A stretch of DNA of 50,474 bases from contig JALSOQ010000006.1 of the NCBI GenBank assembly GCA_026986375.1, positions 1 through 50,474 of the forward strand. The letters run 5' to 3'. The notes below the pieces were generated by a model that saw nothing but the letters and a program-made list of their open reading frames with translations, ran no database searches and had not been told where the DNA came from. Shown here piece after piece: positions 1 to 50,474 of this stretch. How positions within the stretch are numbered: position 1 is the first letter of the stretch; every line of letters starts with the position of its first letter. This DNA is from Archaeoglobaceae archaeon. Its GTDB lineage: Archaea > Halobacteriota > Archaeoglobi > Archaeoglobales > Archaeoglobaceae. Both the position numbers and the translations under genes were made by a program.

Positions 1-665
1 ATTGTGTATATTGCTGGGCGAGAAGGTTAGCAGAAACGAAGTTGAAGCGATGCATAAGGTACAGAGATGGATTCACTCCTCGAATAAACAGGGAGGAATT
101 CAGCAAGAAGTTCGAGGGTGGAGTAGTTTTCGTTAGCGATATGGGTGATCTTTTCGGAGAATTTATACCAGACGAATGGATAGAAAGAGTGCTTGAACAC
201 GTAAGGAGATTTCCAGACACATCCTTTCTATTTCTGACAAAGAACCCTGCAAGGTATGAGAACTTCGACTTCCCAGAAAACGCCATACTTGGAGCTACAA
301 TAGAAACGGATTTAAACGAATTCGACACCCCTTCAAATCTGAGAGATTACAAACAAATTAGTAACGCCCCACCTCCGAATGAAAGGATCAAGGCTATGAT
401 TAAGCTAGATTGGGATGCTAAATTCCTGTCCATTGAACCCATTCTTGATTTTAGTCCTAAGTTCTGGAAAAAGATTGAGAGAATTAACCCGTTCATGATC
501 TACATCGGTTACGATAACTACAGATGCAGATTACCTGAACCCATTCTGAGCAAGACTCAATCTTTAATTGAGAAACTAAAGAATAATGGTTTCTTAGTTT
601 TGGAGAAGACTATAAGGAGGGCTTGGTATGAGAAAGAAGAGGAGAAGAAAGAAAACAGCAGATGA
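1..665 (+). CDS. DUF5131 (phage Gp37/Gp68-like) protein, 5' end outside the window
   Basis: The reading frame is open from base 3 to the stop at 665, so the gene starts upstream of the window. The first codons read CVYCWARR, which looks like the end of the Cys-x2-Cys motif that gives this family its 'three-Cys' name and resembles a radical SAM cluster motif. Further in are family-typical blocks: a SDMGDLFGEFIP segment, FLFLTKNP, LGATIE and KFLSIEPILDF. The TTG at 42 is an internal codon, not the start. The C-terminus overlaps the next gene by 38 nt, so the two are surely co-expressed. The enzymatic role of the family is not established. Family call is firm; function unknown. Confidence 0.85.
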   Translation, partial: CVYCWARRLAETKLKRCIRYRDGFTPRINREEFSKKFEGGVVFVSDMGDLFGEFIPDEWIERVLEHVRRFPDTSFLFLTKNPARYENFDFPENAILGATIETDLNEFDTPSNLRDYKQISNAPPPNERIKAMIKLDWDAKFLSIEPILDFSPKFWKKIERINPFMIYIGYDNYRCRLPEPILSKTQSLIEKLKNNGFLVLEKTIRRAWYEKEEEKKENSR

Positions 666-1539
666 AATTGAGAGCTTAGATAAAAGAATAAGGGTGCTAC
701 TATGGGAGCGCTACGGTAATACCCTTGCAGAGTTAGAGAAGATTGGTAATGGTGTTGTTAATGAGTTCAGAGAATGGACACCTCTTAAGTTATTAGCGTT
801 ATCATATTTCGTGGGGCCTTACCTAAGGATAATGAAAGGTCTTGAGGAGAGGTATGGTTCGACCAAAGTGTTTTATATAGATGTATTTGCGGGAACTGGG
901 CTTAATAAAGTAGAAGATGTCCTATTTGCTGGATCTCCACTGGTAGCGATAGATTGTGCTCATCAATGCGAGCGTAAATTTGACTTAATGATCTTTAACG
1001 ACTTATTTTATGGAAAAGTTCTCGAAAATAGAATTAAAGCTCTAACAGACCTATTTCCGTGGTTAGAAGGTAAGTTTATCGTGTATTCTACCGACGCTAA
1101 TAAAGTCTTAGCAGATGTCGTAGAGAAGTACTTAGCCAAAGAAAAATACAAGAATTACTTGGCATTCATCGATCCTTATAGATCCGAGATAAAATGGAAA
1201 GCTTTGGAAAAGCTTCTCAGAATTAAGCATGGGGATGTTTTCATAACCTGTCAGGCCAGATCTATAGCAAGGGAGATTGGAGGTTGCAGAAAGGGATTAA
1301 AACGTGAGGTTTGCAGAGAGTTAGCTGAATATTTCGGTGAAGATCCCAGTGTTTGGATGAGGTTAGAGAGTGAAGAGGAAGTTAGAGATTTTTACATCGC
1401 CAAGGTCAATCGACATAAGCCATTTGTGGAGTGTATAACGATAAGAAGTGGAAGGGTTGGTAAAGGGTTTGAGTACGTTCTGATTTTTGCAAGTGGTGAT
1501 GATAACCCCGATTGGGCACTGCTCAATACAAAATCTTAA
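628..1539 (+). CDS. tcmP: three-Cys-motif partner protein TcmP, C-terminus probably frameshifted
   Basis: This matches the TcmP family, which habitually sits beside DUF5131 genes, as here. Visible family blocks are LKLLALSYFVGPYLRIM, a YIDVFAGTG segment around residue 90 that resembles a nucleotide or SAM-binding loop, and LAFIDPYRSEIKW around residue 180. The start lies inside the upstream gene. The annotated frame stops at 1539 right after a conserved-looking YVLIFASGDDN block. In the +1 frame an open stretch continues to a stop at 1658-1660, with a plausible C-terminal tail ending DLSRWGFV. One extra base near 1530 would explain this, so the intact gene may have been 628-1660. Biochemical role unknown. 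Confidence 0.8.
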   Translation: MRKKRRRKKTADEIESLDKRIRVLLWERYGNTLAELEKIGNGVVNEFREWTPLKLLALSYFVGPYLRIMKGLEERYGSTKVFYIDVFAGTGLNKVEDVLFAGSPLVAIDCAHQCERKFDLMIFNDLFYGKVLENRIKALTDLFPWLEGKFIVYSTDANKVLADVVEKYLAKEKYKNYLAFIDPYRSEIKWKALEKLLRIKHGDVFITCQARSIAREIGGCRKGLKREVCRELAEYFGEDPSVWMRLESEEEVRDFYIAKVNRHKPFVECITIRSGRVGKGFEYVLIFASGDDNPDWALLNTKS

Positions 1540-1740
1540 GCGAACAGTTGAGAGTTATTCTGGAGATTTAGTTAAGGCATCTATGGAGTGGCTTAAAGGT
1601 AAACAACCAAGAATTGATGACTACTCAAAGCCTGATTTATCAAGATGGGGATTTGTCTAGCTGAGCAATCGTAGACGAGACTTAATTTCAGATAGGACAT
1701 TTCTGAAACATTTATTTGTGGTTGGAATGTCAGTAAAGTT

Positions 1741-2460
1741 ATGCCATCATGGAAAGTGCACAGAATCATTGGTGAAATTGTGTGCAATTTTTACGACCAC
1801 GAAATAGACAAACTGATCGACTTAACCGAACGACATGACGCTGGGAGGTACGATAGCCAAGTATTAAAGGAACAGTTTAAGTATGTGTATAGAAAATGGG
1901 GCGCCGAAGGCATTTGTTATTACGTTTTGCATCACATTTTAGATAGACTTTCAGACATTGTCGTTAGTGAACTTCAACAGCTGTGTGAGAGTTACGTTTT
2001 TGGGAAAATTTCCGTAGAAGAAGCCTACAATAGATTGTACGAGAACTCGTTCCGAAGATTGTCTGACGATGTCAAAAAATTTGCAAAGACTTATGATTAT
2101 ATTAGAGATGAAGTTTTATCCTCTTTTTTCGAGTACATTTTAGCGAGCCTTAGGGCAGGATGGGAAGGTGTGCTGTTTTTTGTCCTTTTGGACACCCCTG
2201 AAGGTAAGCAGCCACTAATTGCAAAAAGGGTGTTGAATGTAATGGCTGTGAAATCAGCAGCCTACCAGTATAAATATAGGCTGAGGCTTGATATGAGGAA
2301 AGCCGTCGATTTTCTATTGGAAATGGGAGAAGTTGCTACTAAGAAGTTTGAAGACTTCAGAAAACGTACCCAAGAAAGAACTCATGAGTTAACGAAGATG
2401 TATGAGCAAATCCTTCCGAAATTAAGAGAAGCTTTGGATAGATTGAATAGCCATGCATAG
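1741..2460 (+). CDS. hypothetical protein in the accessory segment
   Basis: A 239-aa soluble protein that I do not recognise. It begins MPSWKVHRIIGE, has a His-Asp pair at about residues 31-32 (ERHDAGRYD) and a His-His pair near residue 66 (YYVLHHILDRL). These could be metal ligands, but no full HD or hydrolase signature can be traced. The last 60 residues are rich in Lys, Glu and Arg and probably form a coiled coil. Codon usage is AT-rich like the two genes before it, which suggests it arrived with them, although 80 nt separate it from the TcmP tail. It may be a third component of that locus or unrelated. Confidence 0.6.
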   Translation: MPSWKVHRIIGEIVCNFYDHEIDKLIDLTERHDAGRYDSQVLKEQFKYVYRKWGAEGICYYVLHHILDRLSDIVVSELQQLCESYVFGKISVEEAYNRLYENSFRRLSDDVKKFAKTYDYIRDEVLSSFFEYILASLRAGWEGVLFFVLLDTPEGKQPLIAKRVLNVMAVKSAAYQYKYRLRLDMRKAVDFLLEMGEVATKKFEDFRKRTQERTHELTKMYEQILPKLREALDRLNSHA

Positions 2461-2522
2461 TATAATTTGCTTTTAATTATTATGTTAATATTCATTTGGT
2501 CGAATTTATGTATTCTGCAATC

Positions 2523-2593
2523 ACCAAACAAATCTTAACGAATCCGCAATTTCAAACGAGATTTAACGATTTACCAAACAAATGTTAACGAAT
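2523..2593. repeat. three degenerate repeats in an AT-rich spacer
   Basis: Two 21-nt copies at 2523-2543 and 2573-2593 differ at one base; each runs ACCAAACAAAT then TTAACGAAT with C or G between. A weaker copy of the core lies at 2553-2569 (13 of 17 matches). They sit in the 288-nt gene-free stretch 2461-2748 between the accessory genes and gar1. Spacing of the CAAAC cores is 28 and 22 nt. They could be regulator sites or a relic of insertion. Apart from these repeats and the gar1 promoter I see nothing else in this stretch. Confidence 0.5.
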
Positions 2594-2748
2594 TTACTAC
2601 GAAAGCTTGAATTCAGATGAATCTCAAAAAGTGTTAAGTGCTCAATCGAGAATGTTACCTTGTGAAGTACTGACTCAGGCGAAAAATTTAAATACTATAA
2701 ACGATAAACAAATAAATTGTCTTTCGCAAAACTTAAATAGGATGTCCT

Positions 2749-3081
2749 ATGAAACTGCGGAAAATCGGTCGGGTAAGTCACGTGTCTAAATCCGGATTCG
2801 TCGTGGCTATAGCGGATCCGAAGAACCTGCCGAAGGTGGGTTCGGAAGTCTACACGAGAAAAATGGAGAAGATCGGTTTTGTCTACGACATAATAGGCCC
2901 GACGAAGTCGCCGTTCATCCTGATCAAACCGAAGAGGGAAGTTTTGAAACGCGTGATTTTGGATGATCTGTTCGTTATGGGGGGTGAGGCTCATGCCGGA
3001 AGTGGAGAAGGTAAGGGAGGTAGAAAAGGAAAAAGAAAAGGAGGTAGAAAAGAAAGAAATAGAAAGAGAAGAAACGATTGA
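2749..3081 (+). CDS. gar1: H/ACA ribonucleoprotein protein Gar1 with a basic Gly/Lys/Arg tail
   Basis: Gar1 is a subunit of H/ACA RNPs that guide rRNA pseudouridylation with Cbf5, Nop10 and L7Ae. Residues 1-76 form the small beta-barrel typical of the family ([29 protein letters not shown]). Residues 77-110 form an unusual tail, almost entirely Gly, Lys, Arg, Glu and Asn. Archaeal Gar1 normally lacks the glycine-arginine-rich ends of the eukaryotic protein. The tail is encoded over the first 89 nt of tfb in another frame. A TATA-like AAATTTAAATACT lies near 2685-2697. The adjacency to tfb is common in euryarchaea. Confidence 0.88.
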
Positions 3082-3979
3082 AGTTTGTCCCGAATGTGGT
3101 TCGCCCCGTATAATTAGGGACTACAAACGTGGCGAACTGGTCTGTCAGGACTGCGGTTACGTGATAGAAGAGCAATACATAGACGCAGGTCCAGAGTGGA
3201 GGGCTTTCGACAGCGAGCAGAAGGAGAAGAGGAGCAGAGTCGGAGCTCCCGTAACCTACACCATCCACGATAAAGGTTTGTCCACGATCATCGACTGGAG
3301 CAACAAGGACTTCTACGGCAAATCCATATCGATAAGGAACAGAGCCCAGCTGTTCAGGCTCAGGAAGTGGCAGAGAAGAATCAGGATAAGCAACGCTACC
3401 GAGAGAAACTTGGCATTCGCTCTGAGCGAACTGGATAGGATGGCTTCCGCCTTAGGATTGCCGAAGAGCGTTAGGGAGACCGCAGCGGTAATCTACAGAA
3501 AGGCCATCGAGAAGAACCTCATAAGGGGTAGGAGCATAGAGGGCGTAGTTGCCGCCGCTTTGTATGCGGCATGCAGGCAGGCAGGAGTGCCGAGGACTCT
3601 GGATGAGATAGCGCAGTATTCGAGGGTGGATAGGAAGGAGATAGGCAGAACTTACAGGTTCATAGCGAGAGAGCTCGGACTGAAGCTGATGCCGACATCT
3701 CCGGCGGATTACGTTCCGAGGTTCTGTGCGGCTTTGGGCTTGAGCGGTGAGGTGCAGAAGAAGGCGATCGAAATAATAAAGAAGGCGGAGGAGAGGGAGC
3801 TTACGAGCGGAAGAGGGCCGACTGGAGTTGCAGCAGCCGCAATATACATAGCTTCGATTCTGTGTGGAGAAAGGAGGACTCAGAGGGAAGTTGCTGAAGT
3901 TGCCGGAGTTACGGAAGTGACCATAAGGAACAGATACAAGGAGCTCGCGGAGAAATTGGGTATAGAGATTATACTGTAA
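2993..3979 (+). CDS. tfb: transcription initiation factor TFB
   Basis: TFB bridges TBP-bound promoter DNA and RNA polymerase. I chose the ATG at 2993 ([11 protein letters not shown]) over an earlier possible codon at 2963, giving 328 aa. The first 28 residues are a highly charged Lys/Glu stretch. A zinc ribbon follows with Cys32, Cys35, Cys51 and Cys54. Then come the B-reader/linker ([11 protein letters not shown]) and two cyclin-fold repeats starting near residues 120 and 220 ([13 protein letters not shown] and [11 protein letters not shown]). It overlaps gar1 by 89 nt in a different frame and ends one base before the stop of the convergent gene. TBP is also in this window at 42289. Confidence 0.95.
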
Positions 3980-3980
3980 A

Positions 3981-4748
3981 TCAGTGCTCGTCGCTTATGT
4001 GCACGTGACTTTCAAGAAGTATCGCCGATTCACCATAAACATTTTTCAGCACATCCAAAGTTAGAATTTCCTCAGGTTTACCCACGGCGTAGTAGCTTCT
4101 GTTCAGTAGGATTATCTTATCCGTATAAGGCAGTAACAGAATCGGATCGTGGCTCGTAACCATAACGAGTTTACTCTCCGCAAGCTTTCCGATGAGTTCA
4201 GCCATTTCGACCTTTCCTAAGGGATCTACTGCAGAAAGGGGTTCGTCCAGAAGCAATATTTGAGGATCGTAAACGAGAGCTCTTGCCAGAAGAACTCTCT
4301 GCCTTTCTCCTCCGCTCATTTTATCGAACCTCTTGTGCCATCTATCCTCCGGCAAATCTACAAGCTCCAGCGTTTTTCTAACCTTTTCAAAATCCGATTT
4401 TCCGGCCCTTATTCTCGGAAATCTTTTACGATGAAGTAGCAAGGAATTCAGAACGACTTCCCAAGCGGTAATGGGTATCGGGACTTCCGAAAGGGTCATC
4501 TGCGGAACGTATCCGACGATGTTGCTCAACCTTTTGGGATCGGCGGGAACTCCGTCCAAAGTTATTCTTCCCCTCTTGGGCTTTATGAGACCTATTATAG
4601 TCTTGAGCAGGGTCGTTTTTCCCGCCCCGTTAGGACCGATAACTTGAATAAGAGAGGGACCTTCGATTCTGAACGTTAAACCCGAAAGAATCTTCTCTCC
4701 GTTCAGTTCTACCTCCAAATCCTCAACCCCAATGACGTGCACGCTCAT
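3981..4748 (-). CDS. metal ABC transporter ATPase (ZnuC/MntB type)
   Basis: Cytoplasmic ATPase subunit of a cluster-9 type metal importer. It shows Walker A (GPNGAGKTT, about residues 38-46), the signature MSGGERQR, Walker B (ILLLDEPLSAVDP) and the switch His in MVTSHD. The C-terminus is His-rich (HVHISDEH), perhaps a metal-handling tail. It is divergent from the binding protein and permease at 4790-6492, an unusual split of one transporter over two transcripts sharing a 41-nt promoter. Its metal cannot be read from the sequence; zinc, manganese or nickel are possible. Confidence 0.88.
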   Translation of the reverse strand: MSVHVIGVEDLEVELNGEKILSGLTFRIEGPSLIQVIGPNGAGKTTLLKTIIGLIKPKRGRITLDGVPADPKRLSNIVGYVPQMTLSEVPIPITAWEVVLNSLLLHRKRFPRIRAGKSDFEKVRKTLELVDLPEDRWHKRFDKMSGGERQRVLLARALVYDPQILLLDEPLSAVDPLGKVEMAELIGKLAESKLVMVTSHDPILLLPYTDKIILLNRSYYAVGKPEEILTLDVLKNVYGESAILLESHVHISDEH

Positions 4749-4775
4749 TAATAAGCTTTATAAGTATTCGTGCAC
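4737..4775. promoter_or_regulatory. divergent promoter with symmetric GTGCAC boxes
   Basis: The 41 nt between the two divergent transporter genes contain TTTATAAG (4758-4765), about 28 nt before the ATG at 4790, and TTTAAA-like sequence at 4776-4782 that suits the leftward gene. Two copies of the palindrome GTGCAC at 4737-4742 and 4770-4775 lie symmetrically around AAGCTT (4753-4758). This layout suggests a dimeric metalloregulator site, with the NikR-like protein at 6485 the obvious candidate. The regulator assignment is inferred. Confidence 0.5.
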
Positions 4776-4789
4776 ATTTAAAGTTTGCC

Positions 4790-5677
4790 ATGAGATTTCT
4801 CCCAATAATAGTTCTCGTTGCAGTTCAAGTTGCGAGCGGGCTGAACATAGTCGTGACATTCCCGAACTTGAAGGAAGACATCAAACTGATAGCACCGAAC
4901 GATAACGTGACTTCCGTGGCTAAACCCGGAGTCGATCCCCACCTCTACCAGCTAACGCCTAACGACGTTAAGATGCTAAAGAATGCGGACTTGATAATAT
5001 CCACCGCACACGCGCCCTTCGAGATCGAGATAAGGAATCTAATAAAATCGGGGGAGATAAAGGCCAAGCTGATAGAGATTCCAAAGATTCCACACATAAA
5101 AATTCTGAAAATTCCTGGAACTGAAATACCGAACTATCACATGCCCATTTACGATCCGAAGAACTACGAGACGTTTCTGAAGTTCGTCGCCAACGTTCTG
5201 GAGGAGATGAACCCGAGAGGAGGATACATCGGAAGGGCCGTGGAAGTTTGCAGGAAGGTCGATGAGATAGTTGCTAAAACGAAAAAGCTGAACATTAAGG
5301 CCGTGGCGGACACGCCCGCAGTGCAGTATGCCGTCAGCTGGCTAAACGTTACAATAGTGCATCTTCTTGTTAAGGCGCCGGGGGTTCCTGCCACGCCCAA
5401 AGACATAATGGATGTGGAGAAGGCCATGAAGGACGTTCAGCTCGTAGTGGTAACGAACGATTCTATCGCATCTAAAACCCTCCTGAGACTTGCCAAAGAA
5501 TACGGGAAACCCGTATTGACGATACCATCTCCCATAGAGGATAAAAGCGTCCTCAAAAAGTTGGAAATTATATCTAAAGAAGTATCGGAGCTTAAGCCCT
5601 CGAGGGAAACTCCGGGTTTTGGATCGATAGTTGCACTAATCGCGGTGGTGTTGATAGCATGCTCGCGCTCGCGGTAA
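4790..5677 (+). CDS. metal ABC transporter substrate-binding protein with PGF-CTERM anchor
   Basis: A ZnuA-family extracytoplasmic metal-binding protein of 295 aa. The N-terminus is a short signal sequence (MRFLPIIVLVAVQVASG). Candidate metal ligands are His in GVDPHLYQL, STAHAPFEI and NYHMPIYDP. The C-terminus reads ETPGFGSIVALIAVVLIA followed by a basic end: this matches the PGF-CTERM signal that archaeosortase A is known to process for lipid anchoring. It overlaps the permease gene by 19 nt. It lacks the long His-rich loop found in many zinc-binding homologues. Confidence 0.85.
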   Translation: MRFLPIIVLVAVQVASGLNIVVTFPNLKEDIKLIAPNDNVTSVAKPGVDPHLYQLTPNDVKMLKNADLIISTAHAPFEIEIRNLIKSGEIKAKLIEIPKIPHIKILKIPGTEIPNYHMPIYDPKNYETFLKFVANVLEEMNPRGGYIGRAVEVCRKVDEIVAKTKKLNIKAVADTPAVQYAVSWLNVTIVHLLVKAPGVPATPKDIMDVEKAMKDVQLVVVTNDSIASKTLLRLAKEYGKPVLTIPSPIEDKSVLKKLEIISKEVSELKPSRETPGFGSIVALIAVVLIACSRSR

Positions 5678-6492
5678 CGCTATTAGTTACGGTCATAACT
5701 CTGCTAATGTATCCGAAGTGGGAAATAGTAATACTATCCGCATCCATAGTATACGGAGCCCTTAGTGCGGTAATTGCGGCGAGGAGACTGTATTTCCTGT
5801 CAGCTTCCGCATCCCACATCGCCCTTCTGGCAGTTACGATCGCAATACCCCTTTCCAAGCTCGCGCTGAACGAATACGCTTGGGCAGTCATAGTGGGTTT
5901 GGCTATGATTTACGCAGTCGGTTACTGCATCCACAGAGGAATAGATCCCGACGTTGCAACTGCGGTTTTCGTATCTTTAAGTGCATCTCTCAGCGTCATA
6001 GCGATGTATATCGTTTTAACTCGCTACTCTATAAGCTACGACCTTTGGGCGATAGTTCTGGGAGATCCACTGCTCGTAAGCTGGAGATGTGCTATTTACA
6101 CGGTTTTCGTGGCAATTATAACGCTTTCAGCGGTTATTCTGACTTACAGGGAGCAGATATGTATAGGTTTGGAGATGGACTGCGCATATCTTTCCGGCAT
6201 AAGTGTGGAGTTCTACGATTTCGTGCTTTACACACTCCTAGGCGTCGCGACTGTTGCGATGATAAAGGTCGTCGGTTTCGTCCTACAGCACGTCCTAATT
6301 CTCCTTCCCTCCGCCATAGCGATGTGTATCGCAAAGGACTCGAAGGACACGCTTTATATAAGCGTCTTGGCGAGCATACTATTGGGTTCGTTGGGATTAC
6401 AATTTGCAGTGCTGACCGATCAGGCCCCGTCCGGGGTGATAGGCCTGTTAATGTTTATAGCCTTCGTAATGGCGAGGTGTCGTCATGGCTAA
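5659..6492 (+). CDS. metal ABC transporter permease (ZnuB type)
   Basis: A 277-aa integral membrane protein with about eight hydrophobic helices, of the ABC-3 family that works with ZnuA/ZnuC-type partners. Recognisable parts include SIVYGALSAVIAARRLYFLSA near the N-terminus, a G-x-E-M-D-C-A-Y-L-SGIS cytoplasmic coupling region around residue 175, and VGFVLQHVLILLPSAIA. It overlaps the binding protein upstream by 19 nt and the NikR-like gene downstream by 8 nt, indicating translational coupling. Confidence 0.88.
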   Translation: MLALAVTLLVTVITLLMYPKWEIVILSASIVYGALSAVIAARRLYFLSASASHIALLAVTIAIPLSKLALNEYAWAVIVGLAMIYAVGYCIHRGIDPDVATAVFVSLSASLSVIAMYIVLTRYSISYDLWAIVLGDPLLVSWRCAIYTVFVAIITLSAVILTYREQICIGLEMDCAYLSGISVEFYDFVLYTLLGVATVAMIKVVGFVLQHVLILLPSAIAMCIAKDSKDTLYISVLASILLGSLGLQFAVLTDQAPSGVIGLLMFIAFVMARCRHG

Positions 6493-6871
6493 AAAGAGGA
6501 GGTTCGGAATTTCGATTCCGGAAGATGTGGCGAACGACCTCGACTTTTTGGCCGAAAGGTTGAGCGTGGATAGATCGAAGATCGTTTGCGAGGCTATTAG
6601 GAGTTACGTTAGAGACCACATCCACTACATTCATCCCCACGAATGCTACGGGGTAATAACCCTCGTTTCCAACGACAACGTCAAACTCTTAAAGGTTATA
6701 GAAGAGTTTAAGGACATAATAAAGGAGTTCACGCACATACACATAGATGAGAATTGTATAAACGCTCTGGTCGTTTCCGGATCGTCCTTAAAGATAGCGG
6801 AGCTACATAAGAAGTTGCTCGAAGTTTTCTATAACGTTCGTTTCATACCTTTAAGGGAGTGCAAGGTTTAA
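6485..6871 (+). CDS. NikR-like ribbon-helix-helix metalloregulator
   Basis: 128 aa, the usual NikR length. Residues 5-45 form a ribbon-helix-helix DNA-binding domain (RRFGISIPEDVANDLDFLAERL). The rest is an ACT-like metal-sensing domain with His84, His86 and Cys91. In classical NikR the ligands are spaced H-x-H-x5-C with a further His 11 residues upstream; here the spacing is H-x-H-x4-C and that upstream position is Glu. The interdomain segment HIHYIHPHEC is unusually His-rich. As last gene of the transporter operon it probably controls it, but the metal sensed may not be nickel. Confidence 0.8.
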   Translation: MAKKRRFGISIPEDVANDLDFLAERLSVDRSKIVCEAIRSYVRDHIHYIHPHECYGVITLVSNDNVKLLKVIEEFKDIIKEFTHIHIDENCINALVVSGSSLKIAELHKKLLEVFYNVRFIPLRECKV

Positions 6872-6895
6872 ATCCTAAGAGATGATCTTGGCTCG

Positions 6896-7720
6896 ATGGA
6901 CTGGTTCGTCGAATACTACAACGGCTCGGCGTTGATGATAAAGGTAAAAAAGTTAATTTTCGAAAAGAAGGGGCTCCAGCACATTCAGATATTCGAAACC
7001 GTTGACTTCGGAAAGATGCTCGTCTTGGATGGTAAAATACAGTTTACCGAAAGAGATGAGGCGTTTTACCACGAGATGCTCGTCCATCCGGCGATGATCA
7101 TGCACGAAAATCCGTCTAAGGTTTTAGTGATAGGCGGTGGGGACGGAGGGACTGTCAGGGAAGTCCTAAAACACGATCCGAATGAAGTCGTCATGGTCGA
7201 AATAGACAGAAACGTGATAGAGTTGTGCAGAAAGTTCATAGGAATAGACAGGGGCGCTCTGAACGATGAGAGGGTTAGTGTGATCAACGAGGACGGTGTA
7301 GAGTTCGTCAGAAGTTCGAAAGAGCGTTTTGACGTGATAATCGTAGACGGGACGGATCCCAACCCGGTAAGCCAGTCCCTGATATCTAAGGAATTTTACA
7401 CCATATGTGGAGAAATTTCGGACTACTTCGTAACCCAAAGTCAATCACCCTTTGCCCAGAGGGAGTTCTTCGAGGCAATTCTCAGAAACGCCAAATTTAG
7501 GGAGAGGAGAATATATCTGGGATACGTTCCCACGTATCCGTCCGGACTCTGGAGCTATCTGATAGGATCCAACAGAAGGAAAATTCAGCCAGATTTAGAG
7601 ACCATAAGGAGGAGATTCGAGGAGAGAAGAATAGAGACCACCTATTACACTCCAGAAGTCCACGTTTCGTCCTTCATTCTTCCGAAGTGGCTCGAGGACT
7701 TAACAGGCCGAGTTCGATGA
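6896..7720 (+). CDS. speE: spermidine synthase-like polyamine aminopropyltransferase
   Basis: Transfers an aminopropyl group from decarboxylated SAM to a polyamine acceptor. The family hallmarks are present: LQHIQIFETVDFGKMLVLDG, the tight GGGDGGTVREVLKH cofactor loop at about residue 80, VEIDRNVIE and the catalytic-loop region VDGTDPNPVSQSL. The 274-aa length is normal. A TATA-like GGTTTAAATCC at 6864-6874 inside the end of the previous gene lies about 27 nt before the start codon, so it may have its own leaderless transcript. Its 3' end overlaps the convergent APS kinase gene by 47 nt. Confidence 0.9.
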   Translation: MDWFVEYYNGSALMIKVKKLIFEKKGLQHIQIFETVDFGKMLVLDGKIQFTERDEAFYHEMLVHPAMIMHENPSKVLVIGGGDGGTVREVLKHDPNEVVMVEIDRNVIELCRKFIGIDRGALNDERVSVINEDGVEFVRSSKERFDVIIVDGTDPNPVSQSLISKEFYTICGEISDYFVTQSQSPFAQREFFEAILRNAKFRERRIYLGYVPTYPSGLWSYLIGSNRRKIQPDLETIRRRFEERRIETTYYTPEVHVSSFILPKWLEDLTGRVR

Positions 7721-8213
7721 CCTTCTCCATTACTGCCTTTACTTCTTCCTCGACAGTCATCTTATCGGTATCAAGAATCAATTCCGGATTCTCCGGCTCC
7801 TCGTATTCCCCGTTGAATCCCGTTAAACCCTTCAGTTCGCCCTTCAAGGCCTTTTCGTAAAGTCCCTTCGGATCCCTCTTAATTCTCACTTCGAGAGGAC
7901 ATCTCAGATAGACTTCGACGAATTTCCCTATCTCCCTCCTCGCATATTCCCTCCACTCCCTATACGGAGCGATTACGGAGACTATGGTTATAACGCCGTT
8001 CTTAGACAATAGCTTCGCCATCTCTACGATCACTCGATTGTGCATCTCCCTCTCCTTCCTGCTGAATCCCAAGTCGGGATAGAGCTTGCTCCTTATTCCA
8101 TCACCATCCAAAACCTCCACTCTGTATCCCATCTTCTCGAATCTATCGGCCAAAGCCTTCGCGAGCGTCGTTTTACCGGCCCCGCTCGGGCCGGTCAGCC
8201 ATATCACGAACAT
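7674..8213 (-). CDS. cysC: adenylylsulfate kinase
   Basis: Phosphorylates APS to PAPS. I chose the ATG at 8213 (MFVIWLTGPSGAGKTT), giving 179 aa; an upstream extension in frame is not family-like. P-loop residues 8-16 and DGDGIR near 36-41 are clear, followed by SVIAPYREWREYAR and the PKGLYEKALKGE substrate-lid region. A TATA-like AAATTTAAATATAAA (8231-8245) sits just upstream. In a dissimilatory sulfate reducer APS is the respiratory intermediate, so PAPS made here must serve another purpose such as sulfation. Neighbours to the right (AlkP superfamily and DHH) may belong to the same pathway. Confidence 0.92.
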   Translation of the reverse strand: MFVIWLTGPSGAGKTTLAKALADRFEKMGYRVEVLDGDGIRSKLYPDLGFSRKEREMHNRVIVEMAKLLSKNGVITIVSVIAPYREWREYARREIGKFVEVYLRCPLEVRIKRDPKGLYEKALKGELKGLTGFNGEYEEPENPELILDTDKMTVEEEVKAVMEKVIELGLLSPRATSEE

Positions 8214-8245
8214 CGAAAATCGATGCGTAAATTTAAATATAAACC

Positions 8246-9613
8246 TTACCCGATAACGTTTCCCCTTAAAGTCTCGGCAACGTCGCTCAAACCCAACAAA
8301 TTGAGAACGGTAGGGGCGAAATCGTATATCGTGCACTGAACGTGCTTGCTTTCCTCGATATCAGGCTTGTGGAGAGCGAAAACTCCGTATTCGGAGTGGA
8401 CGGCGTCATCCGGGCCCGTGTCGTTTTCGAGCAGGTAGTTCGTCTCCCATCCCAGAGTTCCGGCGGAACGCCAGTAGAGGTCGTCGAAGTAAACCATCAT
8501 GTCCGGCTTGTCACCCTTTGCAACGGGATATATCTCCTCGGGGTAGAATACCTTAGTATTCCACTTCTCCCCGTTCGGCCCTCTTATAGACCTTATCATC
8601 TCCGCTATCTCATCCCTGACCTTATCGTATTCCGACATCCTCACTACTCCTCTCCTCTCCCTCCCTCTTACGTTTATGAAGATCCTCGCGTAGTATCCTC
8701 CCCAAGCCCAGGCGATCGTATCCTTCCACCTAACTTCAACGCTTTCGAGCTTCGTTCCGGGCTTTATCCCATTCAAATCGGCTTTCAGCAAACCCTCCTC
8801 AATGAGCCACTGGTTTACCGCAAAGCAACCCTTCATCCTCTTTATCCCGTGATCGGAAACTATCAAGACTGCCGTATCTTCGTCCAAAAGCTTCAGAGTC
8901 TTTCCTATCTCTCTGTCGAGAAGTCTGTAGTAGTCGGGGATAACGTTCTTGAAGGGGCTGTTGGGTTCGTGGAGATGGTGGTTCTCGTCGAAGAACTTCC
9001 AGAAGGCGTGATGAACCCTATCAAGTCCGATTTCGACGAACTCGAAGAAGTCCCAGTCCTTCGTTTCCAAGAGATACCTCACCAATTCGAACCTCTTCTC
9101 CGTCATCTCCCATATCTTCTCCCTAACTTCTTCCCTGTTCTCCTTCCTGAAAACGACGTCGAAAATGTAATCTCCCACAACTCTCTCAATCTCCCTCTTG
9201 AGTTCCGGCGGGTAAGTGTAGTTCGTGCTCGCATCCGGAGTTATGAAGCATCCGACCATCCAGCCCCTTATCTTCTTAGGCGGATACGAGGGAGGAACGC
9301 CCAAAACGACTGACTTAAGCCCCCTCTCTCCAGCGTAATCCCATACCGCCTTCTCCTTAACCATCAAACTGTGGGCTATCCATATCTCGTCGTAGCTGTT
9401 CCCCTTTCTGTGCCTGAACCCGTATAAACCCAACTCCCCCGGAGTCTTCCCCGTCGCCATGCACATCCATGCCGGAATGGTTATGGCCGGAACGCAACTC
9501 TTCATCGGCCCGTATATCGACTTCCGCAAGAGCCTTCGAATGTTCGGCAAATCGAACTCGTTGAAGAGAAGTTCCGGCGGAGCGGAATCCAAACCGATGA
9601 CGAAAACCCTCAT
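8246..9613 (-). CDS. alkaline phosphatase superfamily phosphodiesterase/nucleotide pyrophosphatase
   Basis: 455 aa with the two-metal AlkP fold. Metal and nucleophile motifs are visible: GLDSAPPE at residues 7-14, nucleophile Thr45 in PAITIPAW, GLDRVHHAFW near 206, VSDHG near 262 and VHSEYG near 404. No signal peptide is seen, so it acts in the cytoplasm. The start overlaps the end of the DHH gene by 4 nt. The substrate is not readable; nucleotide phosphodiesters, phosphosugars and sulfate esters are all hydrolysed within the superfamily. Linkage to APS kinase hints at sulfonucleotide or sulfate-ester metabolism. Confidence 0.85.
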   Translation of the reverse strand: MRVFVIGLDSAPPELLFNEFDLPNIRRLLRKSIYGPMKSCVPAITIPAWMCMATGKTPGELGLYGFRHRKGNSYDEIWIAHSLMVKEKAVWDYAGERGLKSVVLGVPPSYPPKKIRGWMVGCFITPDASTNYTYPPELKREIERVVGDYIFDVVFRKENREEVREKIWEMTEKRFELVRYLLETKDWDFFEFVEIGLDRVHHAFWKFFDENHHLHEPNSPFKNVIPDYYRLLDREIGKTLKLLDEDTAVLIVSDHGIKRMKGCFAVNQWLIEEGLLKADLNGIKPGTKLESVEVRWKDTIAWAWGGYYARIFINVRGRERRGVVRMSEYDKVRDEIAEMIRSIRGPNGEKWNTKVFYPEEIYPVAKGDKPDMMVYFDDLYWRSAGTLGWETNYLLENDTGPDDAVHSEYGVFALHKPDIEESKHVQCTIYDFAPTVLNLLGLSDVAETLRGNVIG

Positions 9614-10563
9614 AGCAACCCCTCTATAATCCTCACCGCCTCATCTATCCTTTCCTTCGGACAGACCAAACCCAAAACTTCCCTCTTCCCTCCTACGTTG
9701 AAACCCCTCACCTTCAACTCCTCTATTATCTTAGGAACGTCTATGATTCCAGCAAGCTTCGGACTTATCCGCAGATATATCTGCCCATCCTCCCCGAAAC
9801 CTCTGTTTACGGCCAAAACGACGTCGTAACCCATTACCCAAACCGCCTTCCTCGCGACCTTGGATATTATGTTGAAGTTGCTTTTGAACTCGATTTTCGT
9901 GAACTTCTTATATCTTTCGACGTTGTTCAAAGCCTTCCATACTTCCCTCTCGATCCTGCTCAAGTTTCTAAGCCACCTCTCGTTTTCGAGCAACTCCCTC
10001 GGTTCGGACTCCAAGATAAATCTTACCGCATCTTCCACACCCCATCTGTCCATTACGACGTAATTGGAATCGATGAGAGATGTTAGTTTCATCCCATCCT
10101 CCTTTTTAAGTCCGTATTCCGCAAGCAACTCCATCGCCTTTCTGTTCCAGTCGAACACCCTCCTTCCGACATCCCCAATGGCACCTAAGGTGGAGAGATA
10201 GCTCCAGAACGAAAAGTAGTCCGAAACCACCCAGCTCGCGGAAGGATATTCCTTCTCGCTCCTCCCATCTATTATCGGATTCACGTGCTCCACATTGTGC
10301 TTTAATATCTTGGGCTGGACATGGTGGTCTATGAATGTGACCTTCCGATCGATTCTTTCAACTATTTCCGGAACGTTTAGATCGACTACGAACACGTCCG
10401 TCGCCCTTTCGATTTCTCTCCAAATTCGATCGTCGAACTCGTATCTTCCTATGGGAGGAGTAAGATTCCTCCAGCTTTCGCCCAAGTAATCCAAAATTGA
10501 AGCTATCAGAGATGCTGAACAGATCCCATCAGCGTCCCAGTGGTGGATTATGAGCGTCGTCAT
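9610..10563 (-). CDS. DHH/DHHA1 family phosphoesterase
   Basis: 317 aa. The N-terminus has HHWDADG (7-13), a central TFIDHH motif lies near residue 77, and the C-terminal DHHA1 part ends with GFNVGGKREVLG, in place of the usual GGGH. The family includes NrnA-type enzymes that hydrolyse nano-RNA and 3'-phosphoadenosine 5'-phosphate. It overlaps its neighbours at both ends by 4 nt and 1 nt, so the three genes downstream of the RHH gene form a tight unit. A role in removing pAp is an inference from the cysC linkage. Confidence 0.85.
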   Translation of the reverse strand: MTTLIIHHWDADGICSASLIASILDYLGESWRNLTPPIGRYEFDDRIWREIERATDVFVVDLNVPEIVERIDRKVTFIDHHVQPKILKHNVEHVNPIIDGRSEKEYPSASWVVSDYFSFWSYLSTLGAIGDVGRRVFDWNRKAMELLAEYGLKKEDGMKLTSLIDSNYVVMDRWGVEDAVRFILESEPRELLENERWLRNLSRIEREVWKALNNVERYKKFTKIEFKSNFNIISKVARKAVWVMGYDVVLAVNRGFGEDGQIYLRISPKLAGIIDVPKIIEELKVRGFNVGGKREVLGLVCPKERIDEAVRIIEGLL

Positions 10564-10775
10564 CAGTCCAAATAGCCGAGAGCTCTTAACCTCTCCTTAA
10601 CCTTCTCCTCTTCCTCCTCGCTGAAAACCTGTTCCTCTTCTTCCTCCAAGCTCGCCAAGACCTCCCTCAAAACGTAGGTTACATATTCGTCCACGGACTC
10701 AAATTCTGTCTCTTTAATCCTTTCCTCTATCTTCTCGTAGATCTCGGCCGGAATTCTTACCTCCTTAAGCTCCAT
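10563..10775 (-). CDS. small ribbon-helix-helix (CopG-like) protein
   Basis: 70 aa. Residues 1-45 (VRIPAEIYEKIEERIKE then SVDEYVTYVLREVL) fit a beta-strand plus two helices of the RHH fold. A Glu-rich linker follows, and the last residues read KVKERLRALGYLD, an ending also seen on some AlkP/sulfatase proteins. First gene of the leftward cluster, overlapping the DHH gene by one base, so it may autoregulate the cluster. A TATA-like ATATGTTTAAATT (leftward) at 10790-10802 lies about 20 nt ahead of the start. Confidence 0.7.
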   Translation of the reverse strand: MELKEVRIPAEIYEKIEERIKETEFESVDEYVTYVLREVLASLEEEEEQVFSEEEEEKVKERLRALGYLD

Positions 10776-10806
10776 GGAGCGGAATAGGAAATTTAAACAT
10801 ATAAAG

Positions 10807-11100
10807 TCATCGGTTCTTCAAAACGAACCGCTTGAAGCTCAAGGATGACAAAGCCAATATCCATTCCTTAACCAACTCCTCGCATCCCTCTTTCACTCTG
10901 CATTCATCTTCAGACAATACGGCGATGTCCTCATCACCCAAGCTGAAAACGACTATACCTTCATTTTTGAGAATCCTTATCTCGTAAGGTGGGTCAAAGA
11001 TCAATATTTCATCCTCCCCGACTACCGCCCTATCGCTGAGAATTTTTTTTAATACATCAAAAGAATCTATTATTTTTTTGACCCTACCATGCGGTTCCAT
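10807..11100 (-). CDS. conserved-looking hypothetical protein
   Basis: 97 aa, soluble, not recognised. It is mixed alpha/beta with one Cys pair in RVKEGCEEL and ECRV, and no catalytic motif. It is divergent from ksgA and the two share a 59-nt promoter with a perfect inverted repeat. Normal codon usage for the window and the good promoter support a real gene. Confidence 0.6.
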   Translation of the reverse strand: MEPHGRVKKIIDSFDVLKKILSDRAVVGEDEILIFDPPYEIRILKNEGIVVFSLGDEDIAVLSEDECRVKEGCEELVKEWILALSSLSFKRFVLKNR

Positions 11101-11120
11101 TCTTAGCGTTTGCGGTCGGT

Positions 11121-11142
11121 TCGTTATAAAAATATATAACGA
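11121..11142. promoter_or_regulatory. palindromic bidirectional TATA element
   Basis: Arms TCGTTATA (11121-11128) and TATAACGA (11135-11142) form a perfect 8-bp inverted repeat around AAAATA. The centre lies about 28 nt before ksgA and 32 nt before the leftward gene at 11100, so one symmetric element may serve both as a TATA box and as an operator. Confidence 0.55.
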
Positions 11143-11159
11143 CCGCTCGACTTTCTACG

Positions 11160-11915
11160 ATGAAACTTCTGAAGTCGAAAGGTCAGCACGTGCTCGTGAG
11201 CAGGAAGTTCATAGGCAAGATCGTCCGCTACGCCGAACTAAGCTTCGACGATGTCGTTTTGGAGGTTGGATGCGGAACCGGAAACCTCACTAAATTTCTG
11301 CTTAAAAGCGTGGAGAAGGTTTACGGGATAGAGATCGACGAGAGGATGGTGAAAATTCTTCAAAAGAAGTTCGAGCATGAAATAAAATCTGGAAGGTTCG
11401 TTCTAATTCACGGCGACGCTCTCAGAGTCGATTTCCCGGAATTCGACAAGTTCGTCGCGAGCATTCCCTACAACATATCCTCCCCCCTAACTTTCAAACT
11501 ACTCAAGCACGATTTCAAGCTTGCAGTGATCACTTATCAGAAGGAGTTCGCTGAAAGATTGATAGCGAATCCGGGAAGCAAAAAATACGGGAGGCTGAGC
11601 GTGGTGGCGAGGGCTTACTGCAGGGCGGAAATTCTCGACACGATTCCACCCACAGCGTTCAAACCCAAACCGAAGGTGGAGTCCGCAATAGTCCGAATAG
11701 TTCCCGAGCCCGAAATAAAAGTCAGAAACTTGGGTGTATTTGAAGATTTGGTCAGATTCGCTTTCTCCCGGAGAAGAAAGATGTTCGGCAAAATAGTGGA
11801 GGAGTGGTGTGAGGTCAAAGGGGTTAGCGTCGATGTTCCGGAAGAAGTTAGGAAGAAGAGACCGGAAGAGATACCTCCGGAAGTCTATGCAGAGATAGCC
11901 GATTCGGTAGCATGA
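11160..11915 (+). CDS. rsmA: 16S rRNA adenine dimethyltransferase KsgA/Dim1
   Basis: Dimethylates two adjacent adenines near the 3' end of 16S rRNA. Motifs in order are [11 protein letters not shown] (residues 6-16), the SAM loop [11 protein letters not shown] near 36, EIDERM, and the catalytic [10 protein letters not shown] near 102. The length of 251 aa is typical of archaeal members. The initiator ATG is about 28 nt after the TATA element, consistent with a leaderless mRNA. It overlaps the next methyltransferase gene by 4 nt. Confidence 0.94.
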
Positions 11916-12460
11916 CGGAGGTCTATCCTCCTCAGGAGGATTCGGAACTGTTGCTCGAAGTCGCTTTGAAGGAGATAAGGCGAGATGACGATGTTCTGGA
12001 GGTTGGTGTGGGTAGCGGTTACGTTTCGGAAAGGTTGAAGGATAAGTGCGAGTTTCTGCTAACCACGGACATATCCCCCTATGCGGTAAAGATGGCTAAG
12101 GAGAAGGGTCTGAACGTCGTCAGGACTGATCTCGTTAAAGGGATAAGAAAGAAGTTCACGCTCATTCTGTTCAACCCACCGTATCTCGAACTCGACGATA
12201 GCGAAAGGACCGGAGATTGGCTTGAGAAAGCGATAGATGGAGGAAAGCACGGAATAGAGGTAATGGTTCGATTTTTGGATTCCGTAAGGGAAGTCCTCGC
12301 GGAAAACGGCAGAATAATTCTGATAGTTTCTTCTCTAAACGTTCCACGCATATTCGAGGAGATCGAAAAAAGGGGATTCGAGTTCGAAATTGTTGCAAAG
12401 AGGAAGACCTTCTTCGAGGAGCTCTACGCCCTCAGGATAACCTCCTCTCAAGATCCATGA
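11912..12460 (+). CDS. HemK/PrmC-like class I methyltransferase
   Basis: 182 aa with a class I SAM fold: [14 protein letters not shown] near residue 30 and FNPPYLE near residue 88, the NPPY motif that marks N5-glutamine methylation in release-factor methylases. The short length without the N-terminal helical domain matches archaeal Mtq2-type proteins, which modify aRF1 together with Trm112. The 4-nt overlap with ksgA indicates one transcript. Substrate is inferred from the family. Confidence 0.85.
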
Positions 12461-12545
12461 CCTTCTTCAGCGTTAACAAAAACAGGGCGGTTATTATCAG
12501 CATTACGATCGTAGAGGCCAGAAATACCGCCGTGAAGTCCGACAT
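12432..12545 (-). CDS. 37-aa single-pass membrane microprotein
   Basis: A short leftward frame with start at 12545 and stop at 12432. It encodes MSDFTAVF, then a hydrophobic helix of about 20 residues ending LLTL, then a basic end [11 protein letters not shown]. This inside-positive layout is that of a real single-pass membrane protein. It lies 39 nt after the frameshifted gene on the same strand, likely co-transcribed, and its end overlaps the 3' end of the HemK-like gene by 29 nt. No family recognised. Confidence 0.5.
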
Positions 12546-12584
12546 GGTATTGAGTTCGCAATCATGAAATTTAGACCTTTTGGT

Positions 12585-12990
12585 TTACACCGTAACGACC
12601 AAACAGCTAACGTTTCCGTTTGCGATCTCGAATATGACCGTCGTCCACGGGTGGACTCTGAAAGTCCTCCCCAGCTTAACGTTTTCGGTCGAAACGACGA
12701 ATCTGTAACTTCCGCTCACCCAAGTTATCAGTTCGAACGTAGGACGGGGATACCAGCCGAATTCTCTTTCGTATCGGATCGATCCTTTAGGTTTTAATCA
12801 CGAAAGTTTTGTTTAAAACGACTCTATTTCCGTCGAAAACTAAAACCCTGACGGTGTGGGTCATATCGTCTTCGTTGCGGATCTCGAAGAGAGGAAGGGG
12901 CTTACCCACGAGCATTATCGGGAACACGTAGCCCAAAAAGAGGTAGATACCCAACAGAGCGGATAAGGTAATCACAATCTTTATTTTCAT
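12585..12990 (-). pseudogene. membrane-anchored beta-rich protein interrupted by a 1-nt frameshift
   Basis: The first frame (12990 to 12787) gives a 67-aa product. It has an N-terminal membrane helix (IVITLSALLGIYLFLGYVF) and a beta-rich segment ending KTFVIKT. Immediately after its stop, the neighbouring frame is open to a stop at 12585. It reads KGSIRYEREFGWYPRP, then TFELITWVSGSYRFVVSTEN and ends GNVSCLVVTV, a convincing continuation of an extracytoplasmic beta-sandwich. Removing one A from the AAAA run near 12798 joins the two into about 134 aa. This is either a recent pseudogene, a sequencing error or a slippery site. Function unknown. Confidence 0.7.
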
Positions 12991-13047
12991 GATAATTCTG
13001 CGATCTTCAATCTATAAAAACGTTTTGAGTTTCATTTAAATTTTAAG

Positions 13048-15132
13048 TCAAAGCGCACCAATCTTGCTCGCGAGCTTAGCCAGAACCTCCTTCCTCTTCG
13101 CCGGAATGAACTTTATCGATCCTACTACGAGATGTCCTCCTCCCTCAACTCCCGCTCCCGGAACTTCCCGCTGTAGCTCTCTGACGAACTTAGGGATGTC
13201 GAGTTCGACACCTTCGCTCCTTATCACCGCAAAATCGGGGCCGTAGCCTATCGTTACGAGCTTCTGATACTTCTGCTTGAGTCTATCGTGAACCTCCCCG
13301 GTGAGCTTTCCCGGCGGTGGGAATGTGAACTTCTTCGCGTAGTTTTCGACGTCCACTGCGGCCAAAACGACTCCGTTCGGTAACTCCTGAATCTTAAGTC
13401 CCTGCATGGCCGTCTCAACTTGCGCCTCTATCGCCTCCTTAGCGTAGCTCGAAAGCATCTCCACGAGCTTCTTCTGCCTGTCCTTCCTTCCGAATCCGAG
13501 GATCTCGTGCATTATGTAGGAGGATGGTCTGTATCTTAGGTGGAATCCCTCGTATTCCAAAGCAAGTCCGATGTCGTAGAGATCCTCCCTACTAACACCG
13601 CTGAGTTCGATGTATCTCTCAACCTCCCCTTCCGCCCTATCCCCGACGACCGAAACTGCAGCGAGCAAGGTCAAGTCGCCGACGTCCGGATTCACCATCC
13701 TCGCTATCTCAGTGCACAGAACTCCGGAGGTGTAGTTGCTGTCCCCTCCGACCTTGTAGGGATTCACGTGGTAGAGCAGATACCTATCTACCTCCTCGTC
13801 CGGGAAGTGATGATCTATCGTTATAACGTCCGCTCCGAACGCTAAGAACTGTCTTATCGCCGGAATATCCTCGCATCCCGACCCGTTGTCCACGAGCACA
13901 ACCAAAGGAATCTTGTCGCCGTGTCTGTCCATGTCCTCAAGAGCTTCGTCCAAGTCCTTGACCACATCTTCGAGCTCGTAAAACGGAGCTCTCGAAACCT
14001 TCCTCTTAACGAGATAATACTTAGCCTCTGGATCGGCGTGAGTTTTCTCGACCAGATCGATCAGCGCAACTTCTAAAGCAACCCCTCCGCATACTCCATC
14101 CGCATCCCAGTGATGTCTTATTATTATGGGTCTGGACTCGAACACCGCCTTCCTCAGCTCTTTGGCTACCGCCATCATCTCATCCCTTAAAGCTTCAAGA
14201 ACCTCGCTCTCTATCAAGAACCCCCTGAAAATTGGCTCGCTCCTCTTCTCAAGCTCCTCCTGAATGGACTTTTGTATCGCGTAAGCTTCCTCGCCGAGCA
14301 ACCTCTCCATTTCGAGGACTTCGATGAACGGTTTAGTCTCCCTCTTCTTCACTATACCTATAACCGTAACTATGTCGTCCACCTGTATTTCGGGATACGC
14401 TCTATCCCCTCCTTCAAATGCTGCCGCATTGACGCTTCCCGTTTCGTCTATTATCGTGAAAACAGTAGGCCCGCCGGTCTCCTTGATGTGGGTGACCTTG
14501 CCCCTTATCTGAACCATCTTTCCGGCCAACTGCTCAAGCTGCGATATTTTGACGAGAGGGACTTCCTTAGAGACTTCAACGACCGCATAGTTCTCCATCT
14601 GCTGGGGGACTAAGTCAATTTCACCCGTTGGTCTTATGTTCGTTATTTTAACCAGAACGGTGTCGTCCTCCTTAAGCTTGAGGTTGCCAAGGTTCTTCCT
14701 GTGAATGAGACCCCTCAATCTTTTGTTGAGCTGAACGAAAGCTCCTATATCTGTTACCGCGGAAACCCTTCCAACGTAAACCCTGTTCAGCCTTAAATCC
14801 TCTATTCCGCAGCTGTTCTTAAGCTGGTAGGCGTGGGGCTTCCTCCTGCAGTTCGGACAGAGGTCGTGATTTCCCACGACTTTGGCTCCACAAAGCTTAC
14901 ACTTTCCGGCCTTTCCGGTTCCGTTGCAGACCCTGCACACCTCCAAGCGTTTAATCCTGCCTGTTCCCTTACACACTCCGCATATTCCCTTCATGAACAG
15001 TTCCAACTGCTCCTTTGAAAGCTCTGCGGTTATCTTCGGATCGAAGCTCTTCGATTTTCCCGTCCCGTTGCATGTTTTACAAGGCTCCTCCACTTCGACG
15101 TACCCCTTGCCACCGCAAGCTTCGCATATCAT
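13048..15132 (-). CDS. DHH phosphoesterase with zinc-finger, S1 and OB domains (archaeal RecJ-like)
   Basis: 694 aa, a composite archaeal nucleic-acid enzyme. Residues 1-100 hold DnaJ-like CxxCxGxG zinc modules. An S1 domain follows (VYVGRVSAVTDIGAFVQLNKRLRGLIHRKNL), then an OB fold (GKMVQIRGKVTHIKETGG). The DHH catalytic part starts at IIRHHWDADGVCGG near residue 346, with VLVDNGSG and ITIDHHFP motifs, and ends with a DHHA1 region containing GVEGGGHLVVGS. Members of this family are related to RecJ/GAN and act on single-stranded nucleic acid; the exact substrate is not established here. Single-gene transcription unit. Confidence 0.88.
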   Translation of the reverse strand: MICEACGGKGYVEVEEPCKTCNGTGKSKSFDPKITAELSKEQLELFMKGICGVCKGTGRIKRLEVCRVCNGTGKAGKCKLCGAKVVGNHDLCPNCRRKPHAYQLKNSCGIEDLRLNRVYVGRVSAVTDIGAFVQLNKRLRGLIHRKNLGNLKLKEDDTVLVKITNIRPTGEIDLVPQQMENYAVVEVSKEVPLVKISQLEQLAGKMVQIRGKVTHIKETGGPTVFTIIDETGSVNAAAFEGGDRAYPEIQVDDIVTVIGIVKKRETKPFIEVLEMERLLGEEAYAIQKSIQEELEKRSEPIFRGFLIESEVLEALRDEMMAVAKELRKAVFESRPIIIRHHWDADGVCGGVALEVALIDLVEKTHADPEAKYYLVKRKVSRAPFYELEDVVKDLDEALEDMDRHGDKIPLVVLVDNGSGCEDIPAIRQFLAFGADVITIDHHFPDEEVDRYLLYHVNPYKVGGDSNYTSGVLCTEIARMVNPDVGDLTLLAAVSVVGDRAEGEVERYIELSGVSREDLYDIGLALEYEGFHLRYRPSSYIMHEILGFGRKDRQKKLVEMLSSYAKEAIEAQVETAMQGLKIQELPNGVVLAAVDVENYAKKFTFPPPGKLTGEVHDRLKQKYQKLVTIGYGPDFAVIRSEGVELDIPKFVRELQREVPGAGVEGGGHLVVGSIKFIPAKRKEVLAKLASKIGAL

Positions 15133-15168
15133 TGAATTGCAATGGAAGCCATGTGGATAAAAGCTTGA

Positions 15169-15510
15169 CTAAGCGTGCAACTCCTTCTCGTCAGCCTTCA
15201 TAATCGCCAAAAATATGTTCGCCTTCAGAGTCATCTCGAAATACTTCTTGTCCGGCTCTAAAACGGCGAACTTCTTCGGAATCGGGATCATGAGGACGTC
15301 TCCACAGCAGTAGCTGTATCTACCCTCCCTGTCCACCACAACTTCAACGTCCATCGGATTGTCCCTCGTAAGGGTTAGGTAAACTGTGCAATCTTTGTTT
15401 TCCCTAACGAGCCTCATCAGATCTTCGATTTTGTATTTGGATACCAGACCGCCGTATATCCTATTTACCAACTTCTGTTGATGGGGATCCTCAAGCTCGT
15501 AACGGTTCAT
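15169..15510 (-). CDS. hypothetical archaeal protein
   Basis: 113 aa, soluble, not recognised. It has a Cys-Cys pair in YSYCCGDVL and an alpha/beta pattern. It lies just upstream of the large DHH gene on the same strand (36 nt between) and could be co-transcribed. Codon usage is that of the core genes. Confidence 0.6.
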   Translation of the reverse strand: MNRYELEDPHQQKLVNRIYGGLVSKYKIEDLMRLVRENKDCTVYLTLTRDNPMDVEVVVDREGRYSYCCGDVLMIPIPKKFAVLEPDKKYFEMTLKANIFLAIMKADEKELHA

Positions 15511-15650
15511 CTCATAGCGAGTTAGACGAACCCAAAATAAACCTTTCCATCCGATTTGCCTCCGAATATTTATATTAAACGTGCTTTTTTTGTGGTAAAC
15601 TTTAAATATATATTGTTGTAATTGTAGTAGTGATTATGGGGGTGCGCTGA

Positions 15651-15734
15651 ATGAAAGTTCTCATAGTGGAAGACGACATCGTAATTTTGAAGGATTCCGG
15701 CGATTTACGTGCTTGCGTCCTTGTTAAAGAGTAG
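15651..15734 (+). pseudogene. response-regulator receiver remnant (27 codons)
   Basis: The frame begins MKVLIVEDDIVILKD, the first strand and acidic pair of a CheY-type receiver, then runs into unrelated sequence and stops at 15732-15734. It has a strong promoter (TTTAAATATATATT at 15601-15614) and a good ribosome site (GGGGGTG, 15638-15644). The phosphoacceptor Asp and the rest of the roughly 120-aa domain are missing. The kinase frame opens inside this fragment, which suggests that a deletion fused a regulator start to a kinase gene. Confidence 0.65.
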
Positions 15735-16791
15735 AATAAGATACGTTGATCTAAAAGGATACCTGATCTCTTCGGTTTTCGTAGCCGTAGGAACGGTAAC
15801 GTTTCTCGTTCCAGCTTTAAAATCCGTGGAAAATCTTACGCCTTTAGAAGCTCTCGTTAACTGCACCTACATAGCTCTCGATATAGTTCTAATTCCACTG
15901 ATAGTTCCCCTATTCATGCTATACTTTAAAAAGCCCATGGGTTTCGTTTACGGTGGATTTCTTCTGTCCGCAACTTTTCTTTTAATGGGTGACATCATCT
16001 ACAACTACTACGTGATCTGGGGGATCTACTACACCGGTTCTCTGCCAGACGTTTTCTACAACTTGAGCTACCTCGTGCTACTCGTAACGATGTTCGAGGC
16101 GTATAAGAGGAAGGTCAGAATAGTAACGATCGACGATCTCGAAAGGGAGAAGAGGAAGATAGAACTGCTGAACAAGCTGATGAGGCACGACATACTGAAC
16201 GATCTGTCTGCCATTTTGGGTTACTTGGAGATATACGGAGAAACTAGGGATCCCGAGCTTCTGAGCAAAATCAGAATGAGAGTCGAGAACTCGATCAACT
16301 TGATTAGAGCGATCAGGGCCATAGAGAGGAAGGCGGAACTGAAACCCGTGAACTTGAGGAGTGTGGTTCTGAAGGAGGTATCCGACGTAAACGCCGATAT
16401 CAGAATAGATGTCCCGGAGTTGAAGGTTTTGGCGGACGAACTGCTGTCTTCAGTTGTCAGGAATTTGGTAATAAACGCGATAATCCATAACGACGAGAAG
16501 AAGCCTGAGATAAGCATATCCGCAAAGGAGGAAGACGGCTGGGTCGAGTTGAAAATCGCCGACAACGGCCCCGGAATTCCGGACGAAATGAAGGAGAAGG
16601 TATTCGAAGAGGGGATGGGCAGTCACATGGGTCTCGGCCTGTTTTTGGTAAAGAGCATAGTAGAAAGCTACGGAGGAAGGATTTGGATTGAGGATAACGA
16701 ACCTAAGGGTGCGGTGTTCGTCGTAAAGCTTAGATCTGCTCAGTCGGGAACGCAGAGGTTGATCACGACTTCGGCTATGTCGGCGGAGTAG
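15709..16791 (+). CDS. membrane sensor histidine kinase, N-terminus probably shortened
   Basis: 360 aa from a GTG at 15709; the frame is open back only to about 15690. About four membrane helices (18-36, 52-70, 77-98, 116-130) precede the phosphoacceptor His160 in LMRHDILNDLSAILGYLE. The ATPase domain has an N box (VVRNLVINAIIHND), G1 (IADNGPGIP) and G2 (GMGSHMGLGLFL). The membrane sensor looks shorter than in related archaeal kinases, in line with loss of its start. It converges on the phosphate operon, overlapping its last gene by 52 nt. A role in phosphate sensing is only suggested by position. Confidence 0.85.
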   Translation: MLASLLKSRIRYVDLKGYLISSVFVAVGTVTFLVPALKSVENLTPLEALVNCTYIALDIVLIPLIVPLFMLYFKKPMGFVYGGFLLSATFLLMGDIIYNYYVIWGIYYTGSLPDVFYNLSYLVLLVTMFEAYKRKVRIVTIDDLEREKRKIELLNKLMRHDILNDLSAILGYLEIYGETRDPELLSKIRMRVENSINLIRAIRAIERKAELKPVNLRSVVLKEVSDVNADIRIDVPELKVLADELLSSVVRNLVINAIIHNDEKKPEISISAKEEDGWVELKIADNGPGIPDEMKEKVFEEGMGSHMGLGLFLVKSIVESYGGRIWIEDNEPKGAVFVVKLRSAQSGTQRLITTSAMSAE

Positions 16792-17702
16792 GCGGCGATT
16801 CTGTAGAGGCTGTCTATTATCGTCTTTATGTGAAGTGATTCTCTACCGTTCTTGAGGAATTTACCGTATATTCCGTCCTCCTTCTCGTGCAACTGACCGA
16901 ATCCGTCCAGAACGAAGTCCGCCAGCTCCGTGTCCTCCTTCAGAAATGAGACGTTCGCGGTCTTTAAAAGATCGAGAACATCGTTCACCAAGTCGCAAAG
17001 CTCCGGGATGGGTTTTCCGATCTTCATCAGACTGTCGGACATGTTCGCTATGTGATCCGCAATCCTCTCGAAAGCTCTAACGACGGTTCTGAACTCCAAA
17101 GCCTTCGTAGTCTGAAGATCCGGCGAACCGCACTGCTTCACCACCGACTTAAGCTGTCTCAGAACGAGGAAGTGGAGTCTATCGACCTCCTCCTCTCTAA
17201 CGTGGAGCGTTGAGCAGATGTATTTGTCGAAGTTCCTCAAGGCGGTGCAGAAGTCCGAAAGCATCGCTATGCATATGTTCCCCATCTTCTCTATTATGTC
17301 GAGCGGTCTGTATCTCGCGTCGTCCATGAATATCTCGATTACTATCTCCTTTCCCAAATCCTCTATTATCTCCGCCCCTATGAGTATGTCCGAAGCTAAG
17401 GCGACTGCTCTCCTATGCTCCTCGTTGTAAACCTTAACCCTCAGAGAGTCGTATCCGGCCAAGTAGTAGGATATTATCCTCCTTATCAAAGCCTGCCCGT
17501 CCAAATCCTCCGCGTCTATGGAGGCGGACTTTCTCGCCTTCTTGTCCTCACCCACTACCGATATGACTACCGATCTTTCCCCTATCTTCATTACGACTCT
17601 GTCTCCGGCCTTCAAACCGTTCTTCTCGACCCAGTCCTTGGGTAGGGTAACTATGTAGCTGCTCCTTCCGCTCGAATATATCTTCCTAACCTCGGTCTTC
17701 AC
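16740..17702 (-). CDS. AbrB-PhoU fusion phosphate regulator
   Basis: 320 aa. Residues 1-50 form a SpoVT/AbrB DNA-binding domain (VRKIYSSGRSSYIVTLPKDWVEKNGLKAGDRVVM). The remainder is a PhoU-like helical domain with paired repeats (DIIEKMGNICIAMLSDF; VRAFERIADHIANMSDSL), the E-x-x-D metal-binding pattern of PhoU. This architecture is common in archaea, where it is thought to link phosphate transport state to transcription. It overlaps phoU by 4 nt as the last gene of the pst operon. Confidence 0.88.
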   Translation of the reverse strand: MKTEVRKIYSSGRSSYIVTLPKDWVEKNGLKAGDRVVMKIGERSVVISVVGEDKKARKSASIDAEDLDGQALIRRIISYYLAGYDSLRVKVYNEEHRRAVALASDILIGAEIIEDLGKEIVIEIFMDDARYRPLDIIEKMGNICIAMLSDFCTALRNFDKYICSTLHVREEEVDRLHFLVLRQLKSVVKQCGSPDLQTTKALEFRTVVRAFERIADHIANMSDSLMKIGKPIPELCDLVNDVLDLLKTANVSFLKEDTELADFVLDGFGQLHEKEDGIYGKFLKNGRESLHIKTIIDSLYRIAAYSADIAEVVINLCVPD

Positions 17703-18298
17703 TTTATCCAGACCCTCCTTCCCTCCTCTATGAATATTATCCTCGCCCCAACCTTACCCAAAAGATCCCCGATCCTCTCCAAGTGCCTCGCAGTAAGAAC
17801 CCAATCTACGAAACAGCACTCCTCAAGATACTCCATGGCCTCGACGTAATACTTGTCGACTAAATCGTCCAAAGCCCAGAGCTGAGTCCTGAGATGCTCT
17901 ATGTCCCCTTCGTAAGCCCTCTCTATCACTTCGAACATCGTCAGAAGCGTGTCCACCATTCCTTCGAACTTATTGAGCAGAAATTCGTTGTCGCAGTAAT
18001 ACATCGATATCTCTTGAGTTAAATCGGTAATCCTCTCGTAACTCCCGGAGATTCTCATCATGCTGATTATAAACCTCAGATCCCTCGCAACCGGCTGATA
18101 GAGGGCTATCGCTGTAACGCAGTTGAAGTCTATGTCCGTGTTCAAAACGTCCGCCATCTGCTCTATCTTTACTGTCTCCTTTCTAACGTCATCGCTACCC
18201 TTCAAACCGTCCAAGCATATCTCCACACTTCTTTTTGCGAGCTTGTGCATCTCCAAAACTTCCCCCTTCAAACTTTCGAGCCTTCTTTCAATCATCAT
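17699..18298 (-). CDS. phoU: phosphate signalling protein PhoU
   Basis: 199 aa of helices forming two PhoU repeats. Motifs are [25 protein letters not shown] in the first half and [18 protein letters not shown] in the second, with the acidic metal-binding residues in place. It restrains PstSCAB transport in bacteria. It overlaps both pstB and the AbrB-PhoU gene by 4 nt, so all are translated together. Confidence 0.92.
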
Positions 18299-19047
18299 CC
18301 CATCCTCCCGGTGAGATACTTCTCGGTTAGCTCGTTCTTCGGCTTTTCAAAAATCTCCTCCGTCTTACCCACTTCCACGAGCTCTCCCAAATAAAGAAAG
18401 GCCACGTAATCGCTCACCCTCGCAGCCTGAGCGGGGGAATGAGTTACTATGACTATCGTAAGCTCTTTTTTCAGTTCGAATATGAGTTCCTCTATCTTCT
18501 TCGCACTTACCGGATCGAGGTTTGCGGTCGGCTCGTCCATGAGGAGGACTTCCGGTCTCAATGCGAGAGCCCTCGCTATGCAAAGCCTCTGCATCTGCCC
18601 ACCGCTGAGGTTAGAGGCCTTATCCTTAAGCCTGTCCTTGACCTCTTCCCACAGTGCCGCCTTCTTCAGCGACCACTCGACTATTTTATCGATCTCCTTC
18701 CTGTTCTTCGCTATCTTATTGTATCTGACACCCAATGCAATGTTATCGTATATGCTCATGTGCGGGAAGGGATTCGGGATCTGGAAGACCATCCCTATCT
18801 TTCTCCTAACCACCACCTCGTCCATCTCGTAAACGCTCTTTCCGTAGAGCTTTACATCCCCTTCAACTCTCGCTATCTCGTTTAATTCGAGCAATCTGTT
18901 GAACGCTCTCAGAAGCGTGGACTTTCCACAGCCCGAAGGCCCCATTATCGCGAAGACCGTCTTTTCTGGAATCTCCAAGTTGACCCCCTTTATTACGAGC
19001 TTGTCGCCATACCACACCTTCAGGTTTTCGGTCTCTATTGCGTTCAA
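18295..19047 (-). CDS. pstB: phosphate ABC transporter ATPase PstB
   Basis: 250 aa. Walker [10 protein letters not shown] (about 34-42), the PstB-typical [19 protein letters not shown] stretch, VFQIPNPFP, signature LSGGQMQRL and Walker [14 protein letters not shown] are all present. It energises phosphate import with PstC and PstA. It overlaps pstA and phoU by 4 nt each. Confidence 0.95.
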
Positions 19048-19874
19048 AGTTTCACCTCCTTAAGGCTAAGCCTTATCGGAAGGAATATCGCTAAGAATAT
19101 CAGCATTAAGACGAGAGAAGCTCCCCAAGCTATTTCGTGGTAGTTCTGGTAAGGTTGCTGGACGAGCTGGTATATCAGCAGTGGAACCGCTCCTATCGGC
19201 CTGTTTATTCCTTGGAAGTAAACCGTGTATGAACCTCCGGCTGTAAAGAGGAGCGGAGCGGTTTCTCCGGCAACCTTCGCTATTCCTATCAGGATACCCG
19301 TCACCACGCCCTTCCTCGCCATGCTCATCAGTATCTTGACGACCGTCCTCCTCCTAAGTCCCAAAGCGAATGCTCCCTCCCTATACCTCGAAGGGACATC
19401 TTTCAAAGCCTGCTCGGTGTAAACTGCAACGTACGGCATCATCACTATCGCCAACGCAAGGGCGCCGGCCAAGGCGGAATACGATCCCAATGGAATCACG
19501 AGTATGTTCATGACGAAAAGACCTACGAGAATTGTTGGAAACTCCATCATTATCAACAGTAGTGTTCTCGTCGCCCTTCCTATTAGGCTGTTCGGATATT
19601 CTGCAGAAAAGATCCCCGTAAGAACGGCTATGGGCAAACCCATTAGGGTTGCAAGGACGGTCAGAACGAGAGTTCCGACTATCGCCGGCCCTATTCCTCC
19701 GAGTCCGTCACCCGGGGCCGGAAGAACTCCTGTAAGGAAGTTCATTCCGCCTTTCATTAAAACCGGCAGTCCGTTTGCGAAGACGCAGAAGAGGATGTGA
19801 AATAGAGGCAGAACCACGAAGATCGTTGATGCTACGAGATAAACGAGGAACAAGTGATCTTTAAACCTTCGCAT
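19044..19874 (-). CDS. pstA: phosphate ABC transporter permease PstA
   Basis: 276-aa membrane protein with about six helices and the binding-protein-dependent permease (EAA) loop [44 protein letters not shown] is typical of PstA. It overlaps pstC by 14 nt and pstB by 4 nt. Confidence 0.93.
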
Positions 19875-20772
19875 GGCTCCACCTCCTCAGCATTATTAAA
19901 CCTGCAACGTTTATCACGAGACCTATCACGAACAACGCCAGCCCGGCTGCGAAGAGGGCGGAGGGCATGTAGTTGTATATGAACGCGTTTCCGAACTGGT
20001 TAGCTATGAGAGACGATATCGTGTAACCCGGTGCGAATAAGCTCGGATTTATGTTGAACGTATTTCCGACGACCAAGCTAACCGCTACCGTCTCTCCTAT
20101 CGCCCTTCCGAAGGCGAGTAGAAATCCGGATAATATCGCGGGCTTTATGTAACCCAAAAGGACTTTCGTAGCCTCGAACCTCGTTAGACCTAAGGCGTAT
20201 GCTCCCTCCCTGTAAACCCTCGGAACCATTCTGTATGCCTCCCTGATTATTGCGGATGCGAACGGGGTAACCATTATCGCGAGGAGAACTCCGGCGGAGA
20301 GGTAGCTGTAACCTGTTATGGGTGGATAGGAGAAGAGGGGTATGAAGGAGAAGTGCTCGTAGAGGGGTTCCATCACGAACCTCTTGAGGAGGGGAACGAG
20401 AACGAAGGCACCCCATATGCCATACAATATCGTCGGAAGTCCCGCCATTACGTCGGTTGCAACTATTAAAGGCTCCTTCAGCTTCTTAGGTGCGTAATCG
20501 ACGACGAAGACTGCGAATCCTATCGAAAGGGGAAGAGCTATCAGAACAGCTATTACGGACGTGTAAACGCTTCCGTAGATTGCGGCGAGAACTCCGTAGA
20601 ACTCCTCTCCCGTTTCGCTCGCCTTCCATACGTTCGTAGTATATATCGCCAAACCTTCCTTCTTGAAAATAGGTATCGATTGGGATACGTAAACGATTAA
20701 CATGAGCAAAAATATACCGAAAACTACGGTGGTTATCGGTAACAGAGCTAACTTGAATTTATCTATTTTCAT
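19861..20772 (-). CDS. pstC: phosphate ABC transporter permease PstC
   Basis: 303-aa membrane protein, about six helices. Family features include VYTSVIAVLIALPLSIGFAVF, GLPTILYGIWGAF, the coupling loop REGAYALGLTRFEATKVLLGYIKPAILSG and GRAIGETVAVSLVVGN. It lies 32 nt downstream of pstS and overlaps pstA by 14 nt. Confidence 0.93.
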   Translation of the reverse strand: MKIDKFKLALLPITTVVFGIFLLMLIVYVSQSIPIFKKEGLAIYTTNVWKASETGEEFYGVLAAIYGSVYTSVIAVLIALPLSIGFAVFVVDYAPKKLKEPLIVATDVMAGLPTILYGIWGAFVLVPLLKRFVMEPLYEHFSFIPLFSYPPITGYSYLSAGVLLAIMVTPFASAIIREAYRMVPRVYREGAYALGLTRFEATKVLLGYIKPAILSGFLLAFGRAIGETVAVSLVVGNTFNINPSLFAPGYTISSLIANQFGNAFIYNYMPSALFAAGLALFVIGLVINVAGLIMLRRWSHAKV

Positions 20773-20804
20773 GATCCGGTATAGATCTATAATGAATAAA
20801 AAAT

Positions 20805-21920
20805 TTATGAAATCTGCTCTACGGCCTTAAGCCCTATTTCCGCAACGCTCTTCGGAAGAGGCACGTAACCCTGAACTATGTGGCTCTCCTTCTGTCCCTC
20901 CGTTAGAACCCAGCTCCAGAACGTCTTTACCGCCTTTGCAACGTTTGGATCTCTGTAGTGCTTCCATACGAGGGCGTGGCTGAACGCGACGAGCGGATAG
21001 GAATCCTTACCCGGAGCGTTGAGGAACTGGGCGACGTTCTCCTTGTAACCCTCGTCCGGCGGAGGAACGAACGCCTTGACCTGCTCGAAAGCCGCCTTTA
21101 TCGTCGTGGTGTTGGGCATGACGTAGTATCCGGCCTTGTTCTTTATCGCAACCACATGAAGATGCTCCTTCAACGCGTATGCGAGCTCGGTGTAGGCTAT
21201 GGAGTAGGGAGTCTGCTTCAGAATCGCCACCACGCCCGGGTTACCCTTTCCTGCCAGTCCCCTTCCCATCTTATCGACGGGCCAGTTGACGAGCTTACCG
21301 CTACCCACCTTCTCCTTGAACTCCTCGCTCACGAGGCAGAGGTAGGTCGTGAAGATCTTGGTCGTTCCGCTCGAATCCGCCCTGTGAATGACTATTATCT
21401 TCTTGTGCGGAAGCTTTACTCCCGGATTCTGGCTCGCTATCGCCGGATCGTCCCAGTATTCGATCTTGCCCATGAAAATGTCCGCTATGGTCTTTCCGTC
21501 GAGCTTGAGGTGGTCAACTCCGGGAACGTTGAATGCGACGACTACAGCACCGAGTATCATCGGGAACTGCAAGGGCTGACCTCTCTTCTCGAACTCCTTC
21601 CACATCTTCTCGTTCACCGGCGGATCACTGCATGCAAAGTCGACGAGCCCCTCCTTGAAGTCGTTCTGACCGCCACCGCTACCCTTTCCGACGTATTCAA
21701 CCTTTATGTTCGGATGCGTAGCTTCGAAGTCGTGGATCCACTTCATTATCTGCGGAAGGGGAAACGTAGCACCGCTACCGTGTATAACTATCTGAGTCTG
21801 CTTTTGCGTTTGTTTAGGCGTAGGAGTCTGCTTCGAAGGAGGTGTTTGGACGGGTTTCTGCTGGGAACAGCCGGCTAATATTAGACCGAGAGCCAGCAGA
21901 AGGATCAATACCTTTTTCAT
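20805..21920 (-). CDS. pstS: phosphate-binding protein PstS, lipoprotein
   Basis: 371 aa. The signal peptide ends in a lipobox (LILAGC, Cys near residue 18), followed by a Pro/Thr/Gln-rich linker that tethers the protein to the membrane. The mature part has the phosphate-site motifs GSGATFPLPQIMKWI, GKGSGGGQNDF and HRADSSGTTKIFTTYL. First gene of pstSCAB-phoU. A leftward TATA element (GATATATATAC) is centred near 21947, about 27 nt ahead of the start, so the transcript is probably leaderless. Confidence 0.94.
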   Translation of the reverse strand: MKKVLILLLALGLILAGCSQQKPVQTPPSKQTPTPKQTQKQTQIVIHGSGATFPLPQIMKWIHDFEATHPNIKVEYVGKGSGGGQNDFKEGLVDFACSDPPVNEKMWKEFEKRGQPLQFPMILGAVVVAFNVPGVDHLKLDGKTIADIFMGKIEYWDDPAIASQNPGVKLPHKKIIVIHRADSSGTTKIFTTYLCLVSEEFKEKVGSGKLVNWPVDKMGRGLAGKGNPGVVAILKQTPYSIAYTELAYALKEHLHVVAIKNKAGYYVMPNTTTIKAAFEQVKAFVPPPDEGYKENVAQFLNAPGKDSYPLVAFSHALVWKHYRDPNVAKAVKTFWSWVLTEGQKESHIVQGYVPLPKSVAEIGLKAVEQIS

Positions 21921-21940
21921 GATGACGTTTCGATTTTTTC

Positions 21941-22105
21941 AGTATATATATCTTGTCTAATTAATCCACATACGGTCCTTATCAATATTTATGATATATG
22001 CCGATGTGGACTTAATTGCAAAATATATCGATGAACATCACCCTTAGATTATTTGCCAATCTATTTTTTAATTAGAAAAAATTTATCTCATATTAAATTC
22101 CACAT
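21941..22105. promoter_or_regulatory. pstS divergent promoter with CCACAT inverted repeats
   Basis: The 191-nt gap between pstS and the divergent isomerase gene is strongly AT-rich. It holds the pstS TATA at about 21941-21953 and an inverted repeat: AATTAATCCACAT (21959-21971) against ATGTGGACTTAATT (22004-22017). A third AAATTCCACAT lies at 22095-22105. These may be binding sites for a phosphate-responsive regulator such as the AbrB-PhoU protein. A TATA-like AAATTTATC near 22079-22087 suits the rightward gene. Confidence 0.45.
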
Positions 22106-22111
22106 CTCAAC

Positions 22112-22867
22112 ATGATCGGAGTGAACTCGATGATAGTGAAGGAGTTCAACCCAAGCGGAATAGTGAGTGCGAGCGAGGTGAAGCTCATAGAGCTGTCTCT
22201 GGCGGATTACGACTTCACGAAGAACGGATTCTTCAGGAAGGCCTTGAGCGTCAAGGAGAGCTACGACGTCGAATACACGATTCACGCTCCTTTCCAGAAT
22301 TCGGCCGTTAAGCATCTGAGAGTCAACTTCGCAGAAATTAAGCCGGAGAACTTCAAGGTTATGGAGAAGGTTCTGAAGGTCTGCGATCTGATAGATGCTA
22401 AGAGAATAGTCATCCACGCGGGAGACGTGATAGGAGATCTGGACAGATCTCTAAGAAACGTTGTCAGGAATCTGAGGGAGTTGTGCAAGAACAAAGATTA
22501 CGAGTTCGCCTTGGAGAACCTATACACGGAAAACGGAGTGAGGAGGGTCTGCGAAACTCCGGATGAGATGCTCTTCGTTCTGGAGAACGTAGGGGCGGAC
22601 AATTTAGTGGTGAACTTGGACGTGGGTCACGCCTATCTGGCGGGCAAGCAACAGGGATTTTTGCCGGAGGAGTTCTTGGAAAAGCTCGACGGGAGCATTA
22701 GGCACATGCACGTCCACAACAACTACGGTATCAGGGATGACCACAACCCTCCGGTCAGGGGGCTAATAGACGTGAGGAAGTTCAGATGCGATGCGGATGT
22801 AAAGATAGTCGAAGTTAAAAACGGGACGAGGGAAGAACTGTTCAGAAGCATGGCGATGCTTTTTTAA
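22112..22867 (+). CDS. sugar phosphate isomerase/epimerase-like TIM barrel protein
   Basis: 251 aa of the xylose isomerase-like/AP endonuclease 2 superfamily. Metal-site blocks include YTIHAPFQN near residue 53, IVIHAGDVIGD near 95, FALENLYTEN near 132, VNLDVGHAYLAG near 170 and HMHVHNNYG near 194. These His, Glu and Asp residues line a divalent-metal centre. Substrate unknown; the family covers sugar isomerases, inositol enzymes and some endonuclease IV-like proteins. It is transcribed away from pstS. Confidence 0.8.
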   Translation: MIGVNSMIVKEFNPSGIVSASEVKLIELSLADYDFTKNGFFRKALSVKESYDVEYTIHAPFQNSAVKHLRVNFAEIKPENFKVMEKVLKVCDLIDAKRIVIHAGDVIGDLDRSLRNVVRNLRELCKNKDYEFALENLYTENGVRRVCETPDEMLFVLENVGADNLVVNLDVGHAYLAGKQQGFLPEEFLEKLDGSIRHMHVHNNYGIRDDHNPPVRGLIDVRKFRCDADVKIVEVKNGTREELFRSMAMLF

Positions 22868-22890
22868 ATTCGATTTCGAAATTTTTGAGG

Positions 22891-23484
22891 ATGATCTCCA
22901 TAATAGACTACGGCGTGGGAAACATAAGGAGCATACGCAAGGCGATAGAGTTCGTCGGGGGTAATGCGATAGTTACCAACGACTTCGAAACTATAAAAAA
23001 CGCTGAAGGTATAGTTCTGCCCGGAGTCGGAGCTTTCAAACCGGCGATGGAAAACTTAAAGCCGTTCGTCGATCTTATTTTGAACGCCGACGTTCCGGTT
23101 TTGGGAATATGTTTGGGAATGCAGTTGTTCGCAACCGAAAGCGAGGAGAGGGGCTTGCACAAGGGACTCAACATAATACCGGGCAGAGTTGTTAGGTTTC
23201 CAAATTCCGTGGGAAAGATTCCACACATGGGTTGGAACCAGATAGAGATAGTTAGGGATCACGAGGTTTTGGACGGAATCGAAAGCGGAAGTTACGTTTA
23301 CTTCGTCCACTCCTATCATCTCGTGACGGAAGATATGTTCGTTTTGACGAAGACCGAATACGGGATAGAGTTCGTTTCTGGAGTGTTTAAGGACAACTAC
23401 ATCGGATTCCAGTTCCATCCGGAAAAGAGCGGGAAAGTGGGGCTTAGGATAATCGAAAACTTCGTTAAGATGTGCAAACGCTAA
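22891..23484 (+). CDS. hisH: imidazole glycerol phosphate synthase glutaminase subunit HisH
   Basis: Delivers ammonia to HisF in histidine biosynthesis. I chose the ATG at 22891 (MISIIDYGVGNIRS) because it follows TTTTTAAATTC at 22859-22869 by about 26 nt; a TTG two codons upstream is unlikely. The catalytic Cys lies in LGICLGMQLF (about residue 77) and the His-Glu pair in GFQFHPEKSG near the C-terminus. KIPHMGWNQI is typical of HisH. No other his gene is in the window. Confidence 0.94.
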   Translation: MISIIDYGVGNIRSIRKAIEFVGGNAIVTNDFETIKNAEGIVLPGVGAFKPAMENLKPFVDLILNADVPVLGICLGMQLFATESEERGLHKGLNIIPGRVVRFPNSVGKIPHMGWNQIEIVRDHEVLDGIESGSYVYFVHSYHLVTEDMFVLTKTEYGIEFVSGVFKDNYIGFQFHPEKSGKVGLRIIENFVKMCKR

Positions 23485-24011
23485 AAAGCATCGTAAGTTT
23501 TCTCTTTTCTCAAATACTCCCCCCTGTCCACCAGGTTCTCCACCACCACCCTGTCCTTCGCGACCTTCCTGATTCTACCGGCATCGAACCTCGCCCTTCC
23601 TACACCCAATATGTCTCCCCTCCTGTTGCAAACGAATACTATGTCGTTCTCTTTGACGTCATCGGTCACATCGAGCACGGATTCCGCGAATATGTCCCTC
23701 CCGTAGAGAAACAGCATCTCCCCTTTATCGTTCACGAAGACCTTCTTCTTATCCCTCTTTACGAGGTAAAAGGTCCCCTCCAAGCTGAACCTGAACCTCC
23801 TACTTCCTACTTCTCCGACTTTAATCCCCGCGTGAACGTAGTTGAGCTTGAAAAGCTCCAAGAACTTCGCGAGATCTTTGGAGAGTGCGTAAGCTTCCTT
23901 AGACCCCTCCTTAATCATTATCTCGTTTTCGTTCAGGAAATCCGTAGAACCGAAGGCTCTTAGGGCGGAGTTTATAACCTTCAACTCCTTCTTCTTAGGC
24001 CTTCTGAGCAT
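23481..24011 (-). CDS. Nip7-like PUA-domain ribosome biogenesis protein
   Basis: 176 aa. The N-terminal alpha/beta part (LRRPKKKELKVINSALRAFGS; LSKDLAKFLELF; NYVHAGIKVGEV) and the C-terminal PUA domain (ENDIVFVCNRRGDILGVGRARFDA) fit archaeal Nip7, which binds RNA and is implicated in large-subunit rRNA maturation. It overlaps the upstream hypothetical gene by 31 nt and hisH by 4 nt convergently. Confidence 0.82.
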   Translation of the reverse strand: MLRRPKKKELKVINSALRAFGSTDFLNENEIMIKEGSKEAYALSKDLAKFLELFKLNYVHAGIKVGEVGSRRFRFSLEGTFYLVKRDKKKVFVNDKGEMLFLYGRDIFAESVLDVTDDVKENDIVFVCNRRGDILGVGRARFDAGRIRKVAKDRVVVENLVDRGEYLRKEKTYDAF

Positions 24012-24397
24012 AGGGCGTGGCGGAAGATCGCGTTTATAACGGTTTCGTAATCTTGATCTATTCTGAAGCTCTCGACCGTGTTTATTATTACGTCCTTCCC
24101 CAAAACGCTCTTATCTTCGAACTCCGAAGGCAGAACAACCTCTCCGTTTGGGGAGAACTCGTATCCCTCCATGTTCTCTTCGAGCCCGACTATTCTGAAC
24201 GATCTCTTGAAGAAGTAAGGGTAAGCCCTCTCGCCGAAAAACCTCAACTTGGCGTAGGTTTCGTTCGCGATTATGGATGTGTTAACCTCCAAAGCCTTCG
24301 CGTTTATACCTATCTCGTCCTTGTCGAGCTCACAGCTGAAACCGCCCACCTTGCTAACGTATATGTCCGAAACGACCTCCATCGGATACGCGAACAT
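23981..24397 (-). CDS. hypothetical archaeal protein coupled to nip7
   Basis: 138 aa, not recognised. It is beta-rich with no membrane segment and contains SFRIVGLEEN and a proline-poor C-terminus ending in basic residues. It overlaps nip7 by 31 nt, so the two are translated together and the product may also act in RNA or ribosome work. A leftward TATA-like GATATATTTTAAC at 24416-24428 precedes the start at 24397. Confidence 0.65.
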   Translation of the reverse strand: MFAYPMEVVSDIYVSKVGGFSCELDKDEIGINAKALEVNTSIIANETYAKLRFFGERAYPYFFKRSFRIVGLEENMEGYEFSPNGEVVLPSEFEDKSVLGKDVIINTVESFRIDQDYETVINAIFRHALCSEGLRRRS

Positions 24398-24510
24398 CGA
24401 TATAACAATAAATCGTTAAAATATATCTCTTTCGGGAAAACGTTTTATAGCCATTCTTTCCGCCGAAACTAAGCTGAGAGGTTAGAAAATTTATGATGAA
24501 GTCCTAACAG

Positions 24511-25695
24511 TTACAAAACCTTAAGAATCTCTTCTACCTTCGGCTCAACTTCTATCGGACTACCGCAGGCCCTTAGCACAGCTTCCGGATCCTTGAGCAG
24601 GTGCCCGGTGGTTACGCAGACGACCACTTCGTCCCTTTCAATCTCCCCGTTCTCGGCGAGCTTCCTCAATCCCGCTATGGATGCGGCGGATGCCGGCTCG
24701 ACTCCTATGCCTTCCATGGATGCCAGATCCTTCTGAGCTTTCGTTATCTCTTCATCGCTCACCTGAACGGCGGTTCCCTTCGATTCGTATATCGCCCTCA
24801 AAGCCTTCTTAGCGTTCACGGGCTGTCCTATTCTTATCGCGGTAGCTATCGTCTCCGGATTCAAAACCGGCTCTATGTCCTCCCTTCTCTCCCTAACAGC
24901 CTTGTAAATCGGATTCGCTCCTTCCGCCTGAACTCCAACCATCTTCGGTAGTTCATCTATCAGCCCGAACCTCTTCAACTCCTTAAAGCCCTTCCAAATC
25001 GCCGATATGTTTCCCGCGTTTCCTACCGGCAGAACTACTTTATCCGGAACGAATCCCAACTCATCGACGATCTCGTAAGCTATCGTCTTCTGTCCCTCCA
25101 GCCTGAAGGGATTGACGGAGTTTAGCAGGTAAAAGCCCTGCATAGCGCAGATCTCCCTAACCAAAGCCAGAGCCTGATCGAAGTTGCCCTTTATCCCTAC
25201 AACCTTAGCTCCGTGCATTAAAGCCTGAGCGACCTTTCCCAAAGCGACCTTTCCGGCCGGAAGAAGAACGTAAGCTTTCAAACCGGCTTTGGCCGCATAC
25301 ATGGCCATGGATGCAGAGGTGTTGCCGGTCGATGCGCATGCTACCGCATTTCTTTTGAGCTCTATCGCCTTCGTAACTCCGACCGTCATTCCCCTATCCT
25401 TGAAGGAACCCGAAGGATTCGCACCCTCGTGCTTCACGTAAACCCTACACCCGACCTCCTTCCCTATCCTCTCGCATTCGTAAAGGGGTGTTCCCCCCTC
25501 CCTCAACGACACCGGCTTTATCCTGACGGGCAGAAGACATCCGTATTTCCAAACCCTTAAATCTCTCCCGTCGAGCTTGAAGTCTATTTCTGCCTCCTCT
25601 ATTCTAACTTCCAAAAGCCCTCCGCATTCGCAAGTGTAAACGTCCTCCCTCTCGTAAACCCTGCCGCACTCTATGCACACCAAGGAGTATTCCAT
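24511..25695 (-). CDS. thrC: threonine synthase
   Basis: Converts O-phosphohomoserine to threonine with PLP. The 394-aa protein starts with a rubredoxin-like zinc ribbon (CIECGRVY and CECGG). The PLP Lys lies in NPSGSFKDRGM (about residue 97). ACASTGNTSASMAMYAAKAGL, a phosphate-binding PVGNAGNISAIWKGFKEL loop and CVTTGHLLKDP near the C-terminus complete the fold-type II signature. It shares a short divergent promoter with the next gene. Confidence 0.94.
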   Translation of the reverse strand: MEYSLVCIECGRVYEREDVYTCECGGLLEVRIEEAEIDFKLDGRDLRVWKYGCLLPVRIKPVSLREGGTPLYECERIGKEVGCRVYVKHEGANPSGSFKDRGMTVGVTKAIELKRNAVACASTGNTSASMAMYAAKAGLKAYVLLPAGKVALGKVAQALMHGAKVVGIKGNFDQALALVREICAMQGFYLLNSVNPFRLEGQKTIAYEIVDELGFVPDKVVLPVGNAGNISAIWKGFKELKRFGLIDELPKMVGVQAEGANPIYKAVRERREDIEPVLNPETIATAIRIGQPVNAKKALRAIYESKGTAVQVSDEEITKAQKDLASMEGIGVEPASAASIAGLRKLAENGEIERDEVVVCVTTGHLLKDPEAVLRACGSPIEVEPKVEEILKVL

Positions 25696-25715
25696 AAACC
25701 TTGGGTTGCAAAATC

Positions 25716-25728
25716 GCTTTTATACGTT
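25716..25728. promoter_or_regulatory. single TATA element between divergent thrC and the PhnP-like gene
   Basis: CTTTTATACG (25718-25727) lies about 24-28 nt from both start codons (25695 leftward, 25746 rightward), reading TATAAAAG on the other strand. Both genes probably use this one site for leaderless transcripts. Confidence 0.5.
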
Positions 25729-25745
25729 TTGCCGACGATCGTTTC

Positions 25746-26510
25746 ATGAAGATCACCCTCTTGGGAACGGGAGATTCGACGGGAACTCCCGTAATAGGCT
25801 GTCACTGCAGAACTTGTGAGGACGCGAGGCTGAAAGGATGGGAGAGGAAGAGATTTTCGGTGATGGTTCAGCATGCCGGCAGAACCCTCCTCATAGACAC
25901 ATCCCCCGACATGAGGAGACAGCTTTTGGATACGAACGTGGATAGGGTTGATGCCGTAATATGGACCCACTGCCACTTCGACCACTTCGGAGGCTTCGGA
26001 AACTTCTACAGAGTTCAGAGCGACGTCAGAGTTTACACCCTTCCGGATATACACGAATCGATAGGGAGGTTCATGGAGTTCATGGAATACAAACCGATAG
26101 AGGTGGAGTGCTACGAGGAGTTCGAGCTCTTCGGGCTAAAGGTGGTTCTGTTCGAAGTCAACCATCCACCCGTTAAAAGCGTCGGAGTTAGAATAGAATG
26201 CGATGGAAACGTGGTCGTCGTAAGCGGGGATACGAATTCCGACATACCTAAGAAGAGTTTGGAGTTCATGGAGAATCCCGATCTCTTCATAGTAGAAGCT
26301 TTAGCCCCTAAAGGGAAGTTCAGAAAGCACATGAACGCGGAAGAGGCTTTGGCTCTGGCGAAGAAGGTTGGTGCGAGGAGGACGGTTTTGACCCACTTGG
26401 GACACTTCTTTCCACCGCACGAAATAGCTTTGAGGAGGTATCCGGTCGGATACGACTACCAGACCTTCGTATTTGGAGAGGTGAAGCTCGATGCCTTCTT
26501 TGGGGATTGA
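25746..26510 (+). CDS. PhnP-like metallo-beta-lactamase-fold phosphodiesterase
   Basis: 254 aa from the ATG at 25746 (MKITLLGTGDSTGTPVIGCHCRTC); the in-frame upstream codons overlap the promoter. It shows the zinc-binding WTHCHFDHFGGF near residue 77, VVVSGDTNSD and LTHLGHFFPP near 217, matching PhnP-type cyclic phosphodiesterases. The Cys/His cluster at GCHCRTCEDAR could hold a structural zinc as in PhnP. It overlaps mfnF by 20 nt, suggesting a joint role in cofactor or nucleotide metabolism. Confidence 0.82.
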   Translation: MKITLLGTGDSTGTPVIGCHCRTCEDARLKGWERKRFSVMVQHAGRTLLIDTSPDMRRQLLDTNVDRVDAVIWTHCHFDHFGGFGNFYRVQSDVRVYTLPDIHESIGRFMEFMEYKPIEVECYEEFELFGLKVVLFEVNHPPVKSVGVRIECDGNVVVVSGDTNSDIPKKSLEFMENPDLFIVEALAPKGKFRKHMNAEEALALAKKVGARRTVLTHLGHFFPPHEIALRRYPVGYDYQTFVFGEVKLDAFFGD

Positions 26511-27480
26511 CGTGGGAGGGGCAAACTTAAAAGTTGCTAATTCGGATGGAGATTTCAGAATAATCCACCTTCCGATTTGGAAGAGACTTGGCGAGCTCGA
26601 AGACACGCTCAGGAGGATCGAGGAGGAATTTGACCCGGACATCGTCGGAGTTGTGATGACGGCGGAGCTCTCGGACGTCTTTGAGAGTAAGAGGAAGGGC
26701 GTGCTCGAAGTCGCCGGAATAGTTCGAAGGGTGTTCGATCCGGTGTTTTTCGATCTGAACGGGAACTTCAGGAGTTATGAAGAAGTTGAAAAAAATCCCG
26801 AGATGTTCATGGCGAGCAACTGGGTAGCGTCGTGCGAGTTTTTGCTGAAAGAAGGTTGGAGGAAATTCTTATTCGCGGACATGGGATCCACGACCACGGA
26901 TCTCATCCCGGTCACGGACGGAATAGAGGCGGGAAAAACCGACTACGAGAGGCTCAAGAGGGGGGAGTTGCTTTACTTCGGCGTCTTAAGAACCCCGGTA
27001 TTCTACATACTCCCTCAATTCGATGCTCCGTTGTCTTCCGAATTCTTCTCGATATCTGGAGACGTTTTCGTTGTAACGGGCGACATAAGACCGGAAGACT
27101 ACATCTGCGAAACTCCCGACGGGAAAGGGAGGGATTTGGAGAGTTGCATGAGAAGATTGGCGAGGTGCGTGTGTGCGGATTTGGAAGAAGTTGGAAGAGA
27201 ATACGTTTCGGAGATGGCGAGGGCCTTTAAAGAGGAGATGCTGAAGAGGTTGGAGATGGGCATTAGGAGGCTGGCCGATAGGTATGATCTCAAAATCGTG
27301 CTTGGATGCGGGATCGGAGAGTTCCTGTTGAAAGTCGCCGCGGAAATGGCTGGGCTCGAATACGTATCCTTATCTGAGATATACGGAGAAGTTGCGAACG
27401 TATTTCCCGCCTATGCTATCGCGAGACTTTTGCACAATCGATATATATTATCGACAAAACCGATTTTCGATGATCGGTGA
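26491..27480 (+). CDS. mfnF: H4MPT/methanofuran-linked kinase-fold synthase MfnF
   Basis: 329 aa of the hydantoinase/oxoprolinase-related ASKHA fold. The N-terminus is LGIDVGGANLKVA and the second phosphate motif is LFADMGSTTTDLIPV near residue 130. A GVLRTPVFY block and the C-terminal VLGCGIGEFLL are characteristic. MfnF joins two precursors during methanofuran synthesis, and methanofuran carries C1 units in Archaeoglobales as in methanogens. It overlaps its neighbours at both ends. Confidence 0.85.
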   Translation: MPSLGIDVGGANLKVANSDGDFRIIHLPIWKRLGELEDTLRRIEEEFDPDIVGVVMTAELSDVFESKRKGVLEVAGIVRRVFDPVFFDLNGNFRSYEEVEKNPEMFMASNWVASCEFLLKEGWRKFLFADMGSTTTDLIPVTDGIEAGKTDYERLKRGELLYFGVLRTPVFYILPQFDAPLSSEFFSISGDVFVVTGDIRPEDYICETPDGKGRDLESCMRRLARCVCADLEEVGREYVSEMARAFKEEMLKRLEMGIRRLADRYDLKIVLGCGIGEFLLKVAAEMAGLEYVSLSEIYGEVANVFPAYAIARLLHNRYILSTKPIFDDR

Positions 27481-27739
27481 AATATCCACCCTGTTCGGTC
27501 TCAGAGTTTACACGGACGAGGGAAGATATATCGGGGTTGTGAACGACGTCGTCATAGATCTGGAGAGAAGGCAGATAAGGGGATTGGCGTTGGGGGAGTT
27601 CAATAGAGCCATAATAGACTCCAAGGCCCCTGGAGTAATACTCCCGTATAGGCTCGTAAAATCCGTAGGAGATATAATAATAGTCAAAGACGTTTTCAAG
27701 AGAAAGAAGCATGAAGAGAAGGAACTGGAAGTCCCGTGA
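27470..27739 (+). CDS. PRC-barrel domain protein
   Basis: 89 aa from the ATG at 27470 (MIGEISTLFGLRVYTDEGRYIG). The small beta-barrel with VNDVVIDLERRQIRGLALG and VILPYRLVKSVGDIIIV is a standard PRC-barrel; such archaeal proteins are linked to RNA processing and cell division. ATATATATTA at 27440-27449 is about 25 nt upstream and is a good promoter. It overlaps mfnF by 11 nt and thg1 by 29 nt. Confidence 0.82.
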   Translation: MIGEISTLFGLRVYTDEGRYIGVVNDVVIDLERRQIRGLALGEFNRAIIDSKAPGVILPYRLVKSVGDIIIVKDVFKRKKHEEKELEVP

Positions 27740-28436
27740 GCTCTACTCTCGCCTCCTCGTTCCAGATATATTTTTGGTTCGTTTGGACGGAAGAAATTTT
27801 TCAAGAGTTTTGGAAGGCTTTGAAAAGCCATACGATTCGAAGTTCGCAAAGGCGATGGTAGACTGTTGCAGGGAAATTATGAGGGAGTTCAACGCCTGCT
27901 TCGCATTCACATTCAGCGATGAGGTTACTTTTCTTATGAGGGGTATTTTCGGCAACAGACTTGAAAAGATAGACTCGATAATTGCATCCGAGTTTTCGTC
28001 CAGACTCAGCCTTAGAATCGGCGTTCCAGTGGGGTTCGATTGCAGAGTCATTTTTGCACGACTGGATGAAATCTCAGACTACTTGGCTTGGAGGCAAGAC
28101 GAGGCCTGGAGAAACCATTTGAACAGCTACGCATTTTATACGTTGTTGAAGGAGATAGGCGATAGGAGAAAGGTTCAGAAGTTTTTGGAAGGGAAAAAGA
28201 GTCCCGAATTACATGAAATTTTGCATTCACGAGGAATAAACCCAGCGAAGACGCCCACTTGGCAGAGGAGAGGCATACTGGTTTATTGGAAGGAGTTAGA
28301 ATTCGAGAAGGAATTCGGGGGCAAAATCGTCCGGTTCAAGCGCAGGAAAATCGTAGAGGATTGGAATCCGCCATTATTCGATTCGGAGGAGGGCAAAAAA
28401 TTTCTAAAAGAAATAATTGAAAAATGGATTACTTAA
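27711..28436 (+). CDS. thg1: tRNA(His) guanylyltransferase-like protein (Thg1)
   Basis: A 3'-to-5' nucleotide-adding enzyme of 241 aa. RLDGRNFSR near residue 24 and FSDEVTFL near residue 69 hold the metal-binding acidic residues of the polymerase-like palm. WRQDEAWRNHLNSYAFY near 125 corresponds to the conserved Thg1 helix. Archaeal members extend tRNA(His) at its 5' end or repair truncated tRNAs. It overlaps the PRC-barrel gene by 29 nt, so it is co-transcribed, and its stop overlaps dsrJ convergently by 8 nt. Confidence 0.9.
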   Translation: MKRRNWKSRELYSRLLVPDIFLVRLDGRNFSRVLEGFEKPYDSKFAKAMVDCCREIMREFNACFAFTFSDEVTFLMRGIFGNRLEKIDSIIASEFSSRLSLRIGVPVGFDCRVIFARLDEISDYLAWRQDEAWRNHLNSYAFYTLLKEIGDRRKVQKFLEGKKSPELHEILHSRGINPAKTPTWQRRGILVYWKELEFEKEFGGKIVRFKRRKIVEDWNPPLFDSEEGKKFLKEIIEKWIT

Positions 28437-28821
28437 AGTGAACGGTCTTGAAGGGCATTCCCGGGTTGTAGTGGCACTCCCAGCATACGGGCCTTACGTC
28501 CATGAACTCGTGGCACTTCTTGCAGAAATGATTGTAGTCGTGGCACTTCCAGCACTCCGTAAGGCTGACGTTGTAAGTTCCCGTTTCTGTGTGGGTTATC
28601 CTTATACCTTGCCTAACCGCCATCTCTCTCCACTTGTTCAGCAACTCCATGTGATTCGCAGCCATCCACTTGACGTTCTCAACGCAGTTCACTCCCTTCG
28701 GCTTAGCAAGTTCTTTGTGTATATCCTCGTATTTTATGTTCCCGGCTGTTACCCAGTAAGGCATGGCCAGTAGGGCTAAGAATGCCAGAATTCCCAAAAT
28801 CACGTAAGGCTTGTGATACAT
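28429..28821 (-). CDS. dsrJ: triheme cytochrome c DsrJ (HmeE)
   Basis: 130 aa with an uncleaved-looking N-terminal membrane helix (about residues 6-26) and three heme sites, CWKCH (90-94), CKKCH (100-104) and CWECH (113-117). Cys46 and several His/Met residues before the hemes could give the unusual axial ligands reported for DsrJ. Last gene of the leftward dsrOPMKJ operon. The heme domain faces outside the membrane. Confidence 0.9.
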   Translation of the reverse strand: MYHKPYVILGILAFLALLAMPYWVTAGNIKYEDIHKELAKPKGVNCVENVKWMAANHMELLNKWREMAVRQGIRITHTETGTYNVSLTECWKCHDYNHFCKKCHEFMDVRPVCWECHYNPGMPFKTVHFK

Positions 28822-28825
28822 AATA

Positions 28826-30496
28826 TCACTCCTCCCTAATGGGCGTTCCTCTCAAGTCGTATTTCCTATCCTCAGGCTTCTCGCCGAAAGCGGTGAGCAC
28901 CAAAGCGTTTCCTACCATCTCCATCGGCCCTCCAATTTCGACCGGAATCTTCCAGTATTCTACTGCATGCGGGAACTGAGCCTTGTCTATTGCGCAAGGT
29001 GTGAGCATTATGTTCACTCCGAACTTCTTTACAACGTAACGCAGAGCCATCATCCTCGGCATAACTCCCCTCATTCTGAGCTCCATGAGTTCATCTGCGA
29101 GCATTCCACCTCCCGCGGCACAGCAGTATGTCTTCTCCTTTATCGTGTGTTCGGGCATTTCGTAGAAGTGGTTCATGACGTTTCTTAGGACGTATCTCGG
29201 CTCCTCGAACATTCCCATACCTCTCGCAACATTGCACGGATCGTGGTATGTGGCCCTCCAGTGGTCGTTTCTGCTCTTGTCGATCTCTATCTTCTTGTGC
29301 TCTATGAGTGCGGCCACCAATTCGAGAATGTGTATCCACCCGTGCTCCCCTGATATGAACTCGCCCAAGTTTATACCCTTGAGCCCGGCGCTTATCTGAC
29401 CCAAGTCCGGATCCTCCCAGAACCTTCTCCACTCCTCATGCTTGGGTGGGTTGTTCATCGTGTTTATGAACTGGTGCTTGTCCCTCCACATGTGTCCGCA
29501 CTCTCCGCCTATTATAAACTTCACACCCAGCCTCTCCGCCTCCTTGTAAATCTTCGAGTTCAGAAGCTGTGCGGCTTCGTAGCTGTGGAACGTTCCGAAG
29601 TTACCACCCTCGCTCGCATACGTTGACCAAGTTATTGTTATGCCGTACTTCTCCTCCAACTCGTTGAAGAGTAGCAGATACCCAAGCAGAACATACCAGT
29701 GTGGTGTGGCGAAGTAATCCGCCGAGGGAGCCACAAATAGAGCATCCGCACCCTTCTTGTTTATGTATGTGTGGAGCTCGAATCCCGTTATGTCCTTTAG
29801 TTCTTCCAACGCCTGCTCTATCGAACCGGCCATACCTCCAGCGTAGAGTCCCAAGTGGTTTCCTGTTCTCGACGACGCTTCAATGGATATGCACATGAAC
29901 CTCTGGTTTATTCCTATCCTGCTGAGAACCCTCCTCATCCACCAAACTACTTCCGCCGTATCTATTCCGTATGGGCAGAACAGCGAACATCTCCTGCACA
30001 GAGAACACTGATACAGATAGTAATACCACTCCTTTATGACGTCCTCCGTAAGTGGCCTCGCTCCAGCCCATTCGCCGAATATCTTTCCGAAAGGCGTGAA
30101 GTGGTATCTGTAAACCGTCCTCACCGTTTCCGCTCTAAGGACGGGCATGTTCTTGGGATCCCCGGTTCCCAAGTAGTAGTGGCACTTGTCCGCACACGCC
30201 CCACACCTAACGCATATGTCCATGAACAGCTTGAAACCCCTGTTCTTCCTCATCGTATCCTTCATTTCCTTGAGCACTATCTCCTTCCAGTTCTCCGGCA
30301 ACTTCCAGTCCTTTTCGAGCGGCTCCCTAACGACATCTCCGAACGGCATTTTGAAGAAATCGGAATTGACCTGTTTCGGCAGTGCGAAGTAGCTGTAGAA
30401 TCCCGGCTTGTAATCTTTCTCCGTTATGGGCTTCAACCACTTCTTCCAGAGCGGAAACCTCTGCTTTATCTCAAGCTTCTCCGGAACCTCACTCAT
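28826..30496 (-). CDS. dsrK: DsrK (HmeD) iron-sulfur subunit of the DsrMKJOP complex
   Basis: 556 aa, cytoplasmic, related to HdrD. Two [4Fe-4S] motifs lie at Cys95-98-101-105 (ICVRCGACADKC) and near residue 165 (CSLCRRCSLFCPYG). The C-terminal CCG-type region reads HDPCNVARG, then YCCAAGGG, then LTPCAIDKAQ. The last element has a single Cys where the paralogue at 36594 has CAPCSNC. The complex is thought to move electrons between menaquinol and DsrC. It lies 10 nt after dsrM and 4 nt before dsrJ. Confidence 0.92.
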   Translation of the reverse strand: MSEVPEKLEIKQRFPLWKKWLKPITEKDYKPGFYSYFALPKQVNSDFFKMPFGDVVREPLEKDWKLPENWKEIVLKEMKDTMRKNRGFKLFMDICVRCGACADKCHYYLGTGDPKNMPVLRAETVRTVYRYHFTPFGKIFGEWAGARPLTEDVIKEWYYYLYQCSLCRRCSLFCPYGIDTAEVVWWMRRVLSRIGINQRFMCISIEASSRTGNHLGLYAGGMAGSIEQALEELKDITGFELHTYINKKGADALFVAPSADYFATPHWYVLLGYLLLFNELEEKYGITITWSTYASEGGNFGTFHSYEAAQLLNSKIYKEAERLGVKFIIGGECGHMWRDKHQFINTMNNPPKHEEWRRFWEDPDLGQISAGLKGINLGEFISGEHGWIHILELVAALIEHKKIEIDKSRNDHWRATYHDPCNVARGMGMFEEPRYVLRNVMNHFYEMPEHTIKEKTYCCAAGGGMLADELMELRMRGVMPRMMALRYVVKKFGVNIMLTPCAIDKAQFPHAVEYWKIPVEIGGPMEMVGNALVLTAFGEKPEDRKYDLRGTPIREE

Positions 30497-30506
30497 TCAC
30501 ACCACC

Positions 30507-31511
30507 TCACAACTCGGGCTTGAGGGTGTAATTCTTCTCAGCAATCTCATCGAGCTGATCCTTATACATCTCGTAATACGTATCCCAGTCGAGCTTCTTG
30601 GTCTTGAATACCATTCCATCGATGACTATTCCCGTTCTCGCAAGTATTGGGACTTCTGGATTCGGATCCCACGGATTGACGTGCCTCCTCATCCTGTTGT
30701 CGTTCGGCATGTTCCTCGTCGGGCTGAACCATACGCCGGCAAAGTGCATAACCTTGCTGAACGGTAGATAGGCTATCGTTATGCAGACGAACGTGAAGTG
30801 GATCAGGAACAGCCAGTGGAGATGGTTCAGAACGTCCGGGCTCGGTGGATGGAACGTTATTATGCTCAGCGCGAACATCTTGACGTAGCTGAGATCAATC
30901 TTAACTATGTACCTCATCAGCATTCCGCTTACGAGTATGACCGCCATGAATCCTAGTATGAGGTGGTCAGAAGGCAGGGATATGCACCTCTCCTTTGCCA
31001 AGAATATCCTTCTGCCCCAAAGGAACGCCAAAGCAACGAGAGCGATTACGCTCGACATAAGCAACGGCGGAACTATTGCAACTCCCACCACTCCGTCGAG
31101 GTACTCCAAGAGGCTAACGAACTTGGGCGTAGGATTGGTGAAGAATCTCAGATGCCTTATGACTATTATTAGCAAGGAGTAGTGGAACAGAATCGCGAAG
31201 AGCCAAAGCCACCTTGTGTCGGCATTTTTGCCCGCCTTCTCAACGTAATATTTAGTGTTTCTGAAGAGACTCCTGAATAGGAAGACCTCGAACAACATCC
31301 TGACGAACGCCCAGAACTTGTTCGACGGCGAGTCTATCTTGTCTATCCATGTTCTCCTGACGAATTTGAATGCGGGTTGTTGGCCTGCCGTGGTAGGTAT
31401 CTTGAGGGGAACCGCACACTTCGCCCACTCCAAAATCCTGTATATCGTTCCCACAACGAATATCGCGAACGCCACGTATGGCAAAACGTAGAAAATATAC
31501 ATGAAGGTCAT
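30507..31511 (-). CDS. dsrM: DsrM (HmeC) membrane cytochrome b
   Basis: 334 aa with six hydrophobic helices of the NarI/HdrE type. His residues in LFHYSLLIIVIRHLRF and HLHWLFLIHFTFV are probable heme b ligands. It binds menaquinol and passes electrons to DsrK. It overlaps dsrP by 4 nt. Confidence 0.92.
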   Translation of the reverse strand: MTFMYIFYVLPYVAFAIFVVGTIYRILEWAKCAVPLKIPTTAGQQPAFKFVRRTWIDKIDSPSNKFWAFVRMLFEVFLFRSLFRNTKYYVEKAGKNADTRWLWLFAILFHYSLLIIVIRHLRFFTNPTPKFVSLLEYLDGVVGVAIVPPLLMSSVIALVALAFLWGRRIFLAKERCISLPSDHLILGFMAVILVSGMLMRYIVKIDLSYVKMFALSIITFHPPSPDVLNHLHWLFLIHFTFVCITIAYLPFSKVMHFAGVWFSPTRNMPNDNRMRRHVNPWDPNPEVPILARTGIVIDGMVFKTKKLDWDTYYEMYKDQLDEIAEKNYTLKPEL

Positions 31512-32713
31512 TTCTCCTTCACCTCCTCGATCTTAACCGCCTTTTCTGGCAAGAGCGCGAATATCTTAATTCCGATGCAGTATGCCAAGTAAGCTCCGGC
31601 GAGTAACGCAAGCACGATCGCCCACTCAGTCCAGCTCGGATAGTATGGGACTATGTGGAACGGCTTGACGACTTCGTATCCGGGGAATATCTCGTATGGA
31701 TAGGACAGTCCGGGAACTATCAGAACGTACCTCTCGCAGAACACCGCAATTGCTACGAGTATTCCCGCGGTGAACATAGCCCAATCCTTCCTTCTGAACG
31801 GACTAAGCATTATCGCCAACGCCAAGAACATCAGTCCAAGTTGACCGAACCAGTAAACGTAAACCACAGGAGTCTCTGGGCTGGTTATCATTCTCAAGAA
31901 GGCTTCGTGACTTGCGGGCATGTATCCCTTCTCGAATCCCTCGACTATGAAACAGTATATCAGAAGTATTACCATCGCACCCATTATCTTCGTCAGTGTC
32001 CAGAGAAGGTCCGGATCGTATTCTCTCTTCGTCCACTTAAACGTCAGGATGTATGTCGGAATCAGCAATCCCAAACCGCTCGCCACAGCCGATATTATGA
32101 ACAGTGGAACTGTGAGCGACGAGTGGTAGAAGTCGTTGGAGTATATGAATCCGATTATACCACCGGTTCCACTGTGGACGAGAATTGCCCAAGCCACTGC
32201 AAATACCGCAATGCACCTCGTAAGAAACTTCTTCTCCTCAAACTGCGCCAGCAGGTAAACGCAACAGACCACGAAGTAGCTCGAATACAGGAAGGCGTTC
32301 CAAGAGAAGATCGACGTCGGGTTGAAGTGTATCAGGAAGTTTACGCTGTTTTCGGGATTTCCTATGTCCGTAAAGATTGCGCCCATAGCAGCGACGATCA
32401 TCGCGGCCGCGAAGAATGCTGCGCTCCTTGAGAATATCTTGAACTCCTCCTTCTCGAAAAGTCCCGACAACGCCGAAACTATCAGCGACCCAGCGCTCGC
32501 ACCTATGTAGTAACAAACCGCTGCGATTCCGAACCCCCACGGAACCTGGTTGTTCAGACCGGTCAACTGCTCTCCATGGATCCACTGCTGAATATATGCG
32601 TAAACACCGATGAGACAGATAATAAGCCATATAGCACAGATGGCATAGTATCCGGGAGAACTGCCGTCGATCTTTTTGAAATCGATTTTCGGAACCTCAA
32701 CACCCATAATCAA
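31508..32713 (-). CDS. dsrP: DsrP (HmeB) NrfD-like membrane subunit
   Basis: 401-aa polytopic protein with about ten helices, of the NrfD/PsrC quinone-binding family. GLNNQVPWGFGIAAVCYYIGASAGS near residue 55 is typical of the family. With DsrO it forms the second quinone module of the complex. It overlaps both dsrO and dsrM by 4 nt. Confidence 0.92.
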   Translation of the reverse strand: MIMGVEVPKIDFKKIDGSSPGYYAICAIWLIICLIGVYAYIQQWIHGEQLTGLNNQVPWGFGIAAVCYYIGASAGSLIVSALSGLFEKEEFKIFSRSAAFFAAAMIVAAMGAIFTDIGNPENSVNFLIHFNPTSIFSWNAFLYSSYFVVCCVYLLAQFEEKKFLTRCIAVFAVAWAILVHSGTGGIIGFIYSNDFYHSSLTVPLFIISAVASGLGLLIPTYILTFKWTKREYDPDLLWTLTKIMGAMVILLIYCFIVEGFEKGYMPASHEAFLRMITSPETPVVYVYWFGQLGLMFLALAIMLSPFRRKDWAMFTAGILVAIAVFCERYVLIVPGLSYPYEIFPGYEVVKPFHIVPYYPSWTEWAIVLALLAGAYLAYCIGIKIFALLPEKAVKIEEVKEK

Positions 32714-33492
32714 TCACCCCACAGCTTGTATTTTACCTTCGGATTCGTACCCAAGTAGGCCCTCAGAGTAAGAACCTTTGACGTCTTTATTATTTTCGAA
32801 ACCTCGCTGTTTGGATCCTTCAAGTTGCCGAATACCAACGCTTTGTGCGGGCAAACTTCAACACATACGGGCTTTGGTTCCTTACCCTCGCTCCTCTCCT
32901 TGTCTATCTTCCAATCGCAGAACTCACACTTCATGACCACTCCGTGCTTCCTTATCGGTGCCTCGGGATTCACCACCTTCAAGTGCTCCTCGGGCGGCTC
33001 CCAGAGGAACCTCCTCGCGTTGTATGGGCAGGCTATCATACAATACCTACAACCTATGCATCTGTGCAGATCTATTACAATTATACCGTCTTCCCTCTTG
33101 TAGCTCGCCTTAGTTAGGCAAACTTCAACGCAGGCAGGGTGTTCGCACTCCTGACACATCACGGGAAATACCAGAGGTTTTGCGTCTTCCGTCTCTTTCA
33201 CCATGTAAAAGCGTATGAAGCTGTAGTAGTATTTGTCGCTTTGAGGAACGTTGTTTGCGAGGTCGCACGCCTTTATGCAGGGAGGTCTAACCTTCTCTAT
33301 GTCGTCTATTCCTTCCTTCTTCATTATGTCCAAGACGCACTTAGTGCACTTGTCCACATCGATGACCATAGCCCACTTGTATTTCGATAGTTCGCTTTCC
33401 GTCCTCTTTTCACCGAATGACAATGCTTTTCCAGTTGCGATCGTTGCCGCGCTTGCGGTGACCAATACCAAAAACTTACGCCTTGAGATCAT
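32710..33492 (-). CDS. dsrO: DsrO (HmeA) ferredoxin-like subunit with Tat signal
   Basis: 260 aa. The N-terminus SRRKFLVLVTASAATIA is a twin-arginine signal, so this subunit is exported folded. Cys groups follow: CTKCVLDI, CIKAC, CQECEHPACVEVC, CIGCRYCMIAC, CEFC and CVEVC, enough for three to four [4Fe-4S] clusters. It is the first gene of the operon. A ribosome site (GGAGGG) lies at 33500-33505 on the leftward strand, with a palindrome and TATA upstream. Confidence 0.93.
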   Translation of the reverse strand: MISRRKFLVLVTASAATIATGKALSFGEKRTESELSKYKWAMVIDVDKCTKCVLDIMKKEGIDDIEKVRPPCIKACDLANNVPQSDKYYYSFIRFYMVKETEDAKPLVFPVMCQECEHPACVEVCLTKASYKREDGIIVIDLHRCIGCRYCMIACPYNARRFLWEPPEEHLKVVNPEAPIRKHGVVMKCEFCDWKIDKERSEGKEPKPVCVEVCPHKALVFGNLKDPNSEVSKIIKTSKVLTLRAYLGTNPKVKYKLWGD

Positions 33493-33511
33493 ACCTCTTC
33501 CCTCCTTTTAG

Positions 33512-33536
33512 AATTGATCAATTGTTTCATTTAAAT
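33512..33536. promoter_or_regulatory. dsrO promoter with AATTGATCAATT palindrome
   Basis: The perfect 12-bp palindrome AATTGATCAATT (33512-33523) sits between the leftward TATA-like ATTTAAAT (33529-33536) and the expected start of transcription. A bound protein there would block initiation of the dsrOPMKJ operon. Confidence 0.5.
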
Positions 33537-33608
33537 CACCCATTTTAAGGATCTCTATCGCCTTCGGGCGGTTTTCTCCGTCCATTTTTAACTTAGAATT
33601 TATTAATT

Positions 33609-33636
33609 TTTTGGTTTTTAATCTGGTAAACCAAAA
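33609..33636. promoter_or_regulatory. 9-bp inverted repeat in the dsrO-dsrC spacer
   Basis: TTTTGGTTT (33609-33617) and AAACCAAAA (33628-33636) are exact inverted arms 10 nt apart, midway between the two divergent dsr transcripts. It may be an operator acting on one or both; a weak hairpin is the alternative. Confidence 0.4.
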
Positions 33637-33777
33637 GTTAACGATATTCAGCCCAGAAAGAAAGTTGCACCCGATTTAACAATAGTCTATAAGGGAGGGA
33701 ATAGATGACCGTAAAGAAGGAGAAATACCGTAAATTATTTATGCGAACGAATGGTTTTAAATGATGGGGGTGAACGA

Positions 33778-34122
33778 ATGCCAGAATTAGAGGTAAAAGG
33801 TAAGAAGCTTAAGCTCGACGAAGACGGTTTTCTGCAGGACTGGGAGGAATGGGACGAAGAAGTTGCGGAGGCTTTGGCTAAAGACACGAGGTTCGGTCCG
33901 GCTATCGAGTTGACGGAAGAGCACTGGAAAATTATAAAATACATTAGAGAATACTTCCTGAAGTACGGTGTCGCTCCGCCGATAAGAATGCTCGTAAAGT
34001 TCTGCAAGAAGGAAGTAAACCCGAACTGCGACTTGCAGTACATCTACAAACTGTTCCCGCAAGGACCAGCTAAGGACGCTTGTAGAATTGCCGGATTGCC
34101 GAAGCCAACCGGCTGTGTCTAA
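33778..34122 (+). CDS. dsrC: DsrC sulfur-carrier protein
   Basis: 114 aa from the ATG at 33778, chosen because a strong ribosome site GGGGGTG lies at 33766-33772. DsrC receives sulfur from DsrAB as a trisulfide on its swinging C-terminal arm. Both conserved cysteines are present: Cys102 in KDACRIAG and Cys113 in TGC, ten residues apart. That marks a true DsrC, not a TusE-only homologue. A TATA-like AAATTATTTATG at 33732-33743 fits a start about 15 nt ahead of the codon. It is divergent from dsrO and followed by T-rich DNA. Confidence 0.94.
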   Translation: MPELEVKGKKLKLDEDGFLQDWEEWDEEVAEALAKDTRFGPAIELTEEHWKIIKYIREYFLKYGVAPPIRMLVKFCKKEVNPNCDLQYIYKLFPQGPAKDACRIAGLPKPTGCV

Positions 34123-34125
34123 CCA

Positions 34126-34140
34126 CTTTTATTTTTAATT
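34126..34140 (+). terminator. T-rich terminator after dsrC
   Basis: CTTTTATTTTTAATT follows the dsrC stop within a few bases, the usual form of an archaeal intrinsic terminator. Confidence 0.45.
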
Positions 34141-34200
34141 ATACGACATTTATATTCAAAGAAACTTTTTCAACTTCCCGAAATTTTCACGATTTATTAT

Positions 34201-35574
34201 TTATATATCTTCACGTTTAAACGACTTGGCGACTTCCAAGAACCTTTCAACCATCTTCGGATACGATAGGATGTGAACGTGGATATAGTTCGCGAGCGTG
34301 TTCTTCTTTACAACGCCGTCGTGCTTTCCATCTATCCCCTTACCCCTTTCGACCCTGTAAGCGAAGTCCAGTTTTCCTGTCGGAATTACCTTAGAATAAT
34401 GAAACTCGTGTCCGACGATCGAATCTCCCTCCTCGCTCACGACGTTCGATCTCACAACTCTGTAAACGCAGTATCCTAAAGCCTGAAATCTATCGTGCAT
34501 TTCGGTTTTAAAGGGAAAGAATCCGATCATTTCGTATTCATCGCCGTTCACAACTATGCTTTCTCCCAAGAACATCAACCCCCCGCATTCCGCGTAGACT
34601 GGCCTTCCAGAATAGCAGAACTCATATACATCCTTTCTGAACGAATAGTTTTTCTCGAGTTCCTCAGCGAATACTTCTGGAAAACCTCCGCCTATGTATA
34701 GCGCATCCACATCCGGTAGCTTTCTGTCCCTTAAAGAATCTATTACTACAACTTCTGCCTTGGCGGAGAGTGCGTCGATGTTGTCCTGATAGTAGAACGA
34801 GAACGGTTTGTCCCTTATTACGCCGACCCTAATCCCAGTTCGTTCGTGCGAAAACAGAGGATTCTCATTCACTTCATCGATTTCTGGAGCGTTTCGAGCC
34901 ACTTTCAGTATGGAATCTATATCAACATATTTTTCAACGATTTCGGCGAGGAAATCGAGTAAGTTTTCGAGCTCCTCCCTTTCATGCGCCGGAACGAGAC
35001 CCAAATGCCGATACGGCATGTCCACTTTCTCCCTCGGAATTACGCCAAAAACCCTCATCTTCGCGAGACTTTCGACTGCTGTCCTTACTTTCCTCGCGTG
35101 CCTTGGATTACCCACCCTATTCAATATCACGCCTTCTATGTCCACATCGGGATCGAAAAGCTTGTAACCTAAAAGGGCCGCCGCTAAACTTCTGTTTATT
35201 CTTTCAGCATCTGCTATCAGTATTACGGGAGCTCTCAAAATCTTAGCAACTCTAGCCGTGCTACCCTTCTCATCGACACCGTCGTGAGAATCGTATAAAC
35301 CCGTTTTTCCCTCTATTATCGCAATATCGGCACCCTTAAAGTTTCTCTCGAAAGTCTCAATCAAATCAGCCTCGCTAAGCATGAAGTCGTCGAGGTTGCG
35401 GGAATACCTACCCGTCGCGTAGTAGTGATATATCGGATCTATGAAATCCGGTCCCACCTTGTATGGCTGAACGACATATCCTCTGTTGCTCAGAGCTCTC
35501 ATCAGACCTATAGATATCGTCGTCTTTCCTATCTTACTCTTTACACCCGCTATTACGATTCGGGGTATGTCCAT
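34201..35574 (-). CDS. cobyrinate a,c-diamide synthase family amidase (CbiA/CfbB/DsrN type)
   Basis: 457 aa. The N-terminal P-loop ATPase domain begins GVKSKIGKTTISIGLMRAL; the C-terminal glutaminase-like domain has YAECGGLMFLGE with the nucleophile Cys and HEFHYSKV. The family amidates acetate side chains of tetrapyrroles: cobyrinate, Ni-sirohydrochlorin or siroheme. Lying between dsrC and a dsrMK-like pair, it may be DsrN, which makes siroamide for sulfite reductase. No other cobalamin genes are near. Specificity cannot be read from the sequence. Confidence 0.88.
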   Translation of the reverse strand: MDIPRIVIAGVKSKIGKTTISIGLMRALSNRGYVVQPYKVGPDFIDPIYHYYATGRYSRNLDDFMLSEADLIETFERNFKGADIAIIEGKTGLYDSHDGVDEKGSTARVAKILRAPVILIADAERINRSLAAALLGYKLFDPDVDIEGVILNRVGNPRHARKVRTAVESLAKMRVFGVIPREKVDMPYRHLGLVPAHEREELENLLDFLAEIVEKYVDIDSILKVARNAPEIDEVNENPLFSHERTGIRVGVIRDKPFSFYYQDNIDALSAKAEVVVIDSLRDRKLPDVDALYIGGGFPEVFAEELEKNYSFRKDVYEFCYSGRPVYAECGGLMFLGESIVVNGDEYEMIGFFPFKTEMHDRFQALGYCVYRVVRSNVVSEEGDSIVGHEFHYSKVIPTGKLDFAYRVERGKGIDGKHDGVVKKNTLANYIHVHILSYPKMVERFLEVAKSFKREDI

Positions 35575-35682
35575 CTGAAAGGAATGCTCGAATTGATTAG
35601 AAACGCTTTTCGGATTAATTTAACGAAAATAAAAAACCTTATATAGGATATAATAATGATAAATCGGAGAGGTGATGCGCAA

Positions 35683-36606
35683 ATGCTGAACGCTCTGCAG
35701 ATTTCTTCATATGTGTCCTTTGCAATTTTCGTAATAGTTGTGCTGTGGAAATTCATCAAATATGCAACGATGCCCATTCATCTCAGATGGGAACTCTACC
35801 CGGTTCCGCACGAACCGGAACATGAACACGGCGGTAGCTTCTTCGAATACCAGAACATATGGAAACTGGAAAGGAAGCACGATAAGATGAACGAGCTTAA
35901 GGAGATGCTGGAGGAGATGCTGTTCATAAAGAGGATGTTCCAGAACAAGAGGGATCTATGGGTGGTTTCTTGGCCATTCCATGCTGGAATATACCTGATA
36001 CTCGTCTGGATGGCTCTGCTGTTCGTTAGGGCTTTGTTAGTATTGGCGGGAGTTCAGAGCCTGCTTCCGATAGCGGATGCGTTAATCATGATCACCGGTG
36101 CGATAGGAGTAATAGCCGCCACATTGGGTTGCCTTGGACTACTCGCTAAGAGGGTCGGAAGCTGGGAACTCAGGGAATACAGCGCTGGTGTAGAGGTTTT
36201 CAACCTGCTATTCGCCTTGGTAGTCCTGCTTACGGGGCTGTTCGCTTGGATAAAGTTCGATCCTAACTTCGACATAGCGAAGGAATACATGCTCAGCCTC
36301 GTTTCTTTCGGCTCCTATCCGATGCCACCGTTGCCGAAGCCGATACTGATTCACCTCATACTCCTCGAACTGCTCTTCGTATACATCCCGTTCACGAAGC
36401 TCGCGCACTACATAGGCAAATACTACACCTTCCACAAGGTCCTTTGGGAGGACGAGATCAACAAGCCGGGTAGCGAAGTGGAGAAGAAAGTAAGGAGGTG
36501 TTTGCAGTTCAGAGTGGGCTGGTCCGCCCCGCATTTTGCCGGAAGGACTTGGGCTGAAGAGGCGATAAATCCTAAGTTGGACGTTATTGAGAGGTGGAAG
36601 CCATGA
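35683..36606 (+). CDS. second DsrM/HdrE-like membrane cytochrome b
   Basis: 307 aa from the ATG at 35683, preceded by the ribosome site GGAGAGGTG (35669-35677) and the TATA-like CTTATATAGG (35639-35648). An N-terminal helix is followed by a long cytoplasmic loop (about residues 35-95) and then five more helices with His in WPFHAGIYLILV and ILIHLILLELLF as candidate heme ligands. It overlaps the DsrK-like gene by 13 nt. With that protein it forms a two-subunit, HdrDE-like quinol-linked complex without J, O or P partners. Confidence 0.85.
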   Translation: MLNALQISSYVSFAIFVIVVLWKFIKYATMPIHLRWELYPVPHEPEHEHGGSFFEYQNIWKLERKHDKMNELKEMLEEMLFIKRMFQNKRDLWVVSWPFHAGIYLILVWMALLFVRALLVLAGVQSLLPIADALIMITGAIGVIAATLGCLGLLAKRVGSWELREYSAGVEVFNLLFALVVLLTGLFAWIKFDPNFDIAKEYMLSLVSFGSYPMPPLPKPILIHLILLELLFVYIPFTKLAHYIGKYYTFHKVLWEDEINKPGSEVEKKVRRCLQFRVGWSAPHFAGRTWAEEAINPKLDVIERWKP

Positions 36607-38210
36607 CGAAGGAGGTTGGTATTAAGGATATTTCCAAGCCGTCGAAACAGTTGATAAAGCTTAGGCTTGAGGATCTGATGAAATTACCCCCGCCATACGA
36701 TAAGCCGGGAGAGGAACCTCCGCTTACCGAGCCGAAGGAGGAGTGGAGGGAAAGGTATATCACCGAACTCGATGGATACATAGCGATAGATATTCCGTTC
36801 GATAAACCTAAGAATAAAGATGAGGAACAAAGGCTCGTCCAGAGGTTTTTGGAAGGATTGAAGAAGCTCTTGGATAAGGAGAACAACTGGACTTTCCTCC
36901 AGCCTTTACTGCTTTCGCTCGAATACTGTGCGAAATGTCAGACATGCAACGAGGCTTGTCCGATCTATTTGGCGAGCGGAAGGAAGGAGATCTACAGACC
37001 CACTTACAGAAGTGAAGTTCTGAGGAGGATCTGGAAGAAGTATCTAACCCCGGCCGGAAAGATCTTCGGGAAGTTCGTGAGTGGAGATATAGAACTCAAC
37101 TGGTACACAATCGCAAGGCTTGCCGAATTGGCTTACAGGTGCACTCTGTGCAGGAGATGCACTCAGGTTTGTCCGATAGGCGTGGACAACGGTCTGATTG
37201 CCCATGAGATCAGAAAGCTTTTCAGTCAGGAGATGGGTGTGGCACCTAAGCCTTTGCACGAACTGGGAACCGTCCAGCAACTCAAGGTAGGATCCTCGAC
37301 AGCTTTGACTCCAGAAGGATTCAAGGACATAATCGAATTCATAGAGGATGATATAAAGGAAAGGACTGGCAAGAACATAAAGATACCCGTAGACGAGAAG
37401 GGAGCGGACATACTGCTGATACACAACGCAGGAGAATACCTGAGCTGGCCCGAAAATCCGGCTGCGTTTGCCATAATATTCGAAGAGGCCGGAATAAGCT
37501 GGACTTTGAGCAGCGAACTTGTAGGATACGATGCGGTCAACTACGGAGTTTGGTATGACGACGTCCAGCTTGCGAGGATCGCGATGAAGCACGTTGAGGT
37601 TGCAAGGAAGCTCGACGTGAACAGGATTGTGGTTGGAGAGTGCGGTCATGCACACAAGGCTCTGTGCGTAGTCGCCGACAGAATTTTAGTGGATGAGTAC
37701 AACATTCCAAGAGAAAGTTGCATGCCGATACTTTGGGACATAGTTAGAAAGAAAAAGCTCAACTTGGATCCTGAGAAGAACAACTTCCCAGTCACTCTGC
37801 ACGATCCGTGCAACATGGTCAGGCTCATGGGTATAGTCGAGCCTCAGAGGAAGATTCTGAGGGAGATTTGCCCGCAGTTCAGGGAGATGGAGCCACACGG
37901 CGTTTACAACTACTGCTGTGGAGGTGGAAGCGGGTTCGCAATAATGACTTCGATGAACTTCCCGGAGTGGAGGAACAAGGTTGCCACGAGGATGAAGTTC
38001 AAGCAGATACTAACGGCATTCCAAGACTGCATAGATCCGAGCATCAAGAAATACGTGTGTGCACCGTGCTCGAACTGCAAGGGTGCAATTAGAGACATGC
38101 TCGACCACTATCAGGCTACGATGAAGTGCGGTATATACTACGGAGGCCTCGTCGAGCTTATTGTGAACGCTATGGTAGACATCGAGGAACCGTTCATAGA
38201 AATGTTCTAA
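36594..38210 (+). CDS. second DsrK/HdrD-like iron-sulfur protein
   Basis: 538 aa; initiation could be at 36594 or at the next ATG (36603). Two [4Fe-4S] motifs (CAKCQTCNEACPIY near 103; CTLCRRCTQVCPIG near 183) precede CCG-type elements: HDPCNMVRLMG, YNYCCGGGSGF and VCAPCSNCKGA. Unlike DsrK at 28826 it keeps the full Cys set expected for the non-cubane catalytic cluster of HdrD. A disulfide-reductase-like role with menaquinol, perhaps on DsrC trisulfide or another thiol, is inferred. Confidence 0.88.
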   Translation: MEAMTKEVGIKDISKPSKQLIKLRLEDLMKLPPPYDKPGEEPPLTEPKEEWRERYITELDGYIAIDIPFDKPKNKDEEQRLVQRFLEGLKKLLDKENNWTFLQPLLLSLEYCAKCQTCNEACPIYLASGRKEIYRPTYRSEVLRRIWKKYLTPAGKIFGKFVSGDIELNWYTIARLAELAYRCTLCRRCTQVCPIGVDNGLIAHEIRKLFSQEMGVAPKPLHELGTVQQLKVGSSTALTPEGFKDIIEFIEDDIKERTGKNIKIPVDEKGADILLIHNAGEYLSWPENPAAFAIIFEEAGISWTLSSELVGYDAVNYGVWYDDVQLARIAMKHVEVARKLDVNRIVVGECGHAHKALCVVADRILVDEYNIPRESCMPILWDIVRKKKLNLDPEKNNFPVTLHDPCNMVRLMGIVEPQRKILREICPQFREMEPHGVYNYCCGGGSGFAIMTSMNFPEWRNKVATRMKFKQILTAFQDCIDPSIKKYVCAPCSNCKGAIRDMLDHYQATMKCGIYYGGLVELIVNAMVDIEEPFIEMF

Positions 38211-38219
38211 CCATTTTTT

Positions 38220-38951
38220 ATGAAGGTCGTATTTCATCCCGATTATCTAAAAGTATACGCGAACGATCCCGCGGCATCCAAGGGAAGGTTGGAGTGCATT
38301 TTAGAGGAGATCGAAAAGGACTACGAGTTCGTAACTCCAACCCCGGCAAAGCTCGAAGATGTTTTGCTCGTCCACACACCGGAATACGTAGAAGAAGTTA
38401 AGGAGTCGGGAGTCTACGACATAGCAGTTTTGGCAGTCGGAGGAGCTATAACGGCATCAAAAATAGCGATTGAAGAGCCAGCGTTCGCTCTTATAAGGCC
38501 TCCCGGACATCACGCGAGCCCAGACAGAGGATGGGGATTCTGCTACTTCAACAATGTGGCCATATCTGTTAGGAAACTCATGCGTGAAGATCTGATAAAA
38601 AGGGCGGTAATAGTAGACTTCGACCTTCACTTTGGCGACGGGACGGCAAACGCGTTTTGCATGGATAAGAGAGTAGTTTACCATCACATGCCCGGGGATG
38701 ATATATCGAGCATAGAAGACGTGCTGAAGACTGTAGAATACGACATAATAGCTGTTTCAGCCGGATTCGACAAGCACAAGATGGATTGGGGATACTACTT
38801 GGAGACGGAGGATTACATGGAGATCGGAAGGATCATAAAGGAATACGCCGAAGAAAACTGCTTTGGAAGGAGATATGCCGTCTTGGAAGGAGGTTACAAC
38901 TGTAAAGTTTTGGGAAAGAACGTAAAAGCTTTTTTAAAAGGGTTCGAATGA
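38220..38951 (+). CDS. histone deacetylase superfamily protein
   Basis: 243 aa with the zinc-dependent arginase/deacetylase fold. RPPGHHASPDRGWGFCYFNN near residue 92 holds the catalytic His pair. DFDLHFGDGT near 138 and SAGFDKH near 181 hold the zinc-binding Asp/His residues. YAVLEGGYN near 221 completes the family pattern. Substrates of archaeal members include acetylated proteins, polyamines or acetoin-type compounds. It starts 9 nt after the stop of the previous gene. Confidence 0.88.
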   Translation: MKVVFHPDYLKVYANDPAASKGRLECILEEIEKDYEFVTPTPAKLEDVLLVHTPEYVEEVKESGVYDIAVLAVGGAITASKIAIEEPAFALIRPPGHHASPDRGWGFCYFNNVAISVRKLMREDLIKRAVIVDFDLHFGDGTANAFCMDKRVVYHHMPGDDISSIEDVLKTVEYDIIAVSAGFDKHKMDWGYYLETEDYMEIGRIIKEYAEENCFGRRYAVLEGGYNCKVLGKNVKAFLKGFE

Positions 38952-38990
38952 GCAAAATACTTATCAATTCTTGCCAATCCTTGACAAAGC

Positions 38991-40283
38991 ATGAAAAAGG
39001 TAGTGATGGGCGAGGAGTTTCTGCCAAAAAGGTGGTATAACATAGTTCCCGATCTGCCGGAGCAACTTCCACCTCCTCTGCATCCCGTAACGAAGGAGCC
39101 AGTAAAGCCCGAAGACTTGAAACCAATTTTTCCGAAGGCTTTGATAGACCAAGAGTTCTCTGAGGAGCGATGGATTCGGATTCCCGAAGAGGTTAGGGAA
39201 GTTTACACCATATGGCGTCCCACCCCTCTGATTCGCGCTGAGAGACTTGAGAGGGCTTTGAAGACTCCGGCGAGGATCTACTTCAAGTTCGAGGGAGTAA
39301 GTCCTCCGGGGAGCCACAAGCCGAATACGGCGGTTGCTCAGGCGTATTACAACGCTAAGGAAGGAGTGGAGAGGCTAACGACGGAAACCGGAGCGGGACA
39401 GTGGGGATCCGCCTTGTGCTTCGCAACCAAGCTCTTCGACCTGAAGTGCACGGTTTACATGGTAAAGGTGAGCTACTATCAAAAGCCCTACAGAAGGGTT
39501 CTGATGGAAACTTGGGGAGGGGAAGTTATTCCGTCTCCGAGCGATAGGACCGAAGTGGGGAGGAAGATACTTGAAAAGGATCCCGACAACCCCGGAAGCT
39601 TGGGGATAGCGATAAGCGAGGCGATAGAGGATGCGGTAAAGCACGACGACACGAACTACAGCTTGGGAAGCGTTCTTAATCATGTTCTGTTGCATCAGAC
39701 GGTCATAGGGCTTGAGGCGAAGAAGCAACTCGAACTTCTGGATGAGAAGCCGGACGTAATCGTGGGTTGCGTCGGCGGAGGGAGCAACTTTGCCGGTTTG
39801 TGTTATCCGTTCGTAAGGGATGCGATGAAGGACGGGATAAAGATTATAGCCGTCGAGCCAACAGCATGCCCGACTCTCACGAAGGGAGAATACAGATACG
39901 ACTACGGAGATACGGCCGGTTTAACGCCACTCCTCAAGATGTTCACGCTCGGCCACGACTTCATACCGCCCCCGATACACGCCGGAGGTCTGAGGTATCA
40001 CGGCGACGCTCCCACTCTCTGCATTCTCGTCAAGCACGGAATAATAGAGGCGAGGGCCGTAAGCCAGATTCCGACGTTCGAAGCGGGGGTTCTGTTCGCG
40101 AGAACCGAGGGAATAGTTCCGGCTCCGGAGACGAATCACGCGATAAGGGTGGTGATAGATGAGGCTCTGAAGGCGAAGGAGGAGGGTGAGGAGAAAGTTA
40201 TTCTTTTCAACTTCAGCGGGCACGGTCTATTGGATCTAAAGGCATACGACGATTACCTGAGCGGAAAGCTTCAGGACACGTGA
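38991..40283 (+). CDS. trpB2: tryptophan synthase beta chain-like protein TrpB2
   Basis: 430 aa, the long TrpB2 form that works without TrpA coupling and condenses indole with serine or phosphoserine. The PLP Lys lies in [13 protein letters not shown] (about residue 111), with [12 protein letters not shown], the phosphate-binding [12 protein letters not shown] and a C-terminal [12 protein letters not shown]. The N-terminal extension with many prolines is typical of TrpB2. A TATA-like ATACTTATC at 38956-38964 precedes it. No other trp gene is in the window. Confidence 0.93.
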
Positions 40284-40811
40284 TTACAAATTCAGTTCAA
40301 TTCCTTTCCTTTTTAGAATTGATCTGCATCTCTCGCAGAACTTCCAATCCTTGAGATCCGTGTCTATTATCGAGTTGGAGAAATGCATGACGCACTTGGG
40401 ATCGTTGCAGTGCAACAACCCCAAAACGTGCCCTATCTCGTGCATGGCCTCCTTCAGTGCTCTCAACTTCAGCAGATCTATGTCGGGTTTTTCACCATAG
40501 AATTCGGGCCTTAGCCTGTGGAGGGATATTATCGCCCTGTTTCCCCCCACCTCCGCCTCCCCGAAAACGAAGTTCAGCCCATCCGCATAAAGATCGACTT
40601 CCGTAACGCCCAAAACTACTTCGCATAGAGGCGTTAACTTGAACAGTATTTTCGTAGATTCGAACTGATTCCTTATAGGATCGTATGCGTCCATCGGAAC
40701 TTCCATCGGTATCAGAACTTTACAGCATCCGAAGACCTTTCTCAAAGTATCCCTGAGGAAGGATACCACATCCCCATCAACCCTTCCAATCGGCCTTATG
40801 CAGAGATCCAT
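40284..40811 (-). CDS. amzA: archaemetzincin
   Basis: 175-aa metalloprotease. The zinc site is HEIGHVLGLLHC (about residues 129-140) followed by CVMHFSNSI, which supplies the metzincin Met-turn. A second zinc is bound by the CxxC in CERCRSIL and the Cys in HCNDPKC. These features match archaemetzincins, whose substrates in archaea are unknown. It converges on trpB2 with no gap and follows tatC by 4 nt. Confidence 0.93.
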   Translation of the reverse strand: MDLCIRPIGRVDGDVVSFLRDTLRKVFGCCKVLIPMEVPMDAYDPIRNQFESTKILFKLTPLCEVVLGVTEVDLYADGLNFVFGEAEVGGNRAIISLHRLRPEFYGEKPDIDLLKLRALKEAMHEIGHVLGLLHCNDPKCVMHFSNSIIDTDLKDWKFCERCRSILKRKGIELNL

Positions 40812-40815
40812 ACCA

Positions 40816-41550
40816 TCACCCCTTTCCGTATAACACTCTGATAACGATCATGCTTATTTCGAAGAAAGCAACCATAGGAACTGCAACCATCAACTGCGTG
40901 AAAACATCGGGAGGAGTTATCGCCGCGCCAATAACGAAGAACGCAACGTATAAGTGCCTCCTGTAATACTGCAGGGTTTCGTATTTTACTATTCCGTTTC
41001 CGACGAGTATGCACATTATTAGAGGCATCTCGAAGACGAAACCAAATACAACGAGCATTAAAACAACGAATCCTACGAAGTCAGAAATTGTGTAGTATGC
41101 GAGAGCCCCCTGCTGGACGGCGAGTTCGTATAGAAACTTCATGAAAAGGGGTAGCATTATCACGTAACCGTAAGCGACTCCGCAGACAAACAGAATAGCA
41201 CCCACCACCAGATACTTGAAGACCGTAGTCCTGCTTATTCGAACGTTATCCAAGAGGTTTGTCCTCTCTTTCAGAGCTCTGTAAACTGTGTACGCTACGT
41301 AGGGCATAGCGACAGCTATACCCAAGTATAGGGATATCCTGAGTTTCAGCATGAGGGGTTCGAGGGGATACTGGTAGATCAGGTGCGCACCCTTAGGGAG
41401 CAGATCCTCCTTGACCTTCTCTATTATCAGGTCGGTCAGAAACGTGAAGGAGATCGCCCAGACGGACACTATAATCGCTAAAATTCTGATAAGTTTTTTT
41501 CTAATTTCTAAAATGATTTCCGCTATTTCCTTCGCCGTAAGTTCGGACAT
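40816..41550 (-). CDS. tatC: twin-arginine translocase subunit TatC
   Basis: 244 aa from the ATG at 41550 (MSELTAKEIAEIILEIRKKL). Leftward TATA-like GGTTATAAAC at 41571-41580 is about 26 nt upstream, so the longer frame to 41598 is not used. It has about six helices; PYVAYTVYRALKE and FGFVFEMPLIM are typical of TatC. The cytoplasmic N-terminus binds RR signal peptides, such as that on DsrO in this window. TatA is not in view. Confidence 0.93.
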   Translation of the reverse strand: MSELTAKEIAEIILEIRKKLIRILAIIVSVWAISFTFLTDLIIEKVKEDLLPKGAHLIYQYPLEPLMLKLRISLYLGIAVAMPYVAYTVYRALKERTNLLDNVRISRTTVFKYLVVGAILFVCGVAYGYVIMLPLFMKFLYELAVQQGALAYYTISDFVGFVVLMLVVFGFVFEMPLIMCILVGNGIVKYETLQYYRRHLYVAFFVIGAAITPPDVFTQLMVAVPMVAFFEISMIVIRVLYGKG

Positions 41551-41619
41551 CGTAAAGCGGGCGAGGGTTTTGTTTATAACCGTAACCGTTAAATTCAAAT
41601 CAGCTTTCTACCGTTTTAA

Positions 41620-41693
41620 GCCGCCGTGGCTTAGCCTGGTAGAGCGGGTGACTTGTAATCACCAGGTCCCGGGTTCAAATCCCGGCGGCGGCT
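41620..41693 (+). tRNA. tRNA-Thr (anticodon TGT)
   Basis: 74 nt with a complete cloverleaf. The acceptor GCCGCCG (41620-41626) pairs with CGGCGGC (41686-41692), with discriminator T. The D arm has AGCCTGGT, the anticodon stem GGTGA/TCACC encloses CTTGTAA, and the T stem CCGGG/CCCGG encloses TTCAAAT. CCA is not encoded and no intron is present. An AT-rich TTAAATTCAAATC lies about 25-30 nt upstream as promoter. Confidence 0.96.
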
Positions 41694-42244
41694 CTTTTAA
41701 GAACAAAGAAAGAGAAGAAACTCAGGAAAAACGTGAACGCTTCGACCAATTTTAAGTGGGAGAGGGGCATGTATGGATGGGTTCCCAAGAAGTAATCCAT
41801 GAAATCGTTCAGCAGAAGTAAAACCAGCACGAAAAAACACTTTCTGCTGAATCTAACGGATTTTGCGATCGGAATCGCTTCGAGGGCGAGTAGAGCGTGG
41901 GATACGAACATGCAGGAATAGAGCAATCTCCTTTCTGGGCTCAGGAAGTAATCCGCGTATAGTATTATCACGAAGCATGTCCATATCCCGTATTTAAACG
42001 CGTTGCACGATGCGAGGAAGCTCAAAAAATCGTTATTCTTCCCTTTAGCCGTTAGGATCAAAGCTAAGGCAACGAGCAAAGCTGAATTCGGGCAGTCGGG
42101 TATGAACGGCCAAAAGTAGATCGGACTCGACAGCAGTTGGTATTCGTAGTAATACCAGCCGTATATTGCCCCAACGATGTTCACGATCACGATTATCCAT
42201 ACCTTGGGTTTCTCGAAGATCCACTCGAACATCGTATCGAGCAA
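41675..42244 (-). CDS. DUF1405-like integral membrane protein
   Basis: 189 aa with about five to six hydrophobic helices. The N-terminal half (WIIVIVNIVGAIYGWYYYEYQL; YFWPFIPDCPNSALLVALAL; NAFKYGIWTCFVI) matches the DUF1405 family, whose function is unknown. An alternative start is four codons downstream. The last six codons are antisense to the 3' part of the tRNA-Thr gene, so the two overlap by 19 nt. It is divergent from tbp. Confidence 0.8.
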   Translation of the reverse strand: MLDTMFEWIFEKPKVWIIVIVNIVGAIYGWYYYEYQLLSSPIYFWPFIPDCPNSALLVALALILTAKGKNNDFLSFLASCNAFKYGIWTCFVIILYADYFLSPERRLLYSCMFVSHALLALEAIPIAKSVRFSRKCFFVLVLLLLNDFMDYFLGTHPYMPLSHLKLVEAFTFFLSFFSFFVLKRAAAGI

Positions 42245-42288
42245 AGGTATATATAGAGTTTATAAAGTCTATTTAAGGGTGAACCGCT

Positions 42289-42843
42289 ATGAAAAGGGAC
42301 TTTAAAATTAAGATAGAGAATGTAGTAGCCTCCACGCAGATAGGGGAAAACATAGATCTGAATAAAATAGCGAGAGAGATCAAAGATGCCGAATACAAGC
42401 CGAAACAGTTTCCGGGACTGGTTTTAAGAACGAAAGATCCGAAAGCTGCGGCTTTAGTTTTTAGGAGTGGAAAGGTCGTTTGCACCGGATCCAAATCCGT
42501 TGAGGATGCAAGGAGGGCGGTAAAGCAGGTTGTGAAGATAATAGGGAGCTTGGGGATTCCGGTCATAGAAGAACCGGAAGTGAAGGTTCAGAACATCGTA
42601 GCATCGGCGGACTTGGGAGTCGATCTGAACTTAAACGCCATAGCGATAGGATTAGGACTGGAAAACATAGAATACGAACCAGAGCAGTTTCCGGGACTCG
42701 TCTACAGACTCGACAATCCAAGAGTCGTAGTTCTCATTTTCGGATCGGGAAAAATGGTTGTTACGGGAGGAAAAGATCCGGAAGACGCGAGGAAGGCTGT
42801 GGAAAGGATTGCCGAGGAGTTGGAGGCGTTAGGACTAATGTAG
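42289..42843 (+). CDS. tbp: TATA-binding protein
   Basis: 184 aa made of two direct repeats of the TBP half-saddle. Each has IVAS- or VVAS-type, QFPGLV and SGK-V-TG blocks ([29 protein letters not shown]). It nucleates archaeal transcription with TFB. The upstream region has a TATA box GTATATATAG (42247-42256) and a ribosome site GGGTGA, so its mRNA probably has a short leader. Confidence 0.96.
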
Positions 42844-43443
42844 TTCAACGAACCTCACTATCACGTTTTCTAAGTCGTCGAATTCCACCAGAACTCCTTC
42901 TTTCTTGCTTGCCGGCGGAACCTTAACTATCAGAGTATCTTCAAGCTTCGCCACTCCCTTATGCTCGTGGATGTGAGCGCAGAATACGAGCTTCGGTTTC
43001 ACGCTCTCTATCCACTTCCTTATCGCCACGCTTCCCACGTTCTTGTCGCCTATCCAGTCGAAGTATCCGTTGGGAACATCGTGAAATACGGCTATGTCAG
43101 CCTTGAATCCGGCTATGGCCTCCTCTATCTTTTCGTCGTCGAACTCCATGGGCGTGTTGAACGGAGTTACGGAGCTTCCTCCGAATCCGAAAACCTTGAA
43201 TCCTTCTAAATCTACGAGCTTTCCGTGAATGGAAACACCCCTCTCCTCGAGTAAATCCAAAACCTCCTTCCTATCCATGTTACCCGGAACGGCGAAAACC
43301 TTTACCTTTATGGAATCGAGGACCTTCTCCGCAAACTCCGCACCGCCAGCGTTCGTGAAGTCTCCGGCTATAAAAATCGCATCCACATCCTGAGGCAACT
43401 TAACCGGCGTTTCGTGTATGTCGGCGACGACCAAGATTCTCAT
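42835..43443 (-). CDS. YfcE-type metallophosphoesterase
   Basis: 202 aa. Calcineurin-like two-metal motifs are VVADIHETP at residues 4-12, [11 protein letters not shown] near 30, VPGNMD near 54, VFHDVPNG near 116 and CAHIHEHKG near 151. Soluble phosphodiesterase of unknown substrate. Its end overlaps tbp by 9 nt convergently. Confidence 0.88.
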
Positions 43444-43475
43444 GGTTAAAGATACGTTTCGTTGAATTTAAACTT

Positions 43476-44501
43476 TTACTCTATGGGAAATCTAAGCAGA
43501 GCGGCTATCCCTCCCAAAGACATCAGCCTCTGCCCCGGCTCGAATTCCGTGCTCATTATTACGACCTTCCCCTTCATGGCCTCCACATCTCTCATGAACC
43601 CGTCTATATCCCACTTCTCCCTCTGCTCCCTCAAAAATTCGTCCGCTATCAGCAGAACCTCTATGGCTCCGTAGTCGAACGCCCTTTTAACCTCCTCAAG
43701 CCCGTATGCAACTCTGTCGTTCTTGGCTATCCTTTCGAGCAGAACGTCGATGTATTCCGCCTCCTCCGCCAACCTTATTTCTCCGACTATTCTGTTCAGA
43801 ATCCCACGCTTCAGAACCTCCAAAAATCCTCTCGTCCCTATGCCGGAAGCGTCGCACGTTATTACGTTCCAATCAGGCTTGTGTTCCTTCAAGAATTCCG
43901 CAAAATCCTCTTTCGTGAATCCGGGGCCGGCGACGACTAAATATCTGAAATCGATGCTCTCAAGCTGTCTCATGACCTCGTGAAAGAACTCGATTCTTGC
44001 AGAGCTCTCCTTCCCGTATCCCATCGAAACGTTCGTCAGTTCCTCAACTCCCCACTGCCTCACAACCCCTACGACTGCATCACCCTCCTCTATCGTAACT
44101 ATCACGACTTCGGGTCTCTTCGAAGCTTCCTCAGCCTCCTTAATCCTCTTAAGCTGTTCCTCCTTCCATTCCTCCTTGATTACGCTTATCTCCTTCCCGA
44201 CGGGAACGTTTATCGTATGATAACCTGAATCCTCCACTCCGGCGACTATCCTACCCGTTATTCTCAACCTGTTGGCAAACTTGTGAAACTCCACCCTCTC
44301 CACCTCTATACCCAGCCTGACTGTGACCTTTTCCTTGTCGCTCCTAAGCTTGTCTGAGCTCTCCCTTACCCTCTTCGTCCAAGCGAACACGATGTCTCCG
44401 GGCTCGATTATAAACTTGAGATGCCAGAGATCGTCCAAATTCTCGGGAATCAGCTTGATCTCGCCCTTTCTACCCTTCAACTGCTCCTCGACGATTATCA
44501 T
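43476..44501 (-). CDS. pelA: Pelota (archaeal Dom34) ribosome rescue factor
   Basis: 341 aa from the ATG at 44501 (MIIVEEQLKGRKGEIKLIPENLDDLWHL), which matches family N-termini; a longer frame to 44570 would overlap the upstream gene. Pelota works with aABCE1 and aEF1A to split stalled ribosomes. The N-terminal Sm-like domain, the central eRF1-like domain (VVAGPGFTKEDFAEFL) and the C-terminal L7Ae-like domain (VAYGLEEVKRAFDYGAIEVLLIAD) are all recognisable. Confidence 0.93.
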   Translation of the reverse strand: MIIVEEQLKGRKGEIKLIPENLDDLWHLKFIIEPGDIVFAWTKRVRESSDKLRSDKEKVTVRLGIEVERVEFHKFANRLRITGRIVAGVEDSGYHTINVPVGKEISVIKEEWKEEQLKRIKEAEEASKRPEVVIVTIEEGDAVVGVVRQWGVEELTNVSMGYGKESSARIEFFHEVMRQLESIDFRYLVVAGPGFTKEDFAEFLKEHKPDWNVITCDASGIGTRGFLEVLKRGILNRIVGEIRLAEEAEYIDVLLERIAKNDRVAYGLEEVKRAFDYGAIEVLLIADEFLREQREKWDIDGFMRDVEAMKGKVVIMSTEFEPGQRLMSLGGIAALLRFPIE

Positions 44502-44527
44502 GATACCCGATCGGACGATGGACTTAA

Positions 44528-45043
44528 CTAATTTGTCGATCCGAGACATTCGATCGCCTTGCGTATGCATCCGTGCCTGAAGCTGAAGAAACCCGAGAAC
44601 ACGGCGTTCGCTATGGTCAAAGCGAAGAGAATCTTCGACGAGGTTGGATCGTAACCGGCGATGAACGCGATAACGAGAGGAGAGAACATCGAAGCCAAGG
44701 GGCCTGCGAGGAACATCACGAAACCCCTCAACCCCTTCGGCCTTTCCGCGAGTTTGAGGGTCATGAAGACCTTCGCAGACATCAGCTTGGATAGAATCGG
44801 AATTCCAGCTTTAGACAGCATGGATTTCGATAAAAAGTAGTATCTGAACCTTATTCCCAAAATTCTGCCGACGACATAGTGGCCGAGGCAGTGGGAGAAG
44901 TAGAGCATTGCAAACCAGCAGACGATCAAAACTACGATCCTGAAGGGATAATCTAAAAGGTATGCGTTCTTCGCCAACGTAACGGCGGAAATCAGAGCGA
45001 TTAAAGATACGGTGTTTCCGATAGTAAGAGAAAACTTGGGCAT
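44528..45043 (-). CDS. membrane protein resembling a degenerate site-2 protease
   Basis: 171 aa with about four hydrophobic helices. FSHCLGHYVVGRILGIRFRYYF near residue 50 looks like an M50 (S2P) active-site helix in which the Glu of HExxH is Cys (HCLGH). RGFVMFLAGPLASM follows as in S2P proteins, but the usual second metal motif with Asp near the C-terminus is replaced by FSGFFSFRHG. It is therefore probably not a protease, perhaps a regulator or chaperone. Transcribed toward pelota. Confidence 0.65.
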   Translation of the reverse strand: MPKFSLTIGNTVSLIALISAVTLAKNAYLLDYPFRIVVLIVCWFAMLYFSHCLGHYVVGRILGIRFRYYFLSKSMLSKAGIPILSKLMSAKVFMTLKLAERPKGLRGFVMFLAGPLASMFSPLVIAFIAGYDPTSSKILFALTIANAVFSGFFSFRHGCIRKAIECLGSTN

Positions 45044-45162
45044 ACCAGCGAATCCCCGAACGACCCGATAACGTTTGCGAAATGCTCTGTATTGCTCTAT
45101 TGAAAATTAATGCCAAAGATCATGGAGATAAATTTTTATCCTAACTTTACAAATTTGAAAGT

Positions 45163-45360
45163 ATGAGTGAAGTTTTGGAATTGCTTAAAGCAATTAAAGA
45201 GAAACTTGATGAGATCGATGAAAAGATTGAGAACTTTATGGGATTCTTTGATTTGAGCGAAGAAGAGCTTAAAATGATTGAGAAGGATTTGGAAGCCTAC
45301 GAGAAAGGAGAACTCGATCTCATTGATTTAAAGACCGCAAAGAGGTTGTTGAATGTTTGA
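45163..45360 (+). CDS. putative antitoxin of a RelE-type pair
   Basis: 65 aa, strongly acidic and helical (LLKAIKEKLDEIDEKIENF), ending DLIDLKTAKRLLNV. It overlaps the RelE-like gene by 8 nt, the normal antitoxin-first order. No DNA-binding domain is obvious. TATA-like GATAAATTTTTAT at 45127-45139 is about 28 nt upstream. The pair is richer in A and T than its neighbours, in line with horizontal arrival. Confidence 0.75.
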   Translation: MSEVLELLKAIKEKLDEIDEKIENFMGFFDLSEEELKMIEKDLEAYEKGELDLIDLKTAKRLLNV

Positions 45361-45610
45361 GGTGTTTCTTCACAGAAGAGTTTTGAAGTTCCTCGAAAAT
45401 CTAAGAGAAAAAGACAAAAAGAAGGTATTCCAAGCAATTGAGAAGTTGAGCGATCCATTTTCTCAGCCCTACGAGAAGCTTAGGGGAAAGAAGAACATTT
45501 ACAGAATCGTTGTCGGGAATTATCGCATTATCTACCACGTCGATAAGAAAAACAAGATTGTTTCCGTTCTTTTAGTCGATAAGAGGGAGAGGGTTTACGA
45601 TCGTTTGTAG
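45353..45610 (+). CDS. relE: RelE/ParE family toxin
   Basis: 85 aa with the compact RelE fold: VFLHRRVLKFLENL, QAIEKLSDPF, EKLRGKKNIYRIVVGNYRIIYHVD and VLLVDKRERVYDRL. The Arg-Tyr-Arg stretch in YRIVVGNYRIIY and the terminal Arg/Tyr correspond to the RNA-cleaving surface of RelE mRNA interferases. Small, basic, and translationally coupled to the acidic upstream partner. Confidence 0.88.
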   Translation: MFEVFLHRRVLKFLENLREKDKKKVFQAIEKLSDPFSQPYEKLRGKKNIYRIVVGNYRIIYHVDKKNKIVSVLLVDKRERVYDRL

Positions 45611-45742
45611 TTCTTATAATCTCCAAACAGACTCTGCAAATCATCACAAAATCGTTCATATTGGCTGGCTAAGCAGTTAGCTAATTTTCAACAAAGTACT
45701 TACGAAACGTATATGTTGCATTCGGGATCAGACCATCTTGCC

Positions 45743-46186
45743 ATGAACTTCAAGATCGAGTGGATCACGGTTTCGGCGGTCGTTTATTCTACGGAGGATA
45801 AGGAGAAGGTAGGAGAAGCCATGGCCACCCTATTTCCGTTCGAATTCGAGATAATGGTCAGCGAAGCGAAGGGGCACTTCGGAAATCCCCTGCTCTACTT
45901 GGAGGTTGAGTTGAAGAAGAGGAGGGAAATAAAGGAGTTCTGGAACTATCTGATGGAGCTTTTGGGAGATCAGAGGAGATTTCTGATAAACCTTCTCGAA
46001 GAAAAGGTGGACGCTCAGGGAGTTTTACATATAAGGATAGACAAGCAGAAGGCGTATCTGGGGGAGGTCAAGCTCACGGAGGGAGGGGATGCGATAGTCG
46101 TCAAGGTTAAGATAGTCACTTATCCGGCGAAGAGGGAGAAGATAATGGAGGCGGCGAAGGAGCTCATAGAGAAGGGATACCGATGA
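45743..46186 (+). CDS. COG1325-type RNA-binding exosome-associated protein
   Basis: 147 aa from the ATG at 45743 (MNFKIEWITVSAVVYSTEDKEKV); ten in-frame codons upstream overlap the promoter region (GTATATG near 45710). The alternating beta/alpha pattern with AKGHFGNPLLYLEVELKKR and HIRIDKQKAYLGEVKL fits the archaeal COG1325 family, predicted to act with the exosome. It overlaps the RNase P gene by 4 nt. Confidence 0.8.
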   Translation: MNFKIEWITVSAVVYSTEDKEKVGEAMATLFPFEFEIMVSEAKGHFGNPLLYLEVELKKRREIKEFWNYLMELLGDQRRFLINLLEEKVDAQGVLHIRIDKQKAYLGEVKLTEGGDAIVVKVKIVTYPAKREKIMEAAKELIEKGYR

Positions 46187-46794
46187 TCGACTTCGTAAGG
46201 TTCGTCCCGGATTCGAGGGCTTACAATCTGGGTTTTGAAAGGTTCGTAGTCTTTTCGGAGAATCCGTCGGAACTTCCAGATTCCGTTCTTAAAGGTTACT
46301 TAATAAGGGCGGAAAACGGAAAAGAACTGATAGAAAAGCTGAGAAGGGCTAAGAGGAATTGGATGGTAGGTGTCATCGGAGATTTAAAGGTTATCAGAAG
46401 TGCCGTAATGAGGTGGAGGGTCGATCTCATTCTGGATTTTCCGGGAAGGGAGATGGACTACGTTACGGTTAAGATGGCGAAGGAGAAGGACGTTGCGATA
46501 GAGATTTCCATTTCCAAATTCCTGAATTCGGAGGGATTGAGAAGGCTGAGACTCGTTGAGGAAACTATCGATTTGATTAGAATAGTAAGGAAGTTCGACG
46601 CCCCCTTCGTTTTAACGTCCGGAGCTTCCGATTTCTACGAAATGAGACCCAAGAGGCAGATAATGGAATTCTTCGAAATTTTAGGAGCGGACGTTGAGAG
46701 GGCTGAACGCTGGATGGAAAGACTCGTCAGACGTTACACGGATCCGAACTATATTATGGACGGACTCGAAATAGAGGAAAATTTTAAATTTTAG
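46183..46794 (+). CDS. rnp3: RNase P protein component 3 (Rpp30)
   Basis: 203 aa PHP-like TIM barrel. It is recognised from the strand order and blocks such as VRFVPDSRAYNLGFERF, GDLKVIRSAVMRWRVDLILDFPGREMDYV, VAIEISISKFL and FVLTSGASDFYEMRPKRQI. It assists the RNase P RNA in 5' tRNA maturation with Pop5, Rpp21 and Rpp29. The pairing with the COG1325 gene is common in euryarchaea. Confidence 0.9.
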   Translation: MIDFVRFVPDSRAYNLGFERFVVFSENPSELPDSVLKGYLIRAENGKELIEKLRRAKRNWMVGVIGDLKVIRSAVMRWRVDLILDFPGREMDYVTVKMAKEKDVAIEISISKFLNSEGLRRLRLVEETIDLIRIVRKFDAPFVLTSGASDFYEMRPKRQIMEFFEILGADVERAERWMERLVRRYTDPNYIMDGLEIEENFKF

Positions 46795-46809
46795 CCGTTA
46801 ACGACAGTC

Positions 46810-47658
46810 ATGGAAATAGAGTTAAAACCGATAGGCTTCGTCGTTGAAGAAAATGTGGTAGAAATTCTTCCCGAATTCGAACCAGCTTTGAAGGGTTTGG
46901 ACAGGCACGATCTCTTGTGGATCCTCTACCACTTTCACGAAGCGGAAGAGGCGTTACTCGTTCATCCTCGCAAGGGTAAGGGGGTTAAAGGAGCTTTCTC
47001 CACTCGTTCTCCTAAGAGGCCTAATAGAATAGGCATGACCGCGGTTAGGCTTTTAAAGGTCGATGGGAGAAAGTTAGTTGTTCAGGGGCTGGACGCGATC
47101 GTGGGAAGTCCCGTTCTGGATGTTAAGCCCTACGCGGAGGTGTTCGATCTGCCGTTTGGGAGCGTTCTGTGTATGGAGGACATTCGTAAGAGAATCCTCC
47201 ACGACAAGCTCATAGAGGACTACATAGATCTGGAAGTCCAGCTTCAGCCTAACGGTTTCGACTGCACTCTGAGAAAGGTTGCGAGAATAAAGGGAACTGC
47301 GAGAATCGATTTCCATTCTAAGGAGTTGCCCGAAGTCGAGGATATTCCTTTCGACGACGAAGGCTGGGTGTTTCTGCCCAAAGGATTTTACAAGGTCTAT
47401 TTGAACGAGGTCGTAAATCTGCCGAAAAACCTTATGGCTTTTGGTAGGCCGAGATCTACTCTCATAAGAGTAGGAGCGAACATTCTTACAGCCGTGTGGG
47501 ATGCCGGTTACAGAGGGAGGAGTGAAGTTGGATTGGTCGTTTACAACGAAAACGGAATATGGTTGAGAAGAAATGCGAGGATAATGCAGTTGGTTTTTGT
47601 AAAGTTAAGTTGCGAGACTAAGCCTTACGAGGGAAGTTACCAGCACGAGAACTTATGA
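46810..47658 (+). CDS. TrmO-like (UPF0066) domain fused to a dUTPase/dCTP deaminase-like domain
   Basis: 282 aa in a single open frame. Residues 1-115 form a TrmO/TsaA beta-barrel (LKPIGFVVEENVVEILPEFEPALKGL; STRSPKRPNRIGMTAVRLL; DAIVGSPVLDVKPY), which methylates t6A37 in tRNA with SAM. From about residue 120 a trimeric dUTPase-family domain follows: DYIDLEVQLQPNGFDCTLR, GRPRSTLIRVG, AVWDAGYRGRSEVGLVVYN and ARIMQLVFVKL. The junction lies near FGSVLCMEDIRKRI. The two activities have no obvious link. Domain calls firm; the fusion looks genuine. Confidence 0.85.
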   Translation: MEIELKPIGFVVEENVVEILPEFEPALKGLDRHDLLWILYHFHEAEEALLVHPRKGKGVKGAFSTRSPKRPNRIGMTAVRLLKVDGRKLVVQGLDAIVGSPVLDVKPYAEVFDLPFGSVLCMEDIRKRILHDKLIEDYIDLEVQLQPNGFDCTLRKVARIKGTARIDFHSKELPEVEDIPFDDEGWVFLPKGFYKVYLNEVVNLPKNLMAFGRPRSTLIRVGANILTAVWDAGYRGRSEVGLVVYNENGIWLRRNARIMQLVFVKLSCETKPYEGSYQHENL

Positions 47659-48449
47659 TAGAATCAGTAATAGCGTTTCTGGTCGCGTTCTTCACCTCCC
47701 AAGCCGGAATTTCTGGAGCGTTCCTACTACTTCCGATTCAGATCTCCCTTTTAGGAATAACATCACCGATGGCGAGCTCGACTAATTTGGCCTACAACCT
47801 GATAGCCATCCCGAGCGGAGTGTATAGATACAGAAAGGAGGGTAGATTTCTGCCGGAGTTGGCGGTCTCGATACTCGCCGGAAGCATACCGGGCATCGTT
47901 TTGGGATCCCTTTTGAGGATAGATTTCATGCCTGAAAGCGTATTCAAGAAGTTCGTTGGAATCGTTCTGCTCTACTTCGGTTTTAGACTCGTAATTGCGA
48001 GAAAGAGAAGATATGATATAGGAGAAGTGAGAATTGTCAAAAGAAGTCTTATTAGGATGGAATTCGAATTTGGGGGTAAGACTTTCAGTTTCAGCCCGCC
48101 GATAATCACCGGACTGTCGTTCTTGATAGGAATAGTGGCCGGAGCTTACGGTGTCGGAGGTGGAGCATTGATTACGCCGTTGCTCGTAACGACTTTCGGC
48201 CTACCGATATACGTCACCGCCGGAGCGACTCTTCTGAGCACGTTCGTGTCATCTTCAGTTGGAGTGGTCTCCTACACAATCATGGGTTATCCACCGAACC
48301 TGAGACTCGCCTTCCTCTTCGGCATTGGTGGTTTTGCGGGTATGTATTGCGGTGCGAGAATGCAGAGGAAAATGAGCGAGAAGGCCGTAAGGATTATGCT
48401 CGCGTTCTTAGTCTTTGCCTTAGCTTTTAGATACCTCCTAAATTCTTAG
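47655..48449 (+). CDS. TauE/SafE family permease
   Basis: 264 aa with about eight helices arranged as two halves, each with a GxxxGxGG-like stretch (SILAGSIPGIVLGSLL; LIGIVAGAYGVGGGALITPLL). The family exports sulfite, sulfonates or related anions. In a sulfite-reducing organism sulfite efflux is an attractive but unproven role. It overlaps the TrmO-dUTPase gene by 4 nt. Confidence 0.85.
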   Translation: MIESVIAFLVAFFTSQAGISGAFLLLPIQISLLGITSPMASSTNLAYNLIAIPSGVYRYRKEGRFLPELAVSILAGSIPGIVLGSLLRIDFMPESVFKKFVGIVLLYFGFRLVIARKRRYDIGEVRIVKRSLIRMEFEFGGKTFSFSPPIITGLSFLIGIVAGAYGVGGGALITPLLVTTFGLPIYVTAGATLLSTFVSSSVGVVSYTIMGYPPNLRLAFLFGIGGFAGMYCGARMQRKMSEKAVRIMLAFLVFALAFRYLLNS

Positions 48450-48485
48450 GAAAGCTTTTATTCAAATGCTCTCGATTTCGCTTGC

Positions 48486-48953
48486 ATGGTCAGAGTCGTA
48501 GCGACTGGAACATTTGACATAATCCATCCCGGCCACATAAGGTTTTTAGAGGAGGCTAAGAAATTGGGTGACGAGCTAATAGTGATCGTAGCGAGAGAAA
48601 AAAACGTCAGACACAAACCTAAACCGATAATACCAGAGGAGCAGAGGAGGAGGGTCGTTGAAGCTTTGAAACCCGTAGATAAGGCGATTTTGGGGGATGA
48701 GAACGACATGTTCAAACCGATAATGGAACTAAAACCGGATATAATAGCATTGGGTCACGACCAGCACTTCGACGAGAAGAAGCTCGAAGAAGAGCTAAGG
48801 AAAAGGGGTTTAAAGACTAAAGTCGTTAGAATTACTGCCAAGGAGGATTGCGAGTTCTGTTCGAGCACGAAGATAATTAAGAGGATCGTGGATGTCGTCA
48901 AGGAGAGGTTAAAAGAATACGAGGAATTTTTCAGGAGCAGAGGAATAGAGTAA
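48486..48953 (+). CDS. ribL: FAD synthase RibL
   Basis: 155-aa nucleotidyltransferase. The adenylyl-transfer motif TGTFDIIHPGHIRFLEEAK (residues 7-25), VAREKNV and the C-terminal CSSTKIIKRI are typical of archaeal RibL, which makes FAD from FMN and ATP or CTP. Cys residues in AKEDCEFCSS match the redox-sensitive pair reported for this family. AAGCTTTTATTC at 48452-48463 is about 28 nt upstream. Confidence 0.88.
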   Translation: MVRVVATGTFDIIHPGHIRFLEEAKKLGDELIVIVAREKNVRHKPKPIIPEEQRRRVVEALKPVDKAILGDENDMFKPIMELKPDIIALGHDQHFDEKKLEEELRKRGLKTKVVRITAKEDCEFCSSTKIIKRIVDVVKERLKEYEEFFRSRGIE

Positions 48954-50186
48954 CTACTTCTTTCCAACGACCTCGCTCCACTTCTTCTCCCAATACTCTC
49001 TTATAACTTCCAACGCTATCAGCTTTTCACCGCTCAGGAACCTTATGCAAGCTCCTCCGGCTACGGAAACGTGATCCATCTTCTTGTCTATTCCCATCAT
49101 CCTCGCCGCCGTGGATATGTGTCCTCCGCCAACTACTGAATACCCGGCCTTAGCAACCGCCTTTAGAATCTCAAAAGTTCCCAACGTAAACCTCTCGTCC
49201 TCGAAAACTCCAGCCGGCCCGTTTATCACCGCCACGTCGAACTTGGGTATCTCTTCGGACAGCATCGATATAGTCTCGATTCCTACATCCATTATCTTCG
49301 CCCTTCCGTCGAACTTGTCGAGGGGAACATCCTTTCTTACTCCGTTTACTTCAACTCCGACATCCACCGGCAGAACTATCTTGTCCTTGAACTTCTCGTA
49401 TAGCTCCTTCATCTCCTCATCGTTCACACCTTCCTTGTTCTCCTCTACAACCTTCCTGTTCACCTCTCCTATGTCCTTTCCGGAGAGCATTAGGAAGTAG
49501 TTGGCCACTACGCCCGTCAAAACGACTTTGTCGGCTATTCCCTTGGTAAGAACGTTCTTCATTACCTTCACCGCATCCTCTATCTTCACCCCTCCCAAGA
49601 TGAAGACCTTCCTCCCCTCGCTCCTCAAAGCCCTGCTCAAGGCGGAGATCTCCTTCTCGACGAGCCTTCCGACTACGGACGGCAGAACGGGAGGAAATCC
49701 TATTAGAGAGGCGTGAGGCCTGTGACAGGCTGAAAAGGCGTCGTTTACGAAGAGGTCGAAGTTATCCTTGAGCTTCCTTACCATGTGAGAGTTCGCGTGC
49801 TCCTCTGCACTCCTCTTAAGTTGCTCTTCAGAATAAAATCGGACGTTTTCGAGCAGAATAACATCTCCGGCTTTCATCCTCTTTATTTCCTCAACGACTC
49901 TGTTGCTGAATATCTCGTCCAAGTAAACGACTTCCCTCCCCAAAAGTTCCGACAGAACCTTGGCGTGAACTTCGAGAGTCGTGAAATCTTTTTTCCCCGG
50001 CCTGCTTTGGTGTGCGAGGACTACGACCTTAGCGTTTTCCAAATCCCTGAGGGTCGGAACGTGACTTTCGAAACGGGTCGTGTCGAGTATCGTGGAGTTC
50101 ACGATAGGAGCGTTTATGTCAACTCTGAGCAGGACGGATTTACCATCGTAATCGACATCGTCGAGAGTGGGAAGTCCGTCTATCAT
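48954..50186 (-). CDS. pgk: phosphoglycerate kinase
   Basis: 410 aa. Substrate and nucleotide motifs are clear: VLLRVDINAPIVNSTILDTTRFESHVPTL near the start, VVLAHQSRPG, VNDAFSACHRPHASLIGFP, FILGGVKIEDAVKVM, DVAVINGPAGVFE and VVGGGHISTAA. It transfers phosphate between 1,3-bisphosphoglycerate and ADP in gluconeogenesis or glycolysis. A leftward TATA-like GTTTTATAATC at 50204-50214 is about 25 nt ahead, so the transcript is probably leaderless. Confidence 0.95.
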   Translation of the reverse strand: MIDGLPTLDDVDYDGKSVLLRVDINAPIVNSTILDTTRFESHVPTLRDLENAKVVVLAHQSRPGKKDFTTLEVHAKVLSELLGREVVYLDEIFSNRVVEEIKRMKAGDVILLENVRFYSEEQLKRSAEEHANSHMVRKLKDNFDLFVNDAFSACHRPHASLIGFPPVLPSVVGRLVEKEISALSRALRSEGRKVFILGGVKIEDAVKVMKNVLTKGIADKVVLTGVVANYFLMLSGKDIGEVNRKVVEENKEGVNDEEMKELYEKFKDKIVLPVDVGVEVNGVRKDVPLDKFDGRAKIMDVGIETISMLSEEIPKFDVAVINGPAGVFEDERFTLGTFEILKAVAKAGYSVVGGGHISTAARMMGIDKKMDHVSVAGGACIRFLSGEKLIALEVIREYWEKKWSEVVGKK

Positions 50187-50267
50187 CGAAATTAATGCGA
50201 TTGGTGATTATAAAACTCATTCGTTTTCGGTCGATAAAGGATTTATAGCATCCACGGTAATATTCGA

Positions 50268-50327
50268 GGGATGATGACTGCGGCCGTATCTGACGAAAGG
50301 ATGATGATTAGTTCCAGCCCTGATCCC
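50268..50327 (+). ncRNA. C/D-box guide sRNA
   Basis: All four boxes occur in order: C ATGATGA (50271-50277), D' CTGA (50290-50293), C' ATGATGA (50301-50307) and D CTGA (50320-50323). GGG before C pairs with CCC after D to close the terminal kink-turn stem. The two 12-nt spacers are the standard archaeal length. Guides are CTGCGGCCGTAT before D' and TTAGTTCCAGCC before D, so targets should read AUACGGCCG and GGCUGGAAC, with 2'-O-methyl on the fifth base of each. GGATTTATAG at 50239-50248 gives it its own TATA. The 150 nt that follow show nothing else I can identify. Confidence 0.88.
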
Positions 50328-50474
50328 TTCGGCTAAATGTGATTTTAGGAGGTTTATAGGGTTTTGATTTCGAAGAGGACGGATTTTATTGGATCTGGCA
50401 TGATTTGATTTAGTTTTAGTATTGATAAAACTTATATTTTTTGCTTTGAGGTTTTGGGGAATAAAGAGACGAGA

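Follow-up and report, generated by a model that had tools for sequence, protein, structure and literature searches.

The question raised by this locus is whether a short stretch near the end of an Archaeoglobaceae contig encodes a working C/D box sRNA and, if so, which bases its two guides would select for methylation. The window, i.e., the whole stretch of DNA that was analysed, is contig C6 (50,474 bases) of a 1.46-Mb genome in 30 contigs. A complete double-guide C/D box layout was found at positions 50271–50323 of the plus strand. We are highly confident that this is a genuine double-guide C/D box sRNA of the archaeal type, conserved and apparently free-standing, with a predicted D′ target in helix 27 of the 16S rRNA. 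That confidence covers the class and the helix 27 target; the site of the D guide is less certain. Judged from sequence, the guide RNA very probably directs methylation at two or three exact 16S sites.

Layout of the locus

The sRNA is flanked on one side by the divergent pgk gene and on the other by the end of the contig, 151 nt past box D; box C is 84 nt from the pgk start in this genome. The original prediction gave the gene bounds as 50239–50327, but the RNA itself occupies 50271–50323 plus a few bases. All four predicted boxes (C, D′, C′, and D) and both 12-nt guides were located there. The features, with the boxes read from the sequence, are as follows:

48954–50186, minus strand: pgk (phosphoglycerate kinase), divergent neighbour; an open reading frame named from a reading of its protein
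50242–50247, plus strand: TATA-like element TTTATA, with AAAGG just upstream as a possible BRE
50264–50270, plus strand: 5′ arm of the closing stem, this genome only
50271–50277, plus strand: box C, ATGATGA
50278–50289, plus strand: D′ guide, CTGCGGCCGTAT, pairing with 16S 866–876 (helix 27); predicted Gm870
50290–50293, plus strand: box D′, CTGA
50294–50300, plus strand: D′–C′ spacer, 7 nt, varying among relatives
50301–50307, plus strand: box C′, ATGATGA
50308–50319, plus strand: D guide, TTAGTTCCAGCC, pairing with 16S 36–47 (predicted Gm40) and more weakly with 16S 709–717 (predicted Gm713)
50320–50323, plus strand: box D, CTGA
50326–50332, plus strand: 3′ arm of the closing stem, this genome only

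A TATA box at a suitable distance and a closing stem had also been predicted, and each stood in part. In each of the five genus members an A/T-rich element following AAAG(G/C) was read by eye, 30–33 nt before box C; it lies about 2–3 nt nearer to box C in this genome than in the congeners. At the usual archaeal TATA spacing, the sRNA transcript of this genome would begin at about box C. The TTTATA hexamer itself, however, is common in the window (37 observed vs. 25.6 expected). The closing stem is present here as seven contiguous pairs with 2 nt skipped, but it is not a conserved part of the RNA, since only 0–2 pairs can form in the four congeners and three pairs in the two homologues from another genus (g12). 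The whole RNA folds no more stably than shuffled versions of itself (z 0.03); RNAs shaped by L7Ae usually fold no better than shuffles. A bacterial-type promoter and terminator scan, which is ill-suited to archaea, found no terminator and a single promoter-like site, on the minus strand.

Two observations concern the opposite strand. A second TTTATA is found on the minus strand at 50209–50214. It precedes the pgk start codon by 23–28 nt and has similar counterparts in the congeners, which suggests that the pgk transcript is leaderless. An 85-amino-acid open frame runs over the sRNA on the minus strand (50217–50474, open to the contig end). We took it to be spurious, because similar frames in the congener loci L009 and L010 occur only where the sRNA is conserved, and no similar frame was seen at L011 or L016.

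Assignment to the C/D box class

Several features assign the locus to the archaeal C/D box sRNAs. It carries, in the expected order, boxes C (RTGATGA), D′ (CTGA), C′, and D (CTGA), with guides of about 12 nt; the predicted rRNA duplexes have a Watson–Crick pair at the fifth base upstream of D or D′; and the guides are conserved across species, in all five members of the genus and, with changes, in two of the three g12 genomes. The genome also encodes fibrillarin and Nop, recognized by Pfam matches of 236.6 and 148.2 bits, respectively. When the window and 60 random windows built from its dinucleotide frequencies were searched on both strands with a strict and a loose form of the four-box pattern, the pattern turned up a single time in the window and never in the random sequences.

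No Rfam C/D family (sR3, snoPyro_CD, sR17, or others) reached its gathering score on the sRNA: sR3 scored 26.2 bits against a cut-off of 41, and snoPyro_CD 24.4 against 45. The C/D character was nevertheless recognized, with an E-value of 1e−4 for sR3 in the 575-base Rfam search. A BLAST search of the sRNA region against a plasmid collection gave no matches.

Conservation among relatives

Using window positions 50240–50345 as the query, we searched 60 genomes, including the source genome, and obtained matches in six: the source genome, all four congeners, and one g12 genome (G015, 75% identity). The congener matches span query positions 30–84 or 32–84 (window 50269 or 50271 to 50323) at 89–91% identity. 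In all four, similarity ends at the boxes and the flanks drop out. Within the RNA, 11 of the 12 positions of each guide are invariant in the five genus genomes; changes fall in the first base of each guide, in the spacer, and in the flanks.

The congener sRNA contigs are also four of the eight pgk loci examined (L009, L010, L011, and L016), and thus represent four genomes rather than eight. The sRNA is divergent from pgk in every one of them, the distance between box C and the start of pgk being 106, 646, 168, and 158 nt; in the 646-nt case (L010) an open frame lies between the two genes. At L009, L011, and L016 a long convergent open frame ends a few nucleotides from box D. The strict C/D pattern was absent from the other four pgk loci (L012–L015). 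On the far side of the L010 sRNA from pgk there is a second four-box C/D candidate (222–269, minus strand).

Pattern searches gave a similar distribution, although exact patterns would miss more diverged copies. Across the phylum, the D′-guide pattern occurred in 11 of 392 genomes: the five of the genus, two of the three in g12 (G015 and G025), and four others. Those in the last four (G060, G203, G349, and G383) look like chance matches and are not followed by C′, a guide, and D. The D-guide pattern occurred in 7 of 55 family genomes, the same seven. The g12 sRNA copies had no pgk gene at a distance of up to about 1.5 kb. The source genome (G000) and one congener (G003) also carry a different sRNA with a related D guide.

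These comparisons bear on whether the locus might be a dead copy, or a chance arrangement of boxes, that has no function. The missing terminator-like site in the bacterial-type scan and a closing stem unique to this genome would fit such a reading. Against it stand the guide-specific conservation throughout the genus and in two of three members of another, and the random windows devoid of the pattern; we regard it as extremely improbable. The genome comparison instead supports the prediction of a free-standing C/D sRNA that has two defined guides; the gene also has its own TATA-like element.

Predicted target of the D′ guide

The original prediction had proposed rRNA and tRNA of the same genome as the place to look for complements of the two guides. 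We took the 16S and 23S genes from this genome, the 16S gene being on a different contig from the sRNA, together with 5S rRNA and 43 distinct tRNA sequences (ARAGORN calls in the loci of 44 Rfam tRNA matches). The best target of each guide is in the genome's own 16S rRNA and is absent from the window. Of the two target strings predicted, GGCUGGAAC is found literally in the 16S rRNA, whereas AUACGGCCG occurs only as GUACGGCCG.

The D′ guide pairs with 16S 866–876, a region we take to be helix 27, forming 11 bp (one G–U and 10 Watson–Crick) at −21.4 kcal/mol. This is its best site by energy across the 16S and 23S rRNAs, and the 10 Watson–Crick pairs, at 867–876, are consecutive. Counting to the fifth base gives G870 (E. 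coli G894 in the alignment), and Gm870 is a firm prediction. Shuffled D′ guides reached the observed score somewhere in the 16S or 23S rRNA in 73 of 1500 trials; the D′ match taken alone is therefore modest, and it gains its weight from conservation. Random 12-mers from the window reached the D′ score in 37 of 1500 trials and the D score in 5 of 1500. The helix 27 pairing is retained in g12 (−18.4 kcal/mol).

We also considered the possibility that at least one guide of this C/D sRNA is directed to a tRNA or another RNA rather than to 16S rRNA. Such guides would have precedent, as one survey reports 163 of 489 archaeal C/D sRNAs without significant rRNA complementarity (PMC4644070), and the D′ guide makes 10 contiguous pairs, G–U included, with tRNA-Asn. 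That match, however, scores 9.0, compared with 10.5 for the D′ guide on 16S rRNA, and the D guide scores at most 7.5 in any tRNA or in 5S rRNA. For both guides the best tRNA and 5S candidates were thus weaker than those in 16S rRNA and were rejected; we consider non-16S targeting very unlikely.

Predicted targets of the D guide

For the D guide the original prediction named GGCUGGAAC, which is 16S 709–717, but the best target proved instead to be GGCUGGGACUAA, near the 16S 5′ end. At this site, 16S 36–47, the guide forms 12 bp including one G–U at −20.0 kcal/mol, the best value among 16S and 23S sites. Shuffled D guides reached the observed score in only 3 of 1500 trials. The fifth base, G40, is in a stretch without an E. 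coli counterpart, falling between E. coli positions 45 and 46 in the alignment. The G–U pair splits the duplex into six plus five Watson–Crick pairs, and the pairing falls short of the rule of nine consecutive Watson–Crick pairs described in PMC4644070, whereas that at 709–717 has nine. Two further sites, 16S 154 and 23S 420, score 9.0. Because four sites thus score 9 or more, the D target is less certain than that of D′.

The main competitor is 16S 709–717, with fifth base G713 (E. coli G741). If this were the working target of an otherwise genuine C/D sRNA, in place of 36–47, the two methylation sites would be 157 nt apart. The nine Watson–Crick pairs there are unbroken, at −17.3 kcal/mol, and the guide U that forms the G–U at 36–47 pairs with A at 709–717. 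However, the guide bases U-A-G, invariant in all five genus genomes, pair at 36–47 only of these two sites. In addition, g12 retains the 36–47 pairing (−13.5 and −15.3 kcal/mol) and loses that at 709–717 (−5.6 and −6.8 kcal/mol). For these values all three targets were present in the 16S rRNA of G015 itself, and G025 was scored on the target letters of the present genome. Among the congeners, G001 and G002 have unchanged letters at each of the three 16S targets; the 16S rRNA of G003 is visible for 36–47 and 709–717, and no 16S gene was found for G004. The retention of one pairing and loss of the other in g12 favours 36–47 as the older partner of the D guide, and we consider it unlikely that 709–717 is the working target. 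We therefore keep 36–47 as the preferred site, with Gm40 as a likely and Gm713 as a possible site of methylation.

These assignments lead to the following proposal. The sRNA would be transcribed from its own promoter and bound by L7Ae, Nop5, and fibrillarin at C/D and C′/D′. Paired with the 5′ strand of helix 27, the D′ guide would direct 2′-O-methylation of 16S G870 (E. coli G894), and the D guide, paired with 16S 36–47, would direct that of G40, perhaps with G713 as a second substrate. By holding two distant 16S strands together, the RNA might also have a role in folding.

Other C/D sRNAs of the genome

The C–D′–C′ pattern matched the genome 27 times, this sRNA included and two of the matches overlapping; a reversed-pattern control gave none. 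From these, 25 distinct four-box RNAs (again including this one) were parsed, of which 15 have both guides matching the same rRNA with a score of at least 9, a lax threshold, so that some of the double-guide sites will be chance. In 11 of the 15, the closest such sites are separated by no more than 105 nt. The exceptions are L057 (389 nt), L072 (272 nt), L058 (861 nt), and the present sRNA, whose sites are 157 nt apart with the weaker D site and 830 nt apart on 16S rRNA with the best. Clusters of two or three C/D-like matches each were seen at C10:52988–53132 (L062–L064), C16:42044–42141 (L072 and L073), and C26:47021–47141 (L081 and L082). Another C/D sRNA, L066/L104 (C10:122715–122746), has a D′ guide on the same 16S 5′ stretch with its fifth base at nt 42, two bases from the predicted G40 site; it is also found in G003.

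One of the exceptions, L058/L094 (G000:C7:17958; C7:17958–17989 and downstream), is a companion to the present sRNA. Its D′ guide pairs with helix 27 around G878 and its D guide with the 16S 5′ end (helix 1) around nt 17. From these pairings, both this companion and the present sRNA link helix 27 with nucleotides 1–50 of 16S rRNA. The D′ pattern of the companion occurs in 8 of 55 family genomes: four of the five in the genus, two of three in g12, and both in g11. The genus member without it is G004, which is 81% complete. The four genus members that have the companion share an identical D guide; the g12 and g11 copies carry different ones.

The shared arrangement raises the possibility that the two sRNAs jointly act like U3, each holding helix 27 and the 5′-terminal strand of 16S rRNA (nt 870 with nt 40 for this sRNA, nt 878 with nt 17 for the companion) and so keeping the central core or the pseudoknot open until methylation is complete. 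None of 1000 shuffled guide pairs joined both regions, although the regions were picked after the data had been seen, and the site list used the lax threshold of 9. Other points tell against the idea. The D guide has alternative sites with a score of 9.0 (16S 713, 16S 154, and 23S 420); the companion pattern is missing from one of five genus members; and the pairing of the companion D guide with helix 1 is weaker in other genera, at −13.3, −9.5, and −14.9 kcal/mol for three copies from two other genera, scored against the target letters of the present genome, compared with −18.1 here. We regard a joint U3-like role as speculative and rather improbable. Archaea are not known to have U3; were the reading true, the chaperone role of U3 would be split between methylation guides in archaea, and archaeal control of the folding of the 16S 5′ end versus helix 27 would become testable. 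Literature searches surfaced no report linking archaeal C/D sRNAs with U3 or the central pseudoknot.

Comparison with known systems

Boxes A and A′ of eukaryotic U3 snoRNA are described as hybridizing to H1 and H27 of 18S rRNA, near the central pseudoknot (PMC9196750). The present sRNA is like U3 in contacting helix 27, and the companion contacts both helix 27 and helix 1. It differs from U3 in that its best D site is 16S 36–47 and not H1, so that the H1 plus H27 combination is lacking, and in that its guides are positioned for guiding methylation.

Another eukaryotic RNA for comparison is yeast snR41, which directs 18S Am541 and Gm1126 (PMC5199042). Both are single C/D RNAs with two far-apart small-subunit sites. 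Yeast G1126 is, we assume, in helix 27, where Gm1126 would match the companion's site (16S G878) rather than G870.

No guide list for Archaeoglobaceae surfaced in literature searches naming Archaeoglobus. A small-RNA cloning study of Archaeoglobus fulgidus from 2002 reportedly found C/D sRNAs, and we therefore claim no first for the family. The present gene gives Archaeoglobaceae one more guide RNA, predicted to direct methylation of 16S rRNA at two or three sites.

According to two studies (PMC4644070; PMC7994747), known archaeal C/D sRNAs have the same box order, 12-nt guides, fifth-base rule, and 16S targets, and their double guides often target sites within 100 nt of each other, whereas the best targets of the present sRNA are 830 nt apart. 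In PMC4644070, helices 3, 18, and 27 form the densest 16S region of predicted sites, and the distant-pair sRNAs of its Table 3 are put forward as possible chaperones. Examples in that table are Tte sR15 (A509 with C35 and 530) and Iho sR206 (G36 and 505 with G482); the pair of nt 40 with nt 870 is absent from that table. The present sRNA resembles these RNAs in that a guide has two possible targets, including one near 16S nt 35–40, and the other guide has a single target; it differs from them in that the partner region is helix 27 rather than the helix 18 region. It is a further member of a well-known class, mildly unusual in the distance between its targets.
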